Shown one piece after another: positions 1 to 64,000 of a DNA stretch of 64,000 nucleotides (the stretch's first letter is position 1; every line of letters begins with the position of its first letter). Below the pieces are notes generated by a model, which worked only from the letters and a program-made list of their open reading frames with translations, was not told the DNA's origin and ran no database searches. This DNA comes from Secundilactobacillus odoratitofui DSM 19909 = JCM 15043 (GTDB lineage: Bacteria; Bacillota; Bacilli; Lactobacillales; Lactobacillaceae), in contig NZ_AZEE01000030.1 of NCBI RefSeq assembly GCF_001434895.1, forward strand, positions 224,526 through 288,525, in the 5' to 3' direction. The translations under genes and the position numbers were made by a program.

Positions 1-21
1 TTTGTTGTTTAACGACAACAT

Positions 22-95
22 CGGGAAGTAGCTCAGCTTGGTAGAGCACTACGTTCGGGACGTAGGGGTCGCAGGTTCAAATCCTGTTTTCCCGA
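22..95 (+). tRNA. tRNA-Pro (anticodon CGG)
   Basis: A complete cloverleaf can be folded. The 7-bp acceptor stem pairs CGGGAAG with TTTCCCG, followed by discriminator A at 95. The anticodon stem CTACG/CGTAG encloses the loop TTCGGGA, giving anticodon CGG. The T arm carries GGTTCAAATCC. CCA is not encoded; ACT follows. A terminator follows at once, so this looks like a single-tRNA transcript or the end of a longer one. Confidence 0.93.
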
Positions 96-109
96 CTACG
101 TTCCCGGGT

Positions 110-141
110 AAAACGATCATCAATTTGATGGTCGTTTTTTT
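110..141 (+). terminator. Intrinsic terminator after tRNA-Pro
   Basis: The inverted repeat AACGATCATCAA / TTGATGGTCGTT is followed by a run of eight Ts. It lies directly downstream of the tRNA. Confidence 0.85.
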
Positions 142-183
142 TCGGGTTAAGTTTTATGTGAATGCTTGTGTGCTTAATCGGTG

Positions 184-235
184 AACAAAACCACATTATC
201 TACGGAAAAATACCGTAAATGATGTGGTTTTGCTG
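184..235. terminator. Inverted repeat, probable terminator
   Basis: CAAAACCACAT pairs with ATGTGGTTTTG, with an inner TACGG/CCGTA pairing. A-rich and T-rich flanks could make it work on either strand. The rest of the 96-455 gap holds only the ctsR promoter and operator; no gene is seen. Confidence 0.5.
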
Positions 236-372
236 TGTGATGGCTTATAATGATAAGTGTACGGATAATCATTCGTTGATCATAATTACCGAAGTTTTGA
301 CTTTATTATAGGTAGAAATCATCTTTTTTAGCACAATTTCTAACTTTTACCAGACAAATTAAAGCGTAAACC

Positions 373-401
373 TTTGCTTTTTGACTAAACATTCGTATAA
401 T
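373..401 (+). promoter_or_regulatory. Probable ctsR-clpC promoter
   Basis: A perfect -10 TATAAT lies at 396-401, with a weak -35 TTTGCT 17 bp upstream at 373-378. The CtsR box lies immediately downstream, as expected for a repressed vegetative promoter. Confidence 0.6.
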
Positions 402-404
402 AAA

Positions 405-421
405 AGTCAACATTAGTCAAA
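405..421 (+). promoter_or_regulatory. CtsR operator (class III heat shock)
   Basis: The sequence AGTCAACATTAGTCAAA is a tandem heptad pair close to the known CtsR consensus GGTCAAANANRGTCAAA. It lies just after the -10 box and before the ctsR ribosome binding site, so CtsR should repress its own operon and clpC, with release on heat or protein stress. Confidence 0.88.
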
Positions 422-455
422 GTAGATTGCTGAGTTGGTGAATGGAGGGAGTAAC

Positions 456-923
456 GTGCAAAATCAAAATATTTCCGATATTATCGAGAAGTACTTGAAA
501 CAGATTTTATCGGACACGGCGCACGTAGAAATTCGCCGATCTGAGGTTGCGGAATTATTCAACGTCGTACCTTCTCAGATTAATTACGTGATTAAGACGA
601 GATTTACCCTATCCAACGGGTATCTCGTTGAAAGCAAACGTGGCGGTGGTGGTTATATCCGCATCGAGAAGGTTAACCTATTAGATGATACCGACGTGTT
701 GGACTCATTGATTGAAACGATTGGTGATTCAATTGGACAACGAGATGGTTATGCCGTGGTTCAAGGACTTTATGAGAGTGGTGTTATCGGCCGACGAGAA
801 GCCAATATCATTTTGACAATCATGAACAAAGATACCTTGAAGATGGATAACCGTGCAGAAGAAAACGGCTTGAGGGCGCGTATTTTAGTCAGTATTTTGA
901 AACATTTACGTTACGAGAGCTAG
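456..923 (+). CDS. ctsR: Transcriptional repressor CtsR of class III heat shock genes
   Basis: CtsR is the repressor of clp genes and works as a dimer with a winged helix-turn-helix. The start chosen is GTG at 456, preceded by GGAGGGA at 444-450; an upstream in-frame TTG at 435 lies on the wrong side of this ribosome binding site. The product is 155 residues, the usual length. The N-terminal part carries the DNA-binding domain, with the basic glycine-rich wing KRGGGGYIRI that contacts DNA. The C-terminal half holds the arginine-kinase-sensitive and dimer region. It is first in an operon with clpC (17-bp gap), behind its own operator. The mcsA and mcsB genes found between ctsR and clpC in Bacillus are absent, as is usual in lactobacilli. 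Confidence 0.95.
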   Translation: MQNQNISDIIEKYLKQILSDTAHVEIRRSEVAELFNVVPSQINYVIKTRFTLSNGYLVESKRGGGGYIRIEKVNLLDDTDVLDSLIETIGDSIGQRDGYAVVQGLYESGVIGRREANIILTIMNKDTLKMDNRAEENGLRARILVSILKHLRYES

Positions 924-940
924 GAAAGTGAGGAATTGAT

Positions 941-3427
941 ATGGATAATCTTTTTACCCCCAGTGCCAAGAGCGTTTTGGCTTTAGCGCAAGAGCAAGCC
1001 AAGTATTTTAAGCACCAAGCGGTCGGCACAGAGCACTTACTTTTAGCACTCACGATTGAGAAGAACGGGATCGCAAACAAGGTTTTGCAACAGTTCTCCA
1101 TTAGTGAAGATGACGTGCGCGAAGAGATCGAACGTTTCACTGGTTATGGGACGTTGAATAACATTGATAAGGATACGTACCTGCCATACTCACCAAAAGC
1201 CAAGGATATGCTTTCTGTGGCTGGTGAAGAAGCTAAACGAATCGGTGCTACTAAGATTGGCACTGAGCACTTATTGTTAGCATTACTTAGTGACGAAACG
1301 ATTCTCTCCTCACGTATTTTAATGAATTTAAACATCGATTTGGCCCAAGCCCGTAAGGTTATTTTACGTAAGCTTGGTGTCACTGAAACGCAAGACAAGC
1401 GACGTAATCAACGTGCGCGCAAGCAACAGGGTGGCACACCAACCCTTGATTCATTGGCACGCGACTTAACGCAGTTGGCACGCGACGACCGGATGGATCC
1501 AACGGTTGGCCGTAATCGTGAAGTTCGTCGAGTCATTCAAATTTTGAGTCGTCGAACTAAGAACAACCCAGTGTTGATTGGTGAACCCGGGGTTGGTAAA
1601 ACGGCGATTGCCGAGGGGTTAGCCCAACGCATCGTGGCCGGTGACGTACCCGAAGATATGCAACAAAAGCGTTTGATGGCGCTTGATATGGGTTCTTTGG
1701 TCGCCGGTACCAAGTATCGTGGTGAATTCGAAGATCGTCTTAAAAAGGTGATTGAAGAAATCTACAACGACGGTCAGGTTATCCTGTTTATCGATGAATT
1801 ACACACGTTGATTGGTGCCGGTGGTGCTGAAGGGGCCATTGATGCTTCTAACATCCTAAAACCAGCACTGGCACGTGGTGAACTCCAAACCATTGGGGCA
1901 ACAACCTTGGATGAATACCAAAAGTACATTGAATCTGATGCTGCGTTGGAACGTCGTTTTGCGACAGTTCAAGTCGACGAACCAACGGAAGACGAGACCA
2001 TTCAAATCCTTAAAGGGTTACGGCCACGTTACGAAGAACACCACAAGGCTAATATTTCCGATGATGCTTTGGAACAAGCGGTTAAACTCTCAACCCGTTA
2101 TATCACGGACCGTTATCTACCAGATAAGGCCATTGATTTAATGGATGAGGCCGCTGCTAAGGTTCGCATTAGTCAAATGGATAAGCCTAACAACCAATCT
2201 AAGCAAGAAGCCAAGCTGGCGGAATTATCTGATCAGCGTGAAGCTGCCATTTTGGATCAACGCTTTGAAGAAGCTGCAGAGTTACGTGAGCAAGAAATTG
2301 CCCTGAAAGAAAAGCTCGATAAAAAGGCTGCTAAATTAGCACAGTCAGATACGCAGTATAGTTTAAACGTGACTGGCGAAGACGTTGCCGAAGTCGTATC
2401 TGAATGGACTGGCGTACCAACGACCCAGTTACAGCGGACTGAACAAGAACGGTTGATCAACTTGGAAGGTATCTTGCACAAGCGAGTGGTGGGCCAAGAA
2501 GAAGCGGTCTCAGCTGTTTCTCGTGCCATTCGTCGAGCCCGTTCAGGTTTGAAGGATCCGAACCGACCAATTGGTTCATTCATGTTCTTAGGTCCAACTG
2601 GTGTTGGGAAGACCGAATTAGCGAAGGCCTTGGCTGAAGCAATGTTTGGCTCAGAAGACAACATCATTCGGGTTGATATGAGTGAGTACATGGAAAAGTA
2701 TTCGACCAGTCGTTTAATTGGGTCAGCACCTGGTTACGTTGGTTACGAAGAAGGCGGTCAGTTGACCGAAAAGGTTCGTCAAAAGCCATATTCAGTTGTG
2801 CTATTTGACGAAGTTGAAAAGGCTCACCCAGACGTCTTTAACCTGTTACTCCAAGTGCTGGATGATGGCTACTTGACTGACTCCAAGGGTCGTAAGGTTG
2901 ATTTCCGAAACACGATTCTAATTATGACTTCAAACTTGGGTGCTACCCGTTTACGGGATGAAAAGACCGTGGGCTTCGGTGCCGAAGATAAGGCGGCGGA
3001 CTACAAGGCAATGGCGGACACGATTCGTGAGACGCTGAAACAGAGCTTCCGTCCGGAGTTCTTGAACCGAATCGATGAAGTTGTGATTTTCCACAGTCTT
3101 CAAAAGAAGGAACTCCACCAAATCGTGAAGTTGATGGCAAAGACCGTTATCAAACGGATTAGCGATCAGGGGATTCCAGTCAAGATCACACCTGCTGCAA
3201 TTGATGTGATTGCTGATGCCGGCTTTGATCCAGAATACGGTGCGCGACCAATTCGCCGTGCATTGCAAACTAAGATTGAAGACCGCTTAAGTGAAGCGTT
3301 GTTGTCTGGCGAAATTAAACCAGGCAGTCAAGTAACGCTTGGTGCAACGCGTGGTAACATCACAGTTAATGTGAAGGAAGCCGATGCACCAAAGTCAGAA
3401 AAGAATCAACCAGTTGGCAGTAAATAA
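941..3427 (+). CDS. clpC: ATP-dependent Clp protease ATP-binding subunit ClpC
   Basis: ClpC is a Hsp100 unfoldase that feeds proteins to ClpP and also refolds aggregates. The 828-residue product has the full class layout. Two N-terminal Clp_N repeats span residues 1-145. AAA1 has Walker A GEPGVGKT at 214-221 and Walker B ILFIDE near 281. A UVR-containing middle domain lies around 420-468. AAA2 has Walker A GPTGVGKT at 551-558, followed by the KTVGFG loop that docks to ClpP and a C-terminal D2-small domain. It is cotranscribed with ctsR under CtsR control and ended by the hairpin at 3471. Confidence 0.97.
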
Positions 3428-3470
3428 ACAAGTCAAACTTGTGAACTACTGAAAATTTAAGGGTTATGTA

Positions 3471-3514
3471 GATAGTCTCGCAGATGCCACTCGGTGTTTG
3501 CGAGGCTATTTTTA
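3471..3514 (+). terminator. Terminator of the ctsR-clpC operon
   Basis: The stem GATAGTCTCGCA / TGCGAGGCTATT is followed by a T run. The gap 3515-3651 beyond it holds no recognisable gene. Confidence 0.8.
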
Positions 3515-3651
3515 TCGACAAGGCATGCAAACGAATGGCACTCACCTGGTATAGACGATTATTTCACTAAATTTGAGCGCAGCTATTCTGTATTTTGAGT
3601 GTTTCGTGGTAAACTAGTATTCAGATTATTGGACGTAGGGAGGAGGGAATA

Positions 3652-4251
3652 GTGGCATTGAAACGAGAGGCGCAACTAGAAAAGACCCACCGAGCCATTT
3701 TGGAAGCAGCTCAGACGCTATTTCTCACGAAGGGGTTTCAGGGCACATCAACCCGCGATATTGCCAAGGCAGTCGGTATCACGCAACCGGCACTGTACCA
3801 CCACTTTGCAGATAAAGAAGTGATTTATCTGCAAGTGATTCAAACCGTTGGTGCGGGTATCAAAACACGAATCGATGCAATTAATCAATCAAGTCAAGCT
3901 GCAACTGCGACACAGCGCCTGGTTCAGATCACACAGGTCTTAACGGATGCGCACCCACGAGATATTTTCACTGTGATTCATTCCAGTTTTGCGGACCTCA
4001 AGCCAGAAAACATGAAACAACTTGGCATGTTATTTCAGATGGACTACATCACACCCATTGAAACTTTTTTTGAGAGCCCAGACGTTAACTTGCGGGGGCA
4101 ATTAGACGCTAAGCAAGCAGCAGCGTTTTACATTACGAGTTTGAGTCCGTTATTTAGCCGCTTCCACCGAATTGGCGGGCCGGAAGTGACGCAAACTGAA
4201 CAGATTGAACAGTTATTAGATATGATTATGCACGGTCTGGTTGCAGACTGA
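3652..4251 (+). CDS. TetR/AcrR family transcriptional regulator
   Basis: The 199-residue protein has a classic TetR N-terminal helix-turn-helix at about residues 8-55 (ending TQPALYHHFADKE). A divergent ligand-binding and dimer domain of about 145 residues follows. GTG is used as start, 8 nt after GGAGGG. The target is unknown. TetR proteins often control neighbouring efflux genes, but here the neighbours are clpC and rpoB, so it may act elsewhere or on itself. A short palindrome (ACAGT-N5-ACTGT at 4296-4310) overlaps the start of rpoB transcription downstream; any link is only a guess. Confidence 0.88.
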   Translation: MALKREAQLEKTHRAILEAAQTLFLTKGFQGTSTRDIAKAVGITQPALYHHFADKEVIYLQVIQTVGAGIKTRIDAINQSSQAATATQRLVQITQVLTDAHPRDIFTVIHSSFADLKPENMKQLGMLFQMDYITPIETFFESPDVNLRGQLDAKQAAAFYITSLSPLFSRFHRIGGPEVTQTEQIEQLLDMIMHGLVAD

Positions 4252-4261
4252 GCATAATGGG

Positions 4262-4290
4262 TTGACAATTAAATAAGAAGTCAGTATACT
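4262..4290 (+). promoter_or_regulatory. Strong promoter of rpoB-rpoC
   Basis: TTGACA at 4262-4267 and TATACT at 4285-4290 are separated by exactly 17 bp, a near-consensus vegetative promoter. It begins 9 bp after the tetR-type gene ends. Confidence 0.88.
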
Positions 4291-4296
4291 ACATTA

Positions 4297-4494
4297 CAGT
4301 ATGTAACTGTGAACTGAAATGACCCGTTGCAATCTATTGTCCGTAGCGGATCTCATAAAAACCAAAAGTAAGAAATTCTTCTTTCTTTTGGATTTTTTTT
4401 GCCAAAAAACCGGTGAGAAATCGTTTTCTTTGAAAATGTAATCAAACTGTAACATTGGTTTCGGTTCGCTGAATAAAATGGAGAGGTGAACAAC
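4297..4494 (+). ncRNA. rpoB 5' leader, candidate Lacto-rpoB RNA with terminator-like hairpin
   Basis: About 200 nt separate the promoter from the rpoB start. The leader holds the small hairpin TCCG-TAG-CGGA and then a strong hairpin at 4362-4391: a 12-bp stem with one mismatch, CCAAAAG to CTTTTGG at its base. Nine Ts follow directly at 4392-4400, the shape of an intrinsic terminator. A conserved Lacto-rpoB RNA motif is known upstream of rpoB in lactic acid bacteria, and this position fits. I infer attenuation of rpoBC; the covariance match was not run. Confidence 0.6.
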
Positions 4495-7400
4495 TTGGCA
4501 GGACACTTGGTTAAATACGGCAAGCACCGGACCCGTCGAAGCTACGCACGAATCAAAGAAGTGTTGGATTTACCTAACTTGATTGAAATCCAAAAGAATT
4601 CGTACCAATGGTTTCTAGATGAAGGTCTTCGGGACATGTTCGATGACATTATGCCAATCGAAGATTTCCAAGGCAATTTATCATTAGAGTTCGTTGATTA
4701 CCAGTTACTAGAACCAAAATATACCGTTGACGAAGCAAGAGAACACGATGCTAACTTCTCAGCACCGTTACACGTCACTTTGCGGTTAACGAACCACGAA
4801 ACTGGCGAAATCAAATCCCAAGATGTTTTCTTCGGTGATTTCCCGTTAATGACAGCGCAAGGGACATTTATTATTAATGGTGCGGAACGAGTGATTGTTT
4901 CTCAATTAGTCCGTTCCCCTGGTGTTTATTATAATGAAGAAACTGACAAGAATGGTCGGACCGTATATGGTGCCACTGTCATTCCTAACCGTGGTGCATG
5001 GTTAGAATTCGAAACCGATGCAAAGGGTCTTTCATATGTACGTATTGATCGTACTCGTAAGATTCCAATGACTGAATTAGTTCGGGCATTAGGGTTTGGT
5101 TCTGATGATGAAATCATCAAGATGTTCGGTGACAACGACAGCTTGATGTCAACCTTGGAAAAGGATGTTCACAAAAACGACGATGATTCTCGTGTTGAAG
5201 AGGCCTTAAAGGACATCTACGAACGCTTGCGTCCAGGTGAACCTAAGACGGCTGATTCTTCACGGAGTCTGTTGACTGCTCGTTTCTTTGATCCAAAACG
5301 TTATGACATGGCACCCGTTGGTCGTTACAAGACTAACAAGAAGCTGGTCTTAAAGAACCGTTTACTTGGCTTAACCTTAGCAGAAACTTTGGCTGATCCA
5401 GAAACTGGCGAAGTTTTGGCACAAAAGGGTGATTTGATCGATAAGGATCGCTTGAAGACTTTGACACCATATCTTGATCAAGAAGACTTCAAGACGGTTA
5501 CTTATACTCCTGCTGACGATGCAGTTGTAACTGAACCAGTGACGTTGCAAACCATTATGGTGCAGTCACCGGAAGATCCAGAGCGTGCCTTACCAGTGAT
5601 TGGTAATGGTCACATTGACTTGAAGTACAAGCACATTACTCCTGCTGATATTTTGGCTGCCGTTAACTACTTCTTTAACTTACAAGAAGGTATCGGTTCA
5701 ACTGATGATATTGATCACTTGGGTAACCGTCGTATTCGTTCAGTTGGTGAATTACTTCAAAACCAATTCCGAATTGGGTTATCACGGATGGAACGTGTGG
5801 TTCGCGAACGGATGTCAATCCAAGACGCTTCCACTGTAACACCACAACAATTGATCAACATTCGCCCAGTTGTTGCCTCAATCAAAGAATTCTTCGGGTC
5901 ATCACAACTGTCACAATTCATGGACCAAACCAATCCATTGGGTGAATTAACGCATAAGCGTCGTCTTTCAGCCCTTGGACCTGGTGGTTTGACTCGTGAC
6001 CGTGCCGGTTATGAAGTTCGTGACGTGCACTACACCCACTATGGTCGTATGTGTCCTATCGAAACGCCTGAAGGCCCTAACATTGGGTTGATCAACAGTT
6101 TGTCTTCATACGCCCGTATCAACAAGTACGGCTTTATCGAAACCCCTTACCGTCGTGTTTCTTGGACGACCCACAAGGTTACCGATAAGATCGATTACTT
6201 GACTGCCGACGAAGAAGATAACTACGTTGTTGCACAAGCTAACTCACCATTAACGGATGACGGTTCATTTGTTAACGATGTGGTTATGGCCCGTGCTAAG
6301 TCAGAAAACATCGAAACCAGCATCGATAAGGTCGATTACATGGACGTTTCGCCTAAGCAAGTTGTGTCGGTCGCTACGGCCTGCATTCCTTTCTTGGAAA
6401 ACGATGACTCTAACCGTGCGTTGATGGGTGCTAACATGATGCGTCAGGCTGTTCCTTTGCTTGACCCACACTCACCACTTATCGGGACTGGTATTGAATA
6501 CAAAGCTGCTCATGACTCGGGTGTTGCTTTATTAAGCAAGCACGACGGAACAGTTGAATACGTTGATGCTCGTGAAATTCGCGTTCGCCGCGAAGACGGT
6601 GCATTAGACACTTACAAGTTGATGAAGTTCCAACGTTCTAACGGTGGTAAGAACTACAACCAACGGCCAATCGTTAAAGTCGGCGATCAAGTTGATGCTG
6701 ACGAAGTTTTGGCTGACGGACCATCAATGGAAGATGGTGAACTTGCTTTGGGTCAAAACCCATTAGTAGCCTTCATGACTTGGCAAGGTTATAACTTCGA
6801 AGATGCCATCGCCATTAACGAACGACTTGTTAAGGACGATATCTACACGTCAATTCATATTGAAGAATATGAATCAGAAGCACGTGATACGAAGTTAGGA
6901 CCTGAAGAGATCACCCGTGAAATTCCTAACGTTGGTGAAGATGCATTGAAGAACCTCGACGAAGAGGGGATTATTCGCATCGGCGCCGAGGTTCATGATG
7001 GCGACATCTTAGTTGGTAAGGTTACGCCTAAGGGTGTGACTGAACTTTCAGCTGAGGAACGTCTGTTACACGCCATCTTTGGTGAAAAAGCCCGTGAAGT
7101 CCGTGATACCTCACTTAAGGTTCCTCATGGTGGTGGCGGTATTATCCAAAACGTCCGGATCTTCACCCGTGAAAACGGTGATGAATTATCACCTGGTGTT
7201 AACATGATGGTTCGTGTCTACATTGCCCAGAAGCGTAAGCTCCAAGTTGGTGATAAGATGGCCGGCCGTCACGGTAACAAAGGGACCGTTTCAATCGTTA
7301 TCCCTCAAGAAGATATGCCTTACATGCCAGATGGTACTCCAATCGATATCATGCTGAGCCCAATGGGTGTGCCTTCTCGTATGAACATCGGGCAAGTGCT

Positions 7401-8097
7401 CGAAATTCACTTGGGAATGGCTGCTCGTAAGTTGGGTATCCACATCAGTACACCAGTCTTTGATGGTGCACAAGATGAAGATATCTGGGCTGCTGTTAAG
7501 GAAGCCGGTATGGCTGATGATGCCAAGACTGTCTTATACGATGGTCGGACCGGTGAACCATTTGACAAACGTGTTGCCGTTGGGGTAATGCACTACATGA
7601 AGTTGGCCCACATGGTTGACGATAAGATCCATGCTCGTTCAATCGGACCATACTCATTAGTTACCCAACAACCACTTGGTGGGAAAGCCCAATTTGGTGG
7701 CCAACGTTTCGGTGAAATGGAAGTTTGGGCCCTTGAAGCTTACGGTGCTGCTTACACACTACAAGAAATCTTGACTTACAAGTCAGATGACGTGGTTGGT
7801 CGTGTGAAGACCTACGAAGCCATCGTCAAGGGCGAACCAATTCCAAAGCCTGGCGTTCCTGAATCCTTCCGTGTGTTGGTTAAGGAATTACAATCACTTG
7901 GTTTGGACATGAAGGTTCTTGGCAGTGACAAACAAGAGATTGAGTTACGTGATATGGACGAAGAAGACGATGACGTTGTTAACGTTGACGCTTTGAGTAA
8001 ATTTGCGGAACAACAAAAGGAACAAAAGCAAGCGCAGGAAGCAAAAGAAGCGCAAGCCGCTAACACTGATGAAGCTAACACTAACGCTAAGGATTAA
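4495..8097 (+). CDS. rpoB: DNA-directed RNA polymerase subunit beta
   Basis: This is the beta subunit of the core polymerase, which forms the rifampicin pocket and half of the active cleft. The start chosen is TTG at 4495 behind GGAGAGG at 4480-4486, giving 1200 residues; the in-frame GTG at 4486 overlaps that ribosome binding site. The rifampicin region reads [20 protein letters not shown], with the usual Asp, His and Ser, so no classical resistance change is present. The motif [12 protein letters not shown] of the catalytic face is intact. The C-terminal tail is acidic and Gln/Ala/Asn-rich. It is followed by rpoC after 19 bp. Confidence 0.97.
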
Positions 8098-8116
8098 GTA
8101 AAGGGAGGTCGATCCA

Positions 8117-11100
8117 TTGGTCGATGTCAATAAGTTCGAAAGCATGCAAATTGGACTTGCATCGCCTGATAAGATTCGGAGTTGGTCATATGGTGAAGTT
8201 AAGAAGCCAGAAACAATCAACTACCGGACTTTGAAGCCAGAAAAAGACGGACTGTTCGATGAACGTATCTTCGGACCAACCAAGGACTGGGAATGTGCTT
8301 GTGGTAAGTACAAGCGGATTCGTTACAAGGGTGTTGTTTGTGACCGTTGTGGCGTTGAAGTTACCCGTTCAAAGGTTCGTCGTGAACGTATGGGACACAT
8401 TGAATTAGCTGCCCCAGTCACTCACATCTGGTACTTTAAGGGCATTCCAAGTCGTATGGGTCTTGTACTTGATATGAGCCCACGTTCACTTGAAGAAGTA
8501 ATCTACTTTGCATCATACGTTGTTATCGAACCAGGTAACACACCACTTGAAAAGAAGCAGTTACTTTCTGAACGTGAATACCGTGATAAGAAAGCTGAAT
8601 ACGGCAATGGCTTTACTGCTGAGATGGGCGCCGAAGCAATTAAAAAGTTACTTCGCGACGTTGATCTTAACCAGGAAGTTGCTGATTTAAAGGAAGAGCT
8701 TAAGGAAGCCACTGGCCAAAAGCGGACGCGTGCCGTTCGTCGTTTGGACATCTTGGAAGCCTTCGTTACTTCAGGCAACAAGCCGGAGTGGATGGTAATG
8801 GATACCATCCCCGTTATTCCACCTGATTTACGACCAATGGTTCAATTGGAAGGTGGCCGTTTCGCTACTTCCGATTTGAACGATTTGTATCGTCGGGTAA
8901 TTAACCGTAACAACCGTCTCAAGCGTTTGCTTGACTTACACGCACCTGGCATCATCGTTCAAAACGAAAAGCGGATGTTACAAGAAGCCGTTGATGCTTT
9001 GATCGATAACGGTCGTCGTGGTCGTCCAGTTGCTGGTCCGGGTAACCGTCCATTGAAGTCTCTTTCACACATGTTGAAAGGGAAGCAAGGTCGTTTCCGT
9101 CAAAACTTACTTGGTAAGCGTGTTGACTACTCTGGCCGTTCAGTTATCGACGTTGGACCAACCCTTCGTATGAACCAAATGGGCTTACCGGTGCCAATGG
9201 CAATGGAGCTTTTCAAGCCATTCATCATGAAGGAATTGGTTAACCGTGGTTTAGCTTCTAACATTAAGAACGCTAAGCGTAAGATCGACCGTGAAGACGA
9301 TGATGTTTACTCAGTATTGGGTGACGTTATCAAGGAACACCCTGTTCTGTTGAACCGGGCACCTACGCTTCACCGTTTGGGTATCCAAGCCTTCGAACCC
9401 GTCTTAGTAAGTGGTAAAGCCATGCGGTTACACCCATTGGCCTGTGAAGCTTACAACGCCGATTTCGATGGTGACCAAATGGCCATTCACGTGCCTTTAT
9501 CAGATGAAGCTCAAGCAGAAGCTCGTCTTTTGATGCTTGCTGCAGGTCACATCTTGGCACCTAAGGATGGGAAGCCAGTGGTTACGCCTTCTCAAGATAT
9601 GGTTATTGGTAACTACTACCTCACCATGGAAGAAGCTGGCCGTGAAGGCGAAGGTATGATTTTCAAGGATATGGATGAAGCCGTGTTAGCTTACCGTAAT
9701 GGTTTAGTTCACTGGCACACCCGTGTTGGGGTTCAAACGTCATCATTGAAGGGGAAGCCTTTCACCGATGAACAAAAGAGCAAGATTTTGGTAACGAGTG
9801 TTGGGAAGTTGATTTTCAACAGCATCTTGCCACAATCGTTCCCATACTTGAACGAACCAACTAATACGAACTTAGGTGGCTTTGTCCCTGACAAGTATTT
9901 CTTGGACGAAGGTGAAGACATTCATGAACACCTTAAGAACGCTGAAGTGGTCTTACCATTTAAGAAAGGTTTCTTAAGTGATATTATCGCCGAAGTTTAC
10001 AAACAATTTAAGGTGACTGAAACGTCAGAACTTCTTGACCGTATGAAAGACCTTGGTTACAACGAATCAACGCGTTCTGGTTTAACCGTCGGAATCGTTG
10101 ACGTTACCGAAGTTAAAGATAAACCTCAAATTATTGACGATGCCCACAAGCAAGTGGCCACCATCACAAAGCAGTTCCGTCGTGGTCTGATTACTGACCA
10201 AGAGCGTTACGAACGAGTTATTGGTGTTTGGAACGATGCTAAGGATGACTTGCAAGACAAGTTGATCCATAACTTCGATCCTCAAAACCCAATCTTTATG
10301 ATGTCTGACTCTGGTGCCCGTGGTAACATCTCAAACTTTACGCAACTTGCCGGGATGCGTGGCTTGATGGCTGCGCCTAACGGTGAAATCATGGAATTGC
10401 CAATCACCGCCAACTTCCGTGAAGGTCTCTCTGTGTTGGAAATGTTTATCTCGACCCACGGTGCCCGTAAAGGGATGACCGATACGGCCTTGAAGACTGC
10501 CAACTCAGGTTACTTGACTCGTCGTTTGGTCGATGTTGCTCAAGACGTGATTGTGCGTGAAGAAGATTGTGGTACTGATCGTGGCTTAACCATTAGTGCA
10601 ATCACCAATGGTAATGAAATGATTGAACCACTTTACGACCGTGTGCTTGGTCGTTACACGATGAAGTCGGTTTACGATCCTAAGTCAGGTGACCTGATTG
10701 TTGGTCGTAACCAAATGATTGATGAAGACATCGCCCAACAAATCGTTGATGCTGGTGTCGAATCAGTTACGATTCGTTCGGTCTTCACTTGTAACACTGC
10801 CCACGGTGTCTGCGAACACTGTTATGGTCGTAACGTTGCCACCGGTGATCCCGTTGAAATTGGCGAAGCAGTTGGTACTGTTGCCGCTCAATCAATCGGT
10901 GAACCAGGTACGCAATTGACCATGCGTAACTTCCATACCGGTGGTGTTGCCGGTAACGCTGATATCACCCAAGGGCTTCCTCGTATTCAAGAAATTTTTG
11001 AATCTCGGAACCCTAAAGGTAAAGCTGAGATCACAGAAGTTACTGGTACGGTTGAATCAATCGAAGAGAATCCTGCAGAACGGACAAAGGAAATTACGAT

Positions 11101-11761
11101 TAAAGGTGAAGCCGATACTCGTAGTTACACCATGCCAATCACTGCACGAATCCGTGTGACAGAAGGCGACTTCATTCACCGTGGTGCTGCATTGAACGAA
11201 GGTTCTGTTGATCCTAAGGAATTGATTCGCGTTCGTGATGTCTTATCTACAGAAAACTACCTACTTCACGAAGTCCAAAAGGTCTATCGTATGCAAGGTA
11301 TTGCGATCTTGGATAAGCACGTTGAGATCATTGTTCGTCAAATGTTACGTAAAGTTCGGGTCATGGATCCGGGTGATACTGATGTCTTACCAGGTACCCT
11401 TTTGGATATCAAAGACTTCAAGGATCACAACTACAAGACTTTGATTAATGGTGATATTCCAGCCACTGCACGTCCAGTTATCTTAGGAATCACTAAGGCT
11501 GCCCTTGAAACGAACAGTTTCTTGTCAGCTGCATCATTCCAAGAAACGACACGTGTCTTAACGGATGCTGCTATCCGTGGTAAGAACGATCCTCTGATCG
11601 GTCTTAAAGAGAACGTTATTATTGGTAAGATCATTCCAGCTGGTACTGGGATGCCTGATTACCGTAAGATTAAGCCTAAAGAAGTTGGTAGCACCTCTAC
11701 AGATGGCGTCTATTCAATTAATGAATTAGAACGTCGGATGAAAGAAGAAGAAGCTAAGTAA
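8117..11761 (+). CDS. rpoC: DNA-directed RNA polymerase subunit beta'
   Basis: This is the catalytic beta' subunit, 1214 residues. An N-terminal zinc-binding region with [20 protein letters not shown] supplies the four Cys. The catalytic magnesium loop reads [10 protein letters not shown]. The second zinc site is seen in [11 protein letters not shown]. The start is TTG, placed by AGGGAGG about 10 nt upstream; lactobacillar RpoC proteins usually begin with a similar [14 protein letters not shown]. It is cotranscribed with rpoB and ended by a strong terminator shared with the convergent gene. Confidence 0.97.
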
Positions 11762-11768
11762 ACTTCTT

Positions 11769-11810
11769 AAAAACGGTTCGAAAGTCAAATGACTCTCGAA
11801 CCGTTTTTTT
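11769..11810. terminator. Terminator after rpoC, possibly bidirectional
   Basis: AAAACGGTTCGA and TCGAACCGTTTT form the stem, with a further AGTC/GACT pair near the loop and seven Ts at the end. The A-rich 5' side could also end the convergent gene from the other strand. Confidence 0.88.
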
Positions 11811-11832
11811 GTGGATCAAAAATGATATTTTT

Positions 11833-12507
11833 TTACATTGTCAAAATCACAACCAAGAAACCAACACTCAGAAACGGCAAGAATGCTAATTGATGCCGAT
11901 CCATGGCTAATTGGACAATGATTGCGAGACAACTGGCAATTAGAAGTACCCAGGTAACGTTCAATAAGCCTAAGACCATACCGAGACAGCAGAAGACATC
12001 AATGTCAGCTAAGCCAATGAAGCGGTTTTGTTTCGTGACGAATTGGTTAGCAAGCCATATGATTAAAAAGACCCAGAAGCTAACTTGGTGTGAACTCGAA
12101 ATCGCAGTTAAACAACAGACGATACCCAGTAGTCGTAATGTCCATGAAGCGACCTGCTGTATTTGCCAATCCCAAAGTGATAAATATAATAGTAAAAAAC
12201 CAATCACGATAAAACAAATATGGTGAAAGTCCGGTTTGAAATTAAGCATCAAACAACCGGCAAAAACTTCGGCCAATAAGACATGGTAGGGGATTGAATG
12301 CAAACAGGTTCTACATCGCCCGCGTAGTACGATGAAACTGATGATGGGGATTAACTCAAACCAAGCAAGTTGGCGGCTACATTGATCACAGTGAGATCGG
12401 GCGGGACGGAGAATTGAGCCACCAGTAATTTGTCTGGAGACAACTGCTGTTAAAAACGAGCCAACAGTCGTACCAAAAATGACACAATAGATTATCAAAA
12501 GTTGCAT
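11833..12507 (-). CDS. Prepilin peptidase (A24 family, ComC/PilD-like)
   Basis: A24 aspartyl peptidases cleave and N-methylate prepilin-like proteins, here most likely the ComG pseudopilins used for DNA uptake. The 224-residue protein is very hydrophobic, with about seven membrane segments. The N-terminal cytoplasmic loop has two Cys pairs (CDQC and CRTC), typical of the family. The two expected catalytic Asp are offered by LWDWQIQQ and by GLADIDVF, the latter in place of the canonical GxGD. It is monocistronic and convergent with rpoC; a similar gene sits at this place in related lactobacilli. The motif is somewhat degenerate. Confidence 0.8.
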   Translation of the reverse strand: MQLLIIYCVIFGTTVGSFLTAVVSRQITGGSILRPARSHCDQCSRQLAWFELIPIISFIVLRGRCRTCLHSIPYHVLLAEVFAGCLMLNFKPDFHHICFIVIGFLLLYLSLWDWQIQQVASWTLRLLGIVCCLTAISSSHQVSFWVFLIIWLANQFVTKQNRFIGLADIDVFCCLGMVLGLLNVTWVLLIASCLAIIVQLAMDRHQLAFLPFLSVGFLVVILTM

Positions 12508-12595
12508 CTCTCATTCACCTCAAAACTAACTACGCCAAGGAAGATGGCGATGTTTTTAGTATGACAGAAAGTAACGTTGAGATGCCAAACTTTCG

Positions 12596-12625
12596 TTGAC
12601 ATTGGCAACACAACCGTGGTATTCT
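12596..12625 (+). promoter_or_regulatory. Promoter of the rpsL-rpsG(-fusA) operon
   Basis: TTGACA at 12596-12601 and TATTCT at 12620-12625 are separated by 18 bp. About 155 nt of leader follow before rpsL. It contains a small TCTGC/GCAGA hairpin and may hold a ribosomal protein control site, but I could not assign one. Confidence 0.7.
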
Positions 12626-12785
12626 TTTAAAGGTGCTTTTTGTAGACCGGTTTCTGCTCCGCAGACATGCTGACGGAAAACATAGCACGAAAATTGATCC
12701 CGCAGCGGTTTTTCTTTTTGCTCAAAAATGAATCACCTGGATGTGTGGACTTAAAATAACTAGACTAAGGAAGGAGGACTCTTAG

Positions 12786-13199
12786 ATGCCTACAATTAAC
12801 CAATTGGTTCGTAAAGGTCGTAAATCTAGAAGTTCTAAATCAAATGCCCCAGCATTAAACTTCGGGTATAACAGTTACAAGAAGAAGCAAGTTAACAACC
12901 CAGCACCACAAAAGCGTGGTGTTGCAACCCGTGTTGGTACGATGACGCCAAAGAAGCCTAACTCTGCTTTGCGTAAGTACGCGCGTGTTCGTTTGTCAAA
13001 CTTGATTGAAGTGACCGCCTATATTCCAGGTATCGGTCATAACCTTCAAGAACATAGTGTTGTTTTAATTCGTGGGGGCCGTGTGAAGGATTTACCTGGT
13101 GTACGTTATCACGTTATCCGTGGTGCCCTTGATACTGCCGGTGTTGAAGACCGTCGTCAAAGCCGTTCTAAGTACGGTACCAAGAAGCCTAAAGAATAA
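12786..13199 (+). CDS. rpsL: 30S ribosomal protein S12
   Basis: S12 lies at the decoding centre of the 30S subunit. The 137-residue product has the conserved loops [11 protein letters not shown] and [13 protein letters not shown], whose lysines are the classical streptomycin-resistance positions; both are wild type. AAGGAGGA precedes the ATG. It is first gene of the str operon, followed by rpsG after 42 bp. Confidence 0.97.
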
Positions 13200-13241
13200 T
13201 AAAACTTAAACACTAAGTTCCAACAAGGAGGATACTAAGTA

Positions 13242-13712
13242 ATGCCAAGAAAAGGAAACGTCCAAAAACGTGAAGTCCTTCCTGATCCAATCTACAACTC
13301 AAAGATGGTTACTCGTTTGATTAACCGCTTGATGTTAGATGGTAAGCGAGGCACTGCATCACAAATTTTATATGGTGCATTTGATTTAATTAAGTCAGAA
13401 AGCGGCAACGATCCTGTTGAAGTATTTGACGAAGCAATGAAGAATGTTATGCCGGTCTTGGAAGTTAAGGCTCGTCGTGTTGGTGGTTCTAACTACCAAG
13501 TTCCGATCGAAGTTCGTCCAGAGCGTCGTTCAACATTAGGTCTTCGTTGGCTTGTTCAATACTCACGTTCACGTGGCGAACACACCATGACTGAACGTCT
13601 TGCACGCGAAATCATGGATGCTGCCAACAACACTGGTGCATCTGTTAAGAAGCGTGAAGATACGCACAAGATGGCCGATGCCAACCGTGCATTTGCTCAC
13701 TACCGCTGGTAA
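13242..13712 (+). CDS. rpsG: 30S ribosomal protein S7
   Basis: S7 nucleates assembly of the 30S head and contacts the E-site tRNA. The 156-residue product starts [15 protein letters not shown] and ends with the family-typical [17 protein letters not shown], the usual full length. In E. coli S7 is the autoregulator of this operon; whether that holds here is not visible. A terminator follows, so fusA may be only partly coupled. Confidence 0.97.
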
Positions 13713-13771
13713 TTAGCAAAACAGTTCGCTGTCAGCACCATAAGTTACTAAATGTTGATAGTGGATTGTTG

Positions 13772-13811
13772 GGATGGCTATAATTAAGTCTTAATTTAGC
13801 CATCCTTTTTC
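13772..13811 (+). terminator. Terminator between rpsG and fusA
   Basis: The stem GGATGGCTA...TAGCCATCC has an inner AATTAAG/TTAATT pairing and ends in TTTTT. Since fusA has no obvious strong promoter in the remaining 42 bp, partial read-through is likely. Confidence 0.8.
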
Positions 13812-13853
13812 TATAAATAATGTCATCAAACTGAGAGGAGTTACAGATTTAAC

Positions 13854-15953
13854 ATGGCTAATACACGAGCTTTTCCACTAGAAAAGACCCGTAACATCGG
13901 GATCATGGCGCATATCGATGCTGGTAAGACAACTACCACTGAACGGATCTTGTATTACACTGGTAAGATCCACAAAATTGGTGAAACCCATGATGGTGCT
14001 TCACAAATGGACTGGATGGAACAAGAACAAGAACGTGGGATCACGATCACTTCAGCTGCTACCACTGCTGAATGGAAGGGTCACCGTATCAACATCATCG
14101 ATACCCCAGGACACGTGGACTTCACTGTCGAAGTTGAACGTTCACTCCGTGTGCTTGATGGTGCCATCGCTGTCTTGGATGCCCAAGCCGGTGTTGAACC
14201 ACAAACTGAAACGGTTTGGCGTCAAGCTTCAGATTACGACGTTCCCCGTATCGTGTTTGTTAACAAGATGGACAAATTGGGTGCTGATTTTGATTTCTCA
14301 GTTAGCTCAATCAAGGACCGTCTCCAAGCTAACGCTTTAGCTATCCAAATGCCTATTGGTGCCGAAGACGACTTCGAAGGAATCATCGACTTGATCGAAA
14401 TGAAAGCCGATATCTACGACGAAGACGAATTAGGTGCTGAATGGGATACGGTTGAAATTCCTGATGAATACAAGGAAGAAGCTCAAAAGCGTCGTGATCA
14501 AATGATCGAAGAATTGGCTGACGTTGATGACAGCATTATGGAAAAGTACCTTGAAGGTGAAGAAATTTCCATTCCTGAAATCAAAGCCGCAATCCGTAAA
14601 GCAACCTTGAACCTTGAATTATTCCCAGTTCTTGCTGGTTCTGCCTTCAAGAACAAGGGTGTTCAAATGTTAATGGATGCTACGGTTGACTTCTTACCAT
14701 CACCATTAGACGTCAAGCCTTACAAGGCTACTAACCCTGATACTGATGAAGAAGTTGAATTGAAGGCTAACGACGACGCGCCATTTGCCGCCTTAGCATT
14801 TAAGATCGCTACCGATCCATTCGTTGGTCGTTTAACGTTTATCCGGGTTTACCAAGGTACTTTGGAATCTGGTTCATACGTTTTGAACTCAACTAAGGAC
14901 AAGCGTGAACGTGTTGGTCGTTTACTCCAAATGCACTCAAATCACCGTCAAGAGATCCCAGAAGTGTTCTCAGGTGACATTGCAGCCGCTATTGGTTTAA
15001 AGAACACCACTACTGGTGATTCATTGACCGATGTTGATCACCCATTGCACTTGGAATCAATGGAATTCCCTGAACCAGTTATTCAGGTTGCCGTTGAACC
15101 TAAGACAAAGGCTGACCAAGACAAGATGAACAACGCCTTACAAAAGCTTTCTGAAGAAGATCCTACTTTCCGGGCCGAAACTAACCCTGAAACTGGTGAA
15201 ACTTTGATTGCTGGTATGGGTGAACTTCACTTGGATATCATCATTGATCGTATGAAGCGTGAATTCAAGGTTGAAGCCACTGTTGGTGCACCTCAAGTTT
15301 CATACCGTGAAGCCTTCACGAAGCAAACCTCTGCTCAAGGTAAGTTTGTTCGTCAATCAGGTGGTAAAGGTCAATATGGTGATGTTTGGATCGAATTTAC
15401 CCCTAATGAAGAGGGTAAAGGGTTCGAATTCGAAGACGCTATCGTTGGTGGGGTTGTTCCTCGTGAATACATCGCATCAGTTGAACAAGGTGTTAAGGAA
15501 TCAATGGAAAATGGTGTTCTTGCCGGCTACCCATTGATCGACTTAAAGGCCAAGTTATACGATGGTAGTTACCACGAAGTCGATTCTAGTGAAGCCGCCT
15601 TTAAGGTTGCCGCTTCAATCGCTTTACGTAACGCTTCAAAGACCGCTGCACCAGTTATCTTGGAACCAATCATGAAGGTCGACATCCTTGTACCAGAAGA
15701 GTACATGGGCGATATCATGGGCCAAGTTACTGCCCGTCGTGGTCGTGTTGATGGTATGGAAGCACGTGGTAACGCACAAATGATTCACTCATTCGTGCCA
15801 TTGGCCGAAATGTTCGGTTATGCAACCACACTTCGTTCAGCATCACAAGGTCGTGGTACTTTCACCATGACTTTCGATCACTACGAAGCTGTTCCTAAGT
15901 CAATTCAAGAAGAAATCATCAAGAAGAACGGCGGCAACCCTGCTGCTGAATAA
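13854..15953 (+). CDS. fusA: Elongation factor G
   Basis: EF-G is the GTPase that drives translocation on the ribosome. The 699-residue product has the G1 motif [15 protein letters not shown], the G3 motif DTPGHVDFT and the G4 motif NKMDK in domain I, then domains II-V of normal length. The GAGAGG ribosome binding site lies about 13 nt before the ATG. It is third gene of the str operon and ends at its own hairpin. The tuf gene is not adjacent. Confidence 0.97.
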
Positions 15954-15968
15954 GCGCGATGAATTTCT

Positions 15969-16002
15969 AAAAAGTCGTTACCTTCGGGTGGCGGCTTTTT
16001 TT
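15969..16002 (+). terminator. Terminator of fusA
   Basis: AAGTCGTTACC-TTCG-GGTGGCGGCTT is a very stable tetraloop hairpin followed by a T run. Confidence 0.88.
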
Positions 16003-16029
16003 ATTGTTTAAATTGGCAGGTAGACGAAC

Positions 16030-16175
16030 CGTTTCTTCTATAATATAGAAACCAATTTGAATACAAGAAATAACGAGCTTGCTTATCGTTACCTGAAACA
16101 TCCGGGTCGTTAGAGCGGACTTGGAAACCATCAAAAATAATTTGATGGCAGAATGGATAAATCATAGCGATTGTT
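16030..16175 (+). other. Structured intergenic stretch with three hairpins, possible small RNA
   Basis: A TATAAT at about 16037 is followed by three consecutive potential hairpins: TAACGA/TCGTTA, TCCG/CGGA and the perfect 8-bp CCATCAAA/TTTGATGG at about 16127-16147. No ORF covers the stretch and no T run ends it. It may be a small RNA or part of a long S10-operon leader. Confidence 0.3.
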
Positions 16176-16280
16176 GCACTAATTTGAGTAAAAAAATAAA
16201 TTTTGGGAGAAATACAGGTTAAAAACCAGTTCGTCGCAGAATTAAATTAACAGGAATTCAAAGAAAGTTAGCAATAAACC

Positions 16281-16309
16281 TTGTCAAACCGCCAGTTGTT
16301 GTGTATTAT
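16281..16309 (+). promoter_or_regulatory. Promoter of the S10-spc-alpha superoperon
   Basis: TTGTCA at 16281-16286 and TATTAT at 16304-16309 have an exact 17-bp spacer. It drives the leader at 16315 and rpsJ. Confidence 0.75.
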
Positions 16310-16314
16310 AGATA

Positions 16315-16470
16315 GGTGCTGTATTTCAGGGGCTAACCCCGGTGTGGAATCAGCATAGCAAAGCGATGATGTGAAAGGTTGCGGCACGCCCGGCCGCTTT
16401 GCCACGGGGCGTGACGGTAATTTTCACGGAGTTAGTCTTATTTTGAAAATAGACGTAAGGAGGGAATCCA
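16315..16470 (+). ncRNA. Structured 5' leader of rpsJ, candidate ribosomal-protein control RNA
   Basis: The roughly 155-nt leader folds into two clear elements. The first is a TGCTG...CAGCA helix enclosing the hairpin GGGG-CTAA-CCCC. The second has the GC-rich arms CACGCCC at 16385-16391 and GGGCGTG at 16407-16413. No T run follows the second, so control, if any, would be at translation or through an alternative fold. Ribosomal leaders before rpsJ are known in several bacteria; which protein would bind here is unknown. Confidence 0.5.
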
Positions 16471-16779
16471 ATGGCAAAACAAAAAATTCGTATCCGTTTG
16501 AAGGCTTACGAACACCGCATTCTTGACCAATCTGCAGAAAAGATTGTTGAAACTGCAAAGCGTACAGGTGCAGAAATTTCTGGTCCTATTCCGTTACCAA
16601 CGGAACGTACGATTTACACGGTGCTTCGTTCACCACATAAGTTCAAGAAGTCTCGTGAACAATTCGAGATGCGGACTCACAAACGGTTGATCGATATTGT
16701 TAACCCAACGCCAAAGACAGTTGACTCATTAATGAAGTTAGACTTGCCTTCAGGTGTGGATATCGAAATCAAACTATAA
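16471..16779 (+). CDS. rpsJ: 30S ribosomal protein S10
   Basis: S10 is a 30S head protein, also NusE in transcription antitermination. The 102-residue product has the family segments [18 protein letters not shown] and [19 protein letters not shown]. It is first gene of the superoperon, preceded by AAGGAGGGA. Confidence 0.97.
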
Positions 16780-16823
16780 TTTAGCTTCAAGACAAAAAAT
16801 TACATTATATCGGAGGTGTACTC

Positions 16824-17459
16824 ATGACCACAAAAGGAATCTTAGGAAAAAAAGTAGGGATGACGCAAGTCTTCACTGAAAATGGCGAATTAATTCCAGT
16901 TACTGTTGTTGAAACAACGCCTAACGTTGTTTTACAAGTTAAGACTGTTGAAAATGATGGTTACAACGCCATTCAATTAGGTTACGCTGACAAGCGCGAA
17001 GTATTGAGCAACAAACCCGAAAAAGGTCATGTAGCAAAAGCAAACACGGCCCCTAAGCGCTTCATTCATGAAATCAGAGATGTTGAGCTAGGGGACTATA
17101 AGGTAGCAGATGAAGTCAAGGCAGACATCTTTGAAGCCGGTGAGTACGTAGACGTCACTGGTACAACAAAGGGTCATGGTTACCAAGGTAACATCCACAA
17201 AGACGGTCAAAGTCGTGGACCAGAAACTCACGGTTCTCGTTACCACCGTCGTCCAGGTTCATTAGGTGCCGTTATCAACCGTGTTTTCAAGGGCAAGTTA
17301 TTACCAGGTCGTATGGGTAACAACACTCGGACTATTCAAAACTTGAAGGTTGTCCGTGCCGATGTTGAAAACAACGTATTGTTGATCAGCGGGAACGTTC
17401 CTGGTGCAAACAAATCATTCGTTGAAATTAAGAGTGCCGTTCGCGCACCTAAGAAATAA
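16824..17459 (+). CDS. rplC: 50S ribosomal protein L3
   Basis: L3 starts 50S assembly and its long loop reaches toward the peptidyl transferase centre. The 211-residue product begins [16 protein letters not shown], and the loop region [19 protein letters not shown] is conserved. GGAGGTG precedes the ATG. Confidence 0.97.
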
Positions 17460-17476
17460 GAAAGGAGGAAACGTAA

Positions 17477-18100
17477 ATGACTAGTGTTACTTTATTTAAG
17501 CAAGACGGTAGCCAAAACGGTGACGTTACATTGAACGAAGCCATCTTTGGCATCGAACCTAACGAAAACGTTGTGTTTGATACTGTTTTGATGCAACGCG
17601 CTTCACTTCGCCAAGGAACTCATGCGGTTAAGAACCGTAGTGCAGTTCGTGGTGGTGGTAAGAAGCCATGGCGTCAAAAGGGTACTGGCCGTGCCCGTGT
17701 CGGTTCTACTCGTTCACCAATTTGGGTTGGTGGTGGTACCGTATTCGGCCCAACACCTCGTTCATACGCTTATCACCTTCCTAAGAAGGTTACGCGTTTG
17801 GCATTGAAGTCAGTCCTTTCACAAAAGGTTGCTGATGGTGCCTTAGTTGTTGTTGATGCATTTAACTTTGATCAACCAAAGACCAAGGAATTTGCACAAT
17901 CATTAACTAGTTTGAACGTTTCAACTAAGACTTTAGTGGTTCTTGAGGAAGATAACAAGAACGCAGAATTGGCAGCTCGTAACCTTGCTAATGTTAAGGT
18001 AATCGATGCCAAGGGGATTAACGTATTGGATGTCATCAACAGTGACAAACTTGTGTTAACTCAAACTGCTCTTTCTCAGATCGAGGAGGTGCTCGCATAA
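17477..18100 (+). CDS. rplD: 50S ribosomal protein L4
   Basis: L4 is a 50S protein whose loop lines the exit tunnel. The 207-residue product has the typical basic loop [19 protein letters not shown]. In E. coli L4 represses its own operon; here that would act on the 16315 leader, which is unproven. The stop TAA shares its last base with the rplW ATG. Confidence 0.97.
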
Positions 18101-18387
18101 TGGAAGCACGCGATATTATTTTACGCCCAGTCATTACAGAAGCATCTACTGCTTTACTTGATGACAAGCGTTACACATTCGACGTGGACGTACGTGCCAC
18201 GAAGACACAAGTTAAAAAAGCAATCGAAGAAATCTTCGACGTTAAGGTTGTTAAAGTTAACATCATGAACGTCAAGGGTAAGCTTAAGCGTCAAGGTCGT
18301 TACGAAGGCTACACTAAGAAGCGTCGTAAGGCTATTGTGACCCTTTCAGCTGACTCAGAAGAAATTAAGTTATTCGGCGAAGAATAA
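18100..18387 (+). CDS. rplW: 50S ribosomal protein L23
   Basis: L23 sits at the tunnel exit and docks trigger factor and SRP. It is 95 residues, with the segments [10 protein letters not shown] and [13 protein letters not shown]. It overlaps rplD by one base (TAATG), which suggests translational coupling. The ribosome binding site GAGGAGG is inside rplD. Confidence 0.97.
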
Positions 18388-18415
18388 CAATCTATTAATA
18401 TAGGAGGGAATCAAC

Positions 18416-19252
18416 GTGGCGATTAAAGTATACAAACCAACCAGTAATGGTCGGCGTAATATGACTAGCCTTGACTATAGCCAAGTAATTACTAAGTCAA
18501 AGCCAGAAAAGTCATTACTAGAATCAAAGAGTCACACTGCTGGTCGTAACAACTACGGTCACAAGACTGTTCGTCATCGTGGCGGCGGTAACAAGACGCA
18601 ATACCGGATTATCGACTTCAAGCGTACAAAAGACAACGTCTCAGCTACGGTTAAAGCAATCGAATATGATCCAAACCGGACTGCCAACATCGCATTGTTA
18701 GTTTACACTGACGGTGTTAAGGCATACATCTTGGCACCTAAGGGCTTAAAGGTTGGCGACAAAGTTCAATCTGGTCCAGATGCTGATATCAAGGTTGGTA
18801 ATGCATTACCATTACAAAACATTCCTGTTGGTACCACTATTCACAACATCGAATTGAAGCCTGGTAAGGGTGGTCAATTAGTTCGTTCAGCTGGTGCCGG
18901 TGCGCAATTGCTTGGTAAAGAAGGCAAGTACGCAATGGTTCGTTTAACTTCTGGTGAAGTTCGTATGGTTCTTGCCGTTAACCGTGCCACTATCGGTACT
19001 GTTGGTAACGAAGAACACGAATTGATCAACGTTGGTAAAGCTGGTCGTAACCGTTGGGTTGGCAAGCGTCCACAATCACGTGGTTCCGTAATGAACCCTA
19101 ACGATCACCCTCATGGTGGTGGTGAAGGTAAAGCACCTATCGGTCGTCCATCACCATTATCACCATGGGGTAAGAAGACTGCTGGTAAGAAGACTCGTTC
19201 TACCAAAGCACGTTCAAACAAGTTTATTGTTCGTCGTAAAGGCAAGAAGTAA
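18416..19252 (+). CDS. rplB: 50S ribosomal protein L2
   Basis: L2 is a core 50S protein needed for subunit joining and peptidyl transfer. The 278-residue product has the conserved C-terminal segment [19 protein letters not shown], which includes the functionally important His. GTG start after AGGAGGGA. Confidence 0.97.
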
Positions 19253-19297
19253 TAAACTTACTGCATAAGTAATCTCACTCGTAAGGAGGGTAATCTA

Positions 19298-19576
19298 ATG
19301 GGTCGTAGTTTAAAAAAGGGACCATTCGCTGATGAACATCTTTTGAAGAAGATCGATGCACAAAAAGATCAAGATAAAAAGACTGTCATCAAGACATGGT
19401 CACGTCGTTCAACGATTTTCCCTAGCTTCATTGGCTACACAATTGCTGTGTACGATGGTCGTAAGAACGTTCCAGTATTCATTCAAGAAGATATGGTTGG
19501 TCACAAGTTAGGTGAATTTGTCCCAACTCGTACTTTCCGTGGCCATTCTGGCGACGATAAGAAGACAGGTAAATAA
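19298..19576 (+). CDS. rpsS: 30S ribosomal protein S19
   Basis: S19 is a 30S head protein near the A-site finger. It is 92 residues, begins [18 protein letters not shown] and ends with [19 protein letters not shown], fully typical. Confidence 0.97.
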
Positions 19577-19592
19577 TAAGGAGGATTAGCTA

Positions 19593-19940
19593 ATGGCTGA
19601 ACAAGTTACATCAGCAAAGGCAACTGCGAAAACAGTTCGTGTTGCCGCACGTAAGGTCCGCCTTGTCGTTGATCTTATCAGAGGCAAAAGCGTGGCTGAA
19701 GCGATTGCAATTTTGAAGTTCACCCCTCGTGGTGCTTCACCAATCGTTGAAAAAGTGTTAATGTCAGCAGTTGCAAATGCTGAAAACAATTTCGACTTAG
19801 ACCGCTCTGATTTGGTTGTCAGCGAAGTCTTTGTTAACGAAGGACCAACGCTTAAGCGGTTCCGTCCTCGTGCCAAAGGTTCTGCTTCACCAATCAACAA
19901 GCGTACAAGTCACATCACAGTAGTCGTATCTGAAAAATAG
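19593..19940 (+). CDS. rplV: 50S ribosomal protein L22
   Basis: L22 has a beta-hairpin that lines the exit tunnel near the macrolide site. The 115-residue product keeps the hairpin region [19 protein letters not shown] without the duplications or deletions seen in macrolide-resistant mutants. Confidence 0.97.
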
Positions 19941-19952
19941 GAGGGATAACGC

Positions 19953-20621
19953 GTGGGTCAAAAGATTAATCCAACCGGATTACGTGTCGGTATTATTCGC
20001 GACTGGGAAGCAAAGTGGTATGCTGAAAAAGAATTTGCTGCTTACCTTGGCGAAGACCTTAAAATCCGCAAATACATCGAAAAGCGCCTTGCAGATGCCT
20101 CAGTATCAACGGTAGAAATTGAACGTGCCGCTAACCGCGTCAACATTTCAATTCACACTGCTAAGCCTGGTATGGTCATTGGTAAAGGTGGGTCAGAAGT
20201 TGAAAATCTCCGTAAGGAATTAAACAACTTGACTGGCAAACGTGTACACATCAACATCATCGAAATCAAGAAGCCTGATTTGGATGCTAAATTAGTTGGT
20301 GAAAACATCGCACGTCAACTTGAAGGCCGTGTTGCTTTCCGTCGTGCAATGCGTGGGGCAATGCAACGTACTATGCGTTCTGGCGCCAAGGGTATCAAAA
20401 CCCAAGTTGCTGGCCGTTTGAACGGTGCAGATATGTCTCGTGTTGAAGCTTACTCAGATGGCACTGTTCCTTTGCACACATTACGTGCAGACATCGACTA
20501 TGCTTGGGTTGAAGCACACACAACTTACGGTTCATTAGGCGTTAAGACTTGGATCTATCGTGGCGAAGTATTGCCAGACAAGCCAAACGCTAACAAAAAC
20601 AACGAACAAGGAGGGAAATAG
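19953..20621 (+). CDS. rpsC: 30S ribosomal protein S3
   Basis: S3 is at the mRNA entry site and has helicase activity with S4. The 222-residue product contains a KH domain with the GMVIGKGG motif. GTG start after GGAGGGA. A short Asn/Lys-rich tail overlaps the ribosome binding site of rplP. Confidence 0.97.
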
Positions 20622-20622
20622 C

Positions 20623-21057
20623 ATGCTAGTACCAAAGCGAGTAAAGCACCGTCGTGAGCACCGTGGTAAGTTACGTGGCGCAGCTAAAGGCGGCAAGTCA
20701 GTTGCTTTTGGTGATTACGGTTTGCAAGCATTAGATTCAAGCTGGATTTCAAACCGTCAAATCGAAGCAGCTCGTATCGCCATGACACGTTACATGAAGC
20801 GTGGCGGTAAAGTTTGGATCAAGATTTTCCCTCACAAATCCTACACTGAAAAAGGTGTCGGTGTTCGTATGGGTAATGGTAAAGGTGCACCAGCAGGTTG
20901 GGTAGCACCCGTTAAACGTGAAAAGGTTATGTTCGAAGTCGGTGGCGTTTCAGAAGAAGTTGCACGTGAAGCATTGCGTTTAGCTGCTATGAAGTTGCCA
21001 GTTCGCACTAAGATCATCCCTCGCGAGGAAGTAGGTGGCGAATCAAATGAAGGCTAA
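20623..21057 (+). CDS. rplP: 50S ribosomal protein L16
   Basis: L16 helps position A-site tRNA. The start chosen is ATG at 20623, just after the rpsC stop and behind AAGGAGGGA, giving 144 residues that begin [15 protein letters not shown] as usual. An in-frame upstream ATG at 20560 lies within rpsC and is not credible. Confidence 0.97.
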
Positions 21058-21241
21058 AGATATTAAAGAATTAACCACTGCTGAAATGCTTGAAAAAGAA
21101 AAAGGCTACAAAGACGAATTATTCAACCTTCGTTTCCAATTGGCTACTGGTCAACTTGAAAACACTGCTCGTTTGAAGCAGGTTCGTAAGAATATTGCAC
21201 GGATCAAAACTGTGCTTCGTCAACAAGAGTTAAGCAAGTAG
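21047..21241 (+). CDS. rpmC: 50S ribosomal protein L29
   Basis: L29 lies beside L23 at the tunnel exit. ATG at 21047 gives the usual 64-residue protein starting [13 protein letters not shown]. It overlaps the end of rplP by 11 bp, consistent with translational coupling; an upstream GTG at 21035 is unlikely. Confidence 0.96.
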
Positions 21242-21265
21242 AATACGATAAAGGAGGAATAATTA

Positions 21266-21532
21266 ATGGCTGAAGAACGTAATGCTCGTAAGACGTACCG
21301 TGGTCGTGTCGTTTCTGATAAGATGGAAAAGACTATCACAGTTGCCGTCGAAACTTACAAGAATCATCCAGTATATGGTAAGCGGATCAAGTACACTAAA
21401 AAGTACAAAGCCCGTGACGAAAACAATGAAGCCAAGACTGGTGACATCGTTGAAATCATGGAAACTCGTCCATTATCAAAAACTGTTCGTTTCCGACTTC
21501 TTGAAGTTGTTGAAAAGGCAGTTATCATCTAG
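21266..21532 (+). CDS. rpsQ: 30S ribosomal protein S17
   Basis: S17 is a primary 16S rRNA binder with an OB fold. The 88-residue product has [18 protein letters not shown] and ends with a typical VVEKAVII tail. AAGGAGGAA precedes the ATG. Confidence 0.97.
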
Positions 21533-21585
21533 TTTCGACAATTATCGTATTCTGTTTTACTTAGATTGAAAGGAGGACACTAACG

Positions 21586-21954
21586 GTGATCCAACAAGAA
21601 TCTCGCTTAAAAGTCGCTGATAACTCTGGTGCCCGGGAAATTTTAACTATTAAAGTTCTGGGTGGTTCAAAGCGTCGTTATGCTAGCATTGGTGACGTCA
21701 TTGTTGCTACGGTTAAACAAGCAACACCAGGTGGCGTTGTCAAAAAGGGTGACGTCGTCAAAGCAGTTATCGTTCGTACTACTTCTCGTGTACGTCGTGC
21801 CGATGGCTCATACATCAAGTTTGATGAAAATGCTGCGGTATTAATCCGTGATGACAAGAGTCCACAAGGCACTCGTATTTTCGGACCAGTTGCGCGTGAA
21901 CTACGTGACAATGATTATATGAAGATTGTTTCTCTTGCGCCAGAAGTGCTTTAA
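21586..21954 (+). CDS. rplN: 50S ribosomal protein L14
   Basis: L14 is at the subunit interface and is the docking site of RsfS. The 122-residue product starts [18 protein letters not shown], with a GTG start after AAAGGAGGA. The conventional spc part of the cluster begins here, with no terminator before it. Confidence 0.97.
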
Positions 21955-21984
21955 TCGTTCGAAAATAAGGAGGTGCCAAACAGG

Positions 21985-22296
21985 ATGTTCATTAAAACTG
22001 GTGATAAAGTTCGCGTGATCAGTGGTAAGGATAAGGGTAAAGAAGGAACTGTTAAAAAGACTCTTTCCGATAAAAACCGCGTCATCGTCGAAGGAATCAA
22101 CATGATCAAGAAGCATCAAAAAGCTTCTCAAGCCAATCCTCAAGGTGGCATCATTGATACTGAAGCACCAATTCATGTATCAAACGTGATGTTACTTGAT
22201 CCTTCTAACAACGAACCAACCCGTGTTGGTTTCCGCGTTGAAGATGGCAAGAAGGTTCGTTTCGCTAAAAAGAGCGGCGAAACCATCGACAAGTAA
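21985..22296 (+). CDS. rplX: 50S ribosomal protein L24
   Basis: L24 is an early 50S assembly protein with a KOW motif ([14 protein letters not shown]). ATG at 21985 gives 103 residues; the in-frame GTG at 21973 is part of the AAGGAGGTG ribosome binding site and is rejected. Confidence 0.96.
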
Positions 22297-22322
22297 TCAA
22301 AGAAAGGAGGACAAATTAACTA

Positions 22323-22865
22323 ATGGCTAATCGTTTACAAGAAAAGTACACTAAAGAAATTGTTCCATCAATGATCGAAAAGTTCAGCTATTCTTCTGTT
22401 ATGCAAGCACCAAAGCTTGACAAGATTGTGTTGAACATGGGTGTTGGTGATGCAACGACTAATGCTAAGAACTTGGATGAAGCAGTTGAAGAACTTGGTT
22501 TGATTTCAGGCCAAAAGCCTTTAATTACTAAAGCCAAGAAGTCAATCGCCGGTTTCCGTTTGCGTGAAGGTAACGCAATTGGTGCCAAGGTTACATTACG
22601 TGGTGAACGTATGTATGACTTCTTAGACAAGCTAGTTAACGTTTCATTACCACGTGTTCGTGACTTCCATGGTATCAGTTCTCGCGCCTTTGATGGTCGT
22701 GGTAACTATACGCTCGGGGTTCGTGAACAATTGATTTTCCCAGAAATCAACTATGATAACGTTAACCGTGTTCGTGGTCTTGACATTGTTATTGTAACAA
22801 CTGCCAACTCAGACGAAGAATCACGCGAGTTGTTAACACAACTTGGCATGCCATTTACTAAGTAA
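22323..22865 (+). CDS. rplE: 50S ribosomal protein L5
   Basis: L5 binds 5S rRNA in the central protuberance. The 180-residue product contains [13 protein letters not shown] and the C-terminal [18 protein letters not shown], typical of the bacterial family. Confidence 0.97.
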
Positions 22866-22878
22866 GGAGGGTATTATT

Positions 22879-23064
22879 GTGGCTAAAAAATCATTAATTG
22901 TTAAGAGTCAGCGTCCAGCTAAGTACTCGACACAAGCTTATACGCGTTGCGAACGTTGTGGTCGTCCACATTCAGTTTATCGCAAATTCCACTTATGCCG
23001 ACTTTGCTTACGGGATCTTGCCCACAAGGGTCAAATTCCTGGCATGAAGAAAGCTAGCTGGTAA
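22879..23064 (+). CDS. rpsN: 30S ribosomal protein S14 type Z (zinc-binding)
   Basis: S14 helps assemble the 30S head. The start is GTG at 22879 behind AAGGAGGG, giving 61 residues. The four zinc ligands are present as CERC and CRLC, so this is the short zinc-requiring C+ form. Some lactobacilli also carry a longer zinc-independent paralogue elsewhere. An upstream in-frame ATG at 22843 lies inside rplE and is rejected. Confidence 0.95.
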
Positions 23065-23093
23065 TATTTCATAACAAAGGAGGATAAACGTTA

Positions 23094-23492
23094 ATGTCTA
23101 TGACTGACCCAATTGCAGACTTCTTGACTCGGATCCGTAACGCCAACATGGTTTACCACGAATCATTAGAAGTACCTGCATCAAAGATGAAGCGCGACAT
23201 CGCTGAAATTTTGAAGCGTGAAGGTTTCATTCGCGACGTTGAATATATCGAAGATAACAAACAAGGCATCATTCGTGTATTTTTGAAGTACGGCCGCGAT
23301 AAGCAACGTGTTATTTCTGGTTTGAAGCGTATTTCAAAGCCAGGTTTACGTACTTACGTTAAGTCTGACGCTGTTCCTAAGGTACTTAATGGTTTAGGAA
23401 TTGCAATCATCTCAACATCAGAAGGTGTTGTTACTGATAAAGAAGCACGTGCAAAGAAAATCGGTGGCGAAGTTCTCGCCTACGTTTGGTAA
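23094..23492 (+). CDS. rpsH: 30S ribosomal protein S8
   Basis: S8 binds the central domain of 16S rRNA; in E. coli it is the spc operon autoregulator. The 132-residue product has [16 protein letters not shown] at the start and [20 protein letters not shown] near the end. A second ATG at 23100 is a possible start. Confidence 0.97.
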
Positions 23493-23522
23493 TACTTTAA
23501 AAAGCAGGGAGGTGTCTACTAA

Positions 23523-24056
23523 ATGAGTCGTATTGGTTACAAGACAGTTACTATTCCAGATGGTGTTGATGTTAAGCGCGACGGTAACGATGTTACTGTA
23601 AAGGGCCCAAAGGGTACCATTACTCGTACTTTCTCACCAATTATCACCATGAACGTTGCAGACGGCGAAGTTAACTTTGACCGTCCTGATGACAACAACA
23701 AGACCCGTGCCTTACACGGAACTACTCGTGCCAACTTCAACAACATGGTTGAAGGGGTTACTAAGGGTTTCAGCAAGACATTGAAGCTTGTCGGTGTTGG
23801 TTACCGTGCCCAATTAAAGGGTAAGTTGATCTTGAGTGTGGGTTACTCAAACCCAGTTGAAATGGACGTTCCTTCAGACTTGAAGGTTGAAGTTCCTGAC
23901 AACAATACAATCAACATCAGCGGTATCAGCAAGCAAGAAGTCGGTGACTTCGCTGCTGAAGTCCGTGCCGTTCGTTCACCAGAACCTTACAAGGGTAAAG
24001 GTATTCGTTACGAAAACGAACACATCAGCCTTAAAGAAGGTAAAACTGGTAAGTAA
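23523..24056 (+). CDS. rplF: 50S ribosomal protein L6
   Basis: L6 lies near the GTPase-associated centre. The 177-residue product has two L6 folds and the conserved C-terminal [16 protein letters not shown]. Confidence 0.97.
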
Positions 24057-24099
24057 TGCTGCATAAGCAGTTAACAAATAATTTAAAGAGGTGACTATT

Positions 24100-24456
24100 T
24101 TGATTTCGAAACCAGATAAGAACAAGACACGTCAAAAGCGTCATATGCGTGTCCGGAACAAGATTTCTGGTACTGCAGAGCGCCCACGCTTAAATGTTTT
24201 CCGTTCAAACAAAAACATCTACGCTCAAGTAATTGATGACGTAGCGGGTGTGACGCTGGTCAGTGCCTCGACATTAGATAGTGAAGTAGCAGCAGGTAAC
24301 AAGACTGAACAAGCCACTTTAGTTGGTAAGCTTGTTGCAGAACGTGCTGCTGCCAAGAAGATTTCCGAAGTTGTTTTTGATCGTGGCGGTTACTTATACC
24401 ACGGCCGTGTGCAAGCATTGGCAGAAGCAGCTCGTGAAAACGGCTTGCAATTCTAA
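24100..24456 (+). CDS. rplR: 50S ribosomal protein L18
   Basis: L18 delivers 5S rRNA to the 50S subunit. I choose TTG at 24100, giving 118 residues that start [18 protein letters not shown] as in relatives. The in-frame GTG at 24091 is part of the AGAGGTG ribosome binding site. Confidence 0.94.
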
Positions 24457-24476
24457 AAAAGGAGGAATAACCACTA

Positions 24477-24980
24477 ATGGCAAAGTTTATCGATCCTGAA
24501 AAGTTGGATCTTGAAGACAACGTTGTTGCGATCAACCGGATTACCAAAGTTGTAAAAGGTGGCCGTCGTCTCCGTTTTGCAGCCCTTGTTGTAGTTGGTG
24601 ATCACAATGGTCACGTTGGTTTTGGTACTGGTAAAGCGCAAGAAGTTCCAGAAGCCATCCGTAAGGCTGTTGAAGCTGCTCGCAAGAACTTAATTGAAGT
24701 GCCAATCGTTGGTACTACTATTCCACATGAAATCATCGGAACTTACGATGGTGGCCGGATTCTTTTGAAGCCTGCTGCTGAAGGTTCTGGGGTTGCTGCT
24801 GGTGGCGCCGTTCGTGCCGTCATGGAATTAGCTGGCGTTGCTGACGTCACTAGTAAGCGTCTTGGCTCTGATACACCAATCAACGCCATCCGTGCTACGT
24901 TTGAAGGTTTGAAACAACTCAAGCGTGCTGAAGAGGTTGCTGATTTACGTGGTGTTTCAGTTCAACACTTAGCTGAATAG
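24477..24980 (+). CDS. rpsE: 30S ribosomal protein S5
   Basis: S5 is important for decoding accuracy. The 167-residue product has the N-terminal double-stranded RNA-binding fold with [21 protein letters not shown]; the loop where spectinomycin resistance mutations arise is unaltered to the eye. Confidence 0.97.
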
Positions 24981-24992
24981 GAGGAGCTCAAC

Positions 24993-25175
24993 ATGGCTGA
25001 TTTAAAAGTTACTTTGATCCACAGTGTTGCCCACCGTCTTCCTAAACAACGTAAAATCGTTGAAGCCCTTGGCTTAAAGAAGGTTAATAGCTCTGTTGTT
25101 CGTCCGGACAACGCTGCTACTCGTGGTGCATTGTTCCAAATCGCCCACTTGATCAAAGTTGAAGAAGTAAAGTAA
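24993..25175 (+). CDS. rpmD: 50S ribosomal protein L30
   Basis: This is a 60-residue L30 protein ([25 protein letters not shown]). It sits in the usual place between rpsE and rplO with a 12-bp gap and a GGAGG ribosome binding site. Confidence 0.96.
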
Positions 25176-25202
25176 TTACTAAATAAGGAGGTGCCTTCAT
25201 TC

Positions 25203-25640
25203 ATGAAGTTGAACGAATTACAACCATCTGAAGGATCACGTTTTACGCGTTCACGTAAAGGCCGTGGTCGTTCTGCTGGTAACGGTAAGACATCAGGTCG
25301 TGGCCAAAAGGGTCAAAAGGCTCGTAGCAAGACCCGTCTTGGTTTCGAAGGTGGCCAGATGCCACTTTACCGTCGGATTCCAAAGCGTGGGTTTACTAAC
25401 ATTAACCGCAAGGAATATGCTTTAGTTAACCTTTCAACGCTTAATGATCGTTTCGAAGATGGTGCAGAAGTAACACCTGTAGCATTGGTTGAAGCCGGCA
25501 TCGTTAAAAACGAAAAAGACGGTATCAAAGTATTAGGTAACGGAGAAATCTCAAAGAAGCTTACGGTTAAAGCACACAAGTTTTCTGCTAGTGCTAGCGC
25601 CGCAATCGAAGCTGCAGGCGGTAAAACTGAGGTGATTTAA
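25203..25640 (+). CDS. rplO: 50S ribosomal protein L15
   Basis: L15 is a late 50S assembly protein. ATG at 25203 gives 145 residues starting [21 protein letters not shown]; the GTG at 25191 is part of the GGAGGTG ribosome binding site. Its stop shares a base with the secY start. Confidence 0.96.
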
Positions 25641-26953
25641 TGCTTTCGACCATGAAAAACGCGTTTAAAGTTAAAGACATTCGAAATAAGATTCTCTTTA
25701 CACTGATGGTTTTGGTTGTCTTCCGGATTGGCTCCTACATTACTGTGCCAGGAGTTAATGCGAAGGCATTACAAAGCGTTGCGTCTTCAGGATTGGTTAG
25801 CATTTTAAACATGTTCAGTGGTGGTGGCTTAACTAACTACTCTATCTTCGCGATGGGGGTTTCGCCTTACATCACCGCACAAATTGTGATCCAACTTCTA
25901 CAGATGGATATCGTACCTCGATATGTAGAATGGAGTAAGCAAGGGGAAGTTGGTCGACGGAAGTTGAATCAACACACACGGTACTTAACGATTATCTTGG
26001 CGTTTGTGCAATCGATTGGGATTACGGCAGGGTTTAATACCTTGAGTAGTTTGAATTTGGTTCAAAACCCAGGTTTTAAGACGTATGCGATGATTGGGCT
26101 TGTGTTGACTGGTGGAACCATGTTAACCACTTGGATGGGTGATATGATTACTGATCACGGTTTAGGAAACGGTGTGTCAATGATTATCTTCGCCGGGATT
26201 ATTGCCAGAATGCCTACGGGCTTGCAAATGTTGTACCAAAACTATTTGCAGAACCTGACAAAATCCGACTGGTGGCAAGGTGCTCTGATTGTGGTTGGAC
26301 TGTTGATTATCGTGTTGATCATCGTGACGTTTGTGACGTGGGTTCAACAGGCTGATCGTAAGATTCCAATCCAATATACGCGTCGTGTTTCTGGCGATCC
26401 TGATAGTAGTTATCTACCATTAAAGGTTAACGTCGCTGGAGTTATTCCAGTTATTTTTGCGAGTTCGTTTATTGCAACGCCACAAACCATCTTGATGGCG
26501 TTCGCGAATAACCACTCAGAAGATACTTGGTATCAAGTCATGACCAATATCTTCAACATGCAATCAACTGGCGGGACAATCTTATACACCATTTTGATTG
26601 TGCTGTTCACGTTCTTCTATGCGTTTGTTCAGGTTAACCCTCAAAAATTATCTGAGAATTTACAGAAGCAAGGGAGTTATATCCCAGGCGTCTGGCCCGG
26701 TCATGAAACTCAAGTTTACGTTTCAAACTTATTGATGCGTTTGAGTACGGTCGGTGCATTATTCTTAGGGTTGGTTGCATTGATTCCACTAGTTGCTCAA
26801 AACGTTTGGAATTTGGATGAATCAATTGGACTTGGTGGTACTAGTTTACTTATTGTTGTTGGTGTCGCTATTCAAACGATTCAACAGATTGAAGGGTTGA
26901 TGATGAAGCGGACTTACGTTGGTTTCATCCAAGATACCCGTCCAACTGAATGA
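25640..26953 (+). CDS. secY: Protein translocase subunit SecY
   Basis: SecY is the channel-forming subunit of the Sec translocon. The 437-residue protein has about ten membrane helices. The plug and second-helix region (GLVSILNMFSGGGLTNYSIFAMGVSPYITA) and the cytoplasmic loop with KIPIQYTRR are typical. It is coupled to rplO through TAATG. It exports the secreted proteins encoded later in the window. Confidence 0.97.
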   Translation: MLSTMKNAFKVKDIRNKILFTLMVLVVFRIGSYITVPGVNAKALQSVASSGLVSILNMFSGGGLTNYSIFAMGVSPYITAQIVIQLLQMDIVPRYVEWSKQGEVGRRKLNQHTRYLTIILAFVQSIGITAGFNTLSSLNLVQNPGFKTYAMIGLVLTGGTMLTTWMGDMITDHGLGNGVSMIIFAGIIARMPTGLQMLYQNYLQNLTKSDWWQGALIVVGLLIIVLIIVTFVTWVQQADRKIPIQYTRRVSGDPDSSYLPLKVNVAGVIPVIFASSFIATPQTILMAFANNHSEDTWYQVMTNIFNMQSTGGTILYTILIVLFTFFYAFVQVNPQKLSENLQKQGSYIPGVWPGHETQVYVSNLLMRLSTVGALFLGLVALIPLVAQNVWNLDESIGLGGTSLLIVVGVAIQTIQQIEGLMMKRTYVGFIQDTRPTE

Positions 26954-27025
26954 GACGAGTAATGGTGTGGTGACCTGGTTCAGCACACCTTCTTGTCATT
27001 TACAAGACTGCTAGGAGGTAACGAA

Positions 27026-27685
27026 ATGTCAATGAATTTAATTTTAATGGGCTTACCTGGTGCAGGTAAGGGAACCCAAGCACAAAAAATCGTTGAAGAC
27101 TTTGATATCCAACATATCTCAACTGGTGACATTTTCCGTGAAGCCATGAAGAATGAAACCAAGATGGGATTGGAAGCAAAGAAGTTCATCGATAAAGGTG
27201 AGTTAGTTCCTGATGAAGTCACAAACGGGATCGTCAAAGAGCGTTTGGCTCAAGACGATGTTGCGAAGGGCTACATGCTAGACGGTTATCCAAGAACCAT
27301 TGATCAGGCTGAAGCGCTCGATCAATTTGGTGCCGAACTGGATCGTAATGTGGATGCTGTGATCAACATCCACGTTGAACCTGAAGTATTGATTGAACGG
27401 CTATCTGGCCGATATATTTGTCGGACATGCGGTGCGACCTATCACAAGGTTTATAACCCAACGAAGGTTCCAGGCACTTGTGATGTTTGCGGCGGTCATG
27501 ATTTTTACCAGCGTGAAGATGACAAACCGGAAACGGTTAAGAATCGTTTAGATGTTAACTTGAAGATGAATACACCACTCGTTGATTTTTACCAACAAAA
27601 GGGTGTTCTTCATACGGTTGACGGCGATCGTGATATCAACGATGTTTACGATGATATCAAAGCTATTCTTAGTCAACTTGCCTAA
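27026..27685 (+). CDS. adk: Adenylate kinase
   Basis: Adenylate kinase interconverts ATP + AMP and 2 ADP. ATG at 27026 is placed by AGGAGG at 27013-27018, giving 219 residues. The P loop is [10 protein letters not shown]. The LID domain carries four Cys (CRTC and CDVC), the zinc-binding Gram-positive type. It is cotranscribed with secY, as usual. Confidence 0.97.
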
Positions 27686-27710
27686 ATGTCCTCTAGCGTA
27701 TGGAAGTCCT

Positions 27711-27739
27711 TGCTTCACAGGTTATGGTGTGGTAAACTA
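27711..27739 (+). promoter_or_regulatory. Possible internal promoter before infA
   Basis: TTGCTT and TAAACT are separated by 17 bp, just after adk. The 80-nt leader that follows includes a CCTCAATT/AATTGGGG hairpin. A second promoter here would separate infA-rpmJ-rpsM from secY-adk. Confidence 0.5.
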
Positions 27740-27820
27740 ACTCAGGTTAGCCTCAATTACAATTGGGGCAGTCCGGGCAATAATTAATCATAGTCAATAA
27801 TCACTCAAGGGGGTACATTC

Positions 27821-28036
27821 GTGGCAAAAGATGTCATCGAAGTTGAAGGTAAAGTCACTGAAACACTGCCCAACGCAATGTTTCGGGTCGAACTAGAAAA
27901 CGGTCATGAGATTTTGGCACACGTTTCTGGTAAGATTCGGATGCACTACATTCGAATTTTACCTGGAGACCGTGTCACTGTTGAGATGTCGCCGTATGAT
28001 TTAACCAAGGGCCGAATCACTTATCGGTTTAAGTAA
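27821..28036 (+). CDS. infA: Translation initiation factor IF-1
   Basis: IF-1 blocks the A site during initiation. The 71-residue OB-fold protein starts [20 protein letters not shown] and ends [11 protein letters not shown] start behind AAGGGGG. Confidence 0.97.
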
Positions 28037-28081
28037 ACGGCTTTTTGGTTTGCATTAAGACAATAGGAGGTTTAGATTCCC

Positions 28082-28201
28082 ATGAAAGTAAGACCATCTG
28101 TTAAAAAAATGTGCGATCACTGTAAAGTAATCAAGCGTAAGGGTCGAGTAATGGTAATTTGCTCAGCTAACCCTAAGCACAAACAACGTCAAGGTAAATA
28201 A
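28082..28201 (+). CDS. rpmJ: 50S ribosomal protein L36
   Basis: This is a 39-residue protein that starts [20 protein letters not shown], with the zinc ligands CDHC, a third Cys in VICSANPKH and His, so it is the zinc-binding C+ form. AGGAGG lies 10 nt before the ATG. It sits in the usual place between infA and rpsM. Confidence 0.95.
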
Positions 28202-28229
28202 TTCATAATAATATTGGAGGTGCAACTTA

Positions 28230-28595
28230 ATGGCTCGTATTGCTGGAGTTGACTTGCCACGTGACAAGCGTATTGTCATTGGCTTAACTTACATTTTCGG
28301 AATTGGTAACACAACCGCACAAAAGATCATCGAAGAAACAGGCGTATCACCAGACGTTCGCGTTCGTGATTTAACCCCTGATGACGAAGATAAGATCCGT
28401 GCAGCCGTTGACAACTATCAAGTCGAAGGTGACTTACGTCGTGAAGTAAGCTTGAACATCAAGCGTCTTCAAGAAATCGGTTCATACCGTGGTATGCGTC
28501 ACCGTCGTGGTTTGCCTGTTCGCGGTCAACACACGAAGAACAACGCCCGCACTCGTAAAGGTAAAGCTACTGCGATTGCTGGTAAGAAGAAATAA
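28230..28595 (+). CDS. rpsM: 30S ribosomal protein S13
   Basis: S13 contacts P-site tRNA and forms bridges to the 50S subunit. It is 121 residues, with [20 protein letters not shown] and the basic C-terminal [19 protein letters not shown]. Confidence 0.97.
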
Positions 28596-28622
28596 TCATT
28601 TAAAAGGAGGTTATGACGTTTT

Positions 28623-29012
28623 ATGGCAACTAGAAAAACTTCGCGCAAACGCCGCGTAAAGAAGAATATCGAGTCTGGTGTTGCTCATATTCACTCAACA
28701 TTTAACAACACTCTGGTCATGATTACTGACATGCAAGGTAACGCTATTGCTTGGTCATCAGCTGGTTCATTAGGTTTTAAGGGTAGTCGTAAGTCAACAC
28801 CATTTGCCGCACAAATGGCTGCTGAAGCTGCTGCTAAAGGCTCAATGGAACATGGCATGAAGACTGTTGAAGTTGCTGTTAAGGGCCCAGGTTCTGGCCG
28901 TGAAGCCGCAATCCGTGCTTTACAAGCAACTGGTCTTGAAGTAACTGCCATTCGGGACGTAACTCCAGTTCCTCATAATGGTTCTCGTCCTCCGAAGCGC
29001 CGTCGAGTATAG
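28623..29012 (+). CDS. rpsK: 30S ribosomal protein S11
   Basis: S11 lies on the 30S platform. The 129-residue product has [20 protein letters not shown] and ends [18 protein letters not shown], as in all bacterial homologues. Confidence 0.97.
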
Positions 29013-29100
29013 TGTATCCCGTTTTAGTGGACATGCGAGTACTACATGATGGGACTTATTTATATGGCTCAACGCGTTTTGAAAGGGGTAAAAGATAAGA

Positions 29101-30048
29101 ATGATCGAATTCGAAAAGCCTAACATTCACAAAATTGAAGAAAGCGACGATTATGGCAAATTTGTCGTTGAACCGCTCGAACGAGGTTATGGAACCACGT
29201 TGGGGAATTCTTTAAGACGAATTCTGCTTTCATCGTTACCTGGTGCTGCTGTCACAAGTATTCAAATTGATGGTGTTTTGCACGAGTTTTCAACTATTGA
29301 AGGCGTCGTGGAAGACGTCACTCAAATCATCTTGAATACCAAGAAGATTTCGTTAAAACTTGAAGGACCCGACGATGAGATCGAATCAATGGAGATCGAT
29401 GTTAAGGGACCTGCTCAAGTGACGGCTGGTGACATTACCGCGGACAGCGATGTTACCATCCTCAATCCTGATCTTTATATTGCGACTGTCGCTGAAGGTG
29501 CAACCTTCCATATGCGAATGACTGCAAATAAGGGTCGCGGCTACGTTTCCGCTGACCGGAACAAGGCTAAGGAAGATATGCCAATTGGCGTTTTGCCTAT
29601 TGACTCTATTTATACCCCAATCGAACGTGTTAACTATCAGGTGGAAAACACGCGAGTTGGTCAAAGAGATGACTATGATAAACTAACTTTGGATGTTTGG
29701 ACTGATAGTTCGATTACGCCAAGTGAGTCAATCAGTCTCGCTGCCAAGATTTTAACGGAACACTTAGCAATGTTCGTTGATTTAACTGACGAAGCTAAGA
29801 ACGCTGAAATCATGGTTGAAAAAGAAGAAACCCATAAGGAAAAGATGCTTGAAATGACCATCGAAGAACTTGATTTATCAGTTCGGTCATACAACTGTCT
29901 TAAGCGTGCCGGGATCAACACTGTTCAAGAGTTGACCAACAAGACGGAAGCCGACATGATGAAGGTTCGTAACTTGGGCCGTAAGTCATTGGAAGAAGTT
30001 AAGGCTAAGCTTAACGATCTTGGGTTATCACTTCGTAAAGAAGATTAA
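29101..30048 (+). CDS. rpoA: DNA-directed RNA polymerase subunit alpha
   Basis: The alpha dimer scaffolds core polymerase assembly and its C-terminal domain binds UP elements and activators. The 315-residue product has the N-terminal domain with [20 protein letters not shown]. The C-terminal domain carries the helix-hairpin-helix [16 protein letters not shown]. It is in the alpha cluster between rpsK and rplQ. Confidence 0.97.
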
Positions 30049-30072
30049 TTAAACAAAGGAGGGTATCTACTA

Positions 30073-30456
30073 ATGAGTTACCGTAAATTGCAACGAACAA
30101 GTTCACAACGTCGGGCCTTACTTCGGGATTTAACCACTGAATTATTGATTCATGGCCAAATCAAGACCACTGAAGCCCGTGCTAAAGAAGTACGTTCTAC
30201 TACTGACAAAATGATCAGCTTAGGTAAGCGTGGTGACTTGCACGCCCGTCGTCAAGCCGCTGCATTCCTTCGTGACGTAGTTGCTGATGTTAAGGAAGAT
30301 GGCGACACTGTCCAAATCTCAACTGCATTACAAAAGTTATTCAGTGAAGTTGCTCCTAAGTACGCTGACCGTAACGGTGGTTACACACGTATCTTAAAGA
30401 CCATGCCTCGTCGTGGCGATGGCGCACAAATGGTTATTTTACAACTTGTTGATTAA
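30073..30456 (+). CDS. rplQ: 50S ribosomal protein L17
   Basis: L17 is at the tunnel exit. The 127-residue product starts [19 protein letters not shown] and ends [16 protein letters not shown]. It is last gene of the superoperon. Confidence 0.97.
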
Positions 30457-30576
30457 TTTCAATCAGTAATCGTGATCAGCTCTATTGCTGATCGCAATAG
30501 AATCACACCAAGTTTATAGTATAAAGCGTTATGATGATGAAGGTTTTCAAGTCTAGCTTGAATGCGGCGCGAGTCG

Positions 30577-30608
30577 TGCACTATTTACTTGGTAGTGATT
30601 TTTTTGTG
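30577..30608 (+). terminator. Terminator downstream of rplQ
   Basis: CACTA...TAGTG is followed by ATTTTTTT. A second, T-less hairpin GATCAGC/GCTGATC lies upstream at about 30475-30495. Confidence 0.6.
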
Positions 30609-30654
30609 TCTTAAATTCGAGTTGATGCTTTTGCTGATGCCATCAGAGTTAATA

Positions 30655-30698
30655 AAACAGCACTTCGACGTCCAATATGGCATCGAAGTGCTGTTTTT
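30655..30698. terminator. Bidirectional terminator between rplQ and ndh
   Basis: CAGCACTTCGA pairs perfectly with TCGAAGTGCTG and has AAAA on the left and TTTTT on the right. It can end the superoperon on the plus strand and the NADH dehydrogenase gene on the minus strand. Confidence 0.85.
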
Positions 30699-30721
30699 AG
30701 GTTTATTGAATGTGAGTTTGA

Positions 30722-32365
30722 TTATTTCTGACGATAAATCGAACGTGGCGTACCATAACGTGATTTGCTCCAAGTTCGTTGTAACCACGGCACGAACCAA
30801 ACGTCTAAGCCAAATGTTCGACCAGAGCCGTTGAGTAAGGCGAAAGCGACGAATAGTATCCAACTAGCCGGCCAAGTGTGGACCAGGAATAAGAAGCCCA
30901 AGATGACTAAGAAGTTGGCACACCAAGTTGCCAAGCCAAAGAAAATTAAGGCGCCAAGAATCACTTCAACCGTCCCCATGGCAGGTGACAAGGTTGTCAT
31001 GAAACCAGCAGTACCACCCATGTTACTCATCCCATCGATGAATAGTGCAAGGCCGAAGAATAAACGGAGTGGTAAGGTCCACAGTACGTTGGTGTTAGTA
31101 GCGGTGTTGCTACCAAGCACCGTTCGCTTATTAGCAGTCTTGAAAATTTCATCGCGGAGGTATTTTTGAATGGCATACCCAGAACGAATTCGGGTGAAGT
31201 AAAGCAGGTTACCACCATGCTTCATGGCAGTGGCGAACCAGCCACGCACGCGTTTGCCACCGAAGACTTGGGCAATCCCATAACGGTAACCAAATGAAAC
31301 CATGAAGCCCATATTCTTGTCCGTGAAGGCTTGGTAGTTACTTGTGCCATTAATGTCTTCAGCCATGTTGTTAGCAACGACGTAGGCCTCAAATTCAGCT
31401 TCTTGCGCCGTTTGAGGAACGGCACGTTCAGCACCTTCTTCAGTTGCGTTGGCGTCGTCACCGGCAACGTAGATACTTTGATCTTCAAAGCCTTGCGCTT
31501 GCAAGTACTTGTTGGTGATCAATCGGCCACCACGACCAGCTTCGATACCAAATTCATCGGCGGTATGGTTGGTCTTAACACCAGCGGTCCAAACCAAGGT
31601 GTTGGTCTTGATTGGATCTTGTTCCTTGATTTCAACTGAATCAGGGTTAACGGATGTGATCATTGAAGAAGTGCGAATCTCGATGCCATTATCCTTGATG
31701 TACTTTTCTGCGTGAGCAGCGTTCGTCCGATCAAGCATGTTAATAATGGTTGGTGCGGCTTCCACTAAGATCACTTTGATTTCGTCTGGGTCGATGCGGT
31801 TTTCCTTTGCTAATACCTGACGGAAATCAATTAATTCACCAATGGTTTCGGCACCGGTAAAACCGGAGCCACAGACAACTAAGGTTAAGAGCGCAGCCCG
31901 CTTTTCTGGATCGGTCTCAACGGCACCACGGCGGATGACGTCTTTAATGTGATCACGAAGGCGAATGGCGTCTTCCATTGACCAAAGCGTAAAGCCGTTT
32001 TCCTTAACACCCGGTGTGCCGAAGTCGTTTGGTTCCCCACCCATACTGATCAGTAAGCTATCATAAGGATAGCTACCGTTTTCGCCGACCACCGTCTTAT
32101 TGTCTTTATCAACTTGGGTCACCGTGTCAGTTACCAACTTAACGTTAGACGCATGATTGAATAAGTGCTGTAAATCATATTGAACTGCGTCTGGTTGAAC
32201 ACGCTCAGTAGCAACTTCGTGAAGTTGGGTCAAGTATGTGAAATACGAGTGACGATCAACTAAAGTAATCGTAACATCAGAATTAGATTTGAATCGTTTG
32301 GCGAGTTTCTTCGTAGCTAGCACCCCTGCGAATCCCGCACCAACGACAACGATATTTTTTGCCAT
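30722..32365 (-). CDS. ndh: Type II NADH dehydrogenase with C-terminal DoxX-like membrane domain
   Basis: NDH-2 oxidises NADH at the membrane face and reduces quinone without pumping protons. The 547-residue product begins with the FAD-binding motif VVVGAGFAGVLA. A second nucleotide-binding site near LVVCGSGFTGAE and an AGDDANA FAD motif follow. Normal NDH-2 ends near residue 400. Here about 130 further residues follow, with four likely membrane helices (WTLPLRLFFGLALFIDGMSN onward) that resemble the DoxX family. The fused domain probably anchors the enzyme or helps quinone access; this is inference. It is monocistronic and divergent from ecfA1. Confidence 0.88.
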   Translation of the reverse strand: MAKNIVVVGAGFAGVLATKKLAKRFKSNSDVTITLVDRHSYFTYLTQLHEVATERVQPDAVQYDLQHLFNHASNVKLVTDTVTQVDKDNKTVVGENGSYPYDSLLISMGGEPNDFGTPGVKENGFTLWSMEDAIRLRDHIKDVIRRGAVETDPEKRAALLTLVVCGSGFTGAETIGELIDFRQVLAKENRIDPDEIKVILVEAAPTIINMLDRTNAAHAEKYIKDNGIEIRTSSMITSVNPDSVEIKEQDPIKTNTLVWTAGVKTNHTADEFGIEAGRGGRLITNKYLQAQGFEDQSIYVAGDDANATEEGAERAVPQTAQEAEFEAYVVANNMAEDINGTSNYQAFTDKNMGFMVSFGYRYGIAQVFGGKRVRGWFATAMKHGGNLLYFTRIRSGYAIQKYLRDEIFKTANKRTVLGSNTATNTNVLWTLPLRLFFGLALFIDGMSNMGGTAGFMTTLSPAMGTVEVILGALIFFGLATWCANFLVILGFLFLVHTWPASWILFVAFALLNGSGRTFGLDVWFVPWLQRTWSKSRYGTPRSIYRQK

Positions 32366-32483
32366 TGATAGGCCTCCTAAAAATAAAATATTGTAAACGT
32401 TCTCCCACTAACATAATTATAGGCTAGATGACTGAGCAAAGTCTAATAAATAACCGTGATATTGCAAAAAATATTTGTGAAAT

Positions 32484-32512
32484 TGTCATTCTAAGGGCTA
32501 GATTTGTTATAA
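32484..32512 (+). promoter_or_regulatory. Probable promoter of the ecfA1-ecfA2-ecfT-truA operon
   Basis: An extended -10 TGTTATAAT lies about 40 bp before ecfA1. The best -35, TTGTCA, is 19 bp away, so the extended -10 probably carries recognition. The rest of the 32366-32549 divergent gap holds the ndh promoter side. Confidence 0.5.
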
Positions 32513-32549
32513 TGACGTGTGAATTTATTTTAATTGGAGAATTACGCGA

Positions 32550-33383
32550 ATGGCCATTATTCAAGTTAAAAATTTATCTTATAAATACCATAATAGCGAC
32601 ACCTTGGCCGTTGACGATGTGAGCTTCGACATTCAGGCCGGCGACTGGGTCGCAATCGTTGGACATAACGGTTCTGGTAAGAGTACGTTAGCCAAGCTGC
32701 TTATTGGCTTGATGCCGGCGCAAGAAGGGGTTATCACCATTGACGGCCAGGAGCTCAGTGAACAGACCGTTTGGCAAATTAGGGAAAAGGTGGGCATGGT
32801 CTTCCAAAATCCTGATAACCAGTTTGTCGGTGCAACTGTGGCGGACGACGTGGCCTTTGGCATGGAGAACCGTCAAGTGGATCGTGAAACGATGCAAGAA
32901 CGGGTAACCTATGCCTTAAAACAGGTCGATATGCTAGATTATCAGCAGCGTGAGCCGGCTAATTTGTCCGGTGGTCAAAAACAGCGGGTTGCGTTGGCTG
33001 GTGTGATTGCGATTGCACCTAAAATTCTCATTTTAGATGAAGCAACCAGTATGTTAGATCCCCGTGGTCGCCGCGAAATTTTGCAGACCATTAAGCGTCT
33101 AAAGGACGAACTGAATCTCACGGTACTGTCGATCACCCACGATATTGATGAGGCCGCCAGCGCTGATCGGATTTTGGTGATCGATGATGGTCACTTCATT
33201 GAAGAAGATGACCCAAACAGTATCTTTAGTCATGGCAGTGCATTGATCGAAATGGGCTTAGACGTGCCTTTTTCGGAAAAATTAAAATTGGCACTCTCAA
33301 CCCGTGGGCTGGATGTGCCCGCAACGTATCAAGATGAAGGGAGCTTAGTCGATTGGCTACGGACATTACGTTCAACGAAGTAG
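32550..33383 (+). CDS. ecfA1: ECF transporter ATP-binding protein EcfA1
   Basis: This is one of two ATPases of the shared energizing module that powers vitamin and metal S components. The 277-residue product has Walker A GHNGSGKST, signature LSGGQKQRVALAG and Walker B ILILDEATSMLDP. It is first of a tightly packed operon with ecfA2, ecfT and truA. Group II S components are normally encoded elsewhere; none is visible here. Confidence 0.95.
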   Translation: MAIIQVKNLSYKYHNSDTLAVDDVSFDIQAGDWVAIVGHNGSGKSTLAKLLIGLMPAQEGVITIDGQELSEQTVWQIREKVGMVFQNPDNQFVGATVADDVAFGMENRQVDRETMQERVTYALKQVDMLDYQQREPANLSGGQKQRVALAGVIAIAPKILILDEATSMLDPRGRREILQTIKRLKDELNLTVLSITHDIDEAASADRILVIDDGHFIEEDDPNSIFSHGSALIEMGLDVPFSEKLKLALSTRGLDVPATYQDEGSLVDWLRTLRSTK

Positions 33384-34231
33384 ATTATTGGTACCAAGCA
33401 GGCTCTCCCTATGCGGTCCAAGCTTTGCGCGACATTAATTTAAACATAAAACCCGGTTCGTTTACTGCGGTGATCGGCCAAACAGGTAGCGGTAAGTCAA
33501 CGCTGATCCAACACCTGAACGCGCTGCTTAAACCCAGTAGCGGTACGGTGACGATTGGTGACCGTACGATTGATGCAACCACTAAAAACAAGCATTTAAA
33601 ACCGTTGCGTAAGAAAGTGGGCATTGTGTTTCAATTTCCAGAAAACCAACTTTTTGAAGAGACAGTTCTCAAAGACATTGCTTTTGGTCCTCAAAACTTC
33701 GGTGTACCAACAGATGAAGCCATGACACTGGCAAAAAAGATGGCACTGTTGGTGGGCTTAGACGAATCGTTGCTCAAGCGCTCACCGTTTGATTTATCAG
33801 GTGGCCAGATGCGCCGAGTAGCGATTGCCGGGGTGTTAGCGCTGGAACCAGAGGTGTTAGTGCTCGACGAACCAACCGCTGGCTTAGACCCCAGGGGCCG
33901 TTTGGAGATCATGCAGCTGGTGACGCAGCTGCAAAGCGAACAGGACTTAACGATTGTCCTGATCACCCACCAAATGGACGACGTCGCCAACTACGCGGAC
34001 CACGTGATTGTCATGGCACATGGCGAAATGGTTAAGCAGGGGACGCCCCGGGCTATTTTTAGCGACGCTGATTGGCTGGAAAGTTATCAGTTAGGACTGC
34101 CTTCAGCCACGCGTTTTGCTAATCAATTAATAAAAGCTGGGTTCACCTTCGACCCCATGCCATTAACGGAAGACGAATTGGCTGACCAGCTATTGCCACA
34201 GCTATCAAAGGAGGGTCACGACCATGGATAA
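33353..34231 (+). CDS. ecfA2: ECF transporter ATP-binding protein EcfA2
   Basis: This is the second ATPase of the ECF module, 292 residues, with Walker A GQTGSGKST, signature LSGGQMRRVAIAG and Walker B VLVLDEPTAGLDP. The only sensible start is TTG at 33353, inside ecfA1 (31-bp overlap), which points to tight translational coupling. No ATG or GTG lies near the expected N-terminus DITFNEVDYWY. Confidence 0.93.
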   Translation: MATDITFNEVDYWYQAGSPYAVQALRDINLNIKPGSFTAVIGQTGSGKSTLIQHLNALLKPSSGTVTIGDRTIDATTKNKHLKPLRKKVGIVFQFPENQLFEETVLKDIAFGPQNFGVPTDEAMTLAKKMALLVGLDESLLKRSPFDLSGGQMRRVAIAGVLALEPEVLVLDEPTAGLDPRGRLEIMQLVTQLQSEQDLTIVLITHQMDDVANYADHVIVMAHGEMVKQGTPRAIFSDADWLESYQLGLPSATRFANQLIKAGFTFDPMPLTEDELADQLLPQLSKEGHDHG

Positions 34232-35024
34232 GTTTATGTTTGGCCGTTACATTCCTGGTCATTCCTGGGTCCATAAGCTGGACCCACGTGCAAAATTAGT
34301 CATGAGCTTCATGTACATTGGGGTGGTGTTTTTTGCCAATAACTTTTGGACGTACCTAGTTATGACGGCTTTGCTATTGGTCTCGGTGTTAGCAACGGCA
34401 ATTCCAATTGGCGTCTTTTTGCGTGGTTTGATCCCGCTGTTTTGGTTAATGATCTTTACCGTCTTGATTCAAGTGTTCTTCGGTGCTGGCGGTCACGTTT
34501 ATTGGCAGTGGGGTTGGTTGTCGGTCACGCATAACGGGCTGACAAGTGCTGGCTTAATTTTGATGCGGTTTGTTTTGATCATTTTGATATCGACAATCTT
34601 GACCTTTTCAACGCAGCCGTTGGCAATCGCAGATGGGATTGAATCATTACTGAGCCCGTTGCGGAAGCTGCACTTTCCCGTGGCAACGTTGGCACTCATG
34701 TTGTCCCTGGCACTGCGATTTGTGCCAACTTTGATGGATGAAGCTGAAAAAATCATGAATGCGCAACGCTCGCGGGGTGTTGACTTTGGCGCGGGTGGGT
34801 TACGACAGCGAATTAAGACGATCGTACCGATTTTGATTCCATTATTCGTGAACGCCTTCAACCGGGCTGTGGATATTTCAACGGCCATGGAAGCACGAGG
34901 CTATCAAGACGGTGAACAGCGGACTAAGTACCGTCAATTAAAATGGCAGCGCGCTGATACGATCAGTTTCATTGTGTTCGTGATCAGTCTGAGTGCCGTA
35001 ATCGTCATTCGTTATATGAGTTGA
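34224..35024 (+). CDS. ecfT: ECF transporter transmembrane protein EcfT
   Basis: EcfT couples the EcfA dimer to the substrate-binding S component. The 266-residue protein has several membrane helices and the two coupling-helix motifs that touch the ATPases, seen as NAQRSRGVDF and AMEARGYQDG. It overlaps ecfA2 by 8 bp. Confidence 0.95.
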   Translation: MDKFMFGRYIPGHSWVHKLDPRAKLVMSFMYIGVVFFANNFWTYLVMTALLLVSVLATAIPIGVFLRGLIPLFWLMIFTVLIQVFFGAGGHVYWQWGWLSVTHNGLTSAGLILMRFVLIILISTILTFSTQPLAIADGIESLLSPLRKLHFPVATLALMLSLALRFVPTLMDEAEKIMNAQRSRGVDFGAGGLRQRIKTIVPILIPLFVNAFNRAVDISTAMEARGYQDGEQRTKYRQLKWQRADTISFIVFVISLSAVIVIRYMS

Positions 35025-35037
35025 GGAGAATTATAAG

Positions 35038-35832
35038 TTGAGATATAAAATTACTTTGGCCTACGATGGCACTAATTTTGCCGGGTTTCAACGACAGCCC
35101 AAGATGCGGACGGTCGAAAGTGAGCTGACCCGTGTCGTCAATAAGATGGCTAAGAATCCGACCCCTGCAATCGTGATCTATGGGTCGGGTCGGACGGATG
35201 CTGGCGTACATGCGTTAGGCCAGGTCGTTCACTTTGATATGCCGTTTAATTTGACTGAAGAGAACATGCGTAAGGGTTTAAATAGCATGTTGCCTGTCGA
35301 TATGGAAGTCCTGAAGGTTAAAATTGTCAGTGACGACTTCCATGCCCGTTATGATGTGTCTGGTAAACGTTATGTGTACCGGATGGATTTGGGGGAGTTT
35401 CGCAATCCATTTAAACGCAATTACACGGGTCACTGGAAGTTTCCGGTGGACGTGGACCGAATCAATCAAGCCGCGCAAGACTTAGTGGGCGAGCATGATT
35501 TTACCAGTTTCGTGGCGTCAGGTTCGTCTGCGCGGACGAATTACCGGACGATCTATGAAGCTGGCTGTCGTTTAGATGAAGCTAATAATGAGCTCGTCTT
35601 TGAGTTTTACGGCAACGGTTTTTTGTATAACCAGGTTCGTATCATGGTCGGGGTGCTAGTTGAAATTGGTGCCGGCACACGGCCGGTAGATGACATTCAA
35701 AACCTTTACCGAATCAATGACCGTCGTGCAGCCCGTCGAACGGTACCGGCCAGTGGTCTGTACCTCAAGCACGTTTACTACGAGGGCGATGATCCTGAGC
35801 ACCCAACCAAGTTACCGAAACGGCAGCGATAA
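35038..35832 (+). CDS. truA: tRNA pseudouridine(38-40) synthase
   Basis: TruA modifies uridines 38-40 in the tRNA anticodon arm. The 264-residue product has the catalytic Asp in GSGRTDAGVHALGQV. TTG start behind GAGGAGA, 14 bp after ecfT; the ecf-truA-rplM-rpsI order is usual in Firmicutes. Confidence 0.95.
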   Translation: MRYKITLAYDGTNFAGFQRQPKMRTVESELTRVVNKMAKNPTPAIVIYGSGRTDAGVHALGQVVHFDMPFNLTEENMRKGLNSMLPVDMEVLKVKIVSDDFHARYDVSGKRYVYRMDLGEFRNPFKRNYTGHWKFPVDVDRINQAAQDLVGEHDFTSFVASGSSARTNYRTIYEAGCRLDEANNELVFEFYGNGFLYNQVRIMVGVLVEIGAGTRPVDDIQNLYRINDRRAARRTVPASGLYLKHVYYEGDDPEHPTKLPKRQR

Positions 35833-35856
35833 TTGAGATAAAAGTGGGATTACCCC

Positions 35857-35885
35857 TTGACTTAGGGGCCAGAAATTTGTACTAT
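35857..35885 (+). promoter_or_regulatory. Promoter of rplM-rpsI
   Basis: TTGACT and TACTAT have an exact 17-bp spacer. The -35 box lies inside a CCCCT/AGGGG inverted repeat at the end of the truA transcript. Confidence 0.75.
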
Positions 35886-35891
35886 GTTAAT

Positions 35892-35970
35892 TGGTATTGT
35901 TTGCCCCACGATAAGCCCCGGAAACTTGTTATTGGATGTCAAACAAACACTGAAATTGGAGGAAATTAAT
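35892..35970 (+). ncRNA. L13-type ribosomal leader RNA
   Basis: The leader upstream of rplM can form a closing helix from TTGTTTG and CAAACAA that encloses the conserved-looking core ATAAGCCCCGGAAACTT. An L13 leader RNA family is known before rplM in low-GC Gram-positives, where L13 is thought to control its own operon. The assignment rests on position and gross structure. Confidence 0.6.
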
Positions 35971-35971
35971 C

Positions 35972-36415
35972 GTGCGTACAACATATATGGCTAAACCAGG
36001 TGACGTGGATCGCAAGTGGTACGTGGTTGATGCAACTGATGTTCCTTTGGGACGTCTCTCATCAGCTGTCGCTAACATCTTACGTGGAAAGAACAAGCCA
36101 ACGTTCACCCCAAATGTAGATACAGGTGATCACGTTATCGTGATCAATGCAGCTAAGGTTGCTTTAACGGGTAAGAAGGCTTCACGGAAGATCTATTACC
36201 ACCATACGAACCACCCAGGCGGTTTAAAGCAACGCACTGCTGGTGATTTTCGTGCAAATGACCCAGAAAAGTTGATTGAAACTTCTGTCAAAGGTATGCT
36301 TCCTCATACTTCATTAGGTCACAAGGTCGGCTTGAAGCTTCACGTTTATGCTGGCGATCAACATGACAATGCTGCTCAAAAGCCTGAAGTTTTGGACATC
36401 ACTAACCTAATTTAA
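35972..36415 (+). CDS. rplM: 50S ribosomal protein L13
   Basis: L13 is an early 50S assembly protein. The 147-residue product contains [16 protein letters not shown] and NHPGGLK. GTG start behind GGAGGAA, with the candidate autoregulatory leader upstream. It forms a two-gene operon with rpsI. Confidence 0.97.
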
Positions 36416-36428
36416 GGAGGAAATTATA

Positions 36429-36821
36429 TTGGCTCAAGTACAATATCGCGGCACAGGCCGTCGTAAAAACTCAGTTGCCCGCGTACGTTTAGTACCAGGT
36501 ACTGGTAAGATCACTATGAATGACAAAGCAATTGAAGACTACATTCCATTCCCTAACTTGCGTGAAGTGGTTGTTCAACCATTCAACGTAACGGAAACGC
36601 TTGGTAACTATGATGTTATCGCCAACGTTAACGGTGGTGGTTTCTCAGGCCAATCTGGTGCAGTTCGTCACGGTATCGCCCGTGCCTTACTCGAAGTAGA
36701 TCCAGATTTCCGTGGACCACTTAAGCGTGCCGGTCTTTTGACTCGTGATGCACGTATGAAAGAACGGAAGAAGCCAGGTCTTAAGAAAGCTCGTAAGGCT
36801 GGTCAATTCTCAAAGCGTTAA
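36429..36821 (+). CDS. rpsI: 30S ribosomal protein S9
   Basis: The S9 C-terminal tail reaches P-site tRNA. The 130-residue product has [17 protein letters not shown] and ends [20 protein letters not shown] start behind AAGGAGG. Confidence 0.97.
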
Positions 36822-36841
36822 GATTATTGCTTATCGTTTGC

Positions 36842-36873
36842 AAAAACACTTGCCGTTTGGCGGGTGTTTTTTT
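36842..36873 (+). terminator. Terminator of rplM-rpsI
   Basis: AAACACTTGCC-GTTT-GGCGGGTGTTT followed by a long T run. Confidence 0.88.
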
Positions 36874-37195
36874 GTGCTTAAATTTCAGCACTAGTCGTCA
36901 AACTAAATTTGAAGTATAATAATAGGTGTACATTTTATAAAATGACTTAGTGCAATTAAAAGAGGTGACCAACCGCGTCAAATCAACCATCGCCAACAAA
37001 CCAAGTAACTCACATCATCAAAATTCACCCACATTCCAAACTCTGTGCAACAATTGCACATAAGCGCACCACAAAATGTGCTAAACTGGAACTGGGTTCA
37101 GAGTTACTTTAGTTTCAACAGGATGGGCGACCACAGCGTGATATCAACACGGTGTCACGTGCGTGGTTAATATTGAATTGAAGGAAGGCTATAAC
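36874..37195 (+). promoter_or_regulatory. Upstream region of the transhydrogenase operon with palindromic operator-like site
   Basis: The 320-bp gap has no gene. It contains a TATAAT at 36915-36920, a perfect palindrome TGTGCAA-CAA-TTGCACA at 37044-37060, an overlapping GCACAT...ATGTGC pair at 37056-37081, and an extended -10 TGCTAAACT at 37079-37087. After that comes a leader hairpin ACCAC...GTGGT with inner GCGTGA/TCACGT at about 37129-37166. The palindrome beside the second promoter looks like a repressor site. It only partly resembles the Rex consensus TTGTGAANNNNTTCACAA. Confidence 0.5.
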
Positions 37196-38377
37196 ATGAG
37201 TGTGATTGTTGCAGTGTTAAAAGAAACGCAAGCACATGAGCAACGGGTTGCCATTGACCCAGACGTGACCAAGCGCCTGGTGAAACAGGATGTTTCTGTG
37301 TTGGTGGAAGCCGGTGCTGGTGAATCTGCGTTCTACGCGGATGACGCCTATGTGGCTGCAGGGGCCAAAATTGTTGATCGGCAGACTGCTTTAAGTCAAG
37401 CTAACTTGGTGGCAGTGGTGAACCGACCAGATGATGAAACCCTTGGGCAGTTGAAGTCGGGTCAAATTCTATTAGGATTATTAAGTGCGTTGGTTGAACC
37501 GGAGAAGATTCAGCAATTAGCACAGCAAAATGTAAGCGCTCTTTCATTTGAGCTGCTGCCACGAACGATCAGTCGGGCGCAAACGATGGATGTGCTCAGT
37601 TCTCAATCTAGTGTTGCCGGCTACAAGGCAGCACTGGTTGCCAGTGATCACTACCCAAAGTATTTCCCAATGATGATCACCGCCGCTGGGACGGTTAAGC
37701 CAGCCAAGGTGCTCGTACTTGGGACCGGGGTTGCCGGGTTGCAGGCGATTGGGACGGCTAAGCGGTTAGGTGCCGTTGTCTCTGGTTACGACGTACGGCC
37801 AGCTTCGAAGGGTGAAGTTGAATCCTTGGGGGCCACGTTCTTGACTAGTTCAGTGTCAGCTGCCGGGTCTGGTGGCTACGCGCGTTCGTTAACGGCCGAA
37901 GAACAACAGGCGCAACAAGACGAATTAGCTGGTTTCATTGCCGACAATGACATTGTGATTACAACGGCGCAAGTACCAGGCCGTAAGCCACCGCTGTTGG
38001 TCCCAGAAGCCAGCGTATCGGCTGCCAAACCAGGTGCCGTTTTCGTTGATTTAGCTGCCAGTGACCTAGGTGGTAACGTGGCCGGTAGTCAACCGTATGA
38101 GACGATCACCACACCAAATAAAGCAATGGTGATCGGGGCCAGCAACTTAGCCAGTGAATTGCCACACTCAGCGTCACAGTTGTACGCTAAAAACGTGCAG
38201 GCGGTAATTACTGCGCTGATGACTGACGATGGGTTGCAGATTGACCCAACGGATGACGTGTTTGAAGGGTTGACCGCCACTACCAACGGCGAAATCATTA
38301 ACGCTCGGTTGCGGCAAGCGTTGAACTTACCGGAATTGCCGAAACCAGAAGCACCAGCACAAGGGGAGGCGGAGTAA
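37196..38377 (+). CDS. pntAA: NAD(P) transhydrogenase subunit alpha 1 (NAD-binding domain dI)
   Basis: This is the NAD(H)-binding part of the proton-translocating transhydrogenase, which uses the proton gradient to move hydride from NADH to NADP+. ATG at 37196 behind GAAGGAAGG gives 393 residues; an in-frame GTG at 37163 is unlikely. The nucleotide-binding part has VLVLGTGVAGLQAIGTAKRL and YDVRPASKGEVESLGATF. The membrane helices found at the end of the fused E. coli PntA are encoded separately by the next gene, the split three-gene form. Confidence 0.93.
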   Translation: MSVIVAVLKETQAHEQRVAIDPDVTKRLVKQDVSVLVEAGAGESAFYADDAYVAAGAKIVDRQTALSQANLVAVVNRPDDETLGQLKSGQILLGLLSALVEPEKIQQLAQQNVSALSFELLPRTISRAQTMDVLSSQSSVAGYKAALVASDHYPKYFPMMITAAGTVKPAKVLVLGTGVAGLQAIGTAKRLGAVVSGYDVRPASKGEVESLGATFLTSSVSAAGSGGYARSLTAEEQQAQQDELAGFIADNDIVITTAQVPGRKPPLLVPEASVSAAKPGAVFVDLAASDLGGNVAGSQPYETITTPNKAMVIGASNLASELPHSASQLYAKNVQAVITALMTDDGLQIDPTDDVFEGLTATTNGEIINARLRQALNLPELPKPEAPAQGEAE

Positions 38378-38378
38378 T

Positions 38379-38702
38379 ATGAGTCAGGAATTATACACGA
38401 ATTTAGCTATTTTTGTTTTAAGTTTATTAGTCGGGTTTGAAGTTATCAGTAAAATTCCATCAACTTTGCACACGCCAATGATGTCAGGCGCTAACGCCAT
38501 TCACGGGGTGGTCGTTGTCGGTAGTATCCTGATTGCCCTGGAAGCCAAAGGCCCACTATTTGACGTGATTGCCTTTATCGCTGTCGTGCTTGGTGCTATT
38601 AACGTGGCTGGTGGTTACGTGGTCACTGACCGGATGCTGACCATGTTCTCGAAACCCAAGCGCGCAAACACGGATGCAGAAAAGGATGGTGATGCAAAAT
38701 GA
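38379..38702 (+). CDS. pntAB: NAD(P) transhydrogenase subunit alpha 2 (membrane domain)
   Basis: This 107-residue protein has about three hydrophobic helices, including FVLSLLVGFEVISKIP and the segment MSGANAIHGVVVVGS, typical of the PntAB half of membrane domain dII. It starts two bases after pntAA and overlaps pntB by 4 bp, so the three subunits are made together. Confidence 0.93.
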   Translation: MSQELYTNLAIFVLSLLVGFEVISKIPSTLHTPMMSGANAIHGVVVVGSILIALEAKGPLFDVIAFIAVVLGAINVAGGYVVTDRMLTMFSKPKRANTDAEKDGDAK

Positions 38703-40117
38703 TGTCGCCATTAACTACCATCGTGTCACTTTCGTACCTTGTGAGTGCGGCTTGCTACGTGATTGGCTTGCACATGATGCGGACGCCTAAAACTGCTCGG
38801 AACGGTAACCGGCTCTCGGCAGTTGGGATGCTGCTCGCCGTGATCATGACCTTCATCGTGGTCTTGGTTAAACACGAAACCTCTATGACGGGCTGGATCA
38901 TTATGTTGGTTGGCTTAGTCATTGGGGTGGCCTATGGTGCTGTGAAGGCCCGGACCGTCCAAATGACTGACATGCCACAACTGGTGAGTTTGTTTAACGC
39001 CGTGGGTGGTGGCGCTGCCGCTGCCATCGGGATCTACGACTACCTTACTCAACCAACTGGCAGTCATTTGGCATTAGCCTTTTCACTGCCAGTTATCTTG
39101 GATCTGTTGATTGGTTGCGTGACCTTCTCAGGGTCGCTGATTGCCACTGGCAAACTATCCGGTAAAATCTCGGGTAAGCCAATCACGTTCCCAGGTGCCA
39201 AATTACTAAACGGCATCGTGATTATCGTGATGTTAGCCAGCATTGTCTTAACGGTTGGTTTCCCAACCGCACCTTGGATCCTCATCATGACTATCGTGGC
39301 CGGATTAGTTTTCGGTTTACTGATGGCTATGCCAATCGGTGGGGCGGATATGCCTGTTGTGGTATCGCTCTTGAACGCCTTCACTGGGTTAGCGGTTGCC
39401 ATGGCTGGGTTTGTCATCGATAATCAAGTTCTCATCATCGCCGGGGCCCTCGTTGGGGCGGCCGGGACGATTTTGACACTGCAGATGGCCGCTGCCATGA
39501 ACCGATCCGTAGCTAACATTTTAGCCGGTGGGTTCGGGACTGGTGACTTTGGTGCCACAGCAGCCGATGATGTGCCAGTTAACGTGAAGGAAACTACCGC
39601 CGATGATATTGGTGTGCAGTTAGCCTACGCTAAGAACGTGATGATTGTGCCAGGCTACGGGTTAGCAGCTGCGCAAGCACAACACGAAGTCGCCGAACTG
39701 GCCAAGTTGTTGACCGATAACGGTATCAACGTCAACTACGCCATTCACCCTGTGGCTGGACGGATGCCTGGTCACATGAACGTGCTGTTGGCCGAAGTCA
39801 ACGTGCCGTACGATCAAATGAAGCAGTTGGAAGAAGCCAACGCCATGTTTGAAAATACCGACGTGTCACTGGTCATTGGTGCCAATGACGTCACCAACCC
39901 AGCTGCGCGGAAACCAAACACCGCGATTACTGGGATGCCGATTTTGGACGTTGATAAATCGAAGTCCATCGTAATTATCAAACGGTCGATGAGTACTGGG
40001 TACGCTGGTATTCAAAACGAGTTGTTCTCTAATGACAAGTCAGCGATGTTCTTCTCTGATGCCAAGAAGGGGTTACAAGAGATTGTGGCTGCTACCAAGG
40101 AGTATTTGGAACAGTAG
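38699..40117 (+). CDS. pntB: NAD(P) transhydrogenase subunit beta
   Basis: The beta subunit supplies the remaining proton-channel helices and the NADP(H)-binding domain dIII. The 472-residue protein is hydrophobic up to about residue 270. dIII follows with VMIVPGYGLAAAQAQHEV and the NADP-site segment YAIHPVAGRMPGHMNVLLAE. The start is one of two adjacent ATG codons overlapping pntAB. In a fermentative lactobacillus this system would make NADPH from NADH. Confidence 0.95.
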   Translation: MMSPLTTIVSLSYLVSAACYVIGLHMMRTPKTARNGNRLSAVGMLLAVIMTFIVVLVKHETSMTGWIIMLVGLVIGVAYGAVKARTVQMTDMPQLVSLFNAVGGGAAAAIGIYDYLTQPTGSHLALAFSLPVILDLLIGCVTFSGSLIATGKLSGKISGKPITFPGAKLLNGIVIIVMLASIVLTVGFPTAPWILIMTIVAGLVFGLLMAMPIGGADMPVVVSLLNAFTGLAVAMAGFVIDNQVLIIAGALVGAAGTILTLQMAAAMNRSVANILAGGFGTGDFGATAADDVPVNVKETTADDIGVQLAYAKNVMIVPGYGLAAAQAQHEVAELAKLLTDNGINVNYAIHPVAGRMPGHMNVLLAEVNVPYDQMKQLEEANAMFENTDVSLVIGANDVTNPAARKPNTAITGMPILDVDKSKSIVIIKRSMSTGYAGIQNELFSNDKSAMFFSDAKKGLQEIVAATKEYLEQ

Positions 40118-40140
40118 TGCTTGAAATTAGGATGTTACAA

Positions 40141-40175
40141 AAAATGGATGACCACACTTGGTCATCCATTTTTTT
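40141..40175. terminator. Terminator of the pnt operon
   Basis: A perfect 14-bp stem from AAAATGGATGACCA to TGGTCATCCATTTT with a CACT loop and T run. Confidence 0.9.
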
Positions 40176-40208
40176 GCGTATCTATTAGCGAAATGATGAG
40201 CTAGTATG

Positions 40209-40397
40209 CCGCCTTCGGCCGCCAGCCCTTTTTTTGGTGGGTAGCTGTGGGACCGACTTCAACCGCTTCGCGTTTTCCGTCTCGTTTCTGAGCCTCGAAA
40301 AACCCGAGTCTCAGAAACGTCCAGTACCACTAAGCGCTACGCGCAAAGTGGTACTAGTCACTGCTACCCACCAAAAAAAGGGCTTCTGGCACTACGG
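40209..40397. repeat. Large structured inverted-repeat element with nested hairpins
   Basis: Two perfectly complementary 22-nt arms lie at 40224-40245 and 40363-40384; each contains a 7-base T or A run next to a GGTGGGTAGC core. Outside them, GCC and CAG bases also pair with a small bulge. Inside, a perfect 10-bp hairpin CGTTTCTGAG/CTCAGAAACG (40283-40292 with 40310-40319) has a further CTCG/CGAG pair, and a second hairpin GTACCAC/GTGGTAC encloses GCGCTACGCGC. No ORF of credible length uses it. It looks like a repeat-type intergenic element or structured RNA, between two convergent genes. Confidence 0.75.
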
Positions 40398-40494
40398 CTT
40401 ACTTGGTGGCAATCTGTACTGAGTGCTTGTGTCCGAAAATCGATTTCAAATGTCGATTCAAATGTCTTGAGTGCCTAGAATATCTTGAATACCT

Positions 40495-41679
40495 TCAAAA
40501 CGATTTGATATGTGGTTTCGTCAATTTCAGTGTAATCATTAAACCAACCAGTACGACCAAGTACACGATTACTGCCATTTCAAACAAGCCAGCGTACGAC
40601 GTGGCTTCAATCATAGCGCCACCGACCAGGGGACCAATGGCGCGACCGGTTGATTGGGCGGCGTTTAGCAGGCCTTGAAACCGGCCCTTGGTAGCTGGTG
40701 TGCTTAGTCGGTCGATCATTGCCGGAATCGCTGGGAACGCTGTGGCTTCGCCGATGGTTAACAGGGTCATGGCGAGGACAAAGCTGATGTATTGGCGGGC
40801 GCCGATTAGGACGGCGAAGCAGGCCATTAACATGCTTAGACCGATGAATAATTGGATGCGCGGATGACTGCTTTTACCGTGGACGAGGCTCATACCAGAT
40901 TGAATCAGCACGATGCCACCGGCGTTGAGCGTCCACAATAAGCTGTATTTCGTCAATGGAATACCTAACGTGGTCATATAGACGGAGACGTTGGAGGTCC
41001 ACTGGTTGTACATGGACCAGATGAAAATCAGGCCGATGTAGAGCGCGTAAATCACGATTAAATTAGCAACTGGGGCGCCTTGATGGGTGCCGGTCGTGTG
41101 GTTAACTGGTTTGGCAACGCGATTGGTTTGGTGATTGACCGGTCGGAATTTCAAGAACACTAGTACGAAGAATCCCGTGAATAGTACTGCCGCAGTGATG
41201 AAGAGCCAGGTGACTCCCAGCCCGTACAAAAAGCCGACTAGCGAACTGCCAATCACGATGCCGAGGTTCTGGAACAGATAGAGGGTATTGAAGATATGGC
41301 CACTGTCGACTTTAGTCAAACTGGTGGCAATCGCATTGACCAGTGCGACGTTCCAACCACCAAACAAGCCAATGGCGGCCAGCAAAATTGGGAAGGCGGG
41401 CCAGCCATGCCAAATGGCGAGGGCAATCAACCCCAGCCAACTCAGGGCAACACCAGTCAATAGCAGGTGATAAGGATTGCCTCTGTCATACATCACACCA
41501 CCGGCGTATGAACCAATGATGCCCGTGATGGAGTTGAACATTAAGACGACGCCAATCACTGTTAGCGAAACACGAAGATCATTATGTAGGTAAACGCTGG
41601 TCAGAGGCCAGATAAAACTCATCCCCAGATTGCTTAAAAAACCACCTGTGGCCAACCAACGGAGGTTTAGTTCAGACAT
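40495..41679 (-). CDS. MFS transporter, multidrug efflux type
   Basis: This is a 394-residue integral membrane protein with about 12 helices. The MFS signature is seen after helix 2 as GGVMYDRGNPYHLLL. A central polar loop follows helix 6 (RPVNHQTNRVAKPVNHTTGTHQ), and a late segment AQSTGRAIGPLVGGAM resembles drug-proton antiporters. The substrate is unknown. It is monocistronic and convergent with pntB. Confidence 0.85.
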   Translation of the reverse strand: MSELNLRWLATGGFLSNLGMSFIWPLTSVYLHNDLRVSLTVIGVVLMFNSITGIIGSYAGGVMYDRGNPYHLLLTGVALSWLGLIALAIWHGWPAFPILLAAIGLFGGWNVALVNAIATSLTKVDSGHIFNTLYLFQNLGIVIGSSLVGFLYGLGVTWLFITAAVLFTGFFVLVFLKFRPVNHQTNRVAKPVNHTTGTHQGAPVANLIVIYALYIGLIFIWSMYNQWTSNVSVYMTTLGIPLTKYSLLWTLNAGGIVLIQSGMSLVHGKSSHPRIQLFIGLSMLMACFAVLIGARQYISFVLAMTLLTIGEATAFPAIPAMIDRLSTPATKGRFQGLLNAAQSTGRAIGPLVGGAMIEATSYAGLFEMAVIVYLVVLVGLMITLKLTKPHIKSF

Positions 41680-41778
41680 AGGACACCACCTTAGATTAGA
41701 AAATGATTATAGGATTAGTATATCAGCTTCATTCGGTGGGGTAAATGAAAGACGCTGGCTAAGTCCGTTATGCTCGAA

Positions 41779-41812
41779 AAAGGGTGGTCGCGATTGTTCA
41801 CGGCCACCCCGA
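41779..41812 (-). terminator. Terminator downstream of the small gene at 41821
   Basis: On the minus strand, GGGTGGCCG...CGACCACCC is followed by TTTTT. It separates the small gene from the MFS gene. Confidence 0.75.
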
Positions 41813-41820
41813 TAGCGAGA

Positions 41821-41991
41821 TTACTTATGTTGCGTTGCTTTTAGTTCAGTCATGCGTTGGTCGCAAAGGTCACGCAGGTCTTTTAAATCTTGGTACAACT
41901 GATATTTGTCAGTGTCGGTTGTGACCTCTAATCGCGTGATTTGTTTTGCGGCTGAGATGACGTTGCGGTAATAGCGGTCTAGTGGTTCCAT
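41821..41991 (-). CDS. Small hypothetical protein (56 aa)
   Basis: This short ORF on the minus strand starts at ATG 41991 with GGAGGCG 5-11 nt upstream. It encodes a charged, probably helical protein (MEPLDRYYRNVISAAKQITR, then DTDKYQLYQDLKDLRDLCD). It is followed by its own terminator, which supports it as a real gene. I do not recognise a family. Confidence 0.6.
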   Translation of the reverse strand: MEPLDRYYRNVISAAKQITRLEVTTDTDKYQLYQDLKDLRDLCDQRMTELKATQHK

Positions 41992-42428
41992 GGGGGACGC
42001 CTCCTTGTATAAAGTTAAAATAATCTACAAAAAACTTGGTTGCAATTGTTAAACTGGCAGTGCAAGTTGTCATCACACTTTGATGAATGAGTAATTTAAG
42101 TCGTAAAAGCAAGCTTATATCCCCAATTAACTCACTCAACAACTAATTCTAACCCGTATTATAGCCGATAAATAATGACTTTTGTATAAAAATGGACATT
42201 CTTCTAAAAAAGATATCGATGCTAAGGTTATTTAAGTCATGTTCAGTAGTGCTAAAGGGTAAAGTACATAGTTAAACTATTCAAGATTATGACAGAAAAA
42301 TCAATTGTGTTTATCCAATTTTTTAATGAAAAGTTTTAACTGAACTTACAAAGGTCAATATTGACTTGGTTTATGGGACTGGTAAGGTTGAAGTGTATCG
42401 AAAATAAATCATATTGGGGTGTTTTGGA
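41992..42428. other. AT-rich intergenic region without genes
   Basis: This is a 437-bp gap between the divergent small gene and a secreted-protein gene. A minus-strand TATAAT at about 42156-42161 can serve the small gene. The plus-strand promoter of the secreted protein is not clear. No repeat or RNA was recognised. Confidence 0.4.
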
Positions 42429-42944
42429 ATGGATTATAAACAGGAAATCGTTGCTGCGGTGGCTGCATTTTCATTTGGAACATTGGCACTTATCGCAACT
42501 CAACCAACGGCATCTGCTTCAACTGTGTTGAGCAGTATTCCAAAGTCGCTGCGGGGTAACTGGTATTTGACTGAGTCACGCGGTTCAACGACACATATTT
42601 TATTTGGGAAGAAGACCATGAAACTACGAGATACCTTGGATGGTAAAAAGCTATCGCCTCGTACTTATAAAATCGCAAAAAAATGGTCTACCGATACTCA
42701 TCACTTCGTCTTCAGTAAGAACCATCACGGCTGGTACAACTACTCACTAACCGGTGTTAATGGGATCGATGTGTTAAAACTCAAAACTGTTAAAATTAGC
42801 GGTCATACCTATCATGCACTGATCACTGAAGATATGGGCGGTAGTGGTTATACACCAAAGAAACTCAACCTAACGTTGGCCTTCAGAAATCCTACCAAGA
42901 CGCCACACAAGATTAAGATTTCAACATCTGGTATGTTGAATTAA
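42429..42944 (+). CDS. Secreted hypothetical protein
   Basis: This is a 171-residue protein with a signal peptide. A hydrophobic stretch VAAVAAFSFGTLALIATQP is followed by an ASA-S cleavage-like site near residue 30. The mature part is small and basic, beginning SIPKSLRGNWYLTES, a motif often seen in short exported lactobacillar proteins of unknown role. The ATG at 42429 has only a weak ribosome binding site; a TTG at 42414 is an alternative. No anchor is seen, so release or loose wall binding is likely. Confidence 0.6.
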   Translation: MDYKQEIVAAVAAFSFGTLALIATQPTASASTVLSSIPKSLRGNWYLTESRGSTTHILFGKKTMKLRDTLDGKKLSPRTYKIAKKWSTDTHHFVFSKNHHGWYNYSLTGVNGIDVLKLKTVKISGHTYHALITEDMGGSGYTPKKLNLTLAFRNPTKTPHKIKISTSGMLN

Positions 42945-43042
42945 GTTAGAGCGATTGGGTTGATCATGGGGCGGTTTGTTGCATTTGATTCAAGTCATGG
43001 TCCAAGTTGTTGTGGAAATATATATAAAAGGCAAGTTATTTA

Positions 43043-43129
43043 ATGACTTACATTTCATCTATTCTTCTGATTGTTTTGGTGGGGACGGTTTTTTCATATT
43101 TGGATAAGTTTGATATCATCAACGTATAA
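43043..43129 (+). CDS. Possible hydrophobic micropeptide (28 aa)
   Basis: This is a 28-codon ORF in the gap between two secreted-protein genes. It encodes one hydrophobic segment, MTYISSILLIVLVGTVFSYL, followed by the polar tail DKFDIINV. AAAAGG lies about 11 nt upstream. Its size and shape resemble membrane-active small peptides or type I toxins, but chance cannot be excluded. Confidence 0.22.
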   Translation: MTYISSILLIVLVGTVFSYLDKFDIINV

Positions 43130-43227
43130 TATTCAAATATAAATTATTTATTTATTATGATACAATAGTCTTTGTGCCATTTAGCAAAATTCTAGGTTGT
43201 CATAATATTTGTTTGGAGGAGTTTATT

Positions 43228-44037
43228 ATGTTTAAGCGTTTGATCCTTGTTGCCATTAGTCTTAGTATTTTAGGGGTGGCTGCTATCAGTGCACAATCGA
43301 GTACTGTGATGGCTAAAACTAAGGCTGCAAAAGTTTTAAAAACTACAAATATCAAAAATGTAAAGGTACATGTCACTTCGGGCCTGTTATATACTAATAA
43401 AAAGCTCACTAAAGTTGCTTATCACGCCGGTAATTATGATAAACGGACCTTCACCCGCACCTCTCAGATTACCGTTAAGAAAGCTAATGGGAAAAAGGCA
43501 GTATATCAATACATCAAATCTGGCAAGGTTAAAGGTTGGATCTGGCGAGGCGATGTGTTGATAGGTGCATATCAAGGGCGAAAGTTGTATTGGAAGGAAT
43601 CCATTTTTAAGTCAACTTTGATTTCGATTGTTAACAAAGCCCGTTCAAAGCATCATTTAAAGCCACTCACTTATTCAACCAAAATTGAAAAAATTGCCAA
43701 GTATCGAGCTGATCAGCAAGACAATCCTAATTGGGCAATCGATCACATGGATAAGAATTTAACAAAGGCTTTTAAAAAGTTAAATATGACTGATGAAAAT
43801 TGGGAAAACTATAATGAGTTATATATTCAAGGGGCGGAAATTGCCAATAGTGATCAAGGTGTTAAACAAGAAGCCCAAATGTTTTATGACGATGAAAAGG
43901 ATGAATTTTTAGATTCAACAATTAGCGCATGGGGAATCGGTTCTCTAGGAATTGTGAATTATCCACGAACGTCGGCTTCTGAGACTGTTGAGCTTTATTC
44001 AACTCCTAGTGCTAGAGCTGCAGCAGCTGCAGAATAA
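43228..44037 (+). CDS. Secreted CAP-domain-like protein
   Basis: ATG at 43228 behind TTGGAGGAG gives 269 residues. A signal peptide (FKRLILVAISLSILGVAAIS) ends near residue 29. A basic region of about 100 residues has alternating Lys and aromatic residues (YTNKKLTKVAYHAGNYDKR, GWIWRGDVLIG), like SH3/GW-type wall-binding segments. The last part, from SIVNKARSKHHLKPLTYSTK through YNELYIQGAEIANS to SAWGIGSLGIVNY, follows the pattern of CAP/SCP domains. It ends in an Ala-rich tail. The role is unknown; wall-associated exported protein is inferred. Confidence 0.65.
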   Translation: MFKRLILVAISLSILGVAAISAQSSTVMAKTKAAKVLKTTNIKNVKVHVTSGLLYTNKKLTKVAYHAGNYDKRTFTRTSQITVKKANGKKAVYQYIKSGKVKGWIWRGDVLIGAYQGRKLYWKESIFKSTLISIVNKARSKHHLKPLTYSTKIEKIAKYRADQQDNPNWAIDHMDKNLTKAFKKLNMTDENWENYNELYIQGAEIANSDQGVKQEAQMFYDDEKDEFLDSTISAWGIGSLGIVNYPRTSASETVELYSTPSARAAAAAE

Positions 44038-44064
44038 TTTGAAATTTTTAATTGATTTTTATTG

Positions 44065-44105
44065 AACACAATCACTGCTATTTCTGTAATAGTGATTGTG
44101 TTTTT
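44065..44105. terminator. Terminator after the CAP-like gene
   Basis: AACACAATCACT pairs perfectly with AGTGATTGTGTT, followed by TTT. The remaining gap to 44338 is AT-rich with an ACACA/TGTGT inverted repeat and no gene. Confidence 0.85.
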
Positions 44106-44338
44106 GTTTGAAGTCAGTTGAAATTGCATGTATTATTTGAATTTTTTAGTTTGGTGCTATTTAAGTTACTTTGCGCAAAAATATGAAGTGTAGGGCTTCT
44201 ATCGGACAGTGGTTAATACCATAACACACTATTAATCATTGTGTAAGCTAACTAATCTTGGTATGCTTTTAAGTGGTTTTATGCATTAAGGTGCATATTG
44301 CTGAATTTAATCTATTTTTCGAGAGGGGTTCATTTTTC

Positions 44339-45490
44339 ATGAACAATCGTTACGCTATTTTAGTCGCAACTTCCATTTTTGCGATCTCCAGTACCTCTGC
44401 ACAAGTCAATGCTGCTACAAAATCAAAGCAGCAGCTTAATCTCAAGGTCGCTATGGTGCACGCGGGGGACCAGAAGTTATCTGGTACGGCAACCAAAGGG
44501 GCCAAGATTAAAGTCACACGCTATGCTAAGACGTTTGGCGCTGGCAAAGTTAACGCCAAGACGGGTAAGTTTACGTTTAAGCTGAAACAGCCGGTTAAAG
44601 CTAACTGGCATTATCGAGTGACTGTTACCAAGAAGGGGTACAAGACGAAAGTTGTACACTTTGGGGTAGCAAAAAAAGCGGGACAGTCAACAGGGCAATC
44701 GAAACACAATGCGGATATTGCTAAGTTACAGGTTCAAATTGAGGACCTAAAGGATCGGGTTAATCAAATTAGTGAGCAACAGCCACAAATATTGATTAGC
44801 TATACAAATGATGGTGAAATTACTAATTTAAAGCAACAAATTGTGGATTTAAATAATCAGATTAAAGATTTAAAAAATGAACTTAGTGATTCTGAATCTG
44901 AAAATACAGATAAAATGGGTAGTTTACGTGATCAGATAAACGAGCTTCAATCACAAATTGCTAATATTAAATTTAATTTAAACGAAAATAGTTCTTCAAG
45001 TGTTGATCCAAATAGTGATTGTGGATCAGATACTAGTACAGCAGCTCAACCAAGTATTGATCAAGATTACGAGGCAAGAAAAGCCGAAGCGGCTCGAATT
45101 GAACAGGAATTAAGCTCGCTTGATGATAAAATAGAAAAATTACAAGATGAGAAAAGCCAGAAAGATTGGGCGTTAAATCAAGTCAGCTGGCGTTCTTCTG
45201 AAACTGCTCAATCAATCTTGAATTACACAAGTAATGAACTTAACACGCTCAAGGAAAAGGTAGTTGCAGATCCACAAAATCAAAGTTTACAATTAAAAAT
45301 TAAGAGGCTTCAAGAGCAAGTGGATGAGGAGACACAGGATTTAGCAAACAGTATTCGGGCAGAAAAAATCGTCAACGGTCACGAGATGGATTTTAGCAAT
45401 CGAATTGATGAAATCTCAATAGAGTTAGATAAATTATATGCTCAACAGCAAGAGTTAAGAAAACAACAAGATTTGATTTGGAATTACTGA
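44339..45490 (+). CDS. Secreted protein with Ig-like domain and long coiled coil
   Basis: ATG at 44339 behind GAGAGGGG gives 383 residues. The signal peptide is NNRYAILVATSIFAISS with cleavage near VNAAT. One bacterial Ig-like domain spans about residues 30-110 (KLSGTATKGAKIKV... GKFTFKL). From about 120 to 210 and again from 250 to the end it is a heptad-rich coiled coil (LKQQIVDLNNQIKDLKNEL), broken by a Ser/Asn-rich linker. There is no catalytic domain and no LPxTG anchor. It could be a wall-bound scaffold or adhesin; the function is unknown. Confidence 0.65.
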   Translation: MNNRYAILVATSIFAISSTSAQVNAATKSKQQLNLKVAMVHAGDQKLSGTATKGAKIKVTRYAKTFGAGKVNAKTGKFTFKLKQPVKANWHYRVTVTKKGYKTKVVHFGVAKKAGQSTGQSKHNADIAKLQVQIEDLKDRVNQISEQQPQILISYTNDGEITNLKQQIVDLNNQIKDLKNELSDSESENTDKMGSLRDQINELQSQIANIKFNLNENSSSSVDPNSDCGSDTSTAAQPSIDQDYEARKAEAARIEQELSSLDDKIEKLQDEKSQKDWALNQVSWRSSETAQSILNYTSNELNTLKEKVVADPQNQSLQLKIKRLQEQVDEETQDLANSIRAEKIVNGHEMDFSNRIDEISIELDKLYAQQQELRKQQDLIWNY

Positions 45491-45508
45491 TTATTTTCAT
45501 TTTATGTA

Positions 45509-45535
45509 AGCCACCTCATTGAGGGTGGCTTTTTT
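45509..45535 (+). terminator. Terminator of the coiled-coil gene
   Basis: AGCCACC-TCATTG-AGGGTGGCT followed by TTTTT. The 45536-45790 stretch beyond holds no recognised gene or RNA. Confidence 0.85.
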
Positions 45536-45790
45536 CATCTTGGTAGCCTCCTAAGTTTAGTGGGGATTATCACAGAATTAGTTACTGATTTAACTTTATC
45601 AAGTAAGTAATTTTGAACACCCGTAATCTGATAATTTTCACATGTTTTGCAAGGCCTGTTTAAAGCTTCGTAGTGTAGGGTGCTCTCCAGAATGGTTTTG
45701 AGGTTGATTTAATTTTGTGGCAAGTCATGCGTCAATCAATCTTAATACTTAGGCTCAACCCTAATTTTCACCTTTTTTCACCAGTAAATC

Positions 45791-45819
45791 TTCGCAAGTG
45801 AGTCACTAAACGGTATAAT
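45791..45819 (+). promoter_or_regulatory. marR-type promoter with palindromic operator
   Basis: TTCGCA at 45791-45796 and TATAAT at 45814-45819 are separated by 17 bp. The spacer contains the palindrome AGTGA-G-TCACT at 45797-45807, a good candidate autoregulatory site for the adjacent MarR protein. Confidence 0.6.
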
Positions 45820-45853
45820 TGGCTTATGCATGATTCAAGAGGAGGGAACTCGT

Positions 45854-46297
45854 TTGACCTTACACACATTCCCCGGTGACCTCGCGCAGTGCTTTTCCAT
45901 CATTCACCGCGCGTTTCAACGGGATACACAACCGCTCTACAAAGCCATTGATTTAAACGTCACGAACGCTTACATATTACTGCTGCTCGACCAGCAGGGG
46001 GAGCGCAGCCAGAACGAATTGGCGCGCACTCTGGTCATCAACAAGGGCCAAATTACGCGTGAAATTAAGCGCCTGTCTGAACTCGGGTACGTGTCGCAAA
46101 CGCAGTCGTTAGACAATCGGACGACTAATGTGATTCGGATCACGGATGCTGGTTTGAAAGTCGTACCTAAAATCGTCGACATTCGGAACGCTTGGTGGCA
46201 GGAACGGCTCAATCGCAACCACGTAGATGTGAACGCGCCGTTTGCCGAAACACTTGAGAAAATTATGGATGAGCTGATTGTGCGCAACAAGGCTTAG
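45854..46297 (+). CDS. MarR family transcriptional regulator
   Basis: This is a 147-residue winged-helix regulator. The recognition region reads SQNELARTLVINKGQITREIKRL and the wing VSQTQSLDNRTTNVIRIT. The start chosen is TTG at 45854, placed by GAGGAGGG at 45839-45846; the ATG at 45830 precedes that site and lies near the transcription start. It may control the DHA2 exporter encoded downstream on the other strand, but they are not adjacent. It ends at its own terminator. Confidence 0.85.
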   Translation: MTLHTFPGDLAQCFSIIHRAFQRDTQPLYKAIDLNVTNAYILLLLDQQGERSQNELARTLVINKGQITREIKRLSELGYVSQTQSLDNRTTNVIRITDAGLKVVPKIVDIRNAWWQERLNRNHVDVNAPFAETLEKIMDELIVRNKA

Positions 46298-46309
46298 TCG
46301 AATTGAAAT

Positions 46310-46351
46310 AGTCCCTGAAGTTAACTGATAAGTTGACTTCGGGGACTTTTT
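46310..46351 (+). terminator. Terminator of the marR-type gene
   Basis: AGTCCC-GAAGT and ACTTC-GGGACT form a bulged stem ending in TTTTT. Confidence 0.8.
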
Positions 46352-46425
46352 GTAATCGGTAATCACTACCTCTAGATACTGACGTGAATTTGGGAATAGA
46401 TCAAGCGTGTAAGCAGCATTCTTCA

Positions 46426-46479
46426 AAAAGCTACCTTCGTCGTGATAACAAGTTGATTATCACGACGAAGGTAGCTTTT
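46426..46479. terminator. Perfect 23-bp inverted repeat, bidirectional terminator
   Basis: The arms at 46426-46448 and 46457-46479 are perfectly complementary over 23 nt, with the 8-nt loop CAAGTTGA. They begin with AAAA and end with TTTT, so the hairpin can end transcripts of both strands. Confidence 0.85.
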
Positions 46480-46512
46480 CAATCATAATTAGTGATGGCG
46501 TTACCCAAAAAA

Positions 46513-46899
46513 TTAGAACCAATCGGTACCTTTGTACGTATGCAAAATTTTGAACGATTTCTTTGAAGACCAATTGACATCATATTGATAGCGATGGTCA
46601 CGACTGTATTTCTCGTGAGTGCCGCCCGTCAATTGCCAATTGATACCACCAACGCCACGATACCAAGTACGGACGACGGCACCCCGTTTTAATTTAAATT
46701 TTTTAACTCGACGATCGAGGTAAGTGGATTTACCAAGCTTGATTTTGTATGCAGTCGTGGGTTTGAGAACCCGAACCTTATATTCGTGATTATATTTGAA
46801 TTCCCAGGGTGTTTTAGCACTAGCTTGCGTCCCAGTTGCGACACTTCCTAAACCAATTGCCACACCAATTAGTACCATGTTCTTACAAAACTGATTCAA
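46513..46899 (-). CDS. Small secreted hypothetical protein
   Basis: The start chosen is TTG at 46899 with AGGGGGA upstream, giving 128 residues that begin with a signal peptide (VLIGVAIGLGSVATGTQASA). The mature part is basic and rich in Tyr, Trp and Lys (TPWEFKYNHEYKVRVLKPTT, WQLTGGTHEKYSRDHRYQYD), with no known domain. A longer start at 46944 would add residues that do not look like a signal peptide N-region. Confidence 0.6.
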   Translation of the reverse strand: MNQFCKNMVLIGVAIGLGSVATGTQASAKTPWEFKYNHEYKVRVLKPTTAYKIKLGKSTYLDRRVKKFKLKRGAVVRTWYRGVGGINWQLTGGTHEKYSRDHRYQYDVNWSSKKSFKILHTYKGTDWF

Positions 46900-47035
46900 T
46901 TTAAAATTCCCCCTACAGAATTTGATATTTGACATATCAATCATACACTTAACCGATGCTTAAACCAACCTCGAATATTCTCCTTAAATTAGCGAATTAA
47001 TAGGGCGTTTTAGATTATAAAGTACGATTGCAAAC

Positions 47036-47078
47036 ATTAAAAAACTCGAGATTTCATAAAAGAATTCTCGAGGTTTTC
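47036..47078 (-). terminator. Terminator downstream of the DHA2 transporter
   Basis: CTCGAG arms extended by AAAA/TTTT (AAAACTCGAG ... CTCGAGGTTTT) with T-rich sequence on the minus-strand side. Confidence 0.65.
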
Positions 47079-47102
47079 TTCGATCTAATTTTAACTCTTT
47101 AA

Positions 47103-48599
47103 TTATGCAACGTTCTTCTCCGCTTCAATCTTAGCAAACTTTTCCTTCTCCAATCGTTGCGCCCAGAGGTTAATCCCACCAGCAACGAGCATCAAAAGAA
47201 GTGAAACCAGCATGATGTTATGCAAGCCGTTATGCAAAATCACGCGCATTTGCGGAATCAGGTGTGCCGGTAAACTGGTAACACTCGCAGCATCTGACAA
47301 CTTATTCATCATTTTCATAGTGATTTGTCCACCAGATTGGCTCACGCCTTGTCGCAGTGCGCTGTTCATGATGATCCCGAAAATCGAGGCCATGAACGTT
47401 TGGCTGAGCATCCGAATGAGAAAACTAAACGAGGTGGCGATTGGGACATCGTTCGGGTCGGCGTCCTGTTGAACCTTAACCTGTAGTTCGTTGAAGCAGG
47501 TACCGTTACCGAAGCCCTCGAAGGCCCCGGCGACCAACAATACCCAGTATGGCGTTTTGACGCCCATCACCACCATTAATAGGAAAGCAATGACCAGGGT
47601 GATGATGCCCAGCGCAATCACTTTTTGTGGTCGGAAGAAGCGTCGTAGTGGTGCCACAGAACCGGAGCCGGCAAAATCAGTGATCGAACTAGGAATCTGT
47701 GTCGCACCACCAATCAGTGCGCTGGTGCCTAACAAGCCCTGTGCCCACATGGGACTATAAATCAAAAAGCCTAAGAAAGCGGCCCAGATAATCATGAATA
47801 AGGCGAAATCAATGACCAATGAACGATTTTTAAATAGACGTCTTGGAATAATTGGATCATCAACGTGACCTTCTATGTGGATCATTGCACCGAGACAGAT
47901 GGCAGCAATCAAAAGGGCGAGGCCAATCCAAAGTAGGCTAACACTACCAATCATTTCAATGCCAGCCAGCAAACTGATCAGACCAACGCTCATCAGACAT
48001 GCACCGGCGTAATCGACGGGGCTTTTGACCCGCTTTTGTTGGGAAGATTTGTAATAGATTTGTACGAGAAATGCAGAAATCAGGCCAACCGGTACGTTCA
48101 AGAAGAAGACCCAGTGCCAACTGAAGGTATCGACAATGTAACCACCAACCAGTGGGCCAATAATCGTGGCCATGCTATAACTGGCCGACACGAACCCAAG
48201 CACTTGCATCCGTTTACGTGGATTCTCGTATAAGTTGGCATAAATAATGTAGGGTAACGAAACCACACCACCGTTACCGATACCAGCAATGGTTCGGAAA
48301 ATAATTAAACAGACGATGTTGGGTGAGATACCCTGTAAAAATGAGCCAACAACAAAGAAGAGGGCCGCTAATTGGTAGGCTTGCTTGTTGCCGATATGTT
48401 CACCAAGCTTACTCCAAAGCGGTGTGCTGACGGCGGTGCCCAGTAGGAACACAGCGACGATCCAACCCATCAGTTCGATCCCATGAAGATCAGAAATGAT
48501 GGCGGGTAGGGCGGTGTTGATAATTGTGTTGTCTAAGCCACTCATCGCGTTGGAGAGCAGCAAGGCAAAAGTGACGATGATAACGTTACGTTTGGACAC
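47103..48599 (-). CDS. DHA2-family MFS drug exporter (EmrB/QacA type)
   Basis: GTG at 48599, a few bases after GAAAGAAGG, gives 498 residues; an upstream in-frame start at 48695 is unlikely. About 14 membrane helices are present. The family motifs include LDNTIINTALPAI in helix 1 and the helix-5 antiporter motif GPLVGGYIVDTFSWHWVFFLNVPVG. Such proteins export lipophilic drugs or acids with protons. It is monocistronic. Confidence 0.9.
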   Translation of the reverse strand: MSKRNVIIVTFALLLSNAMSGLDNTIINTALPAIISDLHGIELMGWIVAVFLLGTAVSTPLWSKLGEHIGNKQAYQLAALFFVVGSFLQGISPNIVCLIIFRTIAGIGNGGVVSLPYIIYANLYENPRKRMQVLGFVSASYSMATIIGPLVGGYIVDTFSWHWVFFLNVPVGLISAFLVQIYYKSSQQKRVKSPVDYAGACLMSVGLISLLAGIEMIGSVSLLWIGLALLIAAICLGAMIHIEGHVDDPIIPRRLFKNRSLVIDFALFMIIWAAFLGFLIYSPMWAQGLLGTSALIGGATQIPSSITDFAGSGSVAPLRRFFRPQKVIALGIITLVIAFLLMVVMGVKTPYWVLLVAGAFEGFGNGTCFNELQVKVQQDADPNDVPIATSFSFLIRMLSQTFMASIFGIIMNSALRQGVSQSGGQITMKMMNKLSDAASVTSLPAHLIPQMRVILHNGLHNIMLVSLLLMLVAGGINLWAQRLEKEKFAKIEAEKNVA

Positions 48600-49039
48600 G
48601 AGGGAGCCTTCTTTCAAAAATTTTTTGACACACTGGCAGACGCAATGCCTTAGGTTAAAGGTTAGTCGCGTCTGCAGAGAATAATTGCTAATCATAACAA
48701 TAAGTAAATATCGGGTTTACAATAACCACCTGTTTATCATACAACGTTAGCCAAATGGATAGTAGTGTCAATCTGAATGTAACCGTTACCGATTTGTTGA
48801 ATTATAAACATTGGTCCCTAAAATACTTTGTAGGAAATCATTGGGTGATCATATTTGATTATCGTGTGGGAATAAGCGTGCTCAATTTAACTTGCTAATC
48901 GGATTCAAAATCGAGACAGCACCTATTTTACAATAGGCACTGTCCCATTTTCTTAACCCCATTTACCGCAAACAAAAAAGCACCTCACCACCAAAAGACA
49001 GTGAGGCGCACATTCATTTCATATCTAAAGTAACCAGAA
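48600..49039. other. Intergenic region between two minus-strand genes
   Basis: The 440-bp gap holds the upstream region of the exporter, a GACAG-CA-CCTATT / AATAGG-CA-CTGTC hairpin at about 48914-48945, and the terminator at 48974. No gene was seen. Confidence 0.4.
48974..49010 (-). terminator. Terminator of the acyl-CoA ligase gene
   Basis: On the minus strand, GCGCCTCAC pairs with GTGAGGTGC, followed by six Ts. Confidence 0.8.
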
Positions 49040-50575
49040 TTACCGCTCCAAATTCCCAGCCATCATTAACTGGTCGCGCAACTGTGGCCGCAAAATCTTA
49101 CCGGTAATGTTGCGTGGGAATTCTCGCAGAAATTCAACACGGGTTGGGGTTTCAAACTTGGCAAGGTGGGTCTTGCCGTAGTCGAAAATCGCCTGACGTT
49201 GGTCATCTTCATTCAGGCCAGGCGTCGTCGAAACCACCACAGCGGTGACTTCTTCACCGTACAAGTCGTCCGGCATACCAATGACAGCCAACTGTTCGAT
49301 AAAGTCCAGTTCGTTCAAAGTGTTTTCAACGGCTGCTGGGGCCACTTTTTCACCACCACGGGAAATGATTTCCTTCTTGCGGCCTTTCACAAATAGGTAG
49401 TTATCTTCATCGAGGTAGCCCAGGTCACCGGTCAAGAACCAACCATCCTTGAAACTCTCAGGGTTCGGATCCATGTAGTGGGTGATGACGTGGTTACCGC
49501 GAATGGCGATTTCACCCATTACGTTTGGTTCTTGGGTCAGCTCATCGTTGTCGTCCAAAATAGCGAGTTCAGTGCCAAATGGCTTGCCGGCTGAACCAAT
49601 CTTTGGGGCGTCAAATGGGTTGATGGTGCATTGACTGGACGCTTCAGTCATACCGTAACCTTCGATAATTTGAGCGCCAAAGCGGTTCTGGAAGGCCATC
49701 AAGCGGTCTTCGGGGAGCGCGAACGAGCTGGAACGGATGTAGCGCAGATGAATATCGTCTTTCAACGCATCATAAGCGGCGTTGGCTGTCTCATTTAGGA
49801 GTAGGAACGACACGATGGTTGGCACCACTGAGACCCAGGTGACGTGGTTGTCGTGGACCTGTTGCCAGAAGTGGCTGGCCGAGAATTTCTGGGTGACCAG
49901 CACTTTGCCGTCGGACACACGGGTGGACAGTGTGGTCATAACTTGTGCGTTGATGTGAAACATTGGCATGGTGACCATAGCGACATCGTTTTCGTCCATG
50001 TGGTTGGAGATAGCATCGTTTTGGGCGGCGTTCAACAGCATTTCGTGGGTCAAGCCAACGCGCTTGGGCTCGCCGGTAGTCCCAGAAGTGTTCATGATGA
50101 GGCCTAAATCGGTTTCGGCTACCGGCGTTTGGTCGACGGGGTGGTTCGTCAGCGCATTGTTGACGAGAAAATGCAGTTGCGGTGATGTCAACAAGTCAAG
50201 TTGACTGGTAGTCCAGTCGGCATCAGACCAACCATCTAGTAAGCTGTCAGCTAATAACATGGCTTGATAGCGGTGCTCATCCCAGTCGGTGTGGAGTTTA
50301 GCAATTGGGGTTGATGGTGAGATGGGGTGGACGATGATGCCAAGCTGCCAAGCGGCTTGGTTGATGACCGGGAAGACGGCCGAGTTAGCGAGGCAGACGA
50401 GTATCTGATCGCCATGACCAAGGTTAGCGGCCTTGAAGGCATGTTTGAAGGTGTCGATGTCTTGTTGGAGATCGGCGCCGTTGAACCACTTACCCATGGC
50501 CTCATCCTTGATGATTGGGTCGGCAGGGTGTTTGTCTAATTGTTGCTGTAAAATCTGGTTAAGTTTAGTCGTCAT
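49040..50575 (-). CDS. AMP-dependent acyl-CoA synthetase/ligase
   Basis: This enzyme family activates a carboxylic acid as acyl-AMP and then forms acyl-CoA. ATG at 50575 with GGGAGA upstream gives 511 residues. The phosphate loop is MNTSGTTGEPKRVGLTH, the adenine motif GYGMTEASSQ, and the hinge and catalytic region FVKGRKKEIISRGGEKVAP, with the late Lys in PRNITGKILR. The general pattern is close to the oxalyl-CoA/medium-chain acid ligase group, but the substrate cannot be told. It stands alone, with no CoA-transferase or decarboxylase nearby. Confidence 0.85.
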   Translation of the reverse strand: MTTKLNQILQQQLDKHPADPIIKDEAMGKWFNGADLQQDIDTFKHAFKAANLGHGDQILVCLANSAVFPVINQAAWQLGIIVHPISPSTPIAKLHTDWDEHRYQAMLLADSLLDGWSDADWTTSQLDLLTSPQLHFLVNNALTNHPVDQTPVAETDLGLIMNTSGTTGEPKRVGLTHEMLLNAAQNDAISNHMDENDVAMVTMPMFHINAQVMTTLSTRVSDGKVLVTQKFSASHFWQQVHDNHVTWVSVVPTIVSFLLLNETANAAYDALKDDIHLRYIRSSSFALPEDRLMAFQNRFGAQIIEGYGMTEASSQCTINPFDAPKIGSAGKPFGTELAILDDNDELTQEPNVMGEIAIRGNHVITHYMDPNPESFKDGWFLTGDLGYLDEDNYLFVKGRKKEIISRGGEKVAPAAVENTLNELDFIEQLAVIGMPDDLYGEEVTAVVVSTTPGLNEDDQRQAIFDYGKTHLAKFETPTRVEFLREFPRNITGKILRPQLRDQLMMAGNLER

Positions 50576-50783
50576 ATTCAGGATCTCCCTTATTGATAAG
50601 TCAGTCAGCAATTATTATTCGGATTTAGTGACACTTTGCTGATTCGATAGGACTAATCTTAGGGTGAATAACTTAAAACAGACTTAAATGGCGAAAATAT
50701 ATCTTTATTTCTCCAATTGACATTCGGGCGTGTTCTGTTGAATCCTGAATTTGGCTCTAGTTGAATACACAGCCTAAACCTGC

Positions 50784-50886
50784 GATAAAATGCAAAACCC
50801 AGAAGCTAAGCAAAAATAACCAGATTTCCGGGTTCAGGAAATCCGGTTATCTCTGCTTAGCTTCTGGGTTCTAAACGCATTTTATC
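50784..50886 (-). terminator. Very long hairpin terminator of the GAPDH gene
   Basis: This 103-nt near-perfect inverted repeat abuts the gap stop codon. Paired blocks from outside inward are GATAAAATGC/GCATTTTATC, AACCCAGAAGCTAAGCA/TGCTTAGCTTCTGGGTT, AATAACC/GGTTAT and GATTTCC/GGAAATC, with only short internal bulges. It is about three times longer than other terminators here. The rest of the gap to 50575 holds nothing recognisable. Confidence 0.75.
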
Positions 50887-51900
50887 TCACTCTGCATCTG
50901 CAAACTTCTTCGCCGTCCGCACCATATTCGATACGAACCCATACTCATTATCAAACCAAGTCGCGGTTTTAACCACCTGAAACTTGCCATTGGTAGTCAC
51001 TTCGGTTAGCGTTGGGTCAAACACACCGCCGTGGGTGTCGCCGATGATGTCTGAAGAAACGATGCTGTCGTCGTTCCAGCCAAATGATGGGTTGTCGTCA
51101 GTGTATGGTTTGATAGCATCGTTCACATCGTCTGCCGTGACACCTTCCGTACCCAGCACTGAGACTAATTCGCACACGGAACCATCGATGACCGCCACCC
51201 GTTGCGCGTGGCCTTGCAGGTGTCCGTCAAGGTCTGGAATCACCAAGCCGATTGCCTTCGCAGCGCCAGTTGAGTGCGGAATCGTGTTGGCGGATGCGGT
51301 CCGGTTCGGCCGTAATTTGCTACCCTTTGGGCCATCCAGAATCATCTGGGAGGCGGTGAAGGCGTGGATTACGGTCATAGTGCCGACCTCCAGGCCAAAT
51401 TCCTTGTTGAGTGCTGCTGCCATTGGGGCCAGCGCGTTGGTGGTGCAAGAACCAGCCGAAATAATCGTGTCGTCAGGTGTAATGGTGTCGTCGTTGACGT
51501 TGTACACAATCGTCTTGATTGGGCCAGCGGGCGCTGAAATCAGGACCTTCTTCACACCGGCGGCCAAATGAGCTTGGGACTTTTCCTTGGAAGTATAGAA
51601 ACCAGTGCATTCCAGCACCAGTTCTACGCCGTCGTTGGCAACCCAGGGAATGTCCTTGGCGTCACGCTCGGCGTAGACCTTGTACGCGTGCCCGTCGATG
51701 ACCAGTGAATCATCGGTGGCCGAAACGTCATAAGGCACGGTGCCGTGAGTCGTATCGTATTTGAATAAGTAAGCTAACATTGAGGGAGTGGTCAAATCGT
51801 TAATGGCGGTGACTTCAATCTCCGGGTCCTGAAGTTCGAGGATCCGACGTAAAACTAAGCGGCCAATGCGGCCAAAACCGTTAATTCCTACTTTTACCAT
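50887..51900 (-). CDS. gap: Type I glyceraldehyde-3-phosphate dehydrogenase
   Basis: This glycolytic enzyme makes 1,3-bisphosphoglycerate with NAD+. ATG at 51900 behind GGAGGAGA gives the usual 337 residues beginning [19 protein letters not shown]. The catalytic Cys lies in [12 protein letters not shown]. Asp in INDLTT at the end of the second beta strand favours NAD over NADP. The substrate loop reads [16 protein letters not shown], slightly off the usual RVPV-x-TGS. It stands alone, not in a cggR-gap-pgk-tpi cluster, so it may be a second copy. A much longer upstream start at 52077 is rejected. Confidence 0.92.
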
Positions 51901-52120
51901 AATATCTCCTCCTTGTGCAGCTACCTGATGGTAACTTTCAAAGCTATTATACGGGGAGAGGGAGTGAATCCAAATTGATGTGACTTCAGGTCTGGACCAG
52001 ATGTGACGGTATGGAAATAGTGTTGGAATAATTAAATAGAGAATGATGTCAATATTCCCAATTAAGTTGGAAATCATTTACCACATTCCGTTGTATACTA
52101 GATAAAATAAAGTCTGTTGC

Positions 52121-52150
52121 TTGCATACGCAGGCAAAACGATGCTACAAT
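52121..52150 (+). promoter_or_regulatory. copY promoter
   Basis: TTGCAT and TACAAT are separated by 18 bp, followed by the cop box. Confidence 0.55.
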
Positions 52151-52164
52151 ACTGCTAGTGAATT

Positions 52165-52174
52165 TACAACTGTA
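52165..52174. promoter_or_regulatory. cop box (CopY operator)
   Basis: TACAACTGTA matches the known CopY-type operator TACAnnTGTA exactly. It lies just downstream of the predicted transcription start and before copY. Only one copy is seen; copper operons often have two. Confidence 0.85.
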
Positions 52175-52188
52175 AACGGAGGAACGCC

Positions 52189-52629
52189 ATGAGTGAAGCA
52201 TTACAAAATAACATTGCTGAAATTACCCCATCTGAGTGGGAATTGATGCGCATCGTCTGGACCAAGGGTGAAATCTTCTCTCGTGAACTGATCGATTTGC
52301 TGCAGGCTAAGCGGCAGTGGTCGGATTCCACCGTGAAGACGTTGTTGCGACGGCTGGTCAATAAAGGTCTGTTGGTGACCGAAAAACAGGAACGTCGCTT
52401 CCTATATAAAGCAACCATCAGCGAGACCGAAGCCATGAATGGCTCAGCTGAACAACTCTTCGACCACCTGTGTGCTATGAAGAAGGGTAAGACCTTGCTG
52501 GACTTGGTGGATCATGTGACCTTGACGCAGGATGACATCGCTAAGCTACAAAAGGCGTTGGCCGAAAAAGCACAGGGTGCACCTGAATCTGTACAATGTG
52601 ATTGCTTGCCTGGGGATTGCCATTGTTAG
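52189..52629 (+). CDS. copY: CopY-type copper-responsive repressor
   Basis: This is a 146-residue member of the BlaI/MecI/CopY winged-helix family. The N-terminal DNA-binding domain has TPSEWELMRIVWTKGE and WSDSTVKTLLRRLVNKGLL. The C-terminus carries the CxC...CxC copper/zinc site, seen as CDCLPGDCHC. In known systems copper displaces zinc and releases the cop box. No copA, copB or copZ lies next to it, so it is an orphan here. GGAGGAA precedes the ATG and a terminator follows. Confidence 0.92.
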   Translation: MSEALQNNIAEITPSEWELMRIVWTKGEIFSRELIDLLQAKRQWSDSTVKTLLRRLVNKGLLVTEKQERRFLYKATISETEAMNGSAEQLFDHLCAMKKGKTLLDLVDHVTLTQDDIAKLQKALAEKAQGAPESVQCDCLPGDCHC

Positions 52630-52704
52630 CAGCAACTCCCGTGTAGTCGAGAGACAATCGGGCTGTGACGAATCTGTTTCATGGTAACAAAATAGGTTAA
52701 GTTC

Positions 52705-52745
52705 AAAACGGTCATTTACGCCAATCGCGTAGATGGCCGTTTTTT
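52705..52745 (+). terminator. Terminator of copY
   Basis: AAAACGG-CAT-TACGC / GCGTA-ATG-CCGTTTT hairpin followed by six Ts. Confidence 0.88.
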
Positions 52746-52857
52746 GCACATCACTGCAGCATTTCTTCAAAAAAATCGACGTCATCAAAATACAAGTCTA
52801 TTATTCAAATTTGATTTATATATAATTAGACTTATCAAGTAAAAAGGATATTGAGAG

Positions 52858-53793
52858 ATGAAACAACGATTTGTTACCCGTACCGCATTGATGATGGTGA
52901 GTGGTGCCTTGCTGAGCGCTACGATGCCTATTTTGCCTAGTCACTTTGACACAACGATGACCGCTCAAGCTGCAACGGTGATCCCATACAGTACCTTCAC
53001 CGCTGATTTCACTGCTTTACAAACGGCAGTGAACATGGCTGGTCACAAGGTTCAGTCTGAAATTGGTGCCAGTTTCTACGCCGATTTGAAGGCTGAACCA
53101 GAAGATGCCTATTCAAACTACCTCGGCTCATTTTCGGACGCCATCGAGACCTTCAGAAACGATGTTTACGATGACTACGATTACGACGAGGATGGCGACA
53201 TGTATTTAACCACCGACTTTGCACCTGACTGGGCAGCACTAAGTTCACTGTACCAGCAGTTTAAAGACCGTTTCTCCAAGGCTGAGCAGACCCAACTGGC
53301 TAGTATGTATGCCGCAGTGGTGAACGAAGATGATCCAGATACCATAACCGATAACGCCTATGATTTTGCCCAGGAATTGTCCGACGCTGTTGTCGCGTGG
53401 GGAGCGGATGTCACGCTCGCACAACCTCAGTCGACCGATTCGCAGGTCACCACGACCAAAACGACGACTAAAACGGGTTCGTCCACGACAAACACCAATA
53501 CCAAAACCGTCACGACCACGGCCAAGAAGGGGACGATCACCCAACTTAAGGCCCATCGCACGGCATCGAAGAAATCAGTTAAAGTCACTGGCACAGTTAA
53601 AGCAAGCAAATCAGCCAACTATGCACGAATCAAGACTTATAAAGGCTATCGTTACGCTAAATTAAATCGTAAACATCAATTTAGTAAGACAATCTACGCG
53701 CCAAAAGCTAAAGTTGTGAAGGTAGTGGCTGGTCATTACGCACACGGTCATTTCACTGCGAAGACTAGTACAAAAACTGTTCACGTTAAATAA
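52858..53793 (+). CDS. Secreted protein with Thr-rich linker and Ig-like C-terminus
   Basis: This is a 311-residue exported protein. The signal peptide spans TALMMVSGALLSATMPI, with cleavage after AQA-A near residue 40. An acidic helical domain (residues 45-175) is followed by a Thr-rich linker (about 190-225) and a basic C-terminal beta-rich domain with KSVKVTGTVKASKSANYARI, related to the Ig-like domain of the protein at 44339. No anchor motif. The family is unknown. The ATG follows a weak AAAAGGA site. Confidence 0.6.
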   Translation: MKQRFVTRTALMMVSGALLSATMPILPSHFDTTMTAQAATVIPYSTFTADFTALQTAVNMAGHKVQSEIGASFYADLKAEPEDAYSNYLGSFSDAIETFRNDVYDDYDYDEDGDMYLTTDFAPDWAALSSLYQQFKDRFSKAEQTQLASMYAAVVNEDDPDTITDNAYDFAQELSDAVVAWGADVTLAQPQSTDSQVTTTKTTTKTGSSTTNTNTKTVTTTAKKGTITQLKAHRTASKKSVKVTGTVKASKSANYARIKTYKGYRYAKLNRKHQFSKTIYAPKAKVVKVVAGHYAHGHFTAKTSTKTVHVK

Positions 53794-53802
53794 TGCCATC
53801 AA

Positions 53803-53850
53803 AAAATCGGCTGTCCGCTCAATGATTCATTGCGGACAGCCGATTTTAGT
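53803..53850. terminator. Bidirectional terminator
   Basis: The perfect 16-bp pair at 53803-53818 and 53832-53847 has AAAATCGG and CCGATTTT ends. It serves the secreted-protein gene and the convergent chimeric gene. Confidence 0.88.
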
Positions 53851-53884
53851 TAGTTTGATTTAAATTAAAATTGTTTAGATCCGT

Positions 53885-55147
53885 TTAGTTGCGACGCTTG
53901 CGGTCAACTGATGCACCTAGTAAGCCCATCAGGGTCAAAAGCAGCGTACCAATCAGTGAAATAGCAGTTGAATTTGCTTCACTGGTTTGTGGTAATTGGT
54001 TTTTGGTAGCCGTTGCCTTTTGGATTGAAACGGTCTGTTCAGCGGCTGGTTGGTTGATCGTCGTTGCTGTTGGCTTAACGGATGAGCTTTCGTTTTGATT
54101 GTTAAGGGTCGTTAAACCGGACTGATTATTAGTTGTTGCAGCTGTTTTTTCAGCAACTTCAGGCTGATTTTGTGGTTGAGCTTCTGGTGTGACTGGTTGC
54201 GTTGGCTCAGTTGGTACCACCGGATTAGTTGGCTCACTAGGGTCCGGTGGTGTTACCGGTTCAGTCGGATTAGCAGGTTCGCTTGGGTCCGTGGGGTTTA
54301 CCGGCTCAGTTGGATTAGTTGGCGTGGTCGTACCGCCATTGTTATCCGGGTTGCCGTTATCCGAATCAGGATCAACCGGTGTCACAGCGACCTTCGTATA
54401 AACGACTTGGTCAGTAGTTGTAATCGTCCCATCAGGATTGACTGTGGCAGTAAACGTCGACTTATCAGCTGTATAACCAGTGAGCGTAGGAACGTTCAAC
54501 GTCAACGTTTGACCAGTTTTGCCAGTGACGTCCTTAATCGTTTGCGGCTGAGATGCGCCGTCAACAGTGGCTGGTAAGGTAACGTCAGCTGTCGCGGTAT
54601 TAGCGGTGTAGGTGACACTCTCGTCAGTGGCCGCGTTATCGAGCGCCAATTTAGCTAGTAAGGGATTTTGGCCAATGCCCACCGTCGTGATAATACCGGT
54701 CTGCTCAAAAACGCGATCTTGAATGGCTCTCGCAATCTCAACGTTACTACCAAATAACTTATGGGATCCGCTCACGTCGAGAAAACTCTCATCAATCGAA
54801 TAGGGGAACCAGTGGGTATCATCGGTGAACTGCCGGTAGATTTTATTGATTTGATAGTTCAGTTGAATGTAGTCTTGCATATGTGGATCGACTAGCTTTA
54901 AGTCCATGTCTTCCCTGAGTTCATAGCGCCGAGTGCCTAACTTAACACCGTAATTTTGCTTGGCATAGGGGCTTGCTGCTAAAATCAAGCCGCCACTGGA
55001 TTCTTCTCTGGACAATACTGCAATTTTGGCTGAAGTTGGAAACTCTGCGCGTTTGATGGCTTCCGTTGAGGCGTAAAAGGACTTGCAGTCAATGCAGAGA
55101 ATATCGTGAACGGGCAATCGGTATGGATCTGAAAGTGGAGTGGTCAT
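53885..55147 (-). CDS. Chimeric gene: truncated Y-family DNA polymerase fused in frame to LPxTG surface protein C-terminus
   Basis: Two unrelated parts form one 420-residue frame. Residues 1 to about 171 are the start of a UmuC/UvrX-type translesion polymerase: ILCIDCKSFYAS with the metal-binding Asp20, YSIDESFLDVSG with the catalytic SIDE (Asp119, Glu120), and TVGIGQNPLLAKLALDN. There the match stops, without thumb and little-finger domains. The rest is a MucBP-like beta domain (SVTYTANTATADVTL... GQTLTLNVP), a Pro-rich NPTEP/DPSEP repeat wall spacer, and the sorting signal LPQTS at about 385-389 with a hydrophobic helix and RKRRN tail. There is no signal peptide, so the anchor probably cannot be used. 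ATG at 55147 overlaps the yolD-like stop. It is most simply the scar of a deletion that joined two genes. Confidence 0.85.
   Translation of the reverse strand: MTTPLSDPYRLPVHDILCIDCKSFYASTEAIKRAEFPTSAKIAVLSREESSGGLILAASPYAKQNYGVKLGTRRYELREDMDLKLVDPHMQDYIQLNYQINKIYRQFTDDTHWFPYSIDESFLDVSGSHKLFGSNVEIARAIQDRVFEQTGIITTVGIGQNPLLAKLALDNAATDESVTYTANTATADVTLPATVDGASQPQTIKDVTGKTGQTLTLNVPTLTGYTADKSTFTATVNPDGTITTTDQVVYTKVAVTPVDPDSDNGNPDNNGGTTTPTNPTEPVNPTDPSEPANPTEPVTPPDPSEPTNPVVPTEPTQPVTPEAQPQNQPEVAEKTAATTNNQSGLTTLNNQNESSSVKPTATTINQPAAEQTVSIQKATATKNQLPQTSEANSTAISLIGTLLLTLMGLLGASVDRKRRN
54150..54370 (-). repeat. Pro-rich short-period coding repeats in the wall-spacing region
   Basis: Repeated units of the form xPxEP/DPSEP (NPTEPVNPTDPSEPANPTEP) are encoded by a directly repeated DNA pattern with about 12-18 bp periods. 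Such spacers vary in copy number and are targets for recombination. Confidence 0.6.
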
Positions 55148-55512
55148 GATGACCACCATTTTTTAGCCGGGATGACGGTTGCGTGGCGAATATCGGCTAC
55201 GTTGACGGTGACAAGCTCGGTATCGGTTTGAAGGAACACGACGCTGTTTTGATGGCCAATCACCACACCCGTTAATTCAGTTAAACCCTTAGCCGTCATC
55301 AATTGAAGGGTTGCTTTTTTGGTTCGCTCCCAACTCGTCTGAAGTTGCTGGTCAATGTCTGATGCCGACATTGGTGGTAAGGGGGTTACGGGGCGCTCAC
55401 GTGAACCTTCCTGTTCCATATAGTTCGTGTGGTCACTCATAAAAAAGCCGAGCCACTTCATCATGCCACGGTCGGGGTACAACCACAGTTCTCTTGGTAC
55501 TTCTCGAATCAT
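55144..55512 (-). CDS. YolD-like protein of the Y-family polymerase operon
   Basis: ATG at 55512 behind GAGGTG gives 122 residues. The protein has KWLGFFMSDHTNYM near the start and SASDIDQQLQTSWERT in the middle; the C-terminal part has LTELTGVVIGHQNSVVFLQT. YolD-like genes sit directly before UvrX/UmuC-type polymerases in Firmicutes and their phages, as here, with a 4-bp overlap into the polymerase. An in-frame start at 55551 would overlap the previous gene. Confidence 0.75.
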   Translation of the reverse strand: MIREVPRELWLYPDRGMMKWLGFFMSDHTNYMEQEGSRERPVTPLPPMSASDIDQQLQTSWERTKKATLQLMTAKGLTELTGVVIGHQNSVVFLQTDTELVTVNVADIRHATVIPAKKWWSS

Positions 55513-55537
55513 CACAATCACCTCGTTAACGTCATCG

Positions 55538-55855
55538 CTAACTATGTCCATGGTAGATATCGTGGGTAATGTCCTTGGTGGGGTGTACCAGCTGATGAGT
55601 GTCCCGTTCGATCAGCCGCAGTTGCGTAAAGGTGCGAAGGTCGCGCAATACTTCGCGGTACAGCGCTGGATCGCGTTTAATGGCTAATAATTCCCTGGAG
55701 TGGACGAGCTTGGAACCGGTTCGCTGCTTCTCAATGAAGAAGTAATAGCGGTCAAAAAAATGGTTATTCACAGCTAACAGCCAGTAGCGATACTTGTATT
55801 CACGGAGAAAGTAGCGCTCGTAGCGGGCCTTTAGGTCTCTGGACTCCTTACGCAT
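55538..55855 (-). CDS. Hypothetical protein, first gene of the SOS operon
   Basis: ATG at 55855 gives 105 residues; the GTG at 55864 is part of the GAGGTG ribosome binding site. The product is charged and rich in aromatic residues (RYERYFLREYKYRYWLLAVN, DRYYFFIEKQRTGSK), probably alpha-helical, with no recognised domain. It lies directly behind the LexA box and before the yolD-like and polymerase genes, so a role in the DNA damage response is likely by context only. Confidence 0.65.
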   Translation of the reverse strand: MRKESRDLKARYERYFLREYKYRYWLLAVNNHFFDRYYFFIEKQRTGSKLVHSRELLAIKRDPALYREVLRDLRTFTQLRLIERDTHQLVHPTKDITHDIYHGHS

Positions 55856-55879
55856 GTTGATCACCTCATGATTATTTTA

Positions 55880-55893
55880 CGAACATACGTTCG
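55880..55893. promoter_or_regulatory. LexA (SOS) box
   Basis: CGAACATACGTTCG is a perfect palindrome matching the Gram-positive LexA/DinR consensus CGAACRNRYGTTYG. It lies 25 bp before the start of the first gene of the minus-strand operon, so the operon, including the chimera, should be induced by DNA damage. Confidence 0.9.
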
Positions 55894-55956
55894 AGTTGTC
55901 AACTGCATTTTCATTTCACAATTGTAAATCCTTACCGAGGACCTTTCAGACAACGT

Positions 55957-55985
55957 AAAAAAGGTGACCCAACTGGGTCACCTTT
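55957..55985 (-). terminator. Terminator of the CoA-disulfide-reductase fusion gene
   Basis: AAAGGTGACCC-AACT-GGGTCACCTTT, followed on the minus strand by a T run. Confidence 0.85.
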
Positions 55986-55996
55986 ACGCGGTAACT

Positions 55997-58483
55997 TTAA
56001 ATAAACAAACTGGTGTTACGTTGGCGGGCATCACCAAGGTACGATGCAACACCGCCAAATTCGACGCCATCAATTAATTCGGCCTGCTCAACGCCCATCA
56101 AGTCCATGCTCATGGTACAAGCGACCATTTTAACGCCAGCATCCTGTGCTTTTTGTAACATGGTTTCGAGTTGATCCACGTTATTTTTCCGCATGAGTTT
56201 TTTCATCATGCTGCGACCAGCACCCAACATGTTGAGGTTGGAAAGTGGGAGCTTTTGAGCACCGTGAGGAAGGGCCATATCAAACATTTTGGCCATCCCA
56301 CGTTTGTGAAGTTTAACGCCGGGGCGCTTAATGACGTTGAGTCCCCAGAAGGTGAAGAACATGGTGACTGGCTGGCCCATTGCAGCGGCACCCTGAGCGA
56401 TGATGAGGCTGGCAATCGCCTTATCAAAGTCACCGTCGAAGACAACGATCGTTGTGCCTTCATTATTGGTATTTGTGGTGGGCTCGTGACTTGAAGTCGT
56501 GGCAGCCTCGGTCGCCAAAGTGTCACAGGCCTCAGTTGTGACACCTTTTTGGACCGTCGCTACGACCTTGTCACCCTGAATCTCGTTGTTGATAATCGTA
56601 TTGTGGGTAGCCTTGGCCCAGGCGTCGATATCCTTGTAGAAGCCAAAGTCAGAAGCGGTCACTTTAACTTGCTGACCGTCAGCCAGGTCGTCCATGGTTT
56701 GACGCACTTTCAAAATCGGGCCGGGACACTGGAGACCACAGGCATCCAGTTCGATTTGTTTTGTGGTGGATTGAGCCGTGGTGGCAGCCGTCGCTGTTGT
56801 TGGCGCTGCGGGTTTCGCCGCTGGTGTCTCGGGATGGGTTAACTGGTATTTGGCGACCCGATAAGTTTTGAGGCCGCCGTCCAGATTGTAGACATCAAAA
56901 CCGTTTTGTGCCAGTACACGGGCCACGTTATAACCACGGAGGCCCACTGCACAGTAAACGTAAATTGGTTGATTTTTTGGTAGTTCGCTCAAACGGTCAC
57001 GAATTTCACTTCGCGGAATCGAGACAGCGGTTTCAATTTTAGGTTCCGCTAATAATTCATCAGGGTTCCGGACGTCCAGAAAATAAGCTTTATTGGCAAT
57101 CAATTGATCAACTTGGTGCCATTGGACACGCTTGACTAAATTGTCCGCAACGTCCATGGCGATAAAACCAGCAAAGTTAACGGGGTCCTTAGCTGAAGCG
57201 TATGGCGGTGCGTAGGCCACTTCGATATCAGCTAGTTCGCTGACTTTAGCGTGAAAATGCATGGCAGTCGCGATGACGTCAATTCGTTTGGTGACACCTT
57301 TAGTCCCGACAGCTTGAGCGCCGAGAATTTCACCGGTTGGCGCAAAAAGGACCTTTAATTCGATTGGTGCGGCGCCGGGATAGTAGGCGGCACTTGAATT
57401 AGGGTGGAGGTGAATGACGTCATACGCCATATTAGCGGCAGTCAGTTGCTTTTCATTAGCACCAGTCGCAGCAGCAGTTAAGGCGAAGACCTTGGCAACT
57501 GAAGTACCCAGTACAGCTGGGTTGGTGTGATCAATGCCACAGAGTTGGTCAGCGAGGTAGCGGCCCTGTCGGTTGGCTGGACCGGCCAGTGGAATCGAAA
57601 CGGTCTGTTTGGTGACGGCGTTCACAACGGTGCTGACATCACCGATGGCATAAACGTTAGGTAGGTTGGTTTCAAATTGCGCATTGGTTGTGATGAAGCC
57701 TTTTTCATTCGTCTTGATGCCAGCGTCAATTGCCAGTTTAGACGTTGGCTTGACACCGATGGCTAGAATGACCATGTCCGTTTGCAGCGTCTCGCCGTTA
57801 CCCAGTTCAAGAACGTGGCCGTGTGCTGTAAAGCCATTGAGCTTGGTGTTTAGGCGCACATCGACACCATTTAAATTAAGGTGCTCATGCAGATACTGCG
57901 CCATTTCAAAATCTAGGTTTGGCATGACCTGATCAGAAGCTTCGACTAAAGTCACGGCTAAACCGCGGTCGTGGAGGTTTTCGACCATTTCAAGGCCAAT
58001 AAAGCCACCGCCAACAACGGTTGCGTGCGTTGGCTTGGTGGTCTCAATGAACTGGGTAATGGCATCCACATCGGGTACCGTCCTGACAGTAAAGACGTTT
58101 TGTGCTTCTGCCAAGCCAGGGAAGTTAGGCACGATTGGACTGGCACCAGTGGATAAGATCAAGTGGTCGTAGTGATCTTGAATCTGACCATCTGGCGTCT
58201 GAACGGTGACTTGCTGGGCGTCAGCATCAATGGCTGTAACCTTACTGTTAAGGTGTACTGGAATGTTGAAGTCCTGTTGCATATCTTCGGGTGTGGAGAC
58301 GAAGAGGCTGTCACGTTCTTTGATTTGTTGACCAACATAGTAGGGTAAGCCACAGTTAGCAAAGGAGATATAGGGACCTGCTTCATACATCACGATCTGC
58401 GCATCTTCATTTAACCGGCGTAATCGGGTCGCAACACTCGCACCACCTGCAACACCGCCGACAATTATGAACTTGTTTGACAT
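55997..58483 (-). CDS. CoA-disulfide reductase / rhodanese / TusA / DsrE fusion (persulfide handling)
   Basis: This 828-residue four-domain protein reduces and relays sulfane sulfur. Residues 1-445 are a CoA-disulfide reductase flavoprotein: FAD motif VGGVAGGAS, active-site Cys44 in SFANCGLPYYVG, second nucleotide site VVGGGFIGLE, AIGD near 280. Residues about 455-545 are a rhodanese with Cys511 in YVYCAVGLRGYN. A linker rich in Ala, Thr and Pro leads to TusA (575-645) with CGLQCPGP, Cys586. After a second linker comes a DsrE-like domain (677-828) with Cys789. All catalytic Cys are present. AGGAGGAA lies before the ATG. It is divergent from trx and a CstR-like gene, sharing an operator pair; it is probably derepressed by persulfides. 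Confidence 0.9.
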   Translation of the reverse strand: MSNKFIIVGGVAGGASVATRLRRLNEDAQIVMYEAGPYISFANCGLPYYVGQQIKERDSLFVSTPEDMQQDFNIPVHLNSKVTAIDADAQQVTVQTPDGQIQDHYDHLILSTGASPIVPNFPGLAEAQNVFTVRTVPDVDAITQFIETTKPTHATVVGGGFIGLEMVENLHDRGLAVTLVEASDQVMPNLDFEMAQYLHEHLNLNGVDVRLNTKLNGFTAHGHVLELGNGETLQTDMVILAIGVKPTSKLAIDAGIKTNEKGFITTNAQFETNLPNVYAIGDVSTVVNAVTKQTVSIPLAGPANRQGRYLADQLCGIDHTNPAVLGTSVAKVFALTAAATGANEKQLTAANMAYDVIHLHPNSSAAYYPGAAPIELKVLFAPTGEILGAQAVGTKGVTKRIDVIATAMHFHAKVSELADIEVAYAPPYASAKDPVNFAGFIAMDVADNLVKRVQWHQVDQLIANKAYFLDVRNPDELLAEPKIETAVSIPRSEIRDRLSELPKNQPIYVYCAVGLRGYNVARVLAQNGFDVYNLDGGLKTYRVAKYQLTHPETPAAKPAAPTTATAATTAQSTTKQIELDACGLQCPGPILKVRQTMDDLADGQQVKVTASDFGFYKDIDAWAKATHNTIINNEIQGDKVVATVQKGVTTEACDTLATEAATTSSHEPTTNTNNEGTTIVVFDGDFDKAIASLIIAQGAAAMGQPVTMFFTFWGLNVIKRPGVKLHKRGMAKMFDMALPHGAQKLPLSNLNMLGAGRSMMKKLMRKNNVDQLETMLQKAQDAGVKMVACTMSMDLMGVEQAELIDGVEFGGVASYLGDARQRNTSLFI

Positions 58484-58529
58484 GGTAATTCCTCCTATAT
58501 GTGAAATTTATCATTTGTTGTGATTTATT

Positions 58530-58546
58530 ATACCCCCTAAAGGTAT
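58530..58546. promoter_or_regulatory. CsoR/CstR-type operator 1
   Basis: ATACCCCCTAAAGGTAT is a 17-bp inverted repeat with ATACC and GGTAT ends and a GC tract, like known CsoR/CstR operators. It lies 47 bp before the fusion gene, near its promoter. Confidence 0.72.
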
Positions 58547-58604
58547 AATGTCAATATATTAAATAATTGCTGTTTTAATGGTGAAAACAAATTATTTGAT
58601 ATAT

Positions 58605-58621
58605 ATACCCTACATAGGTAT
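58605..58621. promoter_or_regulatory. CsoR/CstR-type operator 2
   Basis: ATACCCTACATAGGTAT is a second 17-bp site with the same ends as operator 1, 58 bp from it. It lies 34 bp before trx, where it would block trx-cstR transcription. Confidence 0.72.
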
Positions 58622-58655
58622 AATAAAGTTAATCAAAAATAAAGCAGGTGCCGTG

Positions 58656-58976
58656 ATGAGTGTTAAAACAATTAATGATCAAAATTTTAAACAGGAAACT
58701 AATTCAGGACTCGTTGTCGTCGATTTCAACGCAACTTGGTGTCCACCATGTAAGATGATGGCGCCAATCGTCCAAAATATGGCTAATGAGCTTGATGGTC
58801 AAGTATCGTTTAAAGCCATTGACGTGGACGAGAACCAGCAAGTTGCCCAGCAAATGCAGATTCAAGGGATTCCAACTTTCATCGTTAAAAAGGACGGTCA
58901 AGTGGTTGATCGCATCGTGGGCTTTACGCCAGAGCCAGCCTTTAAGGCACGACTGGCACAGTACATGAACTCGTGA
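58656..58976 (+). CDS. Thioredoxin-like protein with WCPPC active site
   Basis: This is a 106-residue thioredoxin fold. The ATG at 58656 is preceded by CAGGTG. The redox motif is NATWCPPCKMMAP, CPPC instead of the usual CGPC. The cis-Pro loop QGIPTFIVKKDG and the C-terminal GFTPEPAFKARL are intact. It is cotranscribed with the CstR-like gene and faces the CoA-disulfide-reductase fusion, so it probably reduces persulfides or the sulfur carriers; this is inferred from context. Confidence 0.88.
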   Translation: MSVKTINDQNFKQETNSGLVVVDFNATWCPPCKMMAPIVQNMANELDGQVSFKAIDVDENQQVAQQMQIQGIPTFIVKKDGQVVDRIVGFTPEPAFKARLAQYMNS

Positions 58977-59008
58977 TATAGTAGGGGTTAATTCAAGGAG
59001 GTGTCATG

Positions 59009-59248
59009 ATGGCTTGTGATCCAAAGTTAATCAATCGTTTAAAGCGTGCGGAAGGCCAACTGCGCGGCATCCAAGCTATGATGGCAGAGGGCCGCGACTG
59101 TGCGGACGTCATCACGCAATTAAGTGCCGTTGAAGCGAGTGTTAAGCGCGTGATGGGGATGATTATCACCGAAAACATTTCTCAAAAGATGGCTGAAGCG
59201 TCGGATGAAGATGTCCAAGATTCGTTGAAGCTGATTGCGAAGCTTTAG
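59009..59248 (+). CDS. CsoR/CstR family repressor, probable persulfide sensor
   Basis: This is a 79-residue all-helical repressor that begins ACDPKLINRLKRAEGQLRGI, the family DNA-binding face. ATG at 59009 fits AAGGAGG spacing better than the ATG at 59006. Cys31 (GRDC) aligns with the first reactive Cys of CstR and CsoR. The second CstR Cys (position 60) is Lys here, and the copper ligands His/Cys of CsoR are also missing. A Cys at position 3 is extra. It ends the trx operon and probably binds the two ATACC-type operators. Confidence 0.85.
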   Translation: MACDPKLINRLKRAEGQLRGIQAMMAEGRDCADVITQLSAVEASVKRVMGMIITENISQKMAEASDEDVQDSLKLIAKL

Positions 59249-59309
59249 GCGTTAATCGTGTTGTAAAAATAAGTGGCATCAAGCTATGCTTAGCTAGTTA
59301 CAGAATAAG

Positions 59310-59355
59310 GTGCCGTAGATTTCTGAATTTGATGAGGAAATCTACGGTACTTTTT
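59310..59355 (+). terminator. Terminator of the trx operon
   Basis: GTGCCGTAGATTTC pairs perfectly (with one wobble) with GAAATCTACGGTAC and is followed by TTTTT. Confidence 0.88.
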
Positions 59356-59357
59356 GT

Positions 59358-59546
59358 TTGATTTGGATTTTTTTGAGAGTATAAAAAATGAACTTAGTTT
59401 GATGACTAAAATTAATGCGGAAAGTGCTCAAAAGCAGGAATGGATAACTTCTTGGTAATTGCCGGTATAACGCCAATGGTAACGCGATATAACCTCAAAA
59501 CACATCACTCTCAGTGAAAGGAATGCGTGTTTTGAGGTTATTTTTA
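59358..59546 (+). ncRNA. Candidate small RNA between two terminators
   Basis: Within the 500-bp gap 59249-59747, a promoter TTGATT-N16-TATAAA lies at 59358-59385. About 105 nt later comes a strong hairpin with perfect 15-nt arms at 59489-59503 and 59527-59541 (ATAACCTCAAAACAC and its complement) and a T run. No ORF lies between. A transcript of about 150 nt would result. The hairpin could also be a plain terminator or repeat relic. Confidence 0.4.
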
Positions 59547-59588
59547 GTCACTTATAAAAATATTTTGGCTGAACAAGGGTGCGATAGT

Positions 59589-59612
59589 GTATTATTTATA
59601 AAAGAATAATAC
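59589..59612. promoter_or_regulatory. Palindrome in the mcrB upstream region
   Basis: GTATTATT-N8-AATAATAC is a perfect 8-bp inverted repeat that overlaps a possible -10 (TATTAT). It lies 136 bp before mcrB and may be an operator. No other regulatory element is recognised up to 59747. Confidence 0.4.
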
Positions 59613-59747
59613 TTACAAGTGTTTTGTAAACAAGGATAGCCGTAAAACGGAATTTCAAATGTAAGGCCATTCACATCTGTAATCTAATTGGCGGATGGTT
59701 TGAACTTTATGAAATAAATCGACAAATTAAATTAGGAGCAACTATTT

Positions 59748-61109
59748 ATGGAAGATCAACTGAATGAACAAGACGTTAAGATGTTTGAAGATTATGTGAC
59801 TGAATTCTTTCAAATTTGTCAGAAATCAATTGCCAAAGAAACGCCTACAGAGTATAAAGACCAGATTGAAAATTATGTAGTAGGTGGCAAGACTAAACCA
59901 ATTGAATTAAGTGATGGGACAAAAGTAACGCGTCATTTTGCATTTGGTAAAAACGAACTTTTGAAAACACCGTACGTGAATATTGGTTGGGTTAATTTAT
60001 ATTTTGACTGGGGCGGAACTATTTTTGGGGAACCACGGGTTTTTATAGCCAGTCCACGGGTTGAAAACTTTAAGACGCTCACACATGATAAATTCACGAC
60101 TAATACTAATTTTGAAGTACCGATTAAACTGGTTGGTCAAGAAATTAGAGCCTACAGTGCGAAGTATAAAGTTAATCAGGTTGATGATTCTGAAATTAAT
60201 ATTAATGAATCAAACTACCCCGATATTCTTAAGAATATGAAGTACTTTGATCAAAAACTTTATAATCAAAAGTTATCCAGCCAGTTGTTAAGAGATAAAA
60301 ATATCATCTTGCATGGTGCTCCAGGGACCGGTAAAACTTACACGGCCCAGACGATTGCCTCAAATATTTTGGGCGTACCGCGTGAAGCGTTAATGGCAAG
60401 TAAACAGTACGGTTTTGTTCAATTTCATCCGAGTTATGACTACACAGATTTTGTGGAAGGACTTCGGCCTGCTGGATTAGAAGGTGGCCAACTTCAATTC
60501 TCCTTGCAACCCGGTATCTTCATGACGTTCTGTAATCTAGCCAAAGCAGATACTCAAAAACCTTATATTTTTGTCATAGATGAAATTAATCGTGGTGATC
60601 TCAGCAAAATTTTTGGTGAATTATTCTTTGCGATTGATCCTGGCTATCGTGGTAAGGCAAGCGCGGTAACGACCCAATATGCAAATTTACATCGTAAGTC
60701 TGATGAAGCATTTTATATTCCAGAAAATGTATATATTATTGGAACAATGAACGACATTGATCGAAGCGCGGAGACTATTGATTTTGCAATGAGAAGGCGG
60801 TTTAGGTTCATTAGAATCAACGCGGTGGACAGTGTCAAAATGTTGAATGTCATTCAAGACCAAAAAGTGCGCCGAAAAATAACGAATAAACTCAACCGAT
60901 TAAACGATGCGATTCGTAAAGATGATGTGCTCAGTCAAGATTATGAAATTGGCCCCGGTTATTGCATGCGACTCACTGATCCAGAGGTCAGTATTGATGA
61001 CGTATGGCAGGAGGATATCGAACCGTTGCTGACCGAGTATCTTCAAGGATTAGACGATTTTGAAGATCGATTATCAAAATTTAAAAAAGTTTTTGACTCT
61101 ACCAAGTAG
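59748..61109 (+). CDS. mcrB: McrB-type AAA+ GTPase/ATPase of a modification-dependent restriction system
   Basis: McrB forms a hexameric motor and recognises modified DNA; with McrC it cuts it. The 453-residue protein has a first part of about 180 residues that I do not recognise (DGTKVTRHFAFGKNELLKTP, VNLYFDWGGTIFGEPRVFI) and that should hold the target-recognition domain. The motor part follows: Walker A GAPGTGKT at 190-197, FHPSYDYTDFVEGLRP, Walker B YIFVIDEINRGD around 273-284, the McrB signature TMNDIDRS at 333-340 and the arginine finger FAMRRRF. GTP rather than ATP use is inferred from the family. The stop lies 11 bp before mcrC. Confidence 0.88.
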   Translation: MEDQLNEQDVKMFEDYVTEFFQICQKSIAKETPTEYKDQIENYVVGGKTKPIELSDGTKVTRHFAFGKNELLKTPYVNIGWVNLYFDWGGTIFGEPRVFIASPRVENFKTLTHDKFTTNTNFEVPIKLVGQEIRAYSAKYKVNQVDDSEININESNYPDILKNMKYFDQKLYNQKLSSQLLRDKNIILHGAPGTGKTYTAQTIASNILGVPREALMASKQYGFVQFHPSYDYTDFVEGLRPAGLEGGQLQFSLQPGIFMTFCNLAKADTQKPYIFVIDEINRGDLSKIFGELFFAIDPGYRGKASAVTTQYANLHRKSDEAFYIPENVYIIGTMNDIDRSAETIDFAMRRRFRFIRINAVDSVKMLNVIQDQKVRRKITNKLNRLNDAIRKDDVLSQDYEIGPGYCMRLTDPEVSIDDVWQEDIEPLLTEYLQGLDDFEDRLSKFKKVFDSTK

Positions 61110-61120
61110 GGGTGCTGGTT

Positions 61121-62434
61121 ATGAAGTATGAATTGAAGGATAATCAGCCAGTTGCCAGTAATATTGCTTCTAAGGGCCTAATTAAAGAAATTAGTGATCA
61201 AAATCTCGCTGCTCTGACGAACCAAGGCGTCTTATCTTTTCCAGCTGCGTTGAAATCTAGTCCCGATTTGTCAGCGTCTGATAGCTATTTGATAACGCAC
61301 TACAAAGGTCAACTTTGGACGACAAATATTGTTGGCTTTTTATCGATCAGAACTAGTCAACTAGAAATTGGGTTAAGGGTTGATTCAAGTCAGAATCAAT
61401 TTTTTTTGAGATATATGATTTATCGTGCACTACATTTGAATCTTAGTAGTGAACTAGGTTTGAATATCGGGAAAATGACTGGTACCAAAATTCTCGCCAT
61501 GTTTATTCCTGCGTTATTGAATAAAGCAATGCAAGCAGGAATATACAAGGAATATGAGAATAAACAGTTCAATGATTACCAATTACACGGTGCAATTGAT
61601 GTTAAACGACAATTGAAAGTTAATGTGCCATTTGTCGGTAAATTTGCAACAAATGGCCATCAGTTTACCAGGGATACGGAACTATTGGAGTTAATTCGGC
61701 ATGCGCTAGAGGCTATTAAGGCAGATGTTAATTTAAGAAACTTACTAAATCGAGATCAAACAATTAGAAAAAACGTTGCGTTGATCGTTGCCAACACACC
61801 AAATTACCAATTGAAGAATCGACAAAAGGTCATTGCACAGAGTAAAAAAATTCAACTCAGAAATAATTATTTTTTGAACTATTTACCTTTAATCCGAATT
61901 TGTCGAGCATTTCTAGAAGGTACTGAGCTACAGCAAGGCTCTAAATCGATATTAAATGGTATCTTGATTGATGCAGCCTGGTTATTTGAAGAATATATTG
62001 GGGCCGTTATTGAAGAAAACTTTGTTCACTCACATAATAAAATTGGTCAGGATAAACAGTATCTTTTTAAAGACAGAGTGGATAAGGGGCTAATTTATCC
62101 AGATTATCTGAAAAAAGGCGAAATTCAAGTGCCCGTAGATGCAAAGTATAAGTTTCCTGAAGGAATTGCGAGTCATGACAGATTACAGATGATGGCTTAC
62201 ATGTTGAGATTTCAAAGTAATCGAGGCGTATTGATCCATTTATCTGGGACTGATGTTGCAGTAAGCGATACGGTACAGATTGAAGGTCAATATGTAGATG
62301 ATGAATCGCGACCGCAAGTTACCGAGTACGGTATTGGTGTCTCACAAGCCGGTCAGTGGGAACAATTTTTAATGGATATGCACAAGCAGGAAAAACAGTT
62401 ATGTCAATTTCTGTCAGGATTTACTACTTACTAA
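61121..62434 (+). CDS. mcrC: McrC-type nuclease subunit
   Basis: McrC supplies the PD-(D/E)xK nuclease and stimulates McrB. ATG at 61121 behind AGGGGTG gives 437 residues; a GTG at 61112 is an alternative. The N-terminal part has LEIGLRVDSSQNQFFLRYMIY, typical of McrC barrel domains. The nuclease core is seen as IYPDYL (Asp about 328) followed by VDAKYKF (about 340-344). All expected catalytic residues are visible, so the system looks intact. Confidence 0.88.
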   Translation: MKYELKDNQPVASNIASKGLIKEISDQNLAALTNQGVLSFPAALKSSPDLSASDSYLITHYKGQLWTTNIVGFLSIRTSQLEIGLRVDSSQNQFFLRYMIYRALHLNLSSELGLNIGKMTGTKILAMFIPALLNKAMQAGIYKEYENKQFNDYQLHGAIDVKRQLKVNVPFVGKFATNGHQFTRDTELLELIRHALEAIKADVNLRNLLNRDQTIRKNVALIVANTPNYQLKNRQKVIAQSKKIQLRNNYFLNYLPLIRICRAFLEGTELQQGSKSILNGILIDAAWLFEEYIGAVIEENFVHSHNKIGQDKQYLFKDRVDKGLIYPDYLKKGEIQVPVDAKYKFPEGIASHDRLQMMAYMLRFQSNRGVLIHLSGTDVAVSDTVQIEGQYVDDESRPQVTEYGIGVSQAGQWEQFLMDMHKQEKQLCQFLSGFTTY

Positions 62435-62476
62435 AATGCCATTGATGCTGCGTTTCTCAATCTAATGAGTAACACA

Positions 62477-62518
62477 AAACCAGCCCATCCGGTCAACCCC
62501 CGGATAAGCTGGTTTTTG
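62477..62518. terminator. Terminator of mcrBC
   Basis: AAACCAGC-ATCCGG / CCGGAT-GCTGGTTT hairpin with symmetric 2-nt bulges, followed by TT. It may also serve the convergent permease gene. Confidence 0.82.
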
Positions 62519-62578
62519 TTTGTGGGAAAAGTTATTTTTAATTTTGTATGAGTCAAGAATCACTTGGAACACAACAGT

Positions 62579-63955
62579 TTACCCATTTTGTTCAGCATCA
62601 ATATGCCGGACAGAATAACTAAAGTAAATGATAAAACCAATCACTAACCAGGCAAAGTAGGTCAACCAGGCGTTTAATTGAATGTTGACCAAGAGGAAGA
62701 GACAAACGAGCACGGACAGGGCGGGAATGACACTACCAAGCGGAATCTTGAATGGTCGTTTTAAGTCAGGTTGTTGCTTACGTAGGACGATTACAATTAA
62801 CGAAATCAGTGCGAAAACTGTCAGTGAGCCTACGTTGGCAATAATGGCCAGACTTTTAATATCCAAGAAACCGGCTAGTACTGCGGCTAATAGACCGTTG
62901 ATCCACAGCGCAGTGTTTGGGCTTTGCGTGTGACCATTTAGTGCGGCCCAACTCTTTGGTAAAAAGCCACCACGGCCCATTGCCTTCATGATGTTAGAAC
63001 CGGCATAGATGAACGCATAAACCACGGCCATGATTCCCAGTACGGCACCGGCAGCCACGATTTGAGAAGCCATCACGTGGCCCTTATTTAAGAGCACAAA
63101 TGACATGGATTCTGGTACGTTCAACATGGTGTACTTAACCACGCCCGTCATGACTAAGCTGACAATGATGTACAGCGTTGTACAGACGACTAATGAAATC
63201 AGGATGGCCCGTGGTAAGTTACGATTGACGTTTTTGGCGTCCTCCGCTGAAGTTGCCAGAGCGTCGAAGCCAAGGAAGGTGAAGAAGACGGTCGAAGCAC
63301 CGGTGAAGATCCCAGACGCGCCGAAAGGTGTGAATGGGTGCCAGTTAGCGGTGTTAACGTCAAACATGGCCACGCCGATGAAAGTTAGAATCACCAACAG
63401 TTTGATAATCACCAAAATATTGTTGATCCACTTACTCTCGCTCGTACCGCGGGTTAAAACAAAGGTAATCAGGACGATCATGATGATCGCAGGTAAGTTC
63501 ATGATACCGCCGACGAACGGGGAGGCCAGCAGACTGCCCGGTAAATTAATGTGAATTTCTTTTAAAAAGGAATTCAAATACCCGGTCCAGCCGTTTGCCA
63601 CCGTCGCAGTCGTGGTCACATAAACGCCAATCAGCGACCAGCCGGCAAAGAAGCCACCAACCTGACCTAGCGATACATACGCATAGATGTAAGCGCTACC
63701 AGAATTTGGCATACTGGTGGTTAGTTCGGAATAACACAGTCCAATCAAACCACTGGCGACTGCCGCAATCAGGAAGGAATAGACCACACCAGGGCCAGCC
63801 TCTGTGGCCGACACGATACCGGTCAGCACTAAAATCCCGGTACCAATGATCGCACCAATTCCCAGAATCGACAGATCAAACAGACTTAACGTACGTTCTT
63901 CTTCGCTCTTACTCGCATTTTTTAAGATGAGGTTGATGTCTATTTTTTTTGCCAT
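62579..63955 (-). CDS. APC superfamily amino acid permease
   Basis: This 458-residue permease has about 12 membrane helices. The start region is SEEERTLSLFDLSILGIGAI, followed by the unwound helix-1 motif GIGAIIGTGILVLTG, which binds the amino and carboxyl groups of the substrate. The helix-6 region STVFFTFLGFDALATSAEDAKNVNRNLPRA is typical of cationic amino acid (CAT/YfnA-like) transporters. The exact substrate is unknown. ATG at 63955 is chosen; a GTG at 63964 is possible. It is monocistronic within the window. Confidence 0.88.
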   Translation of the reverse strand: MAKKIDINLILKNASKSEEERTLSLFDLSILGIGAIIGTGILVLTGIVSATEAGPGVVYSFLIAAVASGLIGLCYSELTTSMPNSGSAYIYAYVSLGQVGGFFAGWSLIGVYVTTTATVANGWTGYLNSFLKEIHINLPGSLLASPFVGGIMNLPAIIMIVLITFVLTRGTSESKWINNILVIIKLLVILTFIGVAMFDVNTANWHPFTPFGASGIFTGASTVFFTFLGFDALATSAEDAKNVNRNLPRAILISLVVCTTLYIIVSLVMTGVVKYTMLNVPESMSFVLLNKGHVMASQIVAAGAVLGIMAVVYAFIYAGSNIMKAMGRGGFLPKSWAALNGHTQSPNTALWINGLLAAVLAGFLDIKSLAIIANVGSLTVFALISLIVIVLRKQQPDLKRPFKIPLGSVIPALSVLVCLFLLVNIQLNAWLTYFAWLVIGFIIYFSYSVRHIDAEQNG

Positions 63956-64000
63956 AATGATCACAACTCAATCTATTGGAATGGAGCGAATGGTAAGTCG

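Follow-up and report, generated by a model that had tools for sequence, protein, structure and literature searches.

As far as the available text of PMC6511836 and PMC12926913 describes them, the UvrX/YqjW-type polymerases with a YolD-type partner are encoded in loci where small genes and umuC stand behind a LexA-type box, and the Gram-positive umuC-like genes with YolD partners are SOS-controlled, some by prediction and some by demonstration (PMC6511836). These enzymes have a thumb, a little finger and a C-tail with a clamp motif and a RecA-NT motif; the C-tail provides the contacts to clamp and RecA and is the expected site of YolD binding, according to the accessible portion of PMC6511836, and modelled complexes show the N-terminal arm of YqjX/YolD inserted into the polymerase (partial text of PMC12926913). 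The locus analysed here has the same layout of small genes and umuC behind a LexA-type box, and its palm and fingers have all the residues that are invariant in the compared rows, but adhesin sequence stands in place of the thumb, little finger and C-tail. The second system to be compared is that of the KxYKxGKxW/LPxTG adhesins with MucBP-like repeats, represented by a 1013-aa protein of Secundilactobacillus similis. The last repeat, the stalk, the LPQT motif, the hydrophobic helix and the basic end are common to it and the fusion, whereas the fusion has no signal peptide, no N-terminal region and a single repeat. The third comes from Mycobacterium tuberculosis, where fusion genes arising from multigene deletions were described from whole-genome sequencing data, one of them by mass spectrometry (available text of PMC7671302). 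In those cases, as is proposed here, two genes became one continuous frame when the intervening DNA was lost; unlike them, the present fusion is read from one assembly and its partners are functionally unrelated.

The window (the whole stretch of 64,000 nucleotides that was analysed) has a single open frame on the minus strand at 53885-55159, uninterrupted throughout, that encodes 424 aa counted from its first ATG; residue numbers are counted from 55159 throughout. Translation probably begins at the ATG at 55147, giving 53885-55147, where this start and the stop codon of the preceding gene overlap as ATGA. The first 177 residues are palm and fingers of a Y-family polymerase of the Gram-positive UmuC/UvrX type with the catalytic acids kept, and residues 178-424 are an adhesin's last repeat, Pro-rich stalk and LPQTS sorting signal. 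Judged by its homologies, the fused frame is more than an accidental reading of noise, since longer homologues exist for both halves. The features of the locus are as follows.

55874-55902, minus strand: promoter-like site TTGACA-17-TAAAAT with a LexA-type box, CGAACGTATGTTCG (55880-55893), between the hexamers; promoter and box scans.
55538-55864, minus strand: first operon gene, intact 108-aa ORF, function unassigned; counterparts at 60-63% identity in L161, L162 and L163, none reported in L160.
55144-55551, minus strand: putative YolD-type accessory subunit, intact 135-aa ORF whose end overlaps the start of the fusion (ATGA); in L160, L161, L162 and L163 a counterpart with 49-54% identity lies immediately before umuC.
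54629-55147, minus strand: 5' part of a UvrX/UmuC-type polymerase gene, palm and fingers, residues 5-177; Pfam IMS, congener identity, pLDDT and Foldseek.
54626-54631, minus strand: junction, last umuC-like codon Ala177, first adhesin-like codon Thr178; DNA and protein comparison with L014, L015, L016, L026 and the S. similis adhesin.
53885-54628, minus strand: 3' part of an adhesin gene, with the last MucBP-like repeat (about residues 187-256), Pro-rich stalk, LPQTS, hydrophobic helix, RKRRN and stop; S. similis adhesin identity, Gram_pos_anchor, LPXTG_anchor and model.
53803-53847, no strand assigned: inverted repeat, probable bidirectional terminator, between the convergent fusion gene and 311-aa gene; 89% match to its own other strand over 45 bases.

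The polymerase half matches Pfam IMS (PF00817) at residues 23-173, over 147 of 148 profile positions (E 1.7e-30), and D24, D123 and E124, the catalytic acids of Y-family polymerases, are the same in all 36 rows of an alignment. Pfam, at E up to 1, found neither a thumb (HhH) nor a little finger (IMS_C) in the fusion; in the intact relative L014, IMS_HHH_1 lies at 207-254 and IMS_C at 269-381. These results bear out what a sequence-only reading of this DNA had claimed for the frame, namely that it is uninterrupted, that it begins as a UmuC/UvrX-type polymerase with all metal-binding residues, and that thumb and little finger are missing. Past residue 181 the fusion has no umuC homology, so that by homology the region of the beta-clamp motif and the RecA-NT tail, as placed from the available text of PMC6511836, is missing. 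Among PDB sequence matches, 41 of the 42 distinct sequences are named DNA polymerase IV or Dbh, most of them with an alignment that spans roughly residues 20-177 and in some cases reaches 196, and the remaining one, Ruminococcus Amy4, aligns with the fusion tail. A leave-one-out test was run on 39 Lactobacillaceae rows, the window among them (L052, whose frame ends at 35 aa, was left out). None of the 60 columns invariant in the other rows is changed in the polymerase part of the window; 30 other rows likewise have no change, and 8 have 1 or 2. Compared with three congeners, the polymerase part gives pN 0.084-0.087 and pS 0.82-0.90, and since synonymous sites are saturated, no age of the fusion follows from dN/dS. 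The unchanged invariant columns would be compatible with a recent fusion or with continued selection alike.

The tail reads out as the end of a wall-anchored protein, as had been proposed from the letters: both Gram_pos_anchor (Pfam, residues 384-422, 22.4 bits with a cut-off of 20) and LPXTG_anchor (NCBIfam, residues 388-423) score above cut-off, and the sorting signal at the C-terminus is complete, with LPQTS motif, hydrophobic helix and basic end. The MucBP-like domain of the same proposal fares less evenly. It is upheld by the homology of the repeat to the S. similis adhesin (L159:2232-5270, minus strand), a 1013-aa frame with KxYKxGKxW_sig above cut-off and a MucBP match at 814-861, whose residues 785-895 are 61% identical to the fusion tail, but not by Pfam itself, since MucBP in the tail scores 13.2 bits against a cut-off of 23 and is thus sub-threshold. 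The lack of a signal peptide was noted correctly: the fusion's N-terminus is polymerase, with no hydrophobic stretch by Kyte-Doolittle, where the best 19-mer starting before residue 40 scores 0.62, against 2.07 at residue 400. That the tail might be a divergent polymerase C-terminus is ruled out, as an intact relative has thumb and little-finger domains at this place, the fusion has none, and the tail matches adhesins. The segment after residue 171, for which an alignment to polymerase C-terminal domains had been named as the contrary outcome, aligns to adhesins from residue 178 on.

Both parents can be recognised in congeners. The same three-gene operon, ending in an intact 434-aa UmuC, is found in S. 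mixtipabuli, S. yichangensis and S. angelensis (umuC loci L014, L015 and L016), and against the intact umuC of three congeners the fusion is 84-85% identical to residue 181 and unaligned beyond; the intact congener UmuC consists of IMS, thumb and IMS_C, the fusion of IMS only. The polymerase frame of S. similis, at 372 aa, is shorter than those of the other congeners. At the DNA level umuC similarity stops at window position 54630 and adhesin similarity starts 20 bases further; at the protein level the switch falls between Ala177 and Thr178. Homology changes over at 54626-54631, in agreement with the switch at about 54620-54637 seen in the letters, and of the polymerase end that had been placed at residue 171 the switch itself stands while the exact position does not, as homology runs to residue 177 (DNA about 54630). 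No long repeat common to both sides was found at the joint, in a comparison of congener umuC and the S. similis adhesin, the true parents not being among the sequences compared. As to where the two kinds of gene lie in congeners, S. similis has adhesin and umuC on one 98-kb contig, about 42 kb apart and on opposite strands, and in S. mixtipabuli the intact umuC (L162:7607-8908, plus strand) is preceded on its own strand, at a distance of about 4.2 kb, by an LPxTG adhesin frame (L162:1-3384, plus strand).

The host assembly comprises 2.75 Mb in 31 contigs and is 99.98% complete. The missing umuC half did not turn up anywhere else in it: apart from the fusion itself, the search matched only a paralogue of full length (44%) and a more distant frame of 377 codons (23%). 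The adhesin's N-terminal part likewise has no recognisable orphan in its own genome, where there are only local matches at about 27% and repeat matches on contigs C17 and C21; for this reason the adhesin parent at the fusion site had to be deduced from another species. A different explanation for the junction is an error of the draft assembly that put two remote stretches next to each other in one contig. The draft state in 31 contigs and the single genome for the species speak for such an artefact, as does a similar adhesin frame of the same genome that sits at a contig end, on C21; adhesin repeats are hard to assemble. However, the missing umuC half is on no contig, the nearest adhesin repeats of the genome are only 45-49% identical to the fusion tail, which makes read confusion unlikely, and the frame is open throughout with a tail that ends where adhesins end. 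We therefore rate a wrong assembly as improbable. The paralogous umuC operon of the host (L170:5045-7068, minus strand) is intact, and together with the distant 377-codon Y-family frame it would cover translesion synthesis. Its order is umuC first, then genes of 125 and 136 aa, and the product of the 136-aa gene has an N-terminal motif resembling that of the 55144-55551 product.

We hold with good confidence that the frame is a single-lineage fusion produced by illegitimate rearrangement, most simply a deletion, which is open by chance; the product is in all likelihood inert or degraded, and the gene most probably a one-off relic of rearrangement without selected function. In this course of events, an SOS umuC operon of mobile type and an LPxTG adhesin gene on the same strand would have been brought together by an illegitimate deletion. 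The polymerase would have lost its thumb, little finger and C-tail, the adhesin its signal peptide and most of its repeats, and the frame would have stayed open after joining by chance, about 1 in 3. Compared with what a deletion-born fusion would leave, both parents are longer and separate in congeners, the lost DNA is absent from the assembly, and adjacent parents are found in no relative. It had been suggested that related genomes be searched for a complete umuC followed by a complete LPxTG gene, and this order was found at none of 33 relatives' loci whose sequence extends 2.5 kb or more past base 900 of the match. Thus, of the earlier idea that a deletion joined two same-strand genes, the rearrangement is well supported (longer parents in congeners, a sharp switch, the lost half absent, one genome), and deletion as the particular event is inferred.

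The same absence of the gene order that a deletion requires (0 of 33 loci) is a point in favour of insertion or transposition, in which an adhesin gene would have received a truncated umuC cassette. Moreover, this umuC type looks mobile: Lacticaseibacillus plasmids carry it, two congeners have it on small contigs (12.7 and 13.6 kb), and 5 of the 15 genus genomes, the fusion's own included, contain it with an identity of at least 80%. Yet the joint is preceded by a complete operon including its promoter, neither a transposase ORF nor a shared repeat shows up at the joint in the ORF list and the junction comparison, and the gene beyond the operon is CoA-disulfide-reductase-like and not the 5' part of an adhesin; an insertion is, in our estimate, quite unlikely. 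That neighbouring gene (55997-58483, minus strand) encodes an 828-aa protein that by eye we take to be a CoA-disulfide-reductase-like enzyme followed by rhodanese-, TusA- and DsrE-like parts. Full-length frames at 77-78% are present in 4 of 14 other genus genomes, and a split one in S. similis (G013); there is no umuC operon within the stretches taken around the counterpart in four congeners.

The upstream part of the operon appears to be intact. The promoter-like site at 55902-55874 has 11 of 12 consensus matches, and since the scan gave 5 such sites where shuffles gave 3.5 (sd 1.9), it convinces by its score and place, not by the number of sites. Similarly, CGAACN4GTTCG occurs once in the 64 kb and at least once in 14 of 100 window shuffles, and the LexA-type box is convincing because of its place in the promoter spacer and because 26 of 39 related Lactobacillaceae loci have GAACN4GTTC in the 1.5 kb before umuC (it was not found in the other 13). 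The intact SOS promoter of the sequence-only reading is thus retained as a prediction. Its intact yolD-like gene is retained as an open frame with counterparts in four relatives, but not by Pfam, which gives the 55144-55551 product no YolD match; the label is putative and goes by position and an N-terminal motif. At the other end of the fusion gene, the inverted repeat at 53803-53847 is absent from the output of the terminator scan, which allows loops of up to 8. DNA damage would act through the LexA-controlled promoter to give a message whose third cistron encodes palm and fingers followed by adhesin repeat, stalk and sorting signal, and SOS-driven expression of the fusion is what we infer from this arrangement. 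The product would have no normal polymerase action and no normal route to sortase, and it is expected to be inert or degraded because it lacks the little finger, the C-tail and a signal peptide.

An AlphaFold model of the fusion has a mean pLDDT of 68.7 and a pTM of 0.46, on the 36-row alignment in which the tail is covered practically by the window row alone. Blocks of 10 residues have pLDDT 76-96 over residues 21-170 and 85-94 over 191-260; values fall below 50 at the joint (residues 178-186), are low in the stalk and reach 55-59 in the C-terminal helix. The model has beta strands at 188-256 and a low-confidence C-terminal helix at 397-422, and its Foldseek matches are solved Y-family polymerases (Dpo4/DinB/Dbh), mostly over about 160 columns. 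In the model both halves look like complete modules, and the break falls at the palm/thumb boundary and just ahead of the adhesin repeat. A joint at a domain boundary on both sides, as in a useful fusion, counts against the relic reading; so does the undecayed polymerase part, which fits a recent event and would also fit selection. One can imagine a functional new protein, an SOS-induced palm-fingers module, possibly tethered to the membrane by the C-terminal helix, that damps translesion synthesis by withholding the YolD-type subunit or the template. The SOS-type promoter and the ATGA overlap are kept, as are the catalytic residues and all 60 columns invariant in other rows, both modules are predicted to fold, and the palm-fingers piece might partly keep the contact with the YqjX/YolD arm. 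On the other side, the fusion occurs in 1 of 397 genomes only, it has no signal peptide, it is without the little finger and without the C-tail in which the consulted part of PMC6511836 places the clamp and RecA contacts and the expected YolD binding, and a recent relic would look alike; a functional protein is, we think, very unlikely. In its most explicit form, an SOS-induced, tail-anchored regulator at the membrane would compete with the intact UmuC paralogue for the small accessory subunit or for primer ends and lower mutagenesis after damage, and to this we give hardly any credence. The new role once suggested for the product, as a dominant inhibitor of translesion synthesis, is unsupported, with no second occurrence, the C-tail lost and no secretion signal, and the rearrangement alternative is the better of the two.

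No second fusion is present among the matches listed for 15 genus genomes, the fusion's own included. For 397 family genomes, drawn from a larger group, a listing at E <= 1e-60, with up to 4 candidates scored in each genome, gave 59 matches from 53 genomes, and none except that of the window reaches past query residue 216; the fusion is found in 1 of the 397, its own, in a listing at a threshold that would miss fusions with a more distant polymerase. An LPxT[GS] motif within the polymerase frame was found at none of 80 loci (the best 80 of 94 relatives, one contig scan). Coverage of at least 80% of the query at one place, a test that would miss a fusion to a different stalk, was reached in none of 2501 matching plasmid records and none of 102 matching phage records, and the exact 30-base junction pattern had 0 matches in viral contigs. 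Among open-licence papers, nothing was found that joins umuC, LPXTG and gene fusion, nor Secundilactobacillus with umuC. A recurrent architecture is rejected as far as the search extended, with no second case in genus, family, 80 loci, plasmids or phages, and the sequence-only impression of an architecture without known precedent holds across the 397 family genomes, the 80 loci, the plasmids and the phages. At 6 of the 80 loci the polymerase frame is shorter than 330 aa without running off the record (3 ran off). One of these six, a broken umuC of Lacticaseibacillus sharpeae (L038:1312-2616), stops near the palm-thumb boundary (186-aa ORF), like the polymerase part of the fusion, but its remaining half follows as a separate 211-aa ORF and nothing is fused to it. 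A 529-aa ORF nearby is, by eye, presumably a transposase.

As a relic, the fusion would be a clean natural example of how one rearrangement puts a surface-protein tail under SOS control while two foldable domains are kept, and such rearrangements are raw material for possible new proteins. There is also a caution for annotation, as either half taken alone would yield "polymerase" or "surface protein", both misleading. If functional, the product would be an unexpected membrane-linked brake on mutagenesis.

The surroundings of the fusion hold further secreted-looking proteins. At 42001-46000 the G+C content is 0.36-0.38, against 0.44-0.49 on the flanks, and several small secreted-looking proteins are encoded there. 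The convergent neighbour (52858-53793, plus strand) encodes a secreted-looking protein of 311 aa with no Pfam match and with matches in 9 of 15 genus genomes, its own included. Several of these matches keep only a C-terminal module of about 90 aa well (61-74% identity), the N-terminal part being far less alike, a pattern that suggests module swapping between paralogues.
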